Below are positions 1-64,000 of a stretch of 64,000 nt of DNA, piece by piece. Below the pieces are notes generated by a model, which did no database searches, was not told the DNA's origin, and was given only the letters and a program-made list of their open reading frames with translations. The translations under genes and the position numbers were made by a program. Each line of letters opens with the position of its first letter. The stretch's first letter is position 1. The stretch covers positions 29,531,160-29,595,159 of the forward strand of contig OZ024927.1 of NCBI GenBank assembly GCA_964017235.1, in the 5' to 3' direction. The DNA comes from Sabellastarte sp. h YS-2021. Its lineage: Eukaryota; Annelida; Polychaeta; Sabellida; Sabellidae.

Positions 1-3000
1 CATATGAGAGTACATAATGCAAACTGGAAACTTTTGAGGTGGGTTGCATGTAACCAACCCACCCATTAGATTGATCTGTCCAATGTCCGACATCAATCCA
101 TCTGTCTGTCAACATTTTGGTTTCCAGACTCTAACTGAAGAGGCATAAGTTGATAGATTGAAACTGGACAGGGTGGCAGGACACAACCTGGGCTAGATAG
201 CTTTTGAAATTGTTTGCCAATTTGAAAAAAAAACATCATGGCCACCATGGTTGCCATCATGGAATTCCATTTCCAGATTCCAACTTGAAAACATTTGTGG
301 TTGTCAATTTCAAACTTGACGGTGACTTGACTTGTTGTCTATAACCCCATTTTCTTCTTTGTATAATTCCCTTAATTAAGATATTTGAACCTTTAGCAAG
401 GCTATGCAGAAACTTGACCAACTACAATTGCACTGCTTTCACTGCTTTACTCCATTCACCCAGCTACTTGTCATAATATGACCAATACAGAATTGTTCAA
501 AGTCATTGTGAACCCATATCAATTAATCAATCTAACATCATAATTTGTAAAGATGAAAGTCCCTGATCATATATCGTTGTTCAGATTTACTTAATAAAAC
601 TGTGCTCTTTTATTATCCTTGGTTTTATGACTATTCTGTGATGACAGTGATAACAAAAATGTTGTCCCTTTTTTTCTTAAATTAATTAAACAGCCAGTAG
701 TTTGTTTGCCTTTGACGATCTGAAGCTGCCTGTGAGCAATCAATTTTATGACTGTCTAACCTTGCTATTTGACACATCAAGTTGAAGACCAAACTCTATC
801 TGAGCTTTGTTTTTATTTTCAGTTTAATATATATATATATTTCATGCAATAAGTTTTATACCAGTTGACATTCAAGAATTCCTTGGTGGGGAGATAATAC
901 AATTTATACTTGAAATCAGTGACTCAAATCAAGTGTAATCTTGAAACTTGGAAATTTTATTTTAAATGTAGCTTTTATAAGCTACAATACATACCTATTG
1001 TAACCATATGCTTTACCGGTGGTTGACCACGGGAAGCTTCCAACCAGAGTAAAATTGAAAACTATTACCCGTGAAATTCAGATAGACGGGGCTATCCGGA
1101 GTACTGGTCACGGGGAATGCCGGTGATATAGTACCGGTGCCAGTAAACACGCACCTGCTGGCTTGGCCACATGACCTAGGGAACCTATCAGATTGTTCCC
1201 ATGAGCACTTCCTCCTTTGAAGTTGATTCGAACAAATTTAAACTACTTGGAACAGAGATTCAGTTAGGTGGGAATCTGACCATGGGATTTTATGAGTGAT
1301 ATCAACATTTGATAATAAATATATCATATTTTGTGATTTTATAAACAGTAACATAAATAAAATCAACATAAATGATGTGCATAAAACTTTTAATCTTAGT
1401 TTGAGTAAGTGCTTATTTAGAGTGGAGAATCTTAACAACTTACCTGTGTACTTAATGTATTTTACAGGAACTTAACAGAATAACTTATTAAGTTTTGGGG
1501 CACAATTTGCAATAATATTTGTTCCATGACAATATTTAGCGTCCATCACAGGGATGCTTAAACAGTTTTAGGCACATTTATAGTGATCCCTTGGCAAGTT
1601 TTAAAAGCCAGGATTACATATTCAAAATGTACATGTATTCACAATAAAATTGTAATGAAGGTGGCCTGTTTTATTTCAGGTGGGCTTCTATTAAAGCCTG
1701 GGTAATTTTGTGGAAAGTTATTGTCATGGTTGGACATATAAGAGTCATTTCCTGACAATATCATGTAGTAGTTTTCCCAAAGCTGTTAGGTCTGCAGTAG
1801 CTTGAAATAAAACTACTAAACTACCTGCAAAAAGCAATAAGGACTTGATCTATGTCAAATTGGCATGCTAGGTAATATTCTGCTGTCAGATCATAACATT
1901 AATCTTATTGCTACTGTCTACGATTGGTTTTTGGTCCATCATAAAAGGGGGTTTTACATGATAATTAAATTGATTTTATTTTCACGCCTTTTGACATTTA
2001 TTGTATTCTATTTTTTGTTCACTCGTGTCATGTATCTAGCATAGTTTTGAAATTTTTAGTCTGTGTTTCCATGTGATAGACAATAACTGATACCTAGCCT
2101 TCGATTTTAGTGTTTTTATGAACCAGATTTTTAAAGTTACTGGCTTTTATAACAATATATATTACAAGGAATTAGCTAGTTTTCTAACATCTTTTCTAAA
2201 TATTTACAATCAGATGGCCATCATTGATATTTTTTTCGATCTATGCAGTGAAATAATTGGGCATTGTTTGGTGTATATGAACTTTCAAATGTAAAATAAA
2301 CGAAGTGATAGAGTTAACATTTTGGAAACACCAACTTCTCTACATAATAGGACAGTGACATCTCACTACAATCCAATAGCTTTACTTTTGTGTCTTGGTT
2401 AGCCTGTTACACCAGACCCTTTCCTTCTCTGTAGTTACTTGTGACTGAAATTCCATCTGATTGTCTATACAATAAACATATAGTTTTTATAAATTGAAAC
2501 TGATGGAATAAAAGAAATATGAAAGCTCCTGCTGTTTCTGAAATCTCCTGTATGAGATTTGACATGCAAAAGAATTTCAACTGGACTTGACCTGTTCAAC
2601 GGATTGTTTAGTGGATCCATGGTCTCGTTTATAAGATAGCTGACCTGGGTCCAATCCTGCCTTAGAGTTACTTTATTACTAGCTGATGTTGATTGAACAC
2701 TCTGGGCTGTTTCTAAATGCTTTTCCCCAAGTCTGTATCTTAAAGGAATACCCCATTCCTAATGCAGCCAGATAGTGCTTTAGCTAGAGAGAAAAGGTCA
2801 ATAGCACTTTTGAGTCCAATAAAAGGAGATAGTCTGCAACAGACCTGTGAAACATCTCTGCAGCAAAGTCATTTATTGTGACTTAAATTCAAGTCTTATA
2901 TAACAGATTTCTGACTTTATTTGGGGAGAAAACTCAAAGTCAAACTCGTATAAACAAGTGAAGAATCAAATGCATGTCCTGTTGATTTACAATATGGACT

Positions 3001-6000
3001 TCAAGCACATCTGTATTTGGTAGACCATTAAGTAAAATTAATATGCATGTATATAAGAGTTTGATGCGTCTCTGAAAATTGTAAATTTTGACAAGTAGTA
3101 ATGGCTTGCTGAAAAAAACATGTAATGAATTGGAATTTTAGATGAATCTGAAAACACATATTAAATTAATGGAAATGTAGAAAGGTTTTCACTTTTTAAA
3201 TGATGCCGATTGTGGCTGTTTAACAGGTTCAGTTACCCTACTCAAAAAAACCTTCAATCAATACATTTAATGGAGCATTTCAATAATGTTTGAGTTATTT
3301 CCCGTTTGAATGAGGGGGCTCTGTCTTTCAACCAGTTGGGTTGTTAATGGGGAAATAGCATTAAAACAAAAACCGTGTGGAAAAATGTGGAAGATTTTAG
3401 TCTGCGGCAACATAATCCCATCCTTTACAGATGGATTCAATGAAAGGCACAAAAATTATTAGTTATTTACAGGAAAAAAACCTGTTACCATCAATTGTTA
3501 TTTTCATTCATTTTGATGTCCCCTAAAATGTGAGAGAACCCCAAAAAGGAATATAAGCAGCCAAGTTTGGAGGGAGGAAAACTGTTAAAATATCGATGTG
3601 AGTAGATTCCTTTATGATTTTTTGGTAAATTTATCAGTCTCAAGGCTTCTGGTGTCGATGTGATTTGTACCAAAAAGAACATTTTTCAAGCAAGACCATT
3701 TTCTGGAGAGGCGATAGCAAAAGCCCTGATATTTCTTTGGGCTTTAAACAAAATCAGACAAGTGTAATAGGTTTTCTTAAACCCCTGTGTGGAAGACAAC
3801 CACAACAGAGGAATTTCTCTTGGATCTGTAAAGACTGATAAAGACCGATTTGATTCCTCACCGGAGTTTCTATGACAGTACCCATCCAGGGCAATTATGA
3901 AAGGATTTCTGGAGGCAAAAAAAATGGGCGTACATTTGTGGGAATCTGGTGGATTGGTTAGCCCCTTTCTTGATGATTTCTTTAAGGCTGGCCCAGGGTC
4001 AACTAATGAGGGGCTTTGGAAACAGATGCATGAGAAAGATATAAGAATAAAGGATCCGCCTGTGGTGGGTGAGTGGGTTTGGCTTCATTAAGGATCACAG
4101 ATGATTTTTTAATTGGGAGAGAAGAAAAACATGTGTACTCATGATTAGTGTTGTGATTAATGTCCTGTTTGTACGTTAGATAAGCTTTAACTGCATCATA
4201 ATTTCCATAAGTGCACTCGATAATCAATTTTGGATTATTTTTTATAACTATTGAAAAAGTATCAAGTACTACTTAAATAATTGTGCTTTTAAAATAGATT
4301 GGCATACCATGAATAGTTTCTGCCCATTTTTAACAAAAAAGTGACCCATTTGGTTTTATCTATATAACGAGTACTCATTCAAAAGTACTTTACTTGAGTT
4401 TTACTTGAGTACCCTTCAAAAATACCATTAATGCATAACCTACATTTTACTCATATTATTATGACAGAAAACCAAATATTTATATGTTTTAAATGTATGA
4501 TGTCTGGGCTGCTGTTCAGATTGAATTAATGAGACCATGTTGTGAATTTCAAGTAGCTCTGAACTATTTTCCGGAGCTTAATTCTCCAAATGGATAGAAC
4601 AAGCCTTGCTTAAAGCTCATATTTGTGCCATATCTTGTTGCATAACATGTACATAGATATTTGGTTTTCATAAACTATTATTAGGCACTACAGGATTTAG
4701 TTATTGGAACACTCATAAATCTAATAGTCTATTCAGAACTGGCCAGTTCGTTTTTAATAGTTTATTATAAAATATACTGTTTTGTGTAAATACAAAGATA
4801 CAGGGACAATTAAAATAGATTTCAGACCTCAATAGATATAGAATAATAAGTAAGCAATTATATAATATGTATTTAGAATTCGAAATGCTATATTTGAAGT
4901 TTTGAATTTGGATGGCAGTTCCAAGCTTTCGTAAAACTTTGTTGCAGTATGTGAAAGTCACCAGTCAGAAACCCCCACTTCTATTTCCTTGATTCAAAGG
5001 AATTTCTTTGCACATTTGTAATTCTTGTGACTAACTAGGCCACTAATCTCCCCTGATGCAAACTGTCACAAATTTTGATTATTTTGTCTTAGTTTAAAAG
5101 GGTGTCCCTCCAATGGTAAATTTGACAAATGAAAAATTTATTTCTTACATTTCAAATTGTGAAATTGTCAATATATTGAGATAAACTGCTCAAGTGTATT
5201 ACGGTTAAATAAATAAATTCCATGTGTATTAAATTAAGTCAATTATAGCATTAGATTTACCTACATGTCACATTTTCTATCTTTTCCTGTCTTTACAGAG
5301 ACACTGACATCTCCACCCACACTTTTGGAACCCTCCCACTTCCGCCTTAACCCCATATATCTGTGAGACAAGTGAAACCCTATAGGAGTGTAGATGACAC
5401 CACCCACCCAGCGCCCCCCTCCCGTCCACCAACAAAATGAACAGAAAACATATGATATGGGGAGACCCCCCTGGCCATGACACTTAATTACAGCTTTTAA
5501 GTCATCTCACCCCTTTGGACAATGGTATATAGTTTCAGAAATTTCTTGACTTGTGATATACACATATATACCAATATACTTTGCCATAAGTCTGTGTTTC
5601 CATGTTCAGGGTCTATTATGAGCAATGACTGATTTTATATTTCCATACAGATTGTACATATATACATGTATATGATTTCTTTTGTCTGTGTCTCTTTTAT
5701 AGCAATTACTCTCAACAAAATATTAGCATTTTTAACATAACACAAGGTGTGATACTTTCTTCCTGACAATATAAGAGAACAAAACCCAGTGCTTGAAACC
5801 CCCTACATCACCCTTTTATACTCAGGTGACACCTTTCTTACAGTCGTATCTGTATTTTATTCTGACGAACTCATCCCTATGTATATGAAAAGAGACCTTG
5901 TATCTTTTTAGTACATGAGCTGCCCGATACATCCCCGTACAAACATCCTGCTCCCCACCTTGATTGGTGAAGGAAAAGGAAGGGCCAAAATTATTTTGAA

Positions 6001-8880
6001 GATGACAGTAATTGAAAGCCACACCATACACAAAGACAATATAACAATACATTTGTCATTGGTATTGTATTGGGGATTTTTGATCTGGGGATTTTCTAAG
6101 CCCCATCTGGGGATTTTCTATGGGTCTGCAGATTTCCGGGGATTTTCCATCTGGGGATTTTCAACATACACCCCCCCCCCCCCCACCTTCACCCTTCTGA
6201 CATGTACATTTTAGTTTAGCTTGTGAGAGTTCGCAGGAGGTTTTATAAACATTTTTAAAAAGTGGTCCAGAACAAAATCATATTGTGTAATGCGTTAAAC
6301 ATGTCCTTACCCAAATGTAAATCCAAATGAATTGTACCAATTAAGTCCCCCCAAGACAGGAAGCAGATCGTACCCATAACCATTAACAGAAAAAGGTCAC
6401 AAAACCTCTGTGGACAACATACATTGTCACTATACCAGAAATAAGTGAACAAAATAGGAGTTCATTGTTTTCATGGCTTAGAAAATCACATAGATGTTCA
6501 AAAATGTAGCACCACTACCAAATATGGACAAACATATCATAAATCACTAATCTCAATTGTTTCATGTGATTTTGTCTTAGAACATTGGCCTTTACATTGC
6601 AAATTATATTTCCATATATGGAAAATGAAGCAGAAAAACTTACATTCACAAAACTCAAATTAAACACACATGGAAACATGGACTAAAGAGGCAGGACTGG
6701 TGAGGTGGACATGGAGATAGAAGGATATTCACACCTTTAGACTGGACACCTGTTCAGTTCAGGTCTACAATGTCGTGACAATGCATCAGTCATTGCTTGT
6801 CAAATATCTGCAGACTGTCACAGTCATAAGGGCATCTTCAGTTTGAAGGGTTTAATAGAATTTAGGGTTTCCTTGGAATATACTAGTAGTTAATTGAATG
6901 TTTGGATTAAGTATATCTCATAATGGTATTTACAGCATTTATATTATTACATACTTGCTTATTACTAATAAAAAATGGATTAAGATAAATGAAGGAATGA
7001 TATGTTACCTTGGATATTTTGTAGTCAACTTTTTCTGAGAGCAGGCTGGTAAGATATGCTTTATCTATAAAGGGCTTTACATTTAGATTTTTCAAGAAGT
7101 ATCAAAATACTTATTTTCTAGAGGTCCCTATTTTCGGGATTTAGATTTGTGCTCAGATGTGGGACACAATCAAAGTTTTCCTTAGTTCAGACTTAAAGAC
7201 ATGCTATTTTCAAATCACTGAAGTCTGTTTATGATCCTAAATTTCCATAAATATTAAAACTGTGTGACTTTATCAAACTTGCTCCTCTTCTGGTAAATTT
7301 ACACGATATACCTTGTATCTATTTCAGTTTTGTAATATGATTATAATCTTTAAATAATTTCATTATGCAAATTTTCCTGACTAGCTTGATTTCACATAAA
7401 ATAATTTAATCTGTATCAGTATCCGATTTGTATCTATCAGTATTTTTTATACAAAAAAAAAAATCTTGAAAATATGTGCCACTTTCAAAATGGCCTTAAA
7501 AATGACTGCCTTGATGATCCTACAAAAGAGATCTATAAAACTCTTTGATTTATACTGTGATAAGAGCCAGATATCCACTTTGTGTCCAACAATAACTTTG
7601 GGATAAGATATTATACATCATGCCTGTTGTTTCATATGCTAACTAGACAAGGTATTGGTCATATCTTGAAAATTAGTAACATGAGGATACACCTGTAGTT
7701 TTAGAGCAGATTTCACATGAAATATAATCATCTTGACAGAAAAAAGCCCCCTGAAAATTAAGAACACAGTTAAAAGTGACAGCGTAGCTAGAATATGTTT
7801 TCCAGGAACATGTGTAGAGTTTCAATCAGTGATATATAGGGGATTTTCGAGTGATTAACTTCACACTTGGCAGCTAAAATGAAGTTTACAAAAGGATACA
7901 TTAGTCATTAAGGTGTGTGCGTGTGATTAATGGATGTTGAACTGTTGGCATTTCTACAATTTACATTGAGAATTAAGATTCACAAACATGGTGTGGCACA
8001 AGTGTTACTGTTTTATTTGCAGGGTTTTCTCACTCAATGAAATCCTACAGTGGAAGCTCTGTCGAAGCTTTCGTAAAGATATTTTTTATCCAAATATCAT
8101 CTAAATCAGACACGTATATTCTTCATGTTCTTTACATTTTGAGAAATATGAATATTTAGATATAATTTCTAGACAACAGTTTAGATATAATAGGAAACTA
8201 TTTATTTGTATTTCTGACTTTGGTTTAGACTTTCATTCTCTCAAATTTTATCTGTCTGGTGTAACTTCATTTATAAAAATTTCAAATGTCACCAGTGAAT
8301 TCCATTAATGCCAAATAAATGCTAATGCATGTGAATTGTTTTATGCTTTCAGGTCTCCTATTTTATCCTATGTGGCAAGTGCATTACGACTTAACCAAAT
8401 TAGTGGTGGAAAGATAGAGAGCGACACACATTCAACAGCGGCTGAGAAGATAGGAAAAACACATAAATCAGTGAGGCTACTTTGGGAAGCAAACAGAAAC
8501 AAGGGAGGATATAGATTGTAATCCAGTGTAACAAATAAAACATCCAGAGAATGTGAGACAGTAAGGACGTTGCTGTCATGTAAATGGTGGCTACACGAAA
8601 CAGGAACTCCGGTGACAAGATTTAAGGTGAATTGATAGAGCTCCCTCCGACAGGGTTACCTATTTCATAGTGTCCTTTGTAATGCCTGACACATTGAGCT
8701 GAGTAATGACTTACAGCTAATTCATTGCTCTTTAATGTGAGAGGACCCACTCCACTTGCCACAAATAAACCACTGCTCCCTCTGGAAGAAGAAGGGGACA
8801 CAAATAGGAAGAGGGGGACAACAACAGTCAGAGAGGGAGGAGGAATTTCTGTGGGGGTGATAACTTTTTATGATAAGAAT
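1..8880. other. gene-free upstream flank
   Basis: AT-rich sequence with no supported gene. Open frames here are under 100 codons and show no recognisable domain or coding character. Small structures are a (TA)n run at about 825-841, a GC-rich patch with ACCGGT at both ends (about 1014-1133), a fragment of a short inverted-repeat element at about 4598-4690 (its intact relative is at 45708-45932), and the degenerate repeats at 6060-6185 listed separately. Distal regulatory DNA or noncoding exons of the protocadherin could lie here, but nothing in the sequence identifies them. Confidence 0.7.
6064..6186. repeat. short degenerate tandem repeats ending in poly-C
   Basis: The phrase CTGGGGATTTTC recurs about four times with small changes and variable spacing. 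It is followed by an uninterrupted C tract of about 15 bases near 6171-6185. An apparent 99-codon open frame across this stretch is a product of the repeat and not a credible gene. Confidence 0.7.
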
Positions 8881-9304
8881 AAATTCGCACAGTTATAAAA
8901 TGGGTGCTGCATGAAAGCACCATCTCCCGTTTGGTGTGTGAAAGAACTTAAAAAACTCTTCTAAAGAATTACAGCAGTGCTATATCTCCTGATAATGGTG
9001 TGAATATGTCTTTTTCCATCTTACGGGAGGGGTTATATAATCTGATTAGTAACTTTTGAAGTAGCTGCTTTCAAAAAGACACTGCTTAATGTACATGCCA
9101 TGTGATGAATGTCCACTGGTGGTGCAAAGAAGAACGATAAAGAGTTTTTCAACAGAAATAAGTGAGAGTAAAAATTAGCTGCTCTGAAGTGCTGTGGATA
9201 CAAAACAGACAAATTGGATTTCATATTCTCATATTGCTGATATAATTGTTGAGAACATAAATAAAATACAGGAACAGGAGTTATTTCTTGATTGCAAAGT
9301 CATC
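8881..9304 (+). promoter_or_regulatory. possible core promoter / 5' UTR of the protocadherin
   Basis: A TATAAAA box-like sequence lies at 8894-8900, about 400 bases before the start codon. An in-frame TGA at 9185-9187 closes the reading frame upstream, so the sequence before 9305 would be untranslated. Whether transcription starts here or in a distant 5' exon cannot be told; TATA-like strings are common in AT-rich DNA. Confidence 0.25.
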
Positions 9305-12052
9305 ATGAAGAAGATAATATTGTTAGTGATGTTCCTTGGGTTGTGTCAGTGTCAAACCCTTCAGTACAGCATATTTGAGGAGGGGGAAGCGATTCAGGTG
9401 GTGGCAAATCTGAAAAATGATGCACAGCTTTCCCCAGATGCTTCAAGTGATTATGTATTCAGTTTGCGGTATTTTTCAGGGAATTACAAACTCTTTGAAA
9501 TAGACAGTGCTACCGGGATACTACAGACAAGTCAGAGCATTGACAGGGAAGAAATTTGTCCCTATACCAACCCCTGTAAGATTGAATTAGATATCACTGT
9601 CCGTCCAGTAAGCGATCTGCAAATTATCAAAGTCTCTGTGGAAATTCTTGATGTCAATGACCATGCACCTACTTTCCCACAGAAAACTGTCACTCGCTCC
9701 ATATCTGAGGATATTGTAGAGGGAATCACTTTTTCTCTGCCATCTGCAGAAGACCCAGATGCAGGTCAAAATAGTATCCAACGTTATACAATCGAGTCTT
9801 TGTATGGTCCAACCAATACACACTTTGGTCTGCAGATGGTCAGAAATCCAGATGGAACCAAGGATATCAGCCTGCAAGTTTTAACTCACTTGGATCGTGA
9901 AGAACAATCTGCTTATTCCTTTATCATCACAGCCTATGATGAGGGTCATCCTGAAAAATCTGGAACTATGACTGTGGAGATCAATATCCTCGATTCCAAT
10001 GACAACAATCCAGTCTTTGACCAGCCCACCTACCAAGTTGAAGTGTATGAAAATATACCCATTGGCTCTACCATTACTACAGTTCATGCTTTTGATCCAG
10101 ACTCAGGGAAAAATGGTCAGGTGGTTTACAGCTTTTCAGCCCACACAGTGTCTCAATATGGCAATGTTTTTGGCATCAACAGTACCTCGGGTGTCATCTT
10201 TGTGAAAGGTGAGATTGACTTTGAAGTAGAAAATATTTATCATTTAACTATTACAGCGAGTGACTTGGGTCCAAATTCAAGACCAGCTTTTAGCAAAGTA
10301 GTTATCAGTGTGCGAGATCTAAATGATCATGCACCGGAAATCAGCATCAACACTTTGACAAGCAGTGGCTTTGCTGAAGTCAGTGAAAATGAAGACAAAG
10401 GTGCTTTTGTGTCGCATCTTTCGGTCGTGGATCCAGACCAAGGAGAGGCAGGACAGATTCTCTGCCAGATAGATGAGATGCACCAAAGTTTGTTTGAATT
10501 GCAGAAAATTTCAGATTCATTTGAATTCAAGGTTGTGACTAAAGTGACCTTTGATCGAGAGGAGCTGGACACATATCATTTCAAAATTATTTGCTCGGAT
10601 AAAGGTTTACAGCCTATGACATCAGTAAAAGAGGTGACTCTGCATGTGTTAGATAAAAATGACCAAGATCCAATATTCCCCCAGGAAAAGTACTATGCAA
10701 CTTTACAAGAGAATAATACAGCCAATGCCTTTGTAACTAAGATAGTAGCAAGTGATATTGATATAGGGCCAAATGGCCAAATCAGTTACAGTCTTAAAGC
10801 AGTGAATAGTAAATATGACAACTTAATCAGAATCGATCCCATTTCAGGTGCAATAACAACAAATACAGTGTTTGACTTTGAACAGAAAAGTAATTACGAA
10901 TATATCATAACTGCAAGGGACCATGGCAGTCCAAGTCGTTCTGCTGTGGCTTTATTAAACTTCACAATTATAGATATGAATGATGAAGCTCCCCAGTTCA
11001 CCGAGAAGTCTTACAGTTTTACCATAGAGGAAAACCAGCCCTCTGGGGCCATTGTTGGCCATATAAATGCCACAGACAGAGATGCATATCCCTTCAATAA
11101 AATATCGTTCTTCATTGATGCCTCCTCCCAAGGACATAGGGACTTTGAGATTACAGAATCTGGCGAGATCTATGCCCGCCATTCTTTAGACAGGGAGAAA
11201 GTAGGCATGTACAATTTACTTGTTGTGGCTCACAATGAGCTCTATGCCAATACCAACAGTAAAGTTAATGTAAAAGTGACTGTAACTGACGTGAATGACA
11301 ACGCCCCTCACATCTACTTTCCAAGTCCTGGCAACAACACTGTCAAAGTGTCGACCCAGGCCCCAGTAGGTCACATCATTACTATGATTAATGCCACTGA
11401 TGCCGATATGGGCAGTAATGGGAAGCTTCTCTTCTCAATTTCCATGGGCAATGAAGATGGTAAGCTCAGAATTGACAACAGCACTGGGGTCATTTATATC
11501 AGTGAATCACTGACTGCAATCAACCGCAAAGTTTACAGATTGATGGTTAAAGTCCAGGACTGCGGCCACCCTGTAAAGAAAGCACAAACTACCTTGGAAG
11601 TCATCATTGACAAGAGTGTTGTGTTTATGCCAGAGACTAACCAGCCGGCTGGTTTAGCTAACATTGACAGTATTATGCTTCCTTTGGGAATTGTTGTGGG
11701 CATCATAATCCTCCTTATGGTCATTATTTTAGCCATTCTCATCATTAGACACCGCAATCATACCACTCACCAAAGGATGGTACCCAAATCTCAGAAATAC
11801 AACTGCCGATTAGAAGCCAACAAAACCCTGATTAACGCTCCTCCAATCAAACGGGAAGACAGCCACACATATAGGGATGACTGTGTGAAAGGGGGCTTTG
11901 GGGAGGGGTGCTTTGGGGACACTGAGGACTGTAAACAGCGAGATACTCAACACCACCAAATGATGATTGATTTGCACCATTCTGATCACTGCCCAATGCA
12001 AGGAGGTGGGGTAATGCCATTCTTAGAGAGCGAGCTACACTCACAAACCAAG
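9305..12052 (+). CDS. protocadherin, exon A: signal peptide, seven cadherin repeats, membrane helix, proximal tail
   Basis: Calcium-dependent cell-adhesion receptor of the plasma membrane. The ATG at 9305 has A at -3 and begins a signal peptide (residues 1 to about 16, hydrophobic ILLVMFLGL). Seven EC repeats follow, delimited by xNDxxP linkers at about residues 117, 231, 339, 451, 558 and 663. EC1 has the protocadherin-type disulfide loop after DREE (CPYTNPC). DRE motifs are present in EC1, EC2, EC4 and EC6. EC3 and EC5 have DFE, and EC7 has neither. DPDxG-type calcium motifs open EC2 to EC5 and, as DADMGSNG, EC7. A transmembrane helix spans about residues 794-814, followed by about 100 cytoplasmic residues. 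Encoding the whole ectodomain in one exon is usual for protocadherins, and seven repeats match vertebrate delta1 protocadherins (PCDH1/7/9/11). The exon ends at AAG|GTAATG in phase 0 after 916 codons. Exact orthology is not resolved. Confidence 0.96.
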
Positions 12053-12139
12053 GTAATGAGCATGTCTACATTTCTACTACTGTTGACTCTCTATGTAACT
12101 AGAACGTCTGATATCTACCACAAAGTTAGGATCCGGTGA
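12053..12139 (+). other. intron-retention extension of exon A
   Basis: If the donor at 12053 is not used, the frame stays open for 28 more codons to a TGA ending at 12139. It adds a short hydrophobic run (STFLLLLTLYV) and a basic end. This would give a truncated tail isoform. I regard it as intron unless RNA shows otherwise, because the phase-0 donor fits the downstream exons exactly. Confidence 0.3.
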
Positions 12140-12918
12140 TGGTTATCTTCGAGTTATTATATATAGATAAATTGATGATTCTTAAGTGTGGAACTCAAAC
12201 CATGTTCCATTTCTACTTTAATTTGACTTATATTAATTCTAGTAATAGAGAGTCTACTGTGCTTCTCCACTTTTCAATGTCTTGCAAAGTTATGTTCCAA
12301 TTAATATTTCAGTGGCTGTTATTAGTTTTAATGGGTGTGTGGGGTGTACTGGAGGCCTTTAGAGTGGGGGTAAGTTTTGGTTCACCAGTTTAATTATTTA
12401 TGATAAAAGGTATCATAGTAATCTAGTGTCATGTGATACATGGATGATTTACCTGATCAAACATATCAGTGAAATGCTTCGCACATAAAAGAACTGCAGC
12501 TTGATTGAATACATTAAACATTGTATCAAATTGTCTTTTATAAAGTTAAAGGTTACACCAAGTTGCAGTTGTATGTTGTACAAAACTTAATTTCTTGTAA
12601 TAGTTACTTGGAATGGATTGTCCAGCTTTAATTCCCTGCCAAGTCTAAGTATTGTGAAAGTTGGATATATTGTATGCATTAAATGCACAGATAATGTACT
12701 TTTATAGGTAGGATGTTATGCACATACTAAATTATACCTGGCGATTGTTTTTCTAAGCAGTAACATTAATCATTCATACTTCAGAAGGGACATTATTTTT
12801 CTTCTTGAGTTATTTCTCCAAAACAGTTTCAGATATATGAATAAACTCATTACAGTGGTGCTAATTTCTATTTTATTAAAAATAATATTTTGCTGACAGA
12901 TAGTTTCTTTCTTTGTAG
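12140..12918 (+). other. intron sequence between exon A and the alternative terminal exon
   Basis: AT-rich, with no conserved-looking open frame. It ends in a good pyrimidine tract and acceptor (TTTCTTTCTTTGTAG, AG at 12917-12918). Nothing else was seen. Confidence 0.6.
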
Positions 12919-13200
12919 ATTACGTCAAATAAATTTGTTTTACCATTGTCACCTTCATCCATATCTTCTGAAGCATCAGGAGTGGAGAAAAATATAAATA
13001 TTCCAGTCAAAACCAAGATCTTTAATCAATCGGAAAAGGTCTTAATTGACAAACCCAAGGGTTGTGATGCTGCTGATCCATTAGAAACCCAATACCTTAA
13101 AAGCAATGTCAGAGTTATTTTTGTGGCAAGTACAAAAAACCCATCTCATTTTGAAGTTGAATTGCGACACTATATTGTATCACCAAGACATCACTGCTGA
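12919..13200 (+). CDS. candidate alternative terminal exon of the protocadherin (short tail)
   Basis: A pyrimidine-rich acceptor precedes 12919. Reading in phase 0, the phase in which exon A ends, gives 93 residues and then TGA at 13198-13200. The peptide is polar, with Ser/Lys/Ile-rich stretches and a C terminus of RHHC. I recognise no domain. Splicing exon A to it would produce a protocadherin of about 1009 residues with the same ectodomain but without the PP1-docking and PDZ-ligand motifs of exon C. An AATAAA lies at 13667-13672. Support is limited to splice signal, phase and open length. A chance open frame of this size is possible in AT-rich DNA, so this is a testable candidate and not a firm call. 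Confidence 0.35.
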   Translation: MTSNKFVLPLSPSSISSEASGVEKNINIPVKTKIFNQSEKVLIDKPKGCDAADPLETQYLKSNVRVIFVASTKNPSHFEVELRHYIVSPRHHC

Positions 13201-13847
13201 AAGTATTTTTTATTGATTTTATCTTGGGGAGGGGTTTATGTCCTGTTTTTTCACTAAAAACAGAGAGGAAGGGGTTTTTTCCTCCCTTCTATCAGAGAGT
13301 GATTAAACAGAAAAGTGTCAAGTTCCCATGCAATAATTGAATGGAATTTGCAGAGAAAAAAAAACATTATTTTAGCCAAACTGCCGATGTTTGAAATGCT
13401 GAAACAATTGCAAGTTTTTTTGTTGGTTGAAGATTTCATTTAAGTAAGATCTCCTAAATTTAATTTTTATGTATGTTTATTAATTCTTCTTTTTTACTTT
13501 AAAGTGCTCTTAGATGAAACCCATTCTACTAGAAAAACTTGCTTTTCTCAATGTCTTTGAAACTTTGATTATAAGATATTGGAAATACACTGCAGGAAGC
13601 GAGCTTTCAGTATATCATTGGCAGATCAGTGGGTTGGGAGTGAGGGGATCAGGATCCACAAGATAAAATAAAATTTATGTCTACATTATCCTGTCTTCTA
13701 ATTTTTAGATGAGTTTTCTTATAAATTTCTCCTCCCAGGTAAAAACCTCCCAGTACTTTAGGGCAATGTTTCTGCAATATTATGTCTATTTTAACCACAT
13801 GTTGTTTATCAGATAAGGTGTACATTAAAATTTTTTCCTTATAAATA
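13201..13847. other. intron or 3' UTR of the short-tail transcript
   Basis: AT-rich with no gene. It would be the 3' UTR if the exon ending at 13200 is real. Otherwise it is ordinary intron. Confidence 0.5.
13667..13672 (+). terminator. possible polyadenylation signal AATAAA
   Basis: Canonical AATAAA 467 bases after the stop of the candidate alternative terminal exon. It would end a short-tail transcript. The hexamer is frequent in AT-rich sequence, so it carries little weight alone. Confidence 0.25.
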
Positions 13848-14545
13848 CCACCACACGACTAAGGCTCCCGATTAAGGGTTTTTGAGGGTCGGTTTAAAAA
13901 ATTTGCTTAGTCCCAGTCTTAGTAAGGGTCGGTTGTGGTCGGTTTGGGCCGTGTGAAAAATCAAACATGTTTGATATTTCTCCGGACCCAAACCGATTAT
14001 TTTTTCCCGCCATAAACAAAATGTCCGGTCCCAGGCTTCCCCAGGCCTCCTCAGACCACATTTACACAGTCCTATGTTGTCCCAGGCCGCCTGCGACCCT
14101 TAGTCCCTGACCCTTAGTCCCAGACCCTTAGTGCCTTAGTCCCAGGCCTCCTGCGACCCTTAGTCCCATTGCAAAACAAGAATCGGCCACATTGGTCTGG
14201 GGAAGACTGGGGACGCCTGAGGACGCCTGAGGAGGCGGGGACTTAGTCGTGGGTTAGTCGGGCCTTAATCCCAGGAGGCCTGAGGCGTTCTGGGACCCAG
14301 TCGGTATGTCTACGACCAGATCTTAGATCAAACCGACCAGAAAAATAGCTTAGTCGGTTCTTAGTCCCAGACCAGTCGGGGACTCTGTAGGGCAGCCTGG
14401 GGCCTCCTCAGGCTCCCTGGGGTCGATCTGACCTTAATCCCAGACTTTTACACCAATCCAGTATTCCCGCCCATTTTTCCTTTTTTTTCACCGACTGTCC
14501 ACGATTAAGGGTCCCAGACGCAATCGGGGCTTAATCCTTTGGTGG
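13848..14545. mobile_element. nonautonomous DNA transposon (MITE), ~698 bp
   Basis: A sharply GC-richer block in an AT-rich intron. The ends form imperfect terminal inverted repeats: the left starts CCACCACACGACTAAGG and the right, reverse-complemented, starts CCACCAAAGGATTAAG. The interior is full of variants of GACCCTTAGTCCC and CCAGGCCTCCTC in both orientations, so it can fold on itself. It contains the 14-base perfect palindrome TCAAACATGTTTGA (13961-13974), also found near the left end of the Harbinger relic at 53658. It has no coding capacity. I could not define a target-site duplication. Confidence 0.75.
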
Positions 14546-15585
14546 AACAGGGGCATAAGTAATCTGCCTAAAATGAATAATGATTTGAAAATATGTCATC
14601 AGTTGAAATACTGAAATCACATTTTAATATCTTGATTTCAGAACTTCAAATCTGTACCTCAGACCAATTTTACAATTAACCAACAGGACTGGAGTTTCGC
14701 ACAACATGTAACTGGTGTTTTTGATTTCATAATTTGAAATTCTGATGGATTAAATTTTCTATATATAATACATATGCCTTCTGGTGGGATAAAATATAGT
14801 CAAAATATGTATAGTTTTACATCCCTCTCAAGAGCTAAGGTAATACCAGTAAAGGGCCTTTGGTAAACACCACAAAGTGTCATAAGGTGGATTAGAACCC
14901 TAGACCACATACAGGGGAGATCCAGGAGACTAAAGGCAAAATTTGTTAAGTACTGGGGCAATGAGGATTCTGGTGAAATATAGAATGAAACACCAAAAAA
15001 TCATGAGGTTGCTTCAGCATGTAATAATCTTTCTTCAAACATTTTGATCTAGCAACACACTTTCAAATGGAGATTTGATTAATGTGTTTGCATTGTATTG
15101 TATTATTTCAACATATCCCATTTGCTTCCTGAAATTACAATGATATTTTTCTTTGTTATTCCGCTCAAACACATACATTGCGTCATGTGATCACACTGTA
15201 ATATAAGTCTGTGTATTGGCAGATGGCATGTTGTACTTGTTATCGTTCCATGACATTCACAGACTGGACATACTCTGGCGTGTATTTTTATGGATCTCCT
15301 TAGGGGAGCTTTATTGTTCTCATTGTATAACAGAAAAGTCTTCCTTCTGGAGATATGGTTTTTGTTTTTAATACCAAAAAAGTTTTAATGGTCAAAGCAC
15401 ACTGAACCAAATCTGGCTTTACTGATGACCTTGTATGAAATCATGCAAAACTGTTTCCTTCCCACATGATGCAAAGGTTCACCACATGCAGTCTGTTTTA
15501 TAATAACATCTGGATACTGTCTGGAATTTAGCAAGTGGAATAAATAAATGTAGAAAAAATAAATTGGGTAAGATTTGTGGCTAAA
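14546..15585. other. intron, no gene
   Basis: AT-rich intron. The only structure noticed is a tRNA B-box-like match on the minus strand near 14889-14900 within a possible decayed SINE (about 14830-14960). Nothing else is supportable. Confidence 0.6.
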
Positions 15586-16604
15586 GCTGAGAATCCTTTA
15601 ATGCGCAATGGCGTATGCGTAAGCGTATACGTAAAACCCATCCGTCACCCGTATGCGTTTTATGTGGCTCCATTAACACGTATATTTACACACGTAAAAA
15701 AATTTTCCCAATGAAAAATGAGGAAAATTTATAAATAATACAGACTAAACTGTCTGTGTCTGTTGAAGGAAAAAAAACACATTTTCAGCTGACGACAAAG
15801 CCAGTGCTGAAACCACAAACATGTACACATATACTTGCAAGCCAGCTTTCAATTAACCTTCTAAAGACTTTTAATATTTTTTTCCATAAAATATTTTTTC
15901 CAAGATATAATATTTAAAACAGTTTCATAATATTACACAGCAGTGAATGTGATGAATGAAATGGAACCTTTTACAAAACGTAAGATCAACCATTGCACCA
16001 AGACCTGTCTATGCGAAAAAGATTGAAAATATTTTAGTATTGTGTTTAAAGCCTCTTACGAGGCTAAACTTTTGTGTGAACCCATGTGTGTGCTGGGAGA
16101 TTTATTAAACAATCCACTATATATCTACTGTAACCTTAAATTCTCACACATTCACACATACAAAAGTGAAATATATTAAATATCAAACAGCCAGTAAATT
16201 GTTGCTACCTTAGCAATAGTCCTGTATATATTCCAGAAAAAGTTTGCGAGGAAACTTTTATGAGCAGCTAAGGCTTTCATTTGTTTTTGAAGGCTGGATA
16301 TATATCTTTTTACCGAAATTTTGACTTTCTATCATCATTAAAAGGTGACAAAACTTAAATATATTACTGGGAAATTCCTGCAATTAAATGACAAATGCAT
16401 GCGTATATGGTCCGTATGCGTAAAAAATCGCTCAGAAAGGGATTGCATCCGTATTTTTGTTTACGCATACGCATCTGGATGTAAGTACACGGATAAATGG
16501 AGTCATACAAACTTAAAACAGTAGGAGGGAATTTTTTTACGTATACGCATATGTACACGGATACGCATACGTATCTGCCATTGCGTATAAAAGGACTCTC
16601 AGCT
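15586..16604. mobile_element. MITE with CGTATGCGTA subterminal repeats, ~1.02 kb
   Basis: The terminal inverted repeats are GCTGAGAATCCTTTAATGCG on the left and, reverse-complemented, GCTGAGAGTCCTTTTATACG on the right, both continuing into CAATGG. Just inside each end are many overlapping copies of CGTATGCGTA and TACGCATACG. TAAA flanks both sides (15582-15585 and 16605-16608) and may be the target duplication. The AT-rich centre has no transposase. Confidence 0.8.
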
Positions 16605-17809
16605 TAAAGGTAAGTGACTGGATCCAGATTGAACTAATGTTAAACTGTGCCATAACAATGAGAATAGACATCAATAGAGTTCCATAAAGTTTTATGTAGA
16701 TCTAGCATGATAAACAGTGTCACCACAACATTGGTTTTATTATAAACTTGCTGTGTAAGATAGAATTTTTCTTTGAGACAACCATTTAATTGTTATCCAG
16801 TAACTTGTCAAAAATAAATTTCTGCTCCATTGCAACTCTGAGACATATAGTATTCATATTAATGCCAGCATCCCAAGCTTATATTTACTATGGATAAGAG
16901 GACACAGTAATACAATCAGATTGAGCTAGGTACTCTGAAAAAAACAACAAAAGTACAACAAGTTTTAAGTTAATAGTGAGTACCGTATTTCAATATATAA
17001 ACACCCACTCCCTATTAAATAACCTCCCCCACCTCCCCATTCACTGTGTATTTCTTGGATTACAAAGGAAGATGCTTTTTAGTACATCCCCACTCAGATG
17101 AGCAGTTAATAAAGTTTATCAAAATAAAACATGGCAGTTTGGATCAGGAAAACTTTAAAATCTAAAAAAAAAAGATATGAGTAAGATTTTGTCAGATTTA
17201 AATTTTAAATTTTCCCTCAATTATATTCTCTGAGAATCGAGATGCAAGTTGTAAAGTATACAGTTATTACCCAATATCACCAGACTTTTGAGTTTGTTTT
17301 TTATCTGACATAGTACACCATGTCCAACCCCTTTAAAAATACATTTATATGGTAAAATACTGGGGCATTTATATGGTAAAATGTATTATGTATTTAACTC
17401 TATTAATAACCCTTTCACACTACAGGCAGTATCACCCGCAGTAACCCATGTTTGGGGAAGCGTCCCTGTCCTTTGATTACAAAAGGGATCAAGCTCAAGT
17501 TGATGTTAAAACTCGATCAAGATTAAGCTTATTCATAATTAAGTTGAGCTGTTTTTTGGCTTTACTTTTGGATTAAATTTAACCAACCAAGATAGGTGGT
17601 TTAGATTTTGGACCAATGGGCAGAGTTTCATTTATGAAAGAGCCAAATGACACTTCAGAGACATTGGCTGATGATTTTAACATCATCATGTGGTAGTAAA
17701 TGCACCCAATGTATCTAAGTTCCTCAAACTGAGAATTGTGAAGACCAGTTTGGCAGGATTGATTTTGGGGTATTTTGAGTTTAGGTAAAACCTTAAGTAT
17801 GGTAGTATT
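16605..17809. other. intron with two short MITE-end fragments
   Basis: No gene. At 16981-17035 there is one end of the element family complete at 43152-43608 (TACCGTATTT... followed by AAACACCCACTCCCT). At 17410-17445 there is one end of the family complete at 49120-49254 (CCCTTTCACACTACAGGC). No partner ends were found nearby, so both look like fragments. Confidence 0.55.
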
Positions 17810-18165
17810 TTAGTATTTATGTTATTATAAGAGATGCTCTGGGTGTTGTTCTACTTGAGTCTTCAATCTGGCTGTTTTTAGCAAACATAGTAGATGGTGC
17901 TTGTTATCTTAGCGGAGCCTTTAAGGGACTAGTTTTCAGTAATCTTTCCATACAAGGAAATAGGTTTTATCCTACTTGAGCCTTTAGCCTGGATGGTTTT
18001 TAGTATTCATATTACAATAGATGCTGCTTGTTTTCTCTAATTAAACATTGAGAAAGGCTAGCTTATCAGCATTTATGTTACAAAGTTGCTCGGAGATATC
18101 CTTTTGAGCCGATATAAAGGCTAATTTCTCAGTATCTATGTCATAAGATGCTGGGTGTTATCCTT
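17810..18165. repeat. diverged minisatellite, ~65-bp unit, about six copies
   Basis: Successive stretches share the order AGTATTTATGTTAT, AGATGCT(C/G)(T/G)GG, GTTATCCTACTTGAGCC, TT(T/C)A(G/A)TCTGGCTG with substitutions and small gaps, giving a period of about 58-68 bases. The copies are old. No open frame runs through them. Confidence 0.6.
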
Positions 18166-19724
18166 ATCCCTCTCAGTTGACTGAGGAAGCTAATGGAGCA
18201 CACCACATTACCCCATCCACCTGCTTCTGTGGCAGCCATCAAACTGATTTGTTGGCTCTCTGGTTGCTATCATCTGACTACAAGACTGCATCAAATTGAG
18301 ATATATGTCAGGGTGGTCTGTTGTATGTAGAGGACCTAGCTGACAACTCCCTCATACTTAACATCCAGGGTACATGTTCTTAAGACCTCCTCAAAAGTGG
18401 AACTCAATGTGCCAGTAGCAAATATATCTGTCCGGCTTGTAGCTAAAATTTGCCATAGCTCAGGACGTTGTGAATGAATTGAGATTTCAATATTGGATTT
18501 ATATGGCAAAAAAAATTACAATTCATTTCTATGAACATTATTACATGTACACCAAACAAGTGTGGGTAATTAAATATTAATAGTGAAGTTTTTCCTGGAC
18601 CAAATTATTTGTAGTAGACTCTGTGTTAGTTATTACCTAATATTGAAACCTCCAATATCCATAGATTTAGTTTGTAGCTATGGCCATCATTCACAACAAA
18701 AGTCCTGCATTGAAAAGATTTCTGAATTCCTAATTAAAAGAGAATTTTTCTCAAAATTATGAAAAAAATAAACCAGTTTATTGATTTATGTTATCTAGTT
18801 CAATTATATACTGGTACTTACTGTAAATACAAATCTTTTATACCCATCTTTTGAATTAGCATATATATGGCATGGTTCACTTTTCGCTGTAGCTACACAA
18901 TTCAGAAACTGTGTGAATTTGTTATTCAGAAACTGTACGAATAGTTATTCAAATCCATAAAAATTTGTAGTTATTTTGTAAATGCCTGATAAATTATACA
19001 ACAGTTTACCATTATCCTTACTGTTTAAGCCACATAGAACTGATCCTGTCTAATTTCACAATTGAACCTGGAACATCACCAAGATTCACACTGAAATATC
19101 CATGTTTTTTGGACAACTGGTAAAGATAAATAAAATAAAATATAAGTTGCTGTGAGACAGATTATTGGAGATTAGACAATTAAATCTACATAAAAACTAC
19201 AGTAGTACTGATGTTTGTGAATGGCAGCATTTGTTTGTCCTGACTTAGTCAAAAACTAAAATTAATTTTTCCAGTTAGTTCACAATGCACAAATTTTACT
19301 TGTACCAGGTCTGAGTAGTTGTACTTGATGTGTATTTATTTGTCTGTTAGTCTTCCTGTTTATGAGCTATTTTAAATGGGCAAATCAGTAAAGAATTCTG
19401 GCTGTTTTTAATATTATATTTTTTGTTAAGATGTGATTCTTTAGTTTCATACCATGTACGAAACAGAAAGCAAGTTATCATTACTCTCTAAACCTACTGT
19501 TGCTTTACATATCAGAAAAAGACAATAGATGGTTGGTTCAAAATGACCTTAAGTGAGAAAACTTTATAGCATAGGGTACAGAATCCCTTCATAACTACTA
19601 TGCACTTTTCCTTCCATCTGTAAAGCCACTCCACATGGTCTAATCTATATAAAATCTTGAACAACATATTAAACCTAAATAATTTTAAAAAATCACGTTA
19701 GAACCTGGAAAGAAGGCTACATGA
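18166..19724. other. intron, no gene
   Basis: AT-rich with short unsupported open frames only. Nothing further was recognised. Confidence 0.6.
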
Positions 19725-19835
19725 ATGTGTAGATGTGACATATCTAACATTATTGACTGGACTCTTTCTGATTTCCAGTGTAAAGATGCTTAACAGTAAG
19801 ATGTACAGGGACCTCTCTGTTTTTGCTCCAGTAGG
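19725..19835. repeat. dispersed repeat, copy 1 of 2
   Basis: About 105 bases sharing ACATATCTA(A/G)CATTATTG, GTAAAGATGC and GATGTACAGGGACCTCTC in the same order and orientation as 27003-27105. The family is unknown to me. Confidence 0.65.
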
Positions 19836-22800
19836 AGGGATTAATTTTCTCTGGATCCGTCCAAGAGAAACGTAACAAGAAAAGTAATTTCTCTCCTCGA
19901 TGGGCGTGTGTTTAGATGTAGAATTCCAATTTGCAAAATGTATTTGTCCAGTTTTTTGCAAAGGGAACTTTAAGCTCTGTAATGTCATTCTTAGTGAGAG
20001 CTTTTAGTGTCTCCTGTGTTTCCTTGGTTGCTTAATGCGTTCATTCAGCATTATTTCTTAGGCTTTAATCTTTTTGTTTAGGTAAAGGAAAGAAACAACA
20101 GAGAAAAATACAGTTTGAATGTCAAAAAAAACACATTACTCACTTGAAACCCCAATGACTTGAGAGAACCAAAATCTTTTGACGACAAAGGGAGCAATTA
20201 AACAAGGTCACTTAGATTCCTAGCTATATTACTTGCAGATATTTTGATAATAGTTCACAATTATAACTGTTATCCAAAGAAAATAACATCCCATACAGAT
20301 CTTCATTCACCCTTGTAATTTGCATTTACCACAATATAATTTTGATCTCGTCATTGTGCAGGTTTTCTTGCAGTGTATTCTTTCTCCAATGAATTTTCGA
20401 GTGAATCACATAAAGCTATCAGAGAAGCAGTGGATAACAAGTTTGCTCTAAACTCTGTTGTAGTAGGTTCAAACATAACATGTCAGATTATAACCAGGGG
20501 ATGCATTGTATCATTTGTTTGTGCTTATTTCTATTGACTTGGACTGTTTGGGAAATTTACTAAATCCAATGGGGTTGTGTTAAAAATGCCCACTTTCAAG
20601 AAGGGGGGAATTTTCACAGGCAATCACCCAGTGGTCACAAGCATCTGACATGGATTCACTAGTATAGTGCAGATGAAGATTGACATGATCTGTAGTTCGT
20701 CTTGGTTTGCTTACCATTTGGTATTGTTGTTTCTGCATTGATTTAGAAGTCAGTGTATCAGAAAAGTGCATCACTTAATATTTAGATGTTCAGATCGTGT
20801 TATTAAAAAGTTACTCATCAGCTTTAACAAGGACATTAAAACAGTTTAGTCAGAAGATTTATGAAATATGAGTATTAAAGAGAACGACTGCATATATGCG
20901 CGAATCGAGATATGAACAGTTTATATGTGCATGCTGCGTATCAAGGTACTTCTTTCTGGGCAATTAGAGCTAATTACTGTGACAGTAATAGTTGTGGTAG
21001 GATGTGGAAAACATTTGGTATGGTAAATAAAATATACTTTGTTTATCTAGAATGAAACCTTCTGGTCAGTGGCAGTAAAAACCACAACAAAGAAATTTAA
21101 ATTGTTTACCTAGATATTTACAGCATTTACTTTGTTACTCACTATGTCCGCACATGAGAGATATGTTATTGATTAGGTGACAATAAGATTTGAAGTGGGC
21201 TGTAAAACTATAGACTGCAAATTATTTGGGTAAATAAGGGTTTTTATCCTTTTTTCAGATATGTAAGGGTCTGAAGCAGTTGTGAATTGCTTTTGTAAAT
21301 TTAACAATTATAAATATGTGTATCCTCCCACATAATATATGGTATATCACATAGATTCTTCTCAAGTGTTATTTTTAACCACAGAATTTCCTTGTTCCGA
21401 GAAAGCCCTTGATTCATCTTTGTTCCTATAGTTTTTAAGACGGAAAAATATGGTAGCAGTTGTATAGCTTACTATAGTGATATGGTTCATGGCGACACCC
21501 AAGTACTTGAAGAAACACCTTGATTTGAGTTTGTTCCTATTTGATAAAACATATGTGATAATATTAGCAGTTGTGGCAGACAAAGTTCATTGTGTTCTTG
21601 ATGAGTAATGACTTCATAGAACTGCTTCAATAATGTAATCAACATGTAATTGAAACAAAGAACACTAGAAATGATTGTTGATAGAAATTTGGCATAGAAT
21701 TAATAAAGGTTTGTAAATGTAACAGGGTATTTGAATATTGAATCAAAGAGGTTTCACTGAACATATTCAGTTTTTTGAAAAATTTCAATCCAGACTAACC
21801 TCTGTTGTGTGGACACTGCACCCATTTTGAGATAAATCTGGTTTAATCAGCTGTAACCTCAATCCCCGTCAACTCGAATTGAGTGTGAACTAGTTCAATG
21901 TTGTGTTGTTGACAAGTAATTATTTACAAGGAAGTGTTACATTAATGCAATATCAGGATGGTTTGCTAGTTTGAAATACTCTTTCAGGGGGCTTTCATTT
22001 TTATCCAAATGAATGTTAATATTGTTAAAACGTCTTGGGTTTAAATGGGTATGTAAATATTAGAATACAAACATGGTATATTTTCACTACTTGAAGTTGT
22101 GATGTCACATTTCAGTGTAATTCCGATCTGATAGAATGTACCATTTCATTGTTAAAACCTAGACATTGTAGCAAAATGAAACAATCTCTTGGCCACAAGT
22201 GCCCCATTTGTGTCACCTACAGTAACTTTATTCATCAATGTTCAATGTCTGCAGCGGTCTACAAAATGGAGCCAAATCTATCACATTTGCAAAATTTATG
22301 CAACATCTACATAAAAAGTAACACGTTCATGCTAAATTTCCAGACAAGGGAAATGAGGCCAAGATTTTGAAGCACAGGTAAAGGGGGTTATATATTCCAA
22401 CAGAGGTATTACCATTGGTGATTGGAGAAATACTGACCTTGGGTATTACAAATGTGAACATATAAGTCTTTGTGTTATTATATTCATAGACGCTAACACA
22501 AACATTTAATGATTAATGGTTTCCTTGAACTCAAAAGAACTCTTTTCCTCATTATGTATTAAATCAATAAATTTGAAGGTCATAAGGTTACTGCATTCTA
22601 ACCTTACAAATCTGATTTATTGCACATTTCTGTGTTTTCAACATACACAGCTGTCTTATTAGAATGAAAATTAGATTGATGCTAAAAGAACAAAGACAGG
22701 TACTTTCTTGGATAAAATATTGCACTTTTGTAAGTTTAAAACGCCCCCTACTGTGCTTACTTAAAAAGTGGGATTTCTGTATGAATGAAAAGATGCCACA

Positions 22801-23320
22801 TAACTGTAGGAATGAAATAAAACATTGGTCTCCTCTCACTGAGCCAATTAAAAAGCTTACCAAAGGATAAAGTATTTAAATGTAATATGAGATGACATAT
22901 AAGCGGCCTGATAAATGGTTTCATTGGAAAGGGGTTAAACAGTCATAATAAAATGGAGGTGGCCCCATATTGTAGCATATCATACAATCTACAGACTCTT
23001 GTGGGCTTAAAGCAAGATTTGTGGTCCAAAACTGTTTACTTAGGAGACACATTCAGTAAGAAGGCCTAGGCTGAAGAAAAACCCCATTTTTTTCTCTTTA
23101 TTATAATTGATATAATATCAACAAAGGGGACAGGAGAGCCACAAACAACCCTTGTATTCATAATATACAATAATCTTATCTCGCCTTTCTTTTCCAATGG
23201 AATGTAAATAAAAAGTAAGCCTATAAAGACACAGTACATGTGTGTTCCCATGCAACCAATTTGTGACATATGTTTACTTGTGTTGGAAAAATTGTCGGTT
23301 CATTTTGACCCCTAAATTGT
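19836..23320. other. intron, no gene
   Basis: 3.5 kb of AT-rich intron. Open frames up to 96 codons occur on both strands but have no domain, splice or homology support that I can see. Confidence 0.6.
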
Positions 23321-23540
23321 GGCATAGCATGATGAGTACACATCTCATCACTAAAGTTAAGCAGCAATGGGCTATGTCAGTACTTGGATGAGTGACCATC
23401 TGAGTTCTAGGCCAGGTATGCGATGTATCTGACTCAGAATTTGTTTTTGTCGTAAACTTTCATAAATTCTAGTGCACTACTTGTGTCTCTGATGTAGCTG
23501 ATGTAGACTGAAACACTTGTCAGCCTTGTTTTTCAGTGTG
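23321..23540 (+). mobile_element. 5S-rRNA-derived SINE, copy 1
   Basis: The head resembles 5S rRNA across its internal promoter: AGTTAAGCAGCAATGGGC (A-box region) followed by GTCAGTACTTGGATGAGTGACC-like sequence (C-box region). A non-5S tail follows, containing CACTACTTGTGTCTCTGATG and AGACTGAAACA. The shared head plus tail in three places marks it as a SINE and not a 5S gene. Such 5S-headed SINEs (SINE3 type) are known; RNA polymerase III transcribes them and LINE machinery mobilises them. Confidence 0.75.
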
Positions 23541-23610
23541 GGCTCTACTAAGGCTCGCGCTTCTAGAGATCACTTTTCCCCCCTTTTTTGTCTCTGGACT
23601 TTCAGGAATT

Positions 23611-23765
23611 GTAGCGTAGCATTATGAGTTTCTGTCTACTCACTGAAGTTAAGCGACAATGGGCTATGTTAGAACTGGGATGGGTGACCGCTTCGGTACA
23701 CTACTTGTGTCTCTGATGGCTTTGCCCTCGTGCTAGTAGACTGAAACCCCTTTCAGCCTTATTTG
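23611..23765 (+). mobile_element. 5S-rRNA-derived SINE, copy 2
   Basis: Same family as the copy 70 bases upstream: 5S-like GAAGTTAAGCGACAATGGGC, then ACTGGGATGGGTGACCGC, then the shared tail CACTACTTGTGTCTCTGATG. Shorter and diverged, with part of the middle missing. Confidence 0.7.
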
Positions 23766-26700
23766 TAATGACATTTGGATGCATGGAAACACTTATATAT
23801 AGTATCATTTTATCTAAAGGTGAAAAAAATTTGGTTGCGATAAAAAAGTACATGAAGGAAAACTACACGAAGATTTCTGTTACGTGAACAATTCTGAGCA
23901 AGATTATAAATTCTGATCAAGTTCCAGGTAATGGAGTTACTAGTTTTTGATATTGGAAATGTAAAAATTAAGATGAACAAAACATAATGAATGTCATGAG
24001 AGATGTTAGAAATTGAGAAAGTACTACAAATTTCTGTCAGTAACCCTTGTCTGGTGATAAAGAATTTTTGCACAAAATTTACATCCACATATTTAGTTGG
24101 TAAAAGTTTAAACATCGCATCTCAAAATCTGTAAAGTAAAATATTCATAGCTTCATAATTTAGAGCTGTCAAGTATCAGAAATATTTTATTACTTTTTCT
24201 GTTTGACATTTTCATTGGTCGTAGCTCATTATTTGTACCCATTTTACTATTACAGACTAACATACCCATCTCTCTGTATTTTTAAATCATTATTTGAAGA
24301 AGGCTTTTAGTTACAGTTTCTTTAGTCTTTATCTGCTCACAACAGAATCTTTAGTCCTCTACAGATTCAAACCTTCAAACAAATACTAGAAATCGTATAG
24401 TTATTACTTGTTGAGTAAAGTCTCCTTCATTCAAAAGGCTTGTAATTATGAGTTTTTCTTGGACCTTCTATTTATATTTTTTCCAAAAAGGCAAAATGAT
24501 ACTTTGGGATTTATAGATTTATAAAATAGCTTCAAGTAATTGCCAAAACGAATATTACTAAATGAAATAAACCTTGAAGCAAAAAAAAAATAAGTTTTTA
24601 AATTTACAAACACAAGGCTATTGTATGCACATAGATCTAAAGAATCAGTTGAAAATAAGGCTGCACCAAAATAACTTTGAATTCAAAATAAATGTTACTT
24701 GATAATGTCACCAGAAGGTTTACATCACCCTTGCACTGCTTTCATCCATCTATAACACATGGGTGCTATACTGCAACTGAAACAGGCGTGATGTAAAGCT
24801 AAACCAAATTATTAAGTGTGTATTTTCTTCTGCAGGTTTAACTCACAGCTATATATGGTTTAAAATGTCAGTAATTTTTGTAATGTTTTCACCGAAGAAA
24901 AGAGTGAAATTTATTCCCTGTCACTATGTTTGTATGTATAACTTTGAAAACCTGAAATACAATTCAAATAGTTTTCATAGAATAACAAATATCATTAACT
25001 TGTGGACTAAAAGCTCTCAAAAATGGAGCAAAAAATGACAGGTAACATTCTTTTCAAAGCATTTTATGATGGGTAAGAATTCCTTTTATATAATCTCTCT
25101 GTGATGTATAAATCTCTGACAAACATGAAACTAAGTTGTAAAAATTTCAATGCATGTTGAAGACTAATGGTAAAGGAATTCAAAACTTGGTGGGATAAAG
25201 AACAAGAGTCCCTCCTTCTATCTTAAAGGGTTGTATTTTAATAGATATAAAAGACGTAAAGTGAATTGAAGAGGATTTGAAGTTGTGATATTATTTTGAG
25301 CCTGGCACCTGGTAGTTTGCATTGAGTGAAATACATTAAAATGTATTCTCCATGATTTCTATGCGTTTAATATACCATAAATTTTTGAAGACCTCTGTCA
25401 GGTTTCTTTGAAATGTGAAGGCAGGAGCCATCCATTATATAATTAAGATAGAATTTTTTGTATTTATTATGCACACAATAAAATACAAGACAAGGTTCAC
25501 ACTTTTCCGGTTTATTGTCTCCAGTGTAAATGACACTGTTTAATGGAAACAAGATCATGGGCAAAACTCTACGAAAAATTTGTGGATTTTAAAATGAAAG
25601 AAAACAATTTTAAGGAAAATCAGTGTATACGCAATAATATAATCCCAAGTTCACACTTTCTAGTCTTTCATCTCAGATGTAATTTTGATGCAGTATAACA
25701 GGGCAGATGAGGTTGTGGGTGAAGGTTTATACATGTGTTGATATTTTATTGGATTTTCTTGCAATAGACGCAGAGATTTATTGTATGTGATAGAACCTAT
25801 CACCAAGGTTGTTCAAACATTGACATTCTTCCCTGAAATATTGGTAAACTCTAACACATGTCTAACAGCAAGTGAAAGCTGCCACTTTTACCATGGTTTC
25901 AAACAGAAGTACATTGGTGCATCTTATTGGAACATTGTGAATGAAGTATAAACTTGTAAATTGTAAAGTCCCAAGAAAACATGTACTTTAGAAAATTAGA
26001 TACAGATAACATTTGTATGTAAGGTTCAGTCAGATTAATCATCAACTACTGAAAGCCTAGATCATTGTGAAATTTAATACTTTAAATCTCATTTCACGAG
26101 TGAAATCAATTCAATGTTATAATTTTTATGGAGAGCTTCAAATAACAGATTTCATTTAAATAGTTTCTCAGAGAGACTAGTGCTTTCCATTTTACCTGCA
26201 AAAAAAATGGAACAAATATGTTTGAAATATTGTTCAAAAGCAATTTGAATTTGTCCGACATAGCTATTAAGGATTTTCTGAGAATATTAAAGACTCCCTG
26301 AAACTAAAAATAACATTCCCATTGCCTACACTTGAAGCACATTTATTTCAAATATTCCACAGACATTATGGCAGGGACTGAGAATTTTATCTTTTGTACT
26401 TAATTTTTTTTCCATTGATTCAGTATGTTCAGGTTTGATCACCATCACTGGTATGCCATTTATTATTCCCTTTTTTCTTTGAAAAATCATACTTTCAGCA
26501 AGATAGGTACAAAATGAGAAAGTGTGCAGTATTACTGCTTTTGTAAAGCATCAATTTTTCATATTTCTCATCTCATACATCAGAAGACAATGAGATTGAG
26601 GTTATCTCTCTGTAATTCATTGTATTGCCCATAATAATATTTTTTTACAATAAGCAGTTATGGGCAGAAACTTTTCTGTTTATATTGTAGTTTTATTTAT

Positions 26701-27002
26701 GCGTTTGGCACAAACATGTAGCACACTTTTTGCAAGTCACATATCTAGTTTACACAGGATAAATTTCCACTTGGGACACAGCTATTTCAGACCAAAAGAA
26801 TTGGGAGGGTCCACTTTTTTCGGATTCTATGACTTTTTGTGGGGTTACATTTGTGACAATTAACATTTTGTTTTCTATTATCAGTGATATACAAACTTTT
26901 ACTTTTATATTTTAAAATAGCTACATCTAAATACAGTAAACGGCCTTTTTCTGTTATGTGGGTTCTATATCACATTCAATAAGTTGTATGTGTCAAACCA
27001 GT
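23766..27002. other. intron, no gene
   Basis: AT-rich intron. I saw no repeat with a clear relative in the window and no credible open frame. Confidence 0.6.
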
Positions 27003-27105
27003 GTTGGGTACACATATCTAGCATTATTGTCGGGACTCTGATCTCCCAGTTGTAAAGATGCGTAATGCTGAGATGTACAGGGACCTCTCCATTACTGCTC
27101 CTCAG
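27003..27105. repeat. dispersed repeat, copy 2 of 2
   Basis: Partner of 19725-19835, with the same blocks ending in GATGTACAGGGACCTCTC. Directly followed by a tRNA-derived SINE-like head. Confidence 0.65.
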
Positions 27106-27139
27106 TGTTCACCAGTTAGTTCAGACTCCGTCATTTTTA

Positions 27140-27240
27140 GAGGCTACAGTGACTGAGTGGTCAACAAGTTAGGCATCTAATCACTTGCCTCTCACTTTTG
27201 TGGCCTTAGGTTCAAATCCATCATTGCATTGAGAGTGTGT
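27140..27240 (+). mobile_element. tRNA-derived SINE head
   Basis: An A-box-like TGACTGAGTGG (about 27150) and a good B box GGTTCAAATCC (27209-27219) lie about 60 bases apart, as in tRNA-Leu/Ser-derived SINEs. It cannot fold as a functional tRNA. A second tRNA-like head in the opposite orientation (B box about 27364-27374) lies about 130 bases downstream. Confidence 0.5.
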
Positions 27241-27514
27241 CCTAACATGGCCTTAGCTGATAAAAAAGACATAAAAAACCCAACTTTGACCTTGGGCTGT
27301 CAATATCATCTCCCCTGCATCTGCAGAACCACTATCAACTTTCATATAAGTTCGGAGCCATGACTTGAACCCACAAGATCAGAGGTGAGAGACAAGGGTC
27401 TGACCCACTGGATATTTGAGCAACCTTTAAGGTATAGTGACAGTTTGCAAGGTTAGAGTGAAAAATAATATACAGCAAGAGCAACCTTTGTCACTTCAAT
27501 CTTGACAGATATTA

Positions 27515-27705
27515 TTACCTTCAGCAGGAGGTTATGTATTTGGGTGCATTCATTTGTCTGTCTGTTTGTCTGTGTTTGCAATAGCTCCAAATTAATGAAC
27601 GGATCTGTTGGAAAATTTTAAGTCATTAGGGCTTGACCAAAGAAGAAGTGAGTGGAGGCCTTTGCTCTATGAGTGCCTTCTAGTTATCATTGAGGGGCAT
27701 TGCTG
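27515..27705 (+). repeat. widespread invertebrate repeat fragment (AGGAGGTTATGT family)
   Basis: Contains ATTACCTTCAGCAGGAGGTT, then a TTTGTCTGTCTGTTTGTC tract, then GAGTGGAGGCCTTTGCTC. I recognise this as a repeat common in mollusc and other invertebrate genomes. Reverse-orientation fragments are at 45525-45670 and 63180-63300. No coding sequence. Confidence 0.6.
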
Positions 27706-30134
27706 TCAATGAAGAATTTTCAGCAGAGTTTAGGAAAAGTGTCGTTGTTTCAGAGATTGCTCTAGTAACAGCTTGCCTGAATAATATAATGCATAGGTCT
27801 TAATGTGGATGAAATAAGAAAACATCACTGTGTCTTCTGTTATTTCTACCACAACATAAAAATGATCCAGCCAGAGTTGAGATGATTTTTGTCAAGAAGC
27901 CTCATTTGCACAGTGCTACCCTGAATATATCTCCCAATAAAAATCAGGAGCTGTGCAAATTGCTAGGCAGAGTGAGTGTGTGCTGCCATATATATCGTGT
28001 CATTACACCAGGTTAGCCAAGTTCAAGTGCGCGTAAAAAGGGGTGGGGTGGGGAGTGGTGGTTAGCTAGTTTATGGATTTTATCGGCAGCTTTCAATAAG
28101 AGACTTGCATCTTACTTTAAGAAGCTACCGGGGTTAGCTTGTTCACTGGTTGTATATGTGTACTGAGACGGAGACACCAATTTGCCCATAAAGAATCTTG
28201 AACAAGCTGATAGAACAGTAATCTTTGTAATAAAGATACCATCAGGCTGCATTATTAGATATAGTAGTCTTGCCCAGGCTCAAATTGGAAGGATTGTGTA
28301 AAGGGTTGATAAAGAAGCTCAAATTGCCCACTGTAAAAACAAATCTGATTTGTGAGTTTTATGTCTTTTTTATATTTAACCAATCAGTATTTACAAGGAT
28401 TAGGTTAGTCTATTTTAGGCAATAAAAAGATCATTTTTAAGAAGAAATATAGATGGAAGAGTTTGGTATTTTGGCTTTGCAGATTGTTCATTCATATAGA
28501 AGCAGATGCCCTGGGTTAAAAAACATATTCTTTCAAAGCCAGAGAGACACTTGTACATGGCAGCACTGATGGTCAGAGATATAGCAACCATGTCTCATTT
28601 CAGCCAACATCAACAGATAAATAACATAAAAAAAATCTTATAGATTTGAATTTGTATTAATAATTCAAATATTAAATTTTGACATTTAATCAAAAATATT
28701 TGTCATTTTGAAAATAACTACACATATAAGTCTTTATACTCAAAAATTAAAATAATATGTCTGCATTGAAAGTCCTAGTGTCACAGTATTTGTTTTTCAA
28801 CTGCCTCAATATTTTTTTTATTTTTTTTACTAAATCCATTGAATAGATAGAAGATAGAAAGCGGACATTTGACAGAGTTAGACCTTTGAGGAGGTTTTAT
28901 AAATGTTGCAGTCTTACGGTAGAAGGATTTTAAGTATTCAGATCTTGCATCGAGAAAAAAATGTGAAGTGTAATGATTTTAGATGTCTGCTCAGTAGGGG
29001 ATTTAACAAATACCGGCATGGTTTTAGGTTATTTATTCTCATCCGTTTTCTATCAAATTGCTGCTGCCTTTGATTTAAGGTTATATTTTTTTAAAAACTC
29101 TCGATAATGTCAAATGTACCTCATTTGATCTGAATGGTAAAAGGCACAATCTTTGTCTTGCTTTGAAGAAATTGGAATGGGACACGGATAGCATCAGCAG
29201 TGACAGATGATGAAACTTGTCCTTAAAGTCAAAACAAATGAACTCCATAAATTTGTTGGTTTGAGGTTTTACTGTGAACTGTTCTGTGCAGTTTTTGGTT
29301 GTCATTTTAGTGGTTTATTAGAGATACCTAGCCTCTGTCAGCTGTCTAAAGTTTTTGGTATTTCATGCTGAAGTAGCATCCATTTTTAGCACTAGTTATA
29401 TAGCCTCTTAGGTTCTGGCATTTTTCAATATTCTTACCAGGGACATATTGATGTAGTAGAAAACACACTTGCCTTTCACCTCAAGGTTCTGGGTTCAGTT
29501 CCTTAGGCATCCTGAAATGAGAAAGTTTGTAGTAGTTTGCTAGTGCCCGATGTTGAACAACTGGTATGCATCACTTTCCTCCATCCTGTCAGTTACCTGT
29601 TTTGTTATGACAGATAAAACCTATTGAAAGCAGTATCAAACCCAAATCAATTAATTATTCAATATTCTTACCAAATTTAATACTACAGGAACTTGACAGA
29701 TGGTATGACCTTTTCATGTGGCTTTATATATTTATTTTGTGTCCAGGCCTCGTATATGAAAACGTTTGTGAAATTTACAAAGTACATATACTTGGATTTG
29801 TATTTGAATACATTTCAGAAATGGTGTATTCATGAATGTTTTGTGAAAACATTAATTATTTTCATTTTATCAAGATTTCATTTAACCACCCTGAACTGAA
29901 TTGAATTTTAATTAAAATTTGCGGCATTTGTGCCTAAGTCTATTGATAGCAGAAAATGCTAATGGCATATGCCAGATATGACCTATCAGTGCATTTTTGT
30001 ATGCTTTCATCACTCTCTGTTTCAGAAACCTGACAGATTTGATTACCTTCCATGCACTTTTATAAATTCACTTTGTGCATAATAAACCAGATCATGCAGT
30101 TGTCTGTATCTTGCTTCACTTTGTATAATTACAG
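27706..30134. other. end of intron 1, no gene
   Basis: AT-rich intron ending in the acceptor at 30133-30134. A tRNA-like SINE head with B box GGTTCAGTTCC lies at about 29445-29525. No other supportable feature. Confidence 0.55.
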
Positions 30135-30288
30135 ATGCCTGATGTGGTGAACCTGTCCCATGCTGAGGTGGACTCTGAGTGCTCCGGAGCAGACAGTGGA
30201 AAAGGCACCAGTGAGGAGGGAGACTGGTTACAGTCCACACATTCCAGTCCAAACTCAGATATACTGGATGTACAGGATAATCCAAAAA
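30135..30288 (+). CDS. protocadherin, exon B (cytoplasmic tail)
   Basis: A 154-base internal exon bounded by TTACAG|ATG and AAAAA|GTAAG. It enters in phase 0, matching the end of exon A, and leaves in phase 1, matching exon C: the last A plus AG from exon C makes Lys968. It encodes residues 917-967 of the tail, an acidic Ser/Gly-rich segment containing ADSGKGTSEEGDW and HSSPNSDILDVQDNPK. Lophotrochozoan protocadherin tails often carry this DSGKG-SEEG type of sequence (from memory of the family). The 3' part has a near-copy at 33892-33940 and a decayed one at 34365-34425. A CR1 LINE begins only 17 bases after the donor, close enough to affect splicing. Confidence 0.9.
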
Positions 30289-30298
30289 GTAAGAAGTC

Positions 30299-30305
30299 AT
30301 AGTAT
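30299..30305 (+). repeat. 5' target-site duplication of the CR1 insertion
   Basis: ATAGTAT here and at 33823-33829 bracket the LINE exactly at its apparent ends. Seven bases is short, but it fits the boundary with the duplicated leader sequence on one side and the 3' ATTAG repeats on the other. Confidence 0.55.
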
Positions 30306-30530
30306 TTTAACTCTATCTTTTGTATATTATGATCATGGGTTCCAGTGCTTGTTAACAGTTTATTTTTACACAGTTCAGGTTTCATAGCTTTTTCCCCTTA
30401 TCAACTGACATATCCTAGTTATTATTTTATGGTTTTATGTTCCAGTGGCGGTTTTAACTCTATCTTTTGAATATTGTGATCATGGGTTCCAGTGCTTTTT
30501 AACAGTTTATTTTTCGCACAGTTCAGGTTT
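30305..30530 (+). repeat. two-copy tandem repeat in the CR1 5' leader
   Basis: About 77 bases (TTTTAACTCTATCTTTTG through CAGTTCAGGTTT) recur 147-148 bases downstream with few changes. Repeated 5' units are known in some LINE promoters, so these may be promoter monomers of this element. Confidence 0.75.
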
Positions 30531-30569
30531 TCTATTTTTGTTTCTGGACTGGGTAGTGTTTTCTTGGCC

Positions 30570-33500
30570 ATGCTAGTTGTGAAAGCCATACTAGTGATAT
30601 GTTTCCTGTGTGTCGGTTTCTCATGTAACTGGCTGAATGCTGATAGGAGCCAGAATTGTGAAAAGATTGACAGGAGTATCCCTTCTATTTTTCGGCTTCC
30701 TGTTTTGGTGCGTAAATATTGTTACATTGGCGATACAAAACAGGTTCCTGCACAACTGAGATTTAAAAACCTTCTACTACTCCTTTTGTTGTGTGGTGAT
30801 GTTGCTTCAAACCCGGGCCCCACCAATTTTGGATTTGTCAACTGTAGATCCATTCGAAATAAAGGCCCTCTCCTGCACGACCTCATAAAATGCAGCGACT
30901 TGGATATCCTGGGTTTGGCTGAGACTCATATTAGACCAAATGATACTGACGGCCTCCTGAATTCTCTCACTCCAGTTGATTATAATTTCATCCAAAAACC
31001 AAGGTGTACTGGCCTGGGCGGTGGTGTCGGTTTTTTGTGTAGAAAAATCTTTTCTCCCAGTATAGTCTCTTCACCAGTTTTTAGGTCATTTGAAAATATC
31101 ATACTTTCTTTTAAGTCCGATCACAATAGCTTTGTTGCTGCTTGTGTGTACCGTCCTCCAGGTTCTTGTACTACTCAGTTTCTGGAAGATTTTCTGGCTC
31201 TTTCTGGGTTTCTGTCCTCGACTGGTTCCAGATTCATCATTTGCGGTGACATAAATGTCCATCTGGATGTTGAGTGTGGCGATAGGTCCAGGTTTAATGA
31301 CATCCTTCAGTGTTGTGGTTTGGTTCAAAGTGTTAGTGGCCCGACTCATTTACTGGGGCACACTCTGGATGTTTTGATATCTCCTTGTGACTCGGATTTT
31401 GTCCGCAATGTTAGTGTTGGAGACTTCATTTCTGACCATGCTGCCATAAGATGCCAACTTGATTTCTCCCGCCCACCTACCAGTATCGACAAATGGGTCT
31501 CTTATCGTCGGTATCACAGGATTGATATCGACCAGTTCCACAATGACCTCAGTAATATACCGTTTGTACGGTCCCCTAAAGGTACTGCTGCAGAACTGTA
31601 TGATCAGTACATAACTGGTGTAACAATGGTACTCGACAAGCATGCTCCTATCATCTCACGCAAGGCAAAACAGCAGTCAGATGAGTGGTTGTCTGATTCG
31701 TATCGCTTGGCTCGATCTCTTAGGCGGCAATTTGAACGGATGTGGAGGAAACATAAGTCAGAGTTGAACAGATCAAGGCTCCGCAGGCAAATTGCCTGGT
31801 GCAATCGACTGGCTAACAAAGAAAAGGGTTCATACTACACTAATCTCATAACTGCAAACAGTGGTGACCCCAAGAAGCTATGGCAGTCATTAAGGAAGGT
31901 GTTGCATCGTACCTCTGAGACTGTCCTGCCTGCTCATAGCTCAGATAAAAGCCTTGCGGACATGTTTGCTTCTTTTTTCTCCAATAAAATAAGCAAAATC
32001 AGGGACACCTTTCCTACTTCTAGCTCTTTCAATGATGTACCTGACTCAGTCCCTCCTGCTTTCAATGCCTTTACACCTGTCACTGAAGACGAGGTCCATA
32101 AGTGTATCTGTGAATCTCCCACTAAATCTTGCTCGCTAGACCCTATACCAACATTCCTCCTTAAGGATTGTCTTGATATCCTCCTCCCTTCTATTACCAA
32201 GTTGGTAAATTTCTCTCTCATTGAAGGATCTTTCCCAAATTCTTTCAAACAGGCGGTTGTCACCCCCCTCATAAAAAAGGCTTCCCTTCCCAGAGACGAC
32301 CTTAAGAATTATCGCCCAGTGTCTGGTCTTTGTTTCTTGTCAAAGTTGGTGGAGCGAGTCGTGGCCAGGCAGCTGACGTCACACATCAATAGCAACAAGC
32401 TGGACAATCCTCATCAGTCAGCATACAAGCCAGGTCATTCCACAGAAACTGCTTTATTGTCCATAAAAAACGAGGTTCATCTCTCTCTGGCTCGCGGCGA
32501 ACCCACAGCTCTAGTACTTCTTGACCTATCAGCCGCATTCGACACTATAGACCATAATATTCTCATTGGCTACCTTAAATCCTGGTTTGGTCTTGGTGGA
32601 ACAGTCCTAAGGTGGTTTGTTTCCTACTTAAGAAATCGATGCCAGGCCATCAAGATAGGCTCTACACTATCTGAATTAAGTAATCTCATCTATGGCATTC
32701 CACAAGGTTCTGTCCTGGGTCCATTGTTGTTTTCACTCTATACAACTCCACTTAGTAAAATTATTAGCCTCCACCCGCATATTAAATTCCATTTTTATGC
32801 CGATGACACTCAGTTATACATCCATCTCTCCCATAAGAATGCTCATTCGGCTCTCGCCAAGCTAAATGCATGCCTTCATGATGTCCAAGAGTGGATGTCT
32901 CTCAGCAAATTGAAGCTCAACCCTGAAAAAACTGAATTTATTGTCTTTGGTTCTAAGGCTCAACGTCAGAAGATTTCCTCTCATTTTCCTGTTAGCATTC
33001 TTGGTAGCCTTCTTCATCCGGTTGATTCTGTCAGAAATCTAGGTGTGTGGTTTGATGCAGATTTTTCATTCTCCGAGCATATCAAGAGGACTTGCAAAGC
33101 GTGCTTTCTTCAGATGCGCGACCTCCGTAGAATTAGAAAGCATCTTACTCCTGATGTTGCAGTCCTTGCTGCAAATGCCTTGGTCAGTAGTCGCCTGGAC
33201 TATTGTAACTCTCTGTTCAGAGGTTTGTCCGGTTTCAATCAGTACAAATTGCAAAGTATTCAGAACACCCTTGCTCGTATTGTTACAAATCACAGAAAGT
33301 ATGCTCATGTCACACCCATCTTAAAGAAACTCCACTGGTTGCCTGTTAAGTACCGATGTATTTTCAAAACTGCAACACTTGTGTATAAATTCTTGCATAG
33401 TGGCTCTCCTTCCTATTTTGGACCGTTCCTGTCTCCCAGTAGTTGTCCCTATAGTACTAGGCGTAGTCACCCAGATCATCAATACCTTACAGTTCCTCCT

Positions 33501-33668
33501 TTTCATTCATCAGTCTTTAAGTCAACCAAACATTTTGGCCTGAGTTTTGCCTTTGATGCTCCTAAGATCTGGAATGAACTCCCTCAAGATGTCCGCTGTG
33601 CAACATCAGTTGCCTCCTTCAGAAGCAAGCTTAAAACTTACCTGTTTGCAAAAGCCTACCCACCATAG
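30570..33668 (+). CDS. CR1 LINE polyprotein: leader, 2A-like motif, AP endonuclease, reverse transcriptase
   Basis: 1032 residues from the first ATG; the frame is also open a little upstream, without an ATG. Residues 1 to about 24 form a signal-like hydrophobic segment (VVKAILVICFLCVGF). A second hydrophobic run (seven Leu) precedes CGDVASNPGP at residues 75-84, a 2A-like ribosome-skipping motif. The endonuclease follows: Asn in VNCRS, Glu118 in LAETH, GDINVH with Asp227, and the terminal SDH with His290. The reverse transcriptase has SAAFD (about 654), GIPQGS (about 709) and YADD (743-746). The C-terminal part, ending FAKAYPP, is conserved with the relic at 35690-35909. It makes DNA from its RNA at a nicked target. 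No gag-like first frame was seen. No stop or frameshift occurs, unusual among the decayed elements here. Confidence 0.93.
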   Translation: MLVVKAILVICFLCVGFSCNWLNADRSQNCEKIDRSIPSIFRLPVLVRKYCYIGDTKQVPAQLRFKNLLLLLLLCGDVASNPGPTNFGFVNCRSIRNKGPLLHDLIKCSDLDILGLAETHIRPNDTDGLLNSLTPVDYNFIQKPRCTGLGGGVGFLCRKIFSPSIVSSPVFRSFENIILSFKSDHNSFVAACVYRPPGSCTTQFLEDFLALSGFLSSTGSRFIICGDINVHLDVECGDRSRFNDILQCCGLVQSVSGPTHLLGHTLDVLISPCDSDFVRNVSVGDFISDHAAIRCQLDFSRPPTSIDKWVSYRRYHRIDIDQFHNDLSNIPFVRSPKGTAAELYDQYITGVTMVLDKHAPIISRKAKQQSDEWLSDSYRLARSLRRQFERMWRKHKSELNRSRLRRQIAWCNRLANKEKGSYYTNLITANSGDPKKLWQSLRKVLHRTSETVLPAHSSDKSLADMFASFFSNKISKIRDTFPTSSSFNDVPDSVPPAFNAFTPVTEDEVHKCICESPTKSCSLDPIPTFLLKDCLDILLPSITKLVNFSLIEGSFPNSFKQAVVTPLIKKASLPRDDLKNYRPVSGLCFLSKLVERVVARQLTSHINSNKLDNPHQSAYKPGHSTETALLSIKNEVHLSLARGEPTALVLLDLSAAFDTIDHNILIGYLKSWFGLGGTVLRWFVSYLRNRCQAIKIGSTLSELSNLIYGIPQGSVLGPLLFSLYTTPLSKIISLHPHIKFHFYADDTQLYIHLSHKNAHSALAKLNACLHDVQEWMSLSKLKLNPEKTEFIVFGSKAQRQKISSHFPVSILGSLLHPVDSVRNLGVWFDADFSFSEHIKRTCKACFLQMRDLRRIRKHLTPDVAVLAANALVSSRLDYCNSLFRGLSGFNQYKLQSIQNTLARIVTNHRKYAHVTPILKKLHWLPVKYRCIFKTATLVYKFLHSGSPSYFGPFLSPSSCPYSTRRSHPDHQYLTVPPFHSSVFKSTKHFGLSFAFDAPKIWNELPQDVRCATSVASFRSKLKTYLFAKAYPP
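30792..30821 (+). other. 2A-like ribosome-skipping motif in the CR1 frame
   Basis: CGDVASNPGP matches the 2A signature D(V/I)ExNPGP except Ala for Glu, and follows a run of seven leucines. 2A-like motifs at the N terminus of CR1-type elements are known in sea urchins, molluscs and other invertebrates. If active, translation would release an 83-residue leader peptide and restart at the final Pro to make endonuclease-RT. The Glu to Ala change may weaken it. Confidence 0.7.
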
Positions 33669-33822
33669 CCTCCCCCGTCACATCTGTGTCTCTTTGGTAC
33701 GACCTGGCTATTGTCCCTTGATTAACGCTAATTGCCTTTGCTTATGGTTAGATGCGCCTTAGAGTCCATCAGTGATGGAGATTAAGCGCTATAAAAGTCC
33801 ACATTAGATTAGATTAGATGAG

Positions 33823-33829
33823 ATAGTAT
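33823..33829 (+). repeat. 3' target-site duplication of the CR1 insertion
   Basis: ATAGTAT, matching 30299-30305, immediately after the last ATTAG-like unit of the LINE. Confidence 0.55.
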
Positions 33830-33854
33830 GTTGTATATTAGTTATTTATATACA

Positions 33855-33940
33855 TGCCAAGTGAAGAGTGATATATTAGATGCAGTCCAGTCACTCCAGT
33901 CCAAACTCAGAATTACTGGATCAATTAGATGATCCAGAAA
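33855..33940 (+). pseudogene. partial duplicate of protocadherin exon B
   Basis: Bases 33892-33940 align without gaps to 30240-30288 at 39 of 49 positions, and the first eight intron bases (GTAAGAAG) are identical. The peptide HSSPNSELLDQLDDPE parallels HSSPNSDILDVQDNPK of exon B. Upstream, AAGTGAAGAG still resembles the part of exon B encoding SEE, but a TGA and a small frame change break it. A short usable exon is possible from AG|ATG at 33878-33879: 61 bases, phase 0 in and phase 1 out, as required to replace exon B. Its pyrimidine tract is poor. Most likely a decaying tandem exon copy, originally only about 80 bases beyond exon B before the LINE landed between them. Confidence 0.7.
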
Positions 33941-34364
33941 GTAAGAAGGGAGGTTATATCCAAACCCTCACCCATGGGTAGCGTTACAAACATTCTGGAG
34001 ACCCAATCCAGATCCAGACCATGGCTGAGTTGAACCAAGCCACAGGTAGAGCCCATTTTGTGTGAAAATATATCCCAGATCTGATGTATTATTTTCGAGT
34101 TGTGCCTGTAATTGGGCTGTTTGACTTCAGCGAGTGGGGGTGTACGATTGAAGTAATAAAACAATCCACAATCCAGGGTATTGTTTGATGCATTCCCGAT
34201 ATTTTCCTGATAGATTCGAGATTGGCGTTGCCATTGTCTCAAGGTTTACGATTTATCAAAAAATGGAACAGCCCCCTAAATAGACAGACACAACTACAGT
34301 AATTAAGTACCTAATATAATTATGCTATAAATGTCACTTTTCAATGTGTTACTGTTTTGTATGT

Positions 34365-34425
34365 CACTCCTCAAGCAATAGTTCTAATAGTTCAGGTACA
34401 GTAGATTAAGACAATGATCCAAAAT
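34365..34425 (+). pseudogene. decayed third copy of the exon B 3' part
   Basis: Translates as HSSSNSSNSSGTVD, a stop (TAA, one change from CAA), then DNDPK, ending in phase 1 at AAAT|GTAAGT. Order and ending parallel exon B (LDVQDNPK) and its second copy (LDQLDDPE). There is no usable AG acceptor just upstream, so it is read as a dead exon. Similarity is clear at the protein level and weak at the DNA level. Confidence 0.5.
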
Positions 34426-35519
34426 GTAAGTCAAAACAATATTTTCATAATGGGAAAGTCTTTAACAGACACAATTCAGTTCTAACTGGAATACATAAGA
34501 AACTTGTTCAAAAAGTCCAAAAGTCATTTCTCTCCAAAAGGTGTTCTTGTAAAGTATCCTACTCATTCCATCTACTTCTATCTCAATTTGATGAATATAT
34601 TCATGTTCGGGGCCTGTTACAACTGATTTTATATTAATAACTTATTTGGTATGACCCTGCATTTTTGTTTCAACTTCAGACTTATTTTGTATCACTGACT
34701 TATGTTGTAGTATATTACTTGGCTGACTTATTTTGAATCAGAAATTCACATATTACATCACAAATTAGTGTGCAAAATTTTGACCAATACAAAATAAGTT
34801 GTTACATGGACAAATAGTTTTCTATCAAGTATTACTTGTTATGTAGTACTTGATATATTGTGTATCCACTATTGAATTATTTTGTATCACTGACTTGTTT
34901 TATAGTGAAATTGCCTTATTTTGTAAAATAGCCTGGCCTTATTACATTGAAAATAGTTTTGGCATTTATTGTATCCTTAATGAGATGCAAAATTTGGTTT
35001 TACATTCCAAATGACAACTGAATTCACTTATATGTGTGTAAGCCTTGAATTTCCTGTCCAGAAAAAAATAGCAAAAAATTAGTTCCACAGTTTCATGCTT
35101 AAGTGTCATAATTACTGGACCTTTAGCTTGATGTTTTCATTTTTCAATTATCCTAACACATGAAGTTCATTTCCTAAAGATTAATTTTGACAAATGGCTG
35201 TGCATGCCATTTCAAAGATTAAAAAAGTACAGTTTATCTCCATTCAAATCACATTCATTTAAGAAGAATTTGTTGTAAATAATTTTCAGGTTTCATGTCT
35301 TTTTAAGGCCTTTTTAAAAGAAATTTGACCGGTTATCTCAAGATCAAGGTCATTGAGAAGTACACATGATTACCTAGTCCCTTCACATTCACATTAATAT
35401 GACTGAGTAGAATGGTACTGGTCAAAAGGCCAAACATAGGCTTCTTATAACCATTTCAGCAGCTAAAATCATGTCAGAACAGGCTCTCAGTAAATTCCAC
35501 ATGGTGTCTTCAGCTGGAA
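34426..35519. other. intron 2, no gene
   Basis: AT-rich intron with several scattered ATTTTGTATCACTGACTTA-like phrases between about 34680 and 34920. No coding feature. Confidence 0.5.
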
Positions 35520-35680
35520 CCGAAACCACAACCACTGAGGTAGAAGTCAAGGGACTCGAAATGTCAAACTTGTTGACTGAGCTTGGCCACCAAATACCTA
35601 CCAGCCAAAAAAGGTCAAAGTTTGGATTTTTACAGTCCCTTCAACAACTATGGTCATACCAGAATATGGTCTTGGTCCAT
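35520..35680 (+). repeat. diverged direct repeat, left copy
   Basis: Shares GAAACCACAACCACTGA, TTGGCC-CCA, CTACCA, TTTGG-TTTT and GGTCATA in order with 37406-37535. The two copies flank the truncated CR1 and the repeat nested in it. It could be an old tandem duplication of intron or two copies of an unrecognised element. Confidence 0.55.
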
Positions 35681-35689
35681 ATATAGTGT

Positions 35690-35909
35690 GTACAAAAATC
35701 ATAGAAGTGAATCTGATGATGTGTTGCTTGAAGTCCCGCACTTTGCCCCAATATTTAAATCGACAAAGCATTTTGGCCTCAGCTTTGCATATGATGCCCC
35801 ACGGATTTGGAATGATCTGCCTGATGATGTACACTCAGCCAAGTCTCTCTCTTCATTCAGACAGAAGTTAAAAATCTATCTCTGTGCAAAAGCTTACCCA
35901 CCCTAGTTT
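35690..35909 (+). pseudogene. 5'-truncated CR1 LINE, last ~70 codons
   Basis: Encodes VPHFAPIFKSTKHFGLSFAY and onward to AKAYPP and a TAG, closely matching the C terminus of the intact CR1 frame. The 3' UTR of this copy resumes at 37262 after an inserted repeat. Confidence 0.85.
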
Positions 35910-35910
35910 T

Positions 35911-37232
35911 TACCCCACAGCCCTTAAGGGCTGTCGGGGTATTTTTTTTCACCCATGGTGTTCGGATGGGCGGACGGGCGGGCAAGCTGCGGGAAAAAGT
36001 TTGTCCAGGCTGTATCTCAGAAACCGTAAGGTGTAGGAAGTTGATACTTGGTAGGGACATTGGTTAGGGGGTGTAGGTGTGCAACGTCATGGTGTGACCT
36101 TGATTTGACCTTTGACCTTGCCATAGTGACCTTGACCTACAAAATGTTGTCAGGGCTATATCTCGGAAACCATAAGGTGTAGGAAGTTGAGGCTTGGTAG
36201 GGACATTGGTTATTGGGTGTAGGTGTGCAACATTATGGTGTGACCTTGATTTGACCTTTGATCTTGCCATAGTGACCTTGACCTATAAAATCTTTTCCGG
36301 GCTATATCTCGGAAACCGTAAGGTGTAGGAAGTTGATACTTGGCAGGGACATTAGTTAGGGGGTGTAGGTGTGCACTGTCATGGTGTGACCTTGATTTAA
36401 CCTTTGATGTTGGCATAGTGATCTTGACTTATAAAATCTTGTCCAGGCTATATCTCGGAAACCATAAGGTGTAGGAAGTTGATACTTGGTAGGGACATTG
36501 GTTAGGGGTGTATGTGTGCAGCGTCATGGTTTAACCTTGATTTGATCATTGACCTTGCCATAGTGACCTTGACCTATAAAATCTTGTTTGGGCTGTATCT
36601 CAGAAACCGTAAGGTGTAATAAGTTGATACTTTGTACGGACATTGGTTAAGGTATCTAGGTATGCAATGTCATGATGTGACCTTGATTTGACCTTTGACC
36701 TTGTCATAGTGACCATGAGTTTTGCAAATCTTGTCTGGGTTATTTCTTTGATTCCATAAGGTGTAGAAGGTTGACACTTGGTAGGGACATTAGAGGGTGT
36801 AGGTGTGCATCATGGTTTGACCTTTTTGCTCTGCCAAAGTTTTGTGTACCTGCCATATTTGAGACATCTTTCTCTTATGACAAAGATATATGGATTGCTG
36901 CAACTGATTGTTATATGCACTTTTACATAATTGTGCTTTTTCCATTGACAGCTTTTCTCCAATTAATAAATTTTATAGCCTTATAGTTTTAGTTTGCTGA
37001 TTAATACTGTCATCTTGCTATTGAATTGCCTTGTTTTAGTACTTTATCTTTACATACATTTTCTTTCTCTTAGATGTTATTTTCTCTATTTAAACATTAT
37101 TTGGAGCTTTTTATAACTGACACTGCTCTGAAAATATCCAGATCTTTTAGTGTTTCACCACTTCTATATCTCATGGTGTTGAAAACTACTTCCCCAGGCT
37201 CTGGGGTACAGGCATCTCTGATGCTATTTTCT
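35911..37232 (+). mobile_element. dispersed repeat family with ~145-bp internal units, copy A
   Basis: Begins with a hairpin (TACCCCACAGCCCTTAAGGG, arms meeting at TTAA, 35911-35941), followed by about six tandem units of 144-147 bases. Each contains TATCTCGGAAACC, TAAGGTGTAGGAAGTTGA and TGTGACCTTGATTTGACC. A unique AT-rich tail continues to about 37232. It sits inside the 3' UTR of a truncated CR1. Copies B (47917-48854) and C (57392-58250, reversed) share hairpin, units and tail order. No protein is encoded. The hairpin end recalls rolling-circle elements, but no Helitron end signature was confirmed, so the class is open. Confidence 0.8.
36106..36118 (-). promoter_or_regulatory. perfect DR1 nuclear-receptor site inside the repeat (representative)
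   Basis: TGACCTTTGACCT is the reverse complement of AGGTCAAAGGTCA, the ideal HNF4/RXR-type direct repeat with one-base spacing. Identical sites occur at 36689-36701, 48177-48189, 48322-48334, 57918-57930 and 58056-58068, all in copies of the same element. Monomer TGACCTTGA (NR5A/ERR-type) sites alternate with them. Binding is inference from the motif. Confidence 0.5.
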
Positions 37233-37261
37233 GCTCTTGTCTCAGGCTTTTTTCTGTGGCG

Positions 37262-37375
37262 CTGACCCCTGCTATGTCATTGGTTTAATGATTGTGGATC
37301 TCTGCTTTTTGGTATTACGCACCTTAGAGTCTGTCCCTAGATAGGGATTAAGTGCTACAAAAGTACTATTACAAT
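37262..37375 (+). mobile_element. 3' UTR end of the truncated CR1
   Basis: CGCACCTTAGAGTCTGTC and GGGATTAAGTGCTACAAAAG match the intact CR1 3' UTR (CGCCTTAGAGTCCATC, GAGATTAAGCGCTATAAAAG). This shows that 35690-37375 was one LINE insertion later split by repeat copy A. Confidence 0.8.
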
Positions 37376-37405
37376 GACAATCCCATGTTTGCCTTGTGTT
37401 GTACT

Positions 37406-37535
37406 TGAAACCACAACCACTGAAGTGACACCCTGGGAAAATGTGAATCCTGTTTATTTGGCCTCCAGTCACTACCAACAAAATGATTAAGATTTGGGTT
37501 TTGATATTCCTTTCACAATTTAAGGTCATATCAAC
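37406..37535 (+). repeat. diverged direct repeat, right copy
   Basis: Partner of 35520-35680, about 65-70% similar by eye. Confidence 0.55.
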
Positions 37536-38370
37536 AGAGATTGGAGTTTAGTGATGTTAAACCAAAAACTTGTGAACCACAAGGTCTTTGAGACCTAAGG
37601 TCTTACAACAATTGTTAAAAATAATTGAGGAACAAACTACAGACTAATTGAAAAAAATAGAAACAAGTATATCTTTTCCCTTAAAAAAATTAAATTGTTT
37701 TAGTATTTTTCATGGAACCAACTGCAACAGATAAGTAACTTTTAAATGGAATCAAATAAGCCACCCAACTTATCACTATTGTATTTCTGCACTTTTAACT
37801 AGGTTTCTATGTCTTGATTGTGTGCCATCGTTTTAAAAAATGTTATCTAGGCCTGAATTATCTTTGATCACTAGTAGACCTTAGGCTAGATTCAAAACAG
37901 ATCTCAAGTCTTAGCAAAAACTCAACTATGTTTTCTCTTAGGTTTTGTCTCGGCTGAATTTTTAAACAAGTTAGGACTCACAAAAGAAGTTTTAACTGTC
38001 AATCAAAATCTTGTGCAATATTAATAAAGCACTAGGACTACGTGAAGGAAACAATTATATCATCTTTCAGTAAAACATATATTTAACTCAAAGCTTAAAG
38101 TTCAGTCTTTAGTGAATCTGAACAAAGAAAAAGGTCTAAAGTCTGAGACATTCAAGTTCTGAGACAGGATACCTAGCATTCATGATTCAGGTCCAATCCA
38201 TTCATTAGAATCAGGCATCTCATTGAAATACAAAAAAAAAATAGTTCTAAAAAAATCTTGTGCAGGTATTCTGCACTTGTTGTTAATTTGAAACCAGCAG
38301 GTGATATTTAGGAAACTTTACTGGTAAACTACCAATTAGAAAATATAATTGCTTTTATATTTTTTTACAG
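37536..38370 (+). other. end of intron 2, no gene
   Basis: AT-rich intron ending in a strong pyrimidine tract and acceptor (TATTTTTTTACAG, AG at 38369-38370). Confidence 0.65.
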
Positions 38371-39236
38371 AGCCAACGACAACGGACACCTACCGTGTTC
38401 AATCAAACAGCCGCCCAGCAAATCAACATTATACCAACAATAAAAACTCGAAAGCAGCCAAACAGCTATACAACACATCTCCTTCCCTCAGTACTGGTAT
38501 AGACATTCAAAACGCCAAGAACAAGGGAATGTATAACCATAGTTACACTCCTTTGACTACCTTTAGTAGTTTGCCACACTCGGTGGAAATACAACAGACA
38601 AAGCTAGATAATAGTGCTCACCAGCAGGGGTTGCTGTGGGGAAACAGGTCTGAAAGCTTTGGCAACATAGACAATGGCAAAGGACAGTATCAGGCAATGA
38701 GAACTGCTGGTAGTCAGAAGAGTAACGGAGGAAATATGTGCCGTGAGTACATATCTAGTCACAACAAAGGTCCATTCGAAGAACAGTTAGTGTATTTTCC
38801 AGTGAATCAAGGTGGTGAACAGCTGAATAAAAACACTCCTCAAAATGGGAATAACCAGCTAAGTCGGACTGGTAACCAGAATGAATCCTGGATGGGGAGG
38901 GAAGGCAGTATTCGAGCAACACAAGATGGTCGCCGCCACCTGTTTGGCAACCATCCCTTTTCTGATGACCCCTTACATGAAGATGATAAAAATTTGACCC
39001 TAAGTGGACAGAAAAGTGCATTCCGGGCTCCGGGAAGTGTAAATAACACATTGAACAGTAAGAAGAAAGAAGTGAGGTTTGCCGATAAGTGTCTGGAACT
39101 CCATGGACGCTGTAATAGTGATGGGGAAGAGGCAACAGAGTCTGTGGATGACTTGAGTGAAGATGGAGTGAGTATTACATCAGGAAGCTACGTTCTTGTC
39201 TCCGAGAATGGATTAACAGGAGATACCTTTGTGTGA
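38371..39236 (+). CDS. protocadherin, exon C (distal cytoplasmic tail and stop)
   Basis: Acceptor AG at 38369-38370; the first two bases complete Lys968 with the last base of exon B, and the frame then runs to TGA at 39234-39236 (Val1255). The segment is polar, Asn/Ser/Gln-rich and probably disordered. Near the end is KKEVRF (residues 1199-1204), a fit to the PP1-docking RVxF consensus. Vertebrate delta1 protocadherins carry a PP1-binding motif, RRVTF, in conserved motif 3. An acidic stretch follows (GEEATESVDDLSED), and the protein ends in DTFV, a class I PDZ-ligand pattern (Thr at -2, Val at 0). Thus this exon probably carries the signalling and scaffold contacts. The motif readings are direct; the partners are inferred. 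Confidence 0.93.
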
Positions 39237-41190
39237 TTAGCTAGCTATTGTCAACAGAAAATACCATCATATGATTGGCTACAAGTTACTTTGCACAGGA
39301 AATACCTATTTGATTCACTGGAAGTAACTGTTAACAAGAGATATATTTGTATGACAGGTGGGAAGCGATGTCCTTGACTCACTCAGTATGTTAGTTAGCA
39401 GGACATACTTTCAGTGTGATTTGCTGATCACTACTCTGAACAGCAGATAACTTTGTGAGATTGACTAGAATGTTTTAAAGTAAAGAGTTCTGTTAGAAGA
39501 ATACTTGTACTTACTAAACTGGGATATGTTGCAAGTAAAATTTGACCAGAACCTTATATGTGAAAGGGATTTAGCTGCTGAATTTAAGCTAGACAGTGTT
39601 CATGATATAGGTTTTATCTACAGTGTGGAGTCATGGCATTCCATTAGAAAATATGAATATCATACTAAGTATAATTCAAAATGAAGAAACATAATATGTA
39701 GTGTTTTGGTCAATGATTGCTTGACTCTAACCTCTGTTGTTTCAAATTTAGCTCAAGACAGCCTGCAGGAAACAACTGGTAGCTCTTCACAAGGTGACTA
39801 CAGTTAAAGAAAACAAATAACCTAAATTTGACTGTACAACTTTTGCAAATAATCTAAAATAACATTGGTCTTTATTGTACAACTTTTGCAAATAAGTTTA
39901 AATAACATTGATCTTTATTGGTAAAGTGTGGTTGAATAATTTTGAACACAAGTGTGTGGCATCAATCACTGATGCTTGTATCTAGAAGCTGTAGGTTGGT
40001 CTTTCTACTCCCATTTGTGGTCTGGTCATTCATAATTTTCAAACGCTAGCCCACCAGGCATCAATTTGAAATATCTATTTGAAAGAGTGTTTGGACAGTG
40101 TAATCTAGGTGTTATGTAGCTGGGATTTATATGTATCTAGGTGATACTTTAGAACTTTACAGATCTCTGGGCTCCCACTTTACTAAAATGAAGAGGTCAG
40201 GTCAAATGTGAAGCAAAAAATAGTTTTTGGATCAGCATTCTTAAAACAATTGATCAGATTTTTAAATTATATTTTGGATTAAATTTTGGATCCAGACAGG
40301 TCAAAAATGGCCATCAGAAGATGTATCCAAGAAGATAATGAATATTTTAGTCAGTCCGTATACAGAGGCAGAAGGTATTTTTGTGGACAGATGCACTCTC
40401 TCGATTTGCTAAGTGATAAAAAACTCTGTCTGAAAGTTTTGACAGTTAAAAAAATATGTGATCTTTTTCAGCTCAAGAGATCTCTCCTTTGTGAATAACT
40501 ATTTGATCTGCTTGATTAAAACTTTTTTTTGTCAAACTTAACCTGATCTTGATGTAATTTAAACCTGTTTTTGTGAATACCAGCTCTCAATTGAAACACT
40601 AATTGACATGTAAATTGTACTTGTGGCAAAACCAGAAAACAAACGTCAAAATACCAATACCATAAACACATTCCTATATACAGGTGAAATTTAAGTAGTG
40701 GAAGATGTATTTTGAATGACACACAAAGACATAATCATTAATATTGGTAGATTCCCATGTGTATTGGTTTGTTTACACAGTCCAGACCAAATTAAGTGAA
40801 ACTCTGTGGAGTATTATTGCCATTAAAATGATCAGTGTCTTTACAGGGTCTTGTCCACTGAAATATAATCCTGTTATCTGGAAAACCTGGTTATATGGAA
40901 GTACTTTTCGTGGTCTTTGAGTTTTAACCATAGAGGGTTCAAGGTATTACTAGTATTTCTATTGGTATATTCTATCGGCTGTTGAACCCACAAGGGGTTT
41001 CATTGTTCGTTATATCTTTGCATGCAAGACTTATGAGCCATATCGACTTTCAGACTTATCATGTTTTCATTGTTTGTCATAAATTTAATGTAATTATTGT
41101 ATATTACAGTAATTTATCATGCTGAAGCTTATTAATTTGCCATGTTTTTTTTTTATCTTCATATCATTGCATAAAATCACTTTTGTGCCA
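39237..41190 (+). other. 3' UTR and downstream flank of the protocadherin
   Basis: No gene. Part is probably 3' UTR, but no AATAAA occurs in the first 1.5 kb; ATTAAA variants are at 40278-40283 and 40515-40520. A 43-base tandem duplication lies at 39833-39919. The polyadenylation site is undetermined. Confidence 0.45.
39833..39919. repeat. tandem duplication, 43-base unit x2
   Basis: TGTACAACTTTTGCAAATAA and the following ~23 bases are repeated head to tail with few changes. It probably lies in the protocadherin 3' UTR. Confidence 0.8.
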
Positions 41191-41560
41191 GGGGCAGATT
41201 TCACGAAGCCTCCTTTGGAAAGGACCTCCTTTAGTAAAGGAAGGTACTTTTTATTCCTTTGGGAAGGCTACCTGAAAATTCAGTTTCACAAAGCCTCCTT
41301 TAATTCTCCTTACCAAAGGTCTTCCTTGAAACTTAAGGAGGGAGCAGATGTTCATTAAAATTATTAAACATTCCTTGAAGGACACTTTCTTAAATTTAAG
41401 GTAGGTGCTTAGCTTCTTTGAAATTTAAGGGAGTTTTCAAGGTCTCTTTTAAGGAAGGAGGCCTTGTGAAACTGAGAATTTTCAAAGGAAGGAGAAATTC
41501 AAGGAAATCCTTAAATTTAAGGTGATGTTTATCTTCAGGAGACTTCGTGAAACCGGCCCC
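41191..41560. mobile_element. MITE with GGGGC...TTTCACGAAG ends, 370 bp
   Basis: Left end GGGGCAGATTTCACGAAGCC; right end reverse-complemented GGGGCCGGTTTCACGAAGTC. The interior consists of AAGGAGG/CCTCCTT and TTAAATTTAAGG variants in both orientations. No coding capacity; no clear target duplication. Confidence 0.85.
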
Positions 41561-41735
41561 AGAAGTCAGAATTCATTCCATTGGACATCATATTGCCAGG
41601 ACTTTACAAAAAAAACTTTGTCTGATAAGACAATAAGTAACATGTTGAGTAGGCCTTCACTAAATATGACAACCATAAGTACTTGTTTCTTAACTATGTG
41701 GTCTTGGGTTTGAGTCCATGAATGTAAGCATTCCT

Positions 41736-42323
41736 GGGCCCGTATTCATGAAAGGTCTTAGCCAGGGCTTATATAGGCTTAAAGTTGAGACTTTTGTCTC
41801 AAGTTTCTGCCCAAAACCTGCTAAGACTTTTATCTTAGGCTTAGTGGTATTCACAAAGAATTTAAGACTGGTCTTAGGCTTAGCCAAGGGCTCAACTTTA
41901 AGACTGGTTAGTAGTGGGCTTAAATTTTGTAAAGAGGACTTAAATATGGCCGCCATAAACTTTTCTCCACTTCAAAATTTGAAATGGCTGTAAGTAAAGT
42001 ATAATTATACAGAACATCTCACTATAGCAGTCTTTGGAAGTTTATATGTGGTAACAAGGTTTTCCATTTCAAAACAGCACTTTTCCTTAGATAAAATGCA
42101 TTAAATGAAGGATATATGTCACCAATAGTATAGTTTGAATAGAAAAGAAAGTCACATGACACAGAAAACCACTGTGGTTATTTGATAATCTTGGACTTAG
42201 CTAAGTCACCCTTTGTGAAAATGGTTTTAAGACAAAACTTAGCTGAGACAAAAGTCTTAGCTTTAAGACTGGATTTAACCCTAAGACCTGGCTATGTCTA
42301 AGACCTTTCGTGAATACAGGCCC
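41736..42323. mobile_element. MITE with GGGCC(C/T)GTATTCA ends, 588 bp
   Basis: Left end GGGCCCGTATTCATGAAAGG; right end reverse-complemented GGGCCTGTATTCACGAAAGG, both continuing TCTTAG. Subterminal CTTAAGAC and GTCTTAG repeats occupy about 170 bases on each side. The centre is unique AT-rich sequence. A short GC patch (ATGGCCGCC) produces spurious open frames. Confidence 0.85.
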
Positions 42324-43151
42324 TGAAGTTTTGTCCTGAAAAGACCCTAGTTTGCTTTTGGTTCACTTATTATGACAATTCCATACTAAATAACCAGCAA
42401 TCTAAAATCCAGTGTTACTTCTTAGTTTAAGCAAAACAGATTCTGTAGAACTAAAATCTGGCTTTCATATATACCTGGGATAGTTTTTTTTTATAAAATT
42501 TTAATATTTGTACAATGAAATTAATTGAGTAATAATAGAGTCAGGTTTTAAATCTATTACCAGGAAAACAATAAATTAATAACGTGCATGATAATATTAA
42601 AATATTAAAGTGTGTTCACTGTTGTTATAATAAGTTATTTTGTTGACATATTTCTTTAATTATATTTGCATATAATCTAATATAATTGAAAGTTAGCCAT
42701 TCATGCATAGCTCTACCTGTGAATGTGTGAAGATGCTTACAGGGAAAACAGAGTTTTTATGTTTAACAAATGAATGTTATATTTATTTTTTCCCATTGAA
42801 TAACTTACTTGTCAGTTGCATTATTCTACATACACATGATAACAAAATGGTAGTTTTATATTTGTCACTCTACTATTTAAGTTTAAAACTTATCAAGTAA
42901 TGTTTTGTCTCATGCACACAAACCAATCTCAAAGAGTAATTTAAGAGATTTATAGAATACCTTTCAAATTTTCTACAATACTCTGTCATATGCCTTTGAA
43001 ATTCACCTGTTCTAATTTCTGTCATCAGATATAAAAAATAATTTCTAGCTATCCAAATTGTTGTACACAGAATAGTTTTGTCCATGTATGACCCAGGTGG
43101 TAATAACCTCATGTTTCAGTAGTGTAGGGAGAAATTTAAAAAGCAGGTATC
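42324..43151. other. intergenic, no gene
   Basis: AT-rich; nothing recognised. Confidence 0.6.
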
Positions 43152-43608
43152 TACCGTATTTATTCATATAAACACCCCAGGGGTGATATATTTTTTAAAA
43201 GGAGGGGCGACTATAACCTATTAAAAAAATCAACTCTCGAGTGCAGCGGCACTGGGCAATAATGGACACTTTCAGTCTTGATCTAGCTTGTCAGTATGTA
43301 TAATAGTGAGAGAGCTTACGGTATTGGAAACAAACCTTAAATTTGAAGAAATTATAAAGTTTAACTCATATTTTTGCAAATTTCATTGCATCTGTGATGA
43401 AAATTGCTGTGTCTTGTTTTGATTTCTTTATTTCTCATAAGTGGTATTCAATTCGGGAAGTACTAAAATGCATCTTTTTTCAGAATCCCGGAATTGTAAA
43501 GGTGCTGGCTATTGAGATGTATGTAAAACCCTGAAATATGAACTTCGAAAAGGTAGAGAGGAGGGGGCAATTAATAGGGAGGGGGCGTTTGTACAGATAA
43601 ATACGGTA
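43152..43608. mobile_element. Tc1/mariner-like MITE, 457 bp
   Basis: TACCGTATTTATTCATATAA on the left matches the reverse complement of the right end (TACCGTATTTATCTGTACAA), each followed by AAC(A/G)CCCC. The outer TA at both ends would be the target duplication. A reverse open frame in it is not a gene. End fragments of this family are at 16981-17035 and 45210-45240. Confidence 0.75.
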
Positions 43609-45524
43609 CTTGAAAAATATTAATATTAATATAAATAAATTGTAATGCATAAAGTTTTCAGTGTTTTTTAATGTGGGCAACATTGTAGAGAAATATGTTA
43701 TATGCTTTTAAGATGGAATACAAAATAAAATCCAATAGAAACATATTGCTGTCTTAAAAAGACATTGAAATATGTTCTTTAAAGATTTCAGAATTTGTTA
43801 AATGTACCAAAATCTGTATTTCTTTACTTTTACAAGTATGTTGATCTTTGTAAACAGCATTTTATTGTGTCAAATCAATTGTGTTGAACTTGTCTGGTCA
43901 ACATTTACAAGTCTCTCACTCATGAGATACTGAGTTCTAATCCCATCAGTAAGTTGGTTAGCTGCTTGACAGCAGCCAGTGGTTTACATTGCCATCATAT
44001 GACTTAGCTCCACCACATAACTATGCTCTTGTTACACGATCCAATCCATGAAATATGTCTTACTACCAAACATCAAAATTAGTGATCATCACGTACTAGA
44101 GTTTATTCACTAAAGTGTGAGAAAGTGTTAAACATAGTTTTGCTCAGATGTTTCTTGCTTCTTATATTCAAATATATGTGTACTATTATTCATTGTACAT
44201 AAAACCATCCATACTATGTATATTCAAATGTCTCCCACTGTCTATTTAAAAAAATAAAACTTCTGTGTGAAAGATCAAAACCACTTTTTAATTTTTTCCT
44301 CAATTTATATTTCTTCAACATCTACAGTAAATCATACACTATTAAATTCCACTGTATAAAATTGTTAATATCTTTATAATTGCTTGAAAGGTATGAAGGA
44401 CCCCTTGACACCTGAATTTACATAGGCACGTATGTAATGCATTTTCAATACCATTCATTTGTATTAAATCATAATGACAGTGGTAGAATATTTCTCCCAC
44501 CTCCCAAACCTCTGGGTGCACCTCAGTTTATTCAGTTGTATAAGAGTATGATTGATCCTCTCAAGCAAACCAAGCAACCAAGGTAACATAATGAAAGGGC
44601 AAGATGTTTTCAAATCACACAAAAATGGAATTGTCATTAAGTGGCTCATGAAAGTGGAAATGAAGAGCAAGATTCTGGTTCTGTGTTGATGTAACACCAT
44701 TGATATAACTTTAACTTAAGGCTGACCCAAAACTGGAGTAAGGTATAGTCAAAATCACTTGAGATATTTATCTTTTAGGCACTATAGAGGCAGAGATCTT
44801 CAGTCAACTAGTCCAGGATTAGTTTCAGACATCTGTGTTGTACCACACAAATCATGAAAAGTTATAATACTTGACTTAAGGTCAACCTTAAGTTGAATGA
44901 AATTTTAAGTGTATTATATTATAACTACTTGAAACAGTTTTGACTTGAAGAGGATCTAGAATTTCCTATGCTTTTTCCAATGCAATTTCCCTTTTGGATA
45001 GTTAATATCAAAAGAGTAATGAACAATAAATAGCAATTAATTGAAAGTATGTATTGTGTAAAAATCATACACAGCGCTTTCAACTTTTTTAATATCCTTA
45101 CTGAAAAAAAACCCTTTCATTTATTCAACTTTCATGTGTTTGTGTTGATCATTTTGGTACTAGTGTTCATAATGTATTTTCAAAGTAATTTTTTTAATGA
45201 ACAGAAAGTATACTGTATTAATCCATATCAACGCCCTGGTGATGATGTATTTCTAAAGAAACTATAAACTTTTATTTCATATTTTTGTACATTTTAAGGT
45301 ATTTTTTATCTAAACTGCCATGGTTTGGTTCAATTTTCTTTGTTTCCTAGCTATTTCCAGTTATTCGATTGGGCATGTACTAAAACTAATAGATAAATAA
45401 AGTATGTTGCATTCATTCCCCAAAACCACAAATCAGTACTAAGTACTGAGTATAAATAAAAACTCAACCAAGGCCCAATACAAATATGATGAAGATCTTT
45501 TACAAATGATCCACATCACGACCC
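43609..45524. other. intergenic, no gene
   Basis: AT-rich. It holds a weak tRNA-like SINE head with B-box-like GAGTTCTAATCCC (about 43932-43944) and one MITE end fragment (45210-45240). No gene is supported. Confidence 0.55.
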
Positions 45525-45670
45525 AAATTTATTATCTGTTCCTTGTGCCATTGTCAACCTTTGCCTCAAAATTTGATCAAAATCTGTCAGTAACTTTGGA
45601 AGTTTTTTTGCAACAGCAAACGGACAAATGCAACCCATCAAAAACATAACCTCCTTGGTTGAGGTAACTG
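45525..45670 (-). repeat. AGGAGGTTATGT repeat family, reversed fragment
   Basis: The reverse complement contains GAGGTTATGTTTTTGATG and the following GTTTGCTGTTGC region, matching the start of the repeat at 27515. About 145 bases are recognisable. Confidence 0.55.
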
Positions 45671-45707
45671 GATTTGAAGTATTTTTTGTCTCTGTTTACA
45701 CATTAAC

Positions 45708-45932
45708 TAGCCTTGCTTAAGGCTCAAATTTGCATGATATCTTTTCAAACATGCACACAAATATTTGGTATTCATAAAGCACTCATACATGTTATGAGAT
45801 AGAAGCTTATCATAGCTGTATGTTGCTTTAAAAGTCAGTACATGTATGAGTACACTATAGAAACTGAAACTCCATTATCTGAACTGAAAACTTTGCCTAA
45901 CTGCAAAGAAACTTGAGCCTTCAGCAAGGCTA
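45708..45932. mobile_element. 225-bp MITE with 11-12-base target duplication
   Basis: The ends are TAGCCTTGCTTAAGGCTCAA (left) and, reverse-complemented, TAGCCTTGCTGAAGGCTCAA (right). The flanks ACACATTAACT occur immediately on both sides (45698-45708 and 45932-45942), a clear target-site duplication. A truncated relative is at about 4598-4690. No coding sequence. A duplication this long would fit a Mutator-like mobiliser, which is inference. Confidence 0.85.
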
Positions 45933-46103
45933 CACATTAACTGTCATTACACCCTGAATCCTGTCCTGCTTTTGTTGTTGAAAGATCATTTTTTGCCACC
46001 TTTAACAAAATCACTACTACTTACTTAATATGTTCAGAATACAGCATTGGCCAAATGACAGATAAAATGGGAAAACTTCCCGAGTGACATAAAAGAAAAA
46101 AAA

Positions 46104-46179
46104 ATATCACCAATGAAGATAACAATATTATACAGGTGCGCAGCACGAGTGTTATATTGTTAATCTTCATGAGTGATAT
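46104..46179. repeat. 76-base imperfect palindrome
   Basis: ATATCACCAATGAAGATAAC is answered by GTTAATCTTCATGAGTGATAT across a short GC-rich centre (GGTGCGCAGCAC). The arms are about 36 bases with several mismatches. It could be the core of a foldback element or form a hairpin RNA; no transcript evidence is available from sequence. Confidence 0.65.
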
Positions 46180-47916
46180 ATGTTTCTGTGTATGTCTAAA
46201 GAGGGATGTTTTAGTACTTTTATTATCCACCATTTTGTATGATATATGGGTTAAATAACATGAATATTTAAAGAGAGAATGTGAAAAGGCTGTCAAAAAG
46301 CATAGACAACAGTGAATATAAAAATCTCAATCTTTAACTTGCAATAGCTCCTTTATTTCTGCATCGATTGTTATGCAACTCACACGAGCAGAAGTGCTGT
46401 ACAATAACTTTTCTAATGATATATAATACATATTTGGAGGTAACATAGTTTCCGAGATATTGGTGAAATACCGGAAGTTATTTACACAAGTTATCCATGG
46501 TACGGAGGCGCCGTTGTATACAAATAAAATACATCCCGGTCTGTATTTCCCCATATTTAGGGCAAATACATCGCGTGGTGGATAATAAATGACTACATTC
46601 ACTATTCACAACCTATATCCATCTTAGGTTCTAATTTCATTTAGTAATTTCATTGCATATTCATAAATTGGTCTTTAGTGTTATTTATCAGTGTAAGTTT
46701 GTTTTGCTGTTCCTCGGCAATTCCGTTGTCTTAAGTTTACTGAGACTTTGGTGTCCAAATAAAATTCCAAACTAATCATGATTCTTAGAACTCACTCCTA
46801 GCATCCAGGGGCAATTTCTATGTTATTTGTCATTGCCAATGATTTGGGAATCATTTGATGACATTCCTTACCCTCATGAAATGTTGTTTGGTGTTCAGGC
46901 AAGTATGCAGTATACTTCCCAACCTGAGAATAATGTGGATTCCAGCTGTTTATTAAGAATTTCACAAATTGGCTGCCACAATGCCATTTAGAGAAAAAAT
47001 TGTGATTAAGGGAAGTCCCTTAAATATTCTTGATGGTGGAACAGCACTATAAAAAATATTAGAGCATGTTTGTATTATTGTTAATTTTGTAGTAAACAAT
47101 GATTATTTAAACACAATAAGTAAAAAAGCTGTCCAAACTTCATCACCTTACACAGACCGTGGTCAAGTTTGAATAATTTAGGATTACTAGTATTTAATGC
47201 TTATAGGGTTTTACAATATGTTAAGTGAATTTAATTTTATTGTTCCAGGGAATAAATATTATGATATAGTAGTTAACATGCTCATCTGGCATCTCAGAGG
47301 CCATGGACTTAGCATAAGAAATGTGACATTTGCCACTAGTGACAAAACAAAGCTAAATAATCAAATTTCAGCCAATTTTACATCAGATAGAGACACAACA
47401 GAGCCCTACAATGTTGTCAGAAAAAATCACAAATGTGTAAAGAATTAAAAAAAAATAAGGAAATAGAATGGGCTTTTCTTACTTACAAATTAACATTTTC
47501 ACTCTTAATCTCCACTATACATTTAACAAAAATGTCGGTAGTTGCTTATCAGACAGTACATTACAAAAGTAATATCTACTGCTTCCCTTCATCTCATCAA
47601 CTACAATTATGATGTAACTGATGACTCAAGAACTGTATGCACAGAATAAGCTATGTGAAGTAAATCTTCTTGTAAAATTATATGCCGGCATTATTATATG
47701 AATATTTTCTGAGAGACAGATGGTTGTGATAGATTTTTTTATCAACAAAGCACTGAACAAAACAATTCTACAACATGTAATTAAGCCTTTAATCACCCTG
47801 CAATGATTAAGTATATGAAAACACTAAAGGCAATTCATGTCAATTCAGTCTTAACTTATTTTGAAAATATTACATTAACTTGGGAACAAAGACTCCCTCT
47901 TTGGATTTTTAATTTT
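46180..47916. other. intergenic, no gene
   Basis: A reverse-strand open frame at 46327-46602 lies in a slightly GC-richer stretch but has no recognisable domain or splice support, so it is not called. The rest is AT-rich. Confidence 0.5.
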
Positions 47917-48854
47917 TACCCCACAGCCCTTGGCCTGTATCTCGGAAACCATAAGGTGTAGGAAGTTGATACGTGGTAGGAACATTGGTTACAGGGTGTA
48001 GGTGTGCAACATCATGGTGTGACTTTGATTTCACATTTGACCTTGCCGTAGTGACCTTGACCTATAAAATCTTGTCCGGGCTATATCTCGGAAACCAAAA
48101 GGTGTAGGAAGTTGATACTTGGTTGGGACATTGGTTAGGGGGTATAGGTGTGCAACGTCATAGTGTGATTTTGATTTGACCTTTGACCTTGCTGTAGTGA
48201 CCTTGACCTATAAAATCTTGTCCGGGCTGTATCTCGGAAACCATAAGGTGTAAGAGTTGATATTTGGTAGAGAAATTGGTTAGGCGGTGTAGGTTTGCAA
48301 CATAATGGCGTGACCTTGATTTGACCTTTGACCTTGCCGTAGTAACCTTGACCTCTAAAATCTTGACTGGGGTATATCTCTGAAACCATAAGGTGTAGGA
48401 AGTTAATACTTAGTAGGGACATTGCTTAGGAATTGTAAGTGTGCAACATCATGGTGTGATCTTGATTTGACCTTGTCATAATGACCACTAGTTTTAAAAT
48501 CTTGTCTCGGCTATTTCTTGCATTCTGTAAGGTGTAGAAAGTTGACACTTGGTAGGGGTGTAGGTGTTCGTCATGGTATGACCTCTAACTTTGGCTCTGC
48601 CAAATTTTGAGTTTACTGATTAATGCTGGGCATCTTTCTATTGAAATGTCTTGTTTTAATACTTTATCTGTACATACATTTTCTTTCTCTGAGACATTAT
48701 TTTCTCTAGTTAAACATTAGTTGGACCTTTTTTAACTGACACTGCTCTGAAAGTATCCCAATCTTTCTACTGTTTCACTACTTCTATATCGCACGGTGTT
48801 AAAAACTATTTTCCCAGAGTGTGGAGTATGGGCATCTCTGCTATTTTTTTTTTT
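47917..48854 (+). mobile_element. ~145-bp-unit dispersed repeat, copy B
   Basis: Starts with TACCCCACAGCCCT but the hairpin is cut off and joins directly to the first unit. About four units follow, then the same tail as copy A (TTTACATACATTTTCTTTCTC-like and TTTAACTGACACTGCTCTGA). Two perfect DR1 motifs are inside (48177 and 48322). Confidence 0.85.
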
Positions 48855-48969
48855 GAATTTTTTGTCATCTCAACAAGATGCATTAGACTCCAGACTGGAA
48901 TGTCAATCTTGAAATGACTGGCCTGGCTTTTCATTGCATTATGTAAGCTTCATACATCTTCATTCAAAG

Positions 48970-49110
48970 CAGGAAGGGGTGGTGATAAGACACTTGTCTC
49001 CCACCTGTCAGGTTATGGGTCAAATCTCAGGTTTATAATGTAGAGTCTTGACCAACAAGAATACACAGCTTTCCTGCACCCCCAATTACCTACCATGATG
49101 TCATATTAAA
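48970..49110 (+). mobile_element. possible tRNA-derived SINE
   Basis: GTGGTGATAAGACACTTGTC followed by a B-box-like GGGTCAAATCTC (49017-49028) and a T-poor tail. The spacing fits a tRNA head, but the match is weak. Confidence 0.35.
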
Positions 49111-49119
49111 AGTTAATGT

Positions 49120-49254
49120 CCCATTCACACTGCAGGTGGTACATCCCACGGTTACAAGTTTTCCCAAGTTAGTGGACCTCAGATGGTAGTTGAAGAACGG
49201 GTGTTTTACCAAACACGGCCTACCGTGGGGGATACCGCCTGTAGTGTGAATGGG
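49120..49254. mobile_element. 135-bp MITE
   Basis: Left CCCATTCACACTGCAGGTGG; right reverse-complemented CCCATTCACACTACAGGCGG, continuing through CCCACGGT on both sides, for about 33-base inverted repeats. A single end of the same family is at 17410-17445. Confidence 0.85.
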
Positions 49255-51263
49255 GGTATTTTATGTTCATCATGTTTACAGGTACAACACATTCTAATAT
49301 TGCACATACATTCCCATCATCAGCCTGATAACTTCATTATTTTAGAAATAATGTAGAAATTCATATCTATGTGGGTACATTAAGTCCTCATCAAGGTACA
49401 TTAACAAGTTGCTAAGCCGATATGACTGAGGAATTCAATATCCTACACATGAACTGATCTGACTTCTCTTGGATAAACAAAACACCAGAAAAAAGTGTCA
49501 CAAAGATGGTGTGACTACCAATGATATTAACATGAAATTGAAAAGAATAACACTACTTGTCGGTAGTTAAAGGTGGCTGATTAAATGCGTCCTTTGGAGA
49601 ATTAACTTCTTCCACAAGAATGTGGTTTAAGGTACGAGTTCATACTTTAAAATAAATATTTTGTATGCAAGTTTTTGTCATTTAAAAAAAGGATTTGATT
49701 TTGATTAAGTAAGTGAATCCCCCTTGGGTGTTTATTTTCTGCACCTATTTTTCGGAAAGGAATATAAATATAAGGAAGAGTCTGCCCAGTAGAAAAAAGG
49801 CATACAGGACTAGCACTATCTTTTATGTTTTAAAGAATCCATGTTAATAATGCGCGGTAAACTACGAAATTAATCATAAAATGAGTAACATCAAAGAGAC
49901 AAATAAGAATTCTATAGTGTCAATAAAGTACCTTACATAGACAATTTTTAAAAGTGTTCAATATGCTTTTATGAAATGTTGATTTCTTACTTTTTTCTCC
50001 ATCTTATGTAATAGATCTAATAAAAGGGGAACAATCAATAAAAAGGTGCCCTCTTCCTTTGATACAACATTGAATTTTGTATGGGATTTATTTGATGCAT
50101 ATGTAAACTAGTAACATCAAAGAAAATACTGATAATCAATCTTCTTATGTTTCAAAAGACAGAGTTGGTATTATCACTCACATTTAGAACCCCTTCAACA
50201 TACTTCAGCTGTTGATTTTGAACCCATTGGACTGACCAATGAAAAATGATGAAATTCAACTCCTTTGCAGGGTTCAAAGGCCGTCTGTTTACTAGCACTT
50301 GTATGGCAAATGTTTATTTCTGTGGCAGCTCATTTAAAAGAACTGAAGTCTTAGCACTTCAGCCCTATGCACATATATGCTGTTGTTAATTTTCTTTGGC
50401 TTGCACATTAGTGCGATTTTTCCTAGCAGTTTTCAGTAAATTGAGAAAGTATTTTAAACTACAGTGAAAGTGGATAGAATAGTTAAAATAATCATATACG
50501 GACATCCCTCTGTCTATTATAGGAACTTAATCCTTCCCCAAATAAGACCCTTGACTAGTGTGTCCCTTTTAAAATTGCTGGTAATTGCAGTCCTCATTCA
50601 GTCAAACCTTTTTATGTGTCTGTTTACACACACTGTATTTTGCCATCTCTCTCCTAGTAGTTAATCTCTTCACAATGAGTATGCATATTTTTTCCAATTA
50701 ATATATTTGTGCATAGTTCTGGGATAGACTGCTATTTTTAACCTGTTGGGAATCCAAATATTAATGAAAACTTGGGGAAATCAGTATAAAAAGCTGTGTG
50801 GTTTTTGACAAAATTAGAAAATTTTCTAAATAGAAAAATCCGCACCGGTAGCTGCCGCGATGCACATATGTATAAGCAGTGAACTACTTCCATTATTTCT
50901 ATTTTATTTAGCCACACCACGCTAGTGTACAATGGGCTTTAGACACATGTGTAATATGAGAAGGGTCATCTTGTCTTTTCTCTACTTGCTAATAACTTAA
51001 AGGTTTTCTTAACATTCACACTTTTCCAACTGTGAAAGCACCTTTTAAAGTTATGTATTATTATGTTCTGATACCATCTGATATGTGTTTTTAGTTCTAA
51101 TCATAAGCCATTTTATGAAGTATGGCTAATACTTTTCAAAGTCCATTTTACTTTAAGAGTATGCCGTTTTACAAAGTGTCTGGGCTACCGTCAGTAACAG
51201 ATTTACAAATATAGATCTCAGTTTCCGGTAGCAACAACTGTCGGTAATTTTCAGACAAATTCC
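49255..51263. other. intergenic, no gene
   Basis: AT-rich; no repeat relative or credible gene seen. Confidence 0.55.
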
Positions 51264-51372
51264 AAGTCAGATACATCCCATACCTGGCCTAGAACTCAGA
51301 CAGTCACCCTTCCAAGTACTAACATAGCCCATTACTCTTTAACTGTAATAAGATGGGTATTCATCATGCTAC
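51264..51372 (-). mobile_element. 5S-rRNA-derived SINE, copy 3 (reversed)
   Basis: The reverse complement carries ATGGGCTATGTTAGTACTTG and GGGTGAC, then GAGTTCTAGGCCAGGTATG, matching copy 1 at 23321. The 5S-like part is the most recognisable; the tail is lost. Confidence 0.75.
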
Positions 51373-51474
51373 ATAAAAATTCATAAAAATTACATGATCC
51401 CAAAAAACCCACAAAAAACGTGATCTGTAGAAGCACAAGCTTTGCTAGAGCTCATTCTTAAAAACAACCAACTA

Positions 51475-51590
51475 CATGTAGTCTCAAGTAGTTTGGCCAG
51501 CTTGTCTATTTACCACCAGGCTGAGATTTGAACCCCATAATGACTTAGTTGGAAGGTCAGTGTGCTACCACTGCATCACCATGGTAATGA
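51475..51590 (-). mobile_element. tRNA-derived SINE head (reversed)
   Basis: On the minus strand the A box TGATGCAGTGGTAGC (51564-51578) and B box GGGTTCAAATCTC (about 51523-51535) are both good. The spacing is near that of a tRNA, but the arms do not pair well enough for a functional gene. Confidence 0.6.
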
Positions 51591-53657
51591 ATTATGATGT
51601 ACAAACATTGATATTTAAATTTTAAAATATCTTAACAGTTTTAAAAGTACAAATTAATAATTCTATAAATTGTATAAAGTATTTATTTATTGGAAATGCA
51701 TGCACACATTTAATATCTATAGTTTCTGATGTTACCAAATACCAAAATGTCTTTTTAATAGAATTTACAAAAAGAAGAACAAAATACATTTATGACACTT
51801 CCTGAAATCATTAAAATCTATTAAACATACTCAAAACTCCAGATTCAAAGAAACATCAGAAACTTGCTCAAGGCTATCAAAAGCTTTTGTACTGTCTGTA
51901 CAATAAGAATATCACATGCCTTATTTCACAAATTTGATCATTTAAACCATGCAATTTAACTGACAATTTGGGCCATATTTAATGATTTATTTTTCTGCAA
52001 GAAAGAAAATTGGTCTTTCTTGTCCTTCTTTGCTATACATATTGACTAATTGAGATAATTTGTTGCTAGATTTATCTCCCACTTAAATTTCTCTGTTGTC
52101 AAATACATTGTAATTAAAATTAGGCAACAGGACAACCTGAATTTAAAATTATAAATTAAGTGGCCAGATTGCAAATGTAAAATTACCTCCAGAAAGAGAT
52201 TATATCAGCAATTTAGACATAATCTGCTGAGAAAAAACACTAGAAAATTGTATGTGAAAATTGTAAGTTAAAATCACTTCAGTTATATATCTATTGAAAC
52301 ATAACCTTTCAGTTTCAATTTTTCTACTTCTTTTCAGTATGTATTCCTTCAAAATTAAAGATGAAATGGGAGATAATGAATGTTTAATACAAGCATGAAT
52401 TCATATTTGTTTTAATATACAGGTATATATATTTCAAAATGTCAGTGGGACTGTTTTTGTTGGATGGCAGTTTATAGTCCTTCACCATCTGCAAAATTTA
52501 TCATCAAATCTTTATTTGATGATGCAAGCTAAGCTTCTGAAAACTTTGTGTATGTACAAATTCAGTCACAGCTAACCTAGTTTACTTTGTTATTGCAAGC
52601 ACCAAATAACGCTAATATTATTTTTTATTTAAAACCATTGTTTTCACATGATATGGAAATATATTTTAGCAGATTCTGGGTGAAACTTGGGAAAGGCTAA
52701 AATTAGACACAATTGCCCTGATTCAAGTTAAGAATTCACTTGGGGGTGGTTGACAGCAGTATGCAAGAACAGATTTTTAGGTGTTTTTTCACTGATTTAA
52801 TTTACATTCAACAAAAATACGAATTGCTAAAAATATGTCTATGCATCTGAAATCATGACACATCCAAATATTTGCAAAAGTTTGAGTGCCCAAATGAGAT
52901 TTTTGTGGCACAATTCCGGTCAAACTAATCACAAATACCAATAGCTTTAATTCTGCCAGCAAATACACTCATTCTCTCTCAAAGTTCCAGATACCTCAGG
53001 GGAAACTTGCACTGTAAATGGATACTTGATTAAAATTCACTGCCTGTGATGCTGAAATCAAGGCTTCAATGCACCTCTGGTCGTCTGGGAGATCATTGCC
53101 TCTTTCCTTTATAATGGTCAGAGTTTTTAACTTCCAGACTGTGTTGAGTCTACAAATCTTCTTAACTTAAAAATCTTTCCTACTGTAACTTCAAACTGGT
53201 ATAAAATCATTCCATAACATATTAATAATAATAAACACTAAATTAAAATCAATATTTGGGGAAAGTTTCCACCATATATGAATAACAGGCAAAAAGCTGT
53301 GAATTGATAACTTGCTTCATAGAGAGCTAGATGCTAATGGATTAAGTATTTGATCATCTACTTAGTGACACTTGGTTTCAGATTTTAATCAGGAGACATG
53401 AGAACTGGGCCAATGTTCAGCAGTTTGGGACAGCAAACAGAGAAAAGTCCTCTTAAGAAAATCAGCTTTGAGGGCAATGGCTGAAAGAAACATAACCCTT
53501 AACCCTAGACCTTCAGAAACCAGAATAACTATGTGACATTAACAAGACAACTGCAAGATTAGGGAGAATCTTTATTAGGAATACATTGTGTCTTCTAAAA
53601 TGTCTCATCAATGGAAGTTTTGTTTATTGTGTCATTTGTCAGTTTGTATATCTCTTA
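51591..53657. other. intergenic, no gene
   Basis: AT-rich with nothing recognised. Confidence 0.55.
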
Positions 53658-53783
53658 TGGGTGTGTTCCACTGTGGCCGACTTGTCAGTAACTATGGATT
53701 TTTCAAGGGTCAGGAGCAATGTTTACAGAGTTGGTTAGGATCAGTTGCAGTTTCCCAGCTTGTCGTGGTGGATTGACAAAATA

Positions 53784-53797
53784 TCAAACATGTTTGA
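53784..53797. other. 14-base palindrome shared with the MITE at 13848
   Basis: TCAAACATGTTTGA, perfect dyad symmetry, followed by CATTCCACCGACC. The same 14-mer at 13961-13974 is followed by TATTTCTCCGGACC. Position near one end and shared context suggest a transposase- or accessory-protein-binding site; this is inference. Confidence 0.45.
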
Positions 53798-54089
53798 CAT
53801 TCCACCGACCCTCCCTACTCTGTATACGGACCTTGGCTCCACCCACCTGCCGTACACACAAACCGACCATACTTGAAAGGAAACTGACCTGTTGTAAACA
53901 TGACTAACCTGACTTGGTCACTTCCAATCAAGTTGGTAACATCTCAGCAGGACAAGCCGGGAACACATTATGACAAGCCATAAACAGAAACTGGCAAGAC
54001 GGTTACAGCAACAGACAAGCTGGGATGTGTGTATGACAAGCCAGCCTCATTTTACTGACCCACGGCTTATCAGCTATGAAATCTATGAC

Positions 54090-54097
54090 TATATAAA
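54090..54097 (+). promoter_or_regulatory. TATA box of the Harbinger accessory gene
   Basis: TATATAAA about 188 bases before the ATG at 54278, followed by GCGAGTCGG. The mirror-image box at 56822-56829 serves the opposite gene. Confidence 0.5.
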
Positions 54098-54277
54098 GCG
54101 AGTCGGTTTGCAAATGTATCATTTGGAATCTCGCATCTGACTGATTACATCTGGCAGCATTTACGATAAGGCTTTTGTTTTTTTTTACAAATTAACTAGG
54201 ATTTAGTGTTAAGATACAAGTTGAGTGACTTGTGTCAGGCTTTTGATTTTTTACAAATGTTGTTTTTACAAAGAAAA

Positions 54278-55623
54278 ATGGGTCTTAAAAAGGGCAGAAG
54301 AGTGAAGAAGATAGAAGTCCCCACAGACACACCTACCGAGTTTGAGTTGGGGATACAGCTACTGATATACTGAGGAGGAGGGAGCAGAGAGAGAGGGAGG
54401 AGGAGGCACAGAAACAACAGAGGGAGAAGAGGGAGGAAGCCATGAGGGAAGAAACAACACACTCAGCAAAGGAGGAAGTGGCTGCAAAGCATGGAAAGAA
54501 GTTACACAGAATAGATGCAGAGTTTGGAGGAGAGGCGGACATATCTCAATAGCACTCCAAGAATAAGATGGGGCATATGACAAACATCTACCTCACGGAC
54601 TCAGATGGGGAGGCTATTGTGGAGTTTCTGAAGTTTCTGACAATGAGGAGCTATACAACAAGACCAAGAAACTTAAAGGACAATGCCAGGAAGGAATGCC
54701 TTTGGGAGAGGTTCACAAACAGTAGCAAGCTGTCTGTCAAAGTGTACAAGACTTGGTTTGAATCCCAAATGACTTGCTATGGCAGACTCATGCAGTCCAA
54801 GGCTGGCCAGGCTCCAAAAAATGACAGAGAGGCAGAACTGGATTCAGGATAAATTCCACTTCTTGAAGACACACATCAGATGCAAGGGACTCAGCAAATC
54901 TTTAGCCTTCAAGTCCCTGGCTTGAGGATCCAGTGCATCCGCTGCCTCAGCACACATCTCTAGAGGTTCAACCGTCATGGATAGTATGGAAATCAGCATG
55001 CAATCAGACATCACAATACAGCCTTCAGTTACAAGCCCCAGCACAGTTTCCCAGTATTCTTCAGTCGACCAGGAGGTCATGGACCAGTTTGCACAGAAGA
55101 AAACCATGCTGTCACAATTTCGCAGCCCAAGGCAGGAGACTACCAGCACAGCCTTCTGCAACTACCAGGTTGAGGTCTTAGAAGATAGCGACTTTCAAAA
55201 TTCAGAGTGAAACTTTTAAGTGGCATCCAGAACAGGTCAGAGGAAAGGAGCCATCAGCCCCAGGAATCACAGCAACCTATGCTTTCTAAGAGCTGCAGTG
55301 CAACTCCTACATTTGTGCCACAGACATTTCAACAGCCACAGTACCAAGCTGCCAGGGAATACAGACTTAGATGCCAGCAAGCAAGGTCATCTCAGCAGAG
55401 CCAAGTGGCAACCAAAGGACAGCAGCAACACAGAGGGCAACCAACATCCTTCATAGTTGTTGACGACCAACAACCCGGGCCTTCAAGACCACTTACTTTC
55501 ACACTGACCCCAAAAAAGCACTTCAATCCACCGTCAGTTGCCTCTGCCACAGTCGAAGAAAGTCAACACAACATATCAGGACTCTCGAGCTTCTTTGCAA
55601 ATCTACAGTTAGTGATGATCTAG
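54278..55623 (+). pseudogene. MADF/Myb-like DNA-binding protein of a Harbinger transposon, broken
   Basis: In PIF/Harbinger this partner protein binds DNA and helps the nuclease find the ends. The start MGLKKGRRVKKIEVPTD is at 54278. A stop follows after about 28 codons, then an Arg/Glu-rich charged stretch (frame +1, ending AEFGGEADIS and a TAG). The MADF-like part follows at about 54568-54852 (LTDSDGEAIVEF, ECLWERF, KTWFESQ, YGRL, GQAP). A frameshift in the A-run near 54819 shifts the rest (DKFHFLKTHIRCKGLSKS), and a TGA interrupts again. A Gln/Ser-rich C-terminal part runs to 55623. At least three stops and two frameshifts make it nonfunctional. The family assignment rests on motif memory. 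Confidence 0.7.
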
Positions 55624-55935
55624 CAGTAGATGGAGACACCAAAACCGTTTTCACCAAGTGACACGCATCCACAAGCTGCCTCTCCTCCAACCACCACCAT
55701 GCAGTAAGTACATCAGCAACAACCAGCCCAGCCTAAGTCAGCTGACCCCAAGCAGCAACAGCAGTAGAACCACTGCACTTGCCTACCATCAGACCTTTTC
55801 AGGACTACTGCAGTAAAATTTATAGGTCCTTCTCAGGATCATCCAAATCTTCCAAAAACAATTATTCAACTTGTTGTTTAACAAAAATTCCTATTTGGAA
55901 TTTTGGAATAATAACTTTAAAAAAACTTTTGTCTC

Positions 55936-55979
55936 CCCCCCCCCCCCCCCCCCCCACCCAAAAAAAAAAAAAAAAAAAA
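55936..55979 (+). repeat. poly-C then poly-A tract
   Basis: About 20 C followed by a short ACCC and about 19 A, inside the Harbinger relic. Prone to sequencing and assembly error. Confidence 0.9.
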
Positions 55980-56149
55980 GTGAAAGTCTGGCCAAAGACC
56001 CAAAATGAAACTTTGGTCCCAAAAAAGAAAAAAATTGGACCTCAAAAAGTTGGCAATACTTTGCGTTATAAGATTCTTTGACATTTTTGTGAATGATTTT
56101 GACCTTTGGATCTAACTTTTTCAGTTTTGACCTTTGAGAAAATGTTGAA

Positions 56150-56697
56150 GTTCTCAAAATATATCCATAGTTCAGAAGGTTTTGGACTAAGAAATATTTT
56201 GCAAATTTGCCGGAAAAAGAAATAAAAAAAAAGATCTTTTAAGGTTTACAAATTTGGAGTGTCAATGTGAGACAATTTTACAGAACTTGTGTTGAGGGAA
56301 TTCTGATTTGTTTGGAAAGAACTGGAAATGTATTGGATTTTTTTGTTAATTTGTTGAAAGCAAGAGCAACTTAAATAAAAGTTCTTGGAATAATTGGGTA
56401 GTTCTGAAAAGGATTTATAGACGCCAGTGTCTTCTGTGCCATGTGTTCCCCAATGAGGTTAAAAAAGCAGGCGGCATCCTGACAAAATTCTGGTAGCCTG
56501 GGATATCAGTCTGCATTAAGTCGGTCGGCCAGGAGGATTCTGTAACATCCTCTTTCTTCTCTTTGAAGTATCCAGGGCATGACCAAGGGGTTTGGTGGCT
56601 TTCTTCTTCTCCTAGGTGGTGACTGTTGCTGTGGTGTTGGCTGTAGGGCAGGTGGTGTTCCTTGGTTCAGATGTGTCCTTTTCTGTCTGCAAATCAT
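56150..56697 (-). pseudogene. Harbinger nuclease (transposase) N-terminal fragment
   Basis: From 56697 leftward: Pro/Gln/Arg-rich leader, then PWILQREERGCYRILLAD. After a one-base shift come DIPGYQNFVRMPPAF and NLIGEHMAQK. I recognise this as the conserved N terminus of animal PIF/Harbinger DDE nucleases (WILQRxERGCY, DIPGYxNF, MxPxxFxLI). The catalytic DDE region is absent, so this copy cannot transpose itself. Its promoter box is at 56822-56829 (reversed). The left boundary is approximate. Confidence 0.7.
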
Positions 56698-56821
56698 TAT
56701 GAAATTAAAATACTAAACTCAATAAAGAACAAAAGTATCCTAAACTTCTCTAGAAAGTCTCAGTGACGTGTAGCTGGCATCTTTTCAGTGGCAAATGATG
56801 ATTTATGGCAGGCAGAAGAGG

Positions 56822-56829
56822 TTTATATA
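56822..56829 (-). promoter_or_regulatory. TATA box of the Harbinger nuclease gene
   Basis: TATATAAA on the minus strand, preceded by GTCGGGATCAAGCC, about 125 bases upstream of the nuclease relic. Confidence 0.5.
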
Positions 56830-57391
56830 GTTTTGGCTTGATCCCGACTCTTGATCCTGAAATTAATCAGTTCAGTCAGGCTGAGTCGGGAAAATGCTTC
56901 AGTCTGGTTGGTTGTCATTACAGTTTGTTGGGGCTTGATACGGCTTGTCTGTTAGGGGTTTATGGCTTGTCCTGGTAGTTTCCCATCTAGCAATGCTTTT
57001 TTCTGGATTTTGATACCCAAATTTTGCAACTGACCATAGAGTCATAGAGTCGGTTATCAGGTCAGCTCAAGTGGAACACCCCCATGTGTTGGACAAGGAT
57101 TGCCCAAAAATGCAAATTTTGTGTTGGAACTACTGTATTGGATGTTGTTCACATTAAAAATAAAAATAACTGATGCATCACACATTCTACCGCAAGCCCG
57201 TACCTCTCTTAGTCACCATGCACAAGTGGTAATGACATTTTCATGAGGTAATTATCTCAATGGGAATATGTTATATGCAAATTTCAGATTTCTTACACAG
57301 AACATCTCACATGATCATGTTAAATGATTCAATCCCTTATCCTCAAGGGTGATGGGACAGTGGAAATTAGTACCACTTCACGTTGCCATTT

Positions 57392-58250
57392 AAAAAATAG
57401 TATCTGAGATGCCCACACCCCACAGCACAGGGAAACAATTTTTGACACCATAACTTATAGAAGAAGTGAAACAGAAAAAGACTTTCAGGGCAAACAGTGT
57501 CAGTTATAAAAAGATCCAAATAATGTTTAAGGAAAGAAAAGAACGTCTACCAGAGCTACCAGATAAAGTATGAAAACAAGACTATTCAATATCAAGATGA
57601 CAGCATTGATCAGCTAACTAAAAATTATGAAGCTGTAAGATTTATTAATTGAAGTACAGCTGTCAATGGAAATAGCACAATTAAGTAAAGGTACATGCAA
57701 TAATAAGTTACAGCAATCCACATATCTATGTGATAAGAGAAATATGTTTCAAATGTGGCAGGTGAACACACTTTGTCAGAGTAAAGGTTAAAGGTCACAC
57801 CATGATTTAGCATACTTACACTCCAACCAATGACCCATCCAAAAATCAACTACCTTAATCTTAAAGTTTCTGAGATATGACTCAGACAAAATTTTAATGA
57901 TCAAGGTCACTACAGCAAGGTCAAAGGTCAAATCAATTTCATATTATGATGATGACACACATACACTCCTCAACCAATATTCCTACCAGGTATCAACTTC
58001 TACACCTTACAGCTTCTGAGATATAGACTGGATAAAGGTCAAGGTCATTACAGCAAGGTCAAAGGTCAAATCAGGGTCATATCATGATGTTGCACACCTA
58101 CATCCCCTAACCAATGCCCCTATCAAGTATCAACTTCCTACACTTTACTGTTTCTGAGATTTAACTTGGACAACCTTTTTCCCGCCGCCTGCCCATCCAG
58201 ACGCCATAGGTGAAAACAATACCCGCACAGCCCTTAAAGGCTGTGGGGTA
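57392..58250 (-). mobile_element. ~145-bp-unit dispersed repeat, copy C (reversed)
   Basis: Reverse orientation of copies A and B. The hairpin end (CACAGCCCTTAAAGGCTGTG) is at 58225-58246, then about three units with TGAGATAT and AAGGTCAAAGGTCAAATCA, then the AT-rich tail ending TATCTGAGATGCCCAC. Two perfect DR1 motifs (57918 and 58056). Confidence 0.85.
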
Positions 58251-59909
58251 AAAATGTGACTATAGTGGACATTTCTTATCATAAACCTGTTTGATTCTTC
58301 ATATAATAAGGCAACTTGGACACTATCATCTGGGCCTTCCATCTAGAAAAAGTTGTTAATGGTAGCAGTGCACATAAACCAAGGGCTACTCATACTTAGC
58401 CCCTAGATCATTTATAACCTCACTAATTAACCCAGTATCACCTGAGAGAACACACTCTAGATTTTATGAAACATCTGACCCTAAAGATGAACACAGGCAT
58501 GTAGCACCACCAGCTAAATCCAGTGGAAGATTCGCTAGTTTCTGGATAACAACTGGACCAGGTGTCCACATTTACACATGTAGAAAGATTAACATCTGTA
58601 TCTCAAGCAAAACCATGCTTCCATCATGTCAAAATTCCTCTTAATTAACCTGCGATGTCAGGATGAAATCATCTTGGTCCTCACTGGTAGATAAGATATC
58701 ATGACATCATTGATAAGTCACAATGATGGTTCTTTATCAGCAATTTTCTTTAAATTCATTGTGTCAAACAAACATTTTTATATTAGTCATAAAATTTAAC
58801 ACATGCATAGAAAGTCATTATCAATGGAGTCTGTGATAGGACATTATGATATATGTTTCAGCATGTATCAAGATCTTCATCATGAAATGATCTTATGAGC
58901 ATAATTTATTATCTTGTGATCACCAATTGATTTTGTGCTCACCAGATGATCTGTTGGTCACTAGTTGATCTGATGTTCATCAACATCATCTGGTGACCAC
59001 AAGATCATTTGGTGATCATGACATGATAACTGGTAATCATCAGATGATGTGGTGCTAACCACTTATTTTGTGGTGATCACTAGATGATGTAGTGATCACT
59101 ACTTCATCTGGTGTTCAGATTATCTGGTATTCATCATTTCAGAGTTAATATTAGGCAGACATAGCCAGGGAGTGTCCCTTGAAATCCACATAATTAACAT
59201 ACAGGTTTTCATAAAATAATATTTTACTTTAAAACAATTAACACAACTCTTGCTATCTATTCCACATTATAACCTTGCTCCTTCAATTTGAAAACACAGT
59301 GGGCCTTTACCCTTCATTCGCTTTTATAGTGGACACCATTCTGGTCATCCACTATAGACAAATTGTCCAGCCTCACTTCCTCCTTTATCTACACAGTGGG
59401 TCCATTGTGCCATAAAGGTTATGGGTTCACTTGCTTTATAATAAAAGGAGCAAGTGAGACTGGATATTTCTAGTCAATAGATGAGGAGGGTGGTGCCACT
59501 GTGTAAGTAAATGACAAATGTGGGGCCCACTATGTCTTAAAATAAGGAGCTATGGACCTACAGTGTAGGTAATGTGAGGAGTCTTTGCTTATGTGCATAT
59601 TTTAGTATAAAAATATTTGTTTTTTGCAAATTTGTGCAGTTAAGACGACTACAGCCTACCTCCAATGATCAATTCAGGGTTCAAATCCCAAAACAATCAC
59701 TGAGCCATTTATGACCTTGAAGAGCTAAATCCCCAAGTAATAGCTTGAGTCAAAGGTCAAAATATGTACTTCAAAAGGGTCAAACCCAACTTATAAAAGG
59801 ATCAAACCCAGCTTTAACCACAGTTGACAGTGAACATTGACTAGAGAAGATATAAGTGAAGAGATTTGTAAAATTTGGGATCCTACAGTTCCCAAGGGTG
59901 TACAGAATA

Positions 59910-60600
59910 AAGCCCATTAGGAAAAATGCCCATCAAGTGAAGTGATGGATTGGAAAATTGCAAATCAATTTTTTAATTTAGTGTTTTAATTGGAAAAGAC
60001 TACATGCATTTTAACGAACACAGGATTAGAACTAATTTCTACTGACATGATAATACAACTTTTGTCACTATTTCTTTGCCATAAAAAGGACTACATACAT
60101 TATAAGGTAACATCAGCTGACATGATAATACAATTTTTGGCACTACTTTATTGAGAAAAAATGACTAAGGTACATACATAACAACTAGCAAACATTTTAC
60201 AAGTAACAAACTAAGTTGCATATTCTAATTACCCTCACACACTGCCCATCAATTGATTTGTTCTCAGCTCTCAAAGAATTCATACACAGATTATATATCA
60301 AACAATAACTTTTTATTGATCTCACCTGAGTAGCCACGCACACCACATACACTCTTTCTTTGATGTAAATAAAAAACTTATGAAACTTATGCACTCTTCT
60401 TTTGATACACATAAATAAAAAAAACTTATGAAACCTATGTACTCTTCTTTTGATATACATAAATGAAAAAAAAACTTATGAAACTTATGTACTCTTCTTT
60501 TGATATCAATAAATTAAAAAAACTAAACTGATGGGCAATTTTCCTGATAGTTTTTTTTTCTGATCGGATTCACTTGATGGGCATTTTTCCTGATGGGCTT
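59910..60600. mobile_element. MITE with AAGCCCAT ends, 691 bp
   Basis: Left AAGCCCATTAGGAAAAATGC; right reverse-complemented AAGCCCATCAGGAAAAATGC, both continuing CCATCAAGTGAA, about 33 bases. Contains a minisatellite at 60357-60525 and an older duplicated segment (GACATGATAATACAA, twice, 60045-60140). Confidence 0.85.
60357..60525. repeat. minisatellite, ~49-base unit, about three copies
   Basis: AAAACTTATGAAACTTATG(T/C)ACTCTTCTTTTGATA plus an A-rich spacer repeated about three times. The reverse-strand open frame over it is an artefact of the repeat. Confidence 0.85.
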
Positions 60601-61496
60601 GTTCAAGGGATTCATTTTCAAGGATAATTTTTCTTCAAAGATTTCTTTAAAAACATGTCATTATGGCTTCAGTTCTTTTCAAAACAGTCCAATGCAATTA
60701 TCAGTGCTCATGTTTTCTTCAAAAAAATTTCTAGCTTTGATTGGGGTATATCTTTATATTAGACATTCTGGCAAGTGCTTTGTGGCATTTTCGGGAGCAA
60801 TCATACTTTCCATAAACTTTTCATAGATTTTACCTTATGAATATTCATTATATAAAAAATAACTCACAAAACAATTTACTATTATAAACTTTACGCATCT
60901 TATCACTATTTGAAACAGCTTAAGAAAGATCATCCATGTGTGACTGTCACAACTCACAACTATATCCCAGTATGATTTAGTCTCAATCAGAATTCTGATG
61001 CAATAAATTCTAATTCTATACTTCCACCCAGTGTAATACATGTAGTTGAACTAACTAGCAGTTTCACCAGATGATGTGGTGAGCTTCAGATCATTTGATC
61101 TCATTTTATATATTTTACTCTTTAATATATTATATTTTTGTATTTTGTAAATGTAACTCTGGAACGACATGAGGGCTTTTCTTTACTCTAAAACAGGAGG
61201 AGGACTTTCTTTCACAGGAGAAATTTGAGGGCTTTTCTCCTGAGGGCTTTTCAAGTGAGGAATCTCCTGGATTTACATGCATGTTTTCACATTAATAAAT
61301 TCTTCATGGTGAGCCTTGGGGCTGGCTGTGCCTGTGCTGACCATACTTTTGAAATAAGTCGTGATCACACTTTTGAAATAAGACATGGTCACAGGACCAT
61401 ATGAGATCATTGTGTGATCATGTCATAATAACTGGTGCACACAAGATGTTCTCATGATCATGATTTGGTAAACGTTAATATTATATATCATAATGA

Positions 61497-62199
61497 ATTG
61501 ACATGGCTTCCAACTGTCACTGCTGTGATAGATTTATATTCTGAGTCACATAAGAATTTTCCATATTTACCATAAAACTGACTTGAATCCATCATGTAAT
61601 GTTGATTGCTCATAAAATAGACCAGAAAGTGTCATACTAGGATGTAACTGTATAATTGATGAGTTGGGTAAAAGTTTTTTTCGCATGCTATATATTTTGT
61701 TTGAATCTGAATTATACCAGGTTTTTTCTCACCATAGTGTTCTATTCTATTCTATTCTGTACTTTTAACATGTGACAAAACAGAATTTTGTGACAAAACC
61801 CTGAATTTTAACCACTCAAAAAAAACCTTTGATCACAAAAAATCCAATAAATTTTGCATCTTCATGGGGTAAAGTTTTAATAATGTTATTAATGTACTGA
61901 TGTATATCTTTTAAATGTAGAAATGTTGAAAATAAAAGAGAAAGCTTTCAGGCTTATCGAAAATCTTTTATCTATCTGAGGCTCTTAAAGACACACTTGT
62001 TGAGCATAGTTACAGCTTGAGAATAGCCTAATTATTTCTGAACATATTTTCTTAAAAGTATACCTTTAAAGTGTAACAATAAAAGCTCTTAAAAAGTGCA
62101 AACGACTCCCAAGCAGCTTGTTTCCACCCCCTATGTATTAATGTTTTAAATCATAGTGTCCACAATTTTGTAGGATCAAATTTGGATATATATTCTAGA
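61497..62199. other. intergenic, no gene
   Basis: AT-rich, with a short (TTCTA)n run at about 61738-61755. Nothing else. Confidence 0.6.
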
Positions 62200-63103
62200 T
62201 GAATGTAGGACATTTTGGACATGGACATTTTGGACTAGGACATTTCGGCTTAGGACATTCTGGCCTAGGACATTTCGGACAGGCCTTTTTTCAAGGGTGG
62301 ACGTTTCGGACAATTTTTTTTTGGTCATAAAATTTGCTAAACTTCTTTGTCAGTGCATGCTCAAGCATGTGAATATTGAAACCAACTTAGGATAGTACAG
62401 CTCAGGTGATGATCAAAAGTTTCACAGTAATTGAAGTACTTTTAAATTTCTGGTCAAAAAAGTTTATTCTTTATTAAATTATGAAGTTAAGGGGACAGTA
62501 TCCTTTGAAACCTACTCGGGATTGGACTGCTCAGAGATAATTATATGAAGCTGACTCTTCTTGTAAACTATCTTGTGGACTATTTTGTGGTTAATTGCTT
62601 AAACCCTTACAAAAACCTAGAAGGGGACCAAGAAATCTACATAGAACTTCAAACTAGATTGTGCAATCTCTGCGAGGACAGATCTTCAGGTTGCAAGTCC
62701 ATAGCAGATTTTCTTCGGGGTGTGAGCCACAATTGGAGAGGAGGTCAGCCAGACATTTAAAATGAAACTCATTTCAATGTTTATGAATCTTGTCTTGTGT
62801 TATAACCAGTCATGCTATTGACTGCATTTGTTCAGTTAAAGTATACTGTTCTGATAAATGTTCAGTTGAAGTGATAAATGTTGACCAAAATGATATACAA
62901 TAAATCTCTTTTACTCTATTGATAAATGTTGATAAAAATGATGTACAATAAATGTTTTTACCATTCGTTCTTTTGTGAAAATAAAAACCAGAACCTTAAA
63001 AAAATACTTTTATAAAAAATCTCTCTGAAACATCCACCCCTGAAAAAAGGCCTGTCCAGAACGTCCTAGGCCAAAACGTCCATGTCCAAAATGTCTGTCT
63101 ACT
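62200..63103. mobile_element. MITE with ~100-base inverted repeats and 8-base target duplication
   Basis: ATTCTAGA occurs at 62192-62199 and 63104-63111 immediately outside the element. Just inside, both arms run through GACATTTTGGACATGGAC, CTAGGACATT/CTAGGACGTT and GGACAGGCCTTTTTTCA to GGTGGATGTTTC-like sequence. The left arm is built of GGACATTTTGG repeats. An 8-base duplication suggests a hAT-type mobiliser (inference). A 71-codon open frame with an ATG (62545-62760) sits inside; I recognise no domain in it. Confidence 0.85.
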
Positions 63104-63179
63104 ATTCTAGAGACTGTTGTGGAAGTGTCCTATATTTCTTTTGCCAAATAATCTGACAATTAATTGTTCTGGTACATAT

Positions 63180-63300
63180 ATATACTAAAAATGGCCCAAT
63201 CTTGCAATAATAAAAGATCCTTTGAAAAATTCCTGGATCCAGAAAGTGATCTGGACACCACCAAAATCGAATCATTTGTTGCTTGTGCAACATTTCCTGA
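63180..63300 (-). repeat. AGGAGGTTATGT repeat family, another fragment (reversed)
   Basis: The reverse complement reads GATTCGATTTTGGTGGTGTC, CAGATCACTTTCTGGATCC and TTGCAAGATTGGGCCATTTT, the middle of the same widespread repeat represented at 27515 and 45525. It produces attractive-looking but spurious open frames on both strands. Confidence 0.6.
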
Positions 63301-64000
63301 AATTTTTTTTTTAAGTCTATCCTTAACTTTTGCTATTTTGCACACAGGTAGACAAAAACAACAACAACAAAAAAAACCCCCAAAAACCAACACTGTCAAA
63401 CACGTATCCTGAATGTATCGAGTTTGAAATTTGTTGTATCTATCCCTGAACAAAATCTACTTGCTTCAACCTAGGCGAAGCCCCTTCTGTGTTGAGAATA
63501 TAGGAAAATTACAGTATTATTCTTAGATTAATGTAATTAATTATATTTTCTACCATTTACTTTGATGGTTCATTGTATGCTGGAAATTGGCAGGGTATGT
63601 ATTCACTAAAGGTACACAGACAATCTTGCAAATATCATTTTAATTTCAATATAACCCCTACATATTTGAGTTAAATCTTTGCTGCAGCCTTTTATTAATA
63701 TCGGCCTTGGACTTGAAAACTAGGTCTACTAAATAATTATTACATATTGAATGAACAAAAGTGATGTATCAACATGAATTCAGTTACACAAAATTAACAA
63801 GTGAGTTTCGTCACTGATTGAGGCAGTTTTTCATCTTTTGTTGCAGCCCGTAATTGCTTTGTTCTTGCAATCCAAACAAATTCATATCCTCTATATGAGA
63901 GCAGATGGGAACACATCTCATGTTGCTGAGTTTTTAAATCTATTAAGGCAACAACATCATTGGTAATTCAGCTGGGGAATTCAGTATAAAGCTGATTATG
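63301..64000. other. intergenic, no gene
   Basis: AT-rich; nothing recognised before the window ends. Confidence 0.6.

Follow-up and report, generated by a model that had tools for sequence, protein, structure and literature searches.

Does the protocadherin gene at this locus offer a choice of cytoplasmic tail exons, or does a single tail exon lie beside remnants of itself? The window, the whole 64,000-nucleotide stretch of Sabellastarte sp. DNA that was analysed, was originally predicted to hold a tandem series of tail exons, of which one (exon B) is live and two (copies 2 and 3) are decaying, split by a LINE (Table 1). One sure partial copy of exon B is indeed present, but the second is doubtful, and neither is a whole exon. 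We are fairly confident that exon B is live, that copy 2 is a dead partial duplicate which likely could never be spliced, that copy 3 is at most a possible relic, and that the LINE arrived later. The contents of the intron are most likely ordinary genomic debris rather than working alternative exons.

Table 1 Coordinates of the exons, candidate copies and associated elements in the window
Feature	Position	Strand	Description
Exon A	9305–12052	+	Seven cadherin repeats, six DxNDxxP linkers; ends in phase 0
Exon B	30135–30288	+	Tail exon of 154 bases that runs from phase 0 to phase 1; acceptor TTACAG and donor GTAAGAAG
Direct repeats of ~79 bases	30305–30530	+	Pair 94% identical, 147 bases apart
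Non-LTR retrotransposon (LINE)	30306–33822	+	Open frame 30480–33668; ends approximate, taken from a 7-base direct repeat
Copy 2	33858–33948	+	Decayed partial duplicate of 30208–30296, taking in the 3' half of exon B and 8 bases of the intron
TAG	33877–33879	+	Immediately precedes the proposed 61-base exon, in the reading frame of the copy; its AG would be that of the proposed acceptor
Copy 3	34365–34425	+	Possible older remnant of the 3' end of exon B; interrupted by an in-frame stop and not preceded by AG
Exon C	38371–39236	+	Coding part, through the stop codon at 39234–39236

The protocadherin gene and its tail exon

Read by eye, exon A encodes a signal peptide, a transmembrane segment and the proximal cytoplasmic part, and Pfam recognizes Cadherin in seven stretches (E 5e-100) as well as Cadherin_2. 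Among the best 60 of 177 matches in the PDB, the highest total score belongs to a CELSR1 chain, followed by protocadherin chains, and the protocadherins matched include protocadherin-10, -19, -18, -17 and -1 together with clustered ones. The seven-repeat, protocadherin-like ectodomain with one transmembrane segment fits a delta-type protein, for which six or seven repeats are expected, and the PDB matches are not specific to the delta group. The label "delta-type" comes from the ectodomain, because the peptides of exons B and C have zero Pfam matches at E values up to 1, and the ectodomain does not clearly separate delta from clustered protocadherins. In the excerpt of PMC7339444, vertebrate delta protocadherins have seven cadherin repeats and a separately encoded cytoplasmic tail, as here; the same excerpt reports tail isoforms in brain, whereas at our locus an extra exon is hypothetical and the tail exons match no Pfam family.

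Exon B is the tail exon that encodes the segment ADSGKGTSEEG. Joined in the order A-B-C, the three exons give an open frame of 1255 amino acids. Joining A directly to C shifts the frame and reaches a stop after 959 residues, and thus exon B, or something of equal phase, is required. These reading-frame data agree with exon B being a live exon. A comparison of its peptide with a prokaryotic contig collection gave no relative (204 pattern matches, 0 confirmed), which is expected because the collection is prokaryotic.

In a check for cytoplasmic motifs, exon C was found to contain KEVRF, which lies within KKKEVRFAD (encoded at 39060–39086) and bears a loose likeness to RVxF. RVxF is a phosphatase-docking pattern. 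According to the excerpt of PMC6339937, RRVTF is present in the tail of vertebrate delta-1 protocadherins, and the authors state there that evidence for CM1-3 is absent in Octopus vulgaris. At the other end of the intron, reading on from exon A through 12053–12136 adds 28 residues (VMSMSTFLLLLTLYVTRTSDIYHKVRIR) before a stop, and a short-tail isoform could possibly arise by intron retention after exon A.

Homology and splicing potential of copy 2

We recounted the match between 33892–33940 and 30240–30288 and obtained the 39 identical bases out of 49 that the original prediction had given. With its flanks, the ungapped match extends to 54 of 66 bases (30231–30296 against 33883–33948), and a single gap lengthens it to 30208–30296 against 33858–33948. 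As would be the case for neighbouring members of a tandem exon array, the two sequences are clearly homologous: copy 2 scores 250 against exon B, whereas 2000 dinucleotide shuffles average 62 and never exceed 129. The next best site for exon B in the window reaches 118 in a 400-base scan and 130, on the reverse strand, in a 121-base scan. The donors of exon B and copy 2 are identical over 8 bases, both reading GTAAGAAG, again as predicted. These comparisons support copy 2 as a true duplicate of the 3' part of exon B. The peptide changes between them had been described as conservative, and the D/E, I/L and N/D replacements are indeed present, but T/S, V/Q, Q/L and K/E were missing from that list.

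The duplicate does not seem to be complete. Copy 2 would cover the last 81 of the 154 bases of exon B along with 8 intron bases. The match appears to run 22 bases upstream of 33880, with a 2-base gap that causes a frameshift and with stops. With the alignment anchored to the main match, 2 of 300 shuffles equal this upstream extension (before 33883). The extension is short, covering 23 bases of exon B, and it is not striking when aligned freely, with 103 of 2000 shuffles as good. If the extension is right, the proposed exon start at 33880 would lie inside former exon sequence, behind a frameshift and a stop. The first half of exon B (30135–30207) has no counterpart that we could detect in three neighbouring intervals, where the scores were 34, 41 and 53; as controls, chance matches of this half elsewhere in the window score 78–82, and the antisense match over exon B itself 94. 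Copy 2 thus differs from an array member of similar length, at 61 bases against 154 and with homology that begins inside exon B at 30208, and it looks like an inner fragment of the exon rather than the whole.

We also searched both strands of the entire window with five queries, namely exon B, each of its two halves (3' and 5') and the two copies, using alignments that were either free or anchored at the donor. Besides copy 2, no clear further copy of exon B was found on either strand. A larger tandem unit was considered and rejected: the intron following exon B, with the LINE taken out, scores 36 against the sequence following copy 2, where the shuffle mean is 31.9 and 213 of 1000 shuffles are as good.

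Copy 2 had been proposed as a 61-base exon that could still be used. In this form it has the right phase, and A-copy 2-C gives an open frame of 1224 amino acids; of the two copies, copy 2 is the only one with both the phase and the open frame of an array member. Its acceptor is far less convincing, even should the upstream extension be wrong. By splice scores built on vertebrate-like frequencies rather than on ones trained on this genome, 82.0% of the 3740 AGs in the window score as well as or better than that at 33879, compared with 15.8% for exon B and 3.9% for exon C. The 22 positions upstream contain 8 pyrimidines, against 15 for exon B and 16 for exon C, and three further AGs lie within 20 bases upstream. 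The 21 AGs listed at 33751–33910 include 8 that fit the phase of the donor, two of which (33879 and 33885) give an open exon; 47.2% of the 3740 AGs score as well as or better than 33885. By consensus score on these vertebrate-like frequencies, the donors are good and the acceptor of copy 2 is weak, and copy 2 falls short of the usable acceptor and donor that each member of an array would have. An AG does precede 33880, but as an exon start this position is doubtful, with a poor acceptor, an in-frame TAG and homology that seems to continue upstream.

The open frame of copy 2 is weak evidence for its use, because simulations at 20% divergence also leave a 20-codon stretch of exon B open in 66% of runs. 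Over 19 codons, copy 2 and exon B differ at codon positions 1, 2 and 3 by 5, 3 and 4 bases, and the 7 amino-acid differences compare with 7.8 on average when 12 substitutions are simulated (P(7 or fewer) = 0.41; 3451 of 5000 runs kept, stop-free only). The dN/dS estimate of 0.58 (8.5 and 3.5 changes) comes from too few changes to be parted from 1, and the sites in all three comparisons are too few to exclude weak constraint. Altogether the changes appear to fit neutral drift and give no signal of coding constraint. The idea that copy 2 is still usable as a 61-base exon is not supported, since neither the acceptor nor the first half of exon B is seen in duplicate, the in-phase open acceptors score weakly and a constraint signal is lacking.

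Copy 3, the retrotransposon and the order of events

Copy 3 is more difficult to place. It is GT, not AG, that precedes 34365, and none of the 8 AGs listed as acceptors for copy 3 gives an in-phase open exon. Its score with exon B is reached by 3 of 2000 local shuffles and its score with copy 2 by 57 of 2000, and in free alignment to exon B six of 4235 background windows do as well. When the 429 donor-like sites of both strands are ranked, only exon B and copy 2 come ahead of copy 3, which scores 79; the site after it scores 57. When donor quality is ignored (1206 prefiltered GT sites), a GT at 34522 scores higher than copy 3, at 84, and others come near it with 77, 73 and 73. A search with copy 2 lists nine sites, none of them copy 3, while in a search with copy 3 exon B ranks sixth, copy 3 itself counted. 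The letters and the stop of the predicted third copy are thus present, but the mixed shuffle and background tests do not establish its relationship to exon B; in our judgement a true relic is possible, though doubtful.

The LINE frame of 1062 codons matches reverse transcriptase (E 5.5e-33) and endonuclease (E 2.8e-7). The 7-base repeat ATAGTAT at 30299–30305 and 33823–33829 is a candidate target-site duplication, and a nearby 10-base AT-rich match (30320 and 33831) leaves the exact ends of the element uncertain. A LINE does lie between exon B and copy 2, as predicted, and its virtual removal at ATAGTAT leaves 67 bases from the end of exon B to 33880. When random substitutions were introduced, the frame remained open in 9 of 300 runs at 3% divergence and in 0 of 300 at 5%. 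The frame in the window is open and the copies differ by 18%, and we therefore infer that the LINE is younger than the copies.

The element has some further features. The ~79-base direct repeats probably lie in its 5' UTR. At its N-terminus (30570–30821), a hydrophobic stretch is followed by GDVASNPGP, which resembles 2A-like recoding signals. The 2A-like consensus has E where this sequence has A. As described in the excerpt of PMC4981915, such signals can double as N-terminal signal sequences. A fragment of the 3' end of a similar LINE, 74% identical, lies in the same intron at 35754–35906.

These events could be ordered as follows. Exon B would be an ordinary protocadherin exon encoding part of the cytoplasmic tail. 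About 90 bases, made up of its 3' half and the 8 intron bases that follow, would have been copied by a small duplication to a site a few dozen bases downstream. The resulting copy 2 would have come without the acceptor and the first 73 exon bases, and for that reason it was probably never spliceable. It would have drifted neutrally, with 12 of 66 bases changed and with a frameshift and stops in its upstream part, and a non-LTR retrotransposon would later have entered between it and exon B. Copy 3 might be an older relic of similar origin, or might reflect chance.

Alternative readings and known systems

The points that speak against a dead, partial copy 2 include its open frame in the right phase, its 8-base-identical donor, a dN/dS estimate below 1, though not separable from neutral, and the shortness of the upstream extension. 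Phase, frame and donor would also be expected if copy 2 worked as an alternative exon, 61 (or 55) bases long, that replaces exon B and gives a shorter tail lacking ADSGKGTSEEG, and alternative splicing does vary the tails of vertebrate delta protocadherins in the excerpt of PMC7339444. However, the proposed exon would depend on a weak acceptor whose AG ends an in-frame TAG, which follows a purine-rich stretch and has three other AGs close upstream, and the constraint signal is absent; we regard such an exon as very unlikely. The fuller proposal, that copy 2 is included in place of exon B in some cells, removing the ADSGKG segment, and is what survives of an earlier tail-exon set of this non-clustered protocadherin, we consider highly improbable.

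Other readings concern the origin of the copies. If the gene once had an array of mutually exclusive tail exons, each of them complete, and copies 2 and 3 are its decayed remains, this might explain why two resemblances lie on the same strand of one intron, each at a good donor and in equal phase. Both copies, however, lack a good acceptor and show no trace of the first half of exon B, and copy 3 does not rise clearly over background and goes unlisted when copy 2 is the query, which leaves this origin unlikely. The LINE insertion itself could instead have produced the end of exon B and copy 2 as one long target-site duplication, as the exon B side of the match stops at 30296, immediately ahead of the LINE, and copy 2 starts at 33858, about 35 bases past its apparent end. 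Yet a divergence of 12 in 66 bases sits poorly with a 1062-codon frame that is still open, given that no simulated frame survived 5% divergence, and the 7-base repeat sits closer to the LINE. A short repeat, such as one of 7 bases, is the more usual target-site duplication. We therefore find a long duplication quite unlikely and continue to favour a partial duplicate of exon B that preceded the LINE. The likelihoods attached to the preferred reading and its rivals are judgements, which overlap slightly and sum to slightly more than one.

In the mutually exclusive exons of Dscam and of arthropod N-cadherin (PMC2655722), an exon is repeated beside its source within one gene, as here, and the pair of copy 2 and exon B also shares donor and phase, like tandem exon duplications such as Dscam. 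Unlike the members of those arrays, copy 2 looks partial and has neither a good acceptor nor a constraint signal. Decay has a parallel in Drosophila Gr39a, where, in the excerpt of PMC2204066, exons were duplicated within the gene and some turned into pseudo-exons, much as copy 2 may have done; the Gr39a exons are large alternative exons followed across species, whereas here we have a single fragment from a single genome. It is common for exons to be duplicated close to their source, and many such duplicates lack annotation, according to the excerpt of PMC9013439, which cites a 2002 study with tandemly duplicated exons in ~10% of animal genes and more than 2,000 unannotated candidates, and which gives 4,027 intronic targets in human genes, at least some of which may be expressed. 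Among the matches listed from titles and abstract openings in the open-licence literature, no paper dealt with duplicated tail exons in invertebrate delta protocadherins. If the copies were used, they would give the animal a further route, besides gene number, by which to vary protocadherin signalling. As it stands, the locus would be a small case in which part of an exon was duplicated, the copy decayed and a retrotransposon inserted later. It warns that an open frame, even when joined to a good donor, is a weak basis for calling an alternative exon.

The window contains no RNA family at gathering score, and it holds several further repeats. Tandem arrays of a related ~140–146-base unit are present at 36001–36824, 47938–48474 and 57901–58160, the third of them reversed. 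The arrays have flanks in common (for example 36987–37220 and 48605–48840), and thus probably belong to one mobile-element family with a tandem-repeat core. Past the stop codon of exon C, at 39833–39920, a 43-base unit occurs in two tandem copies with 91% matches.
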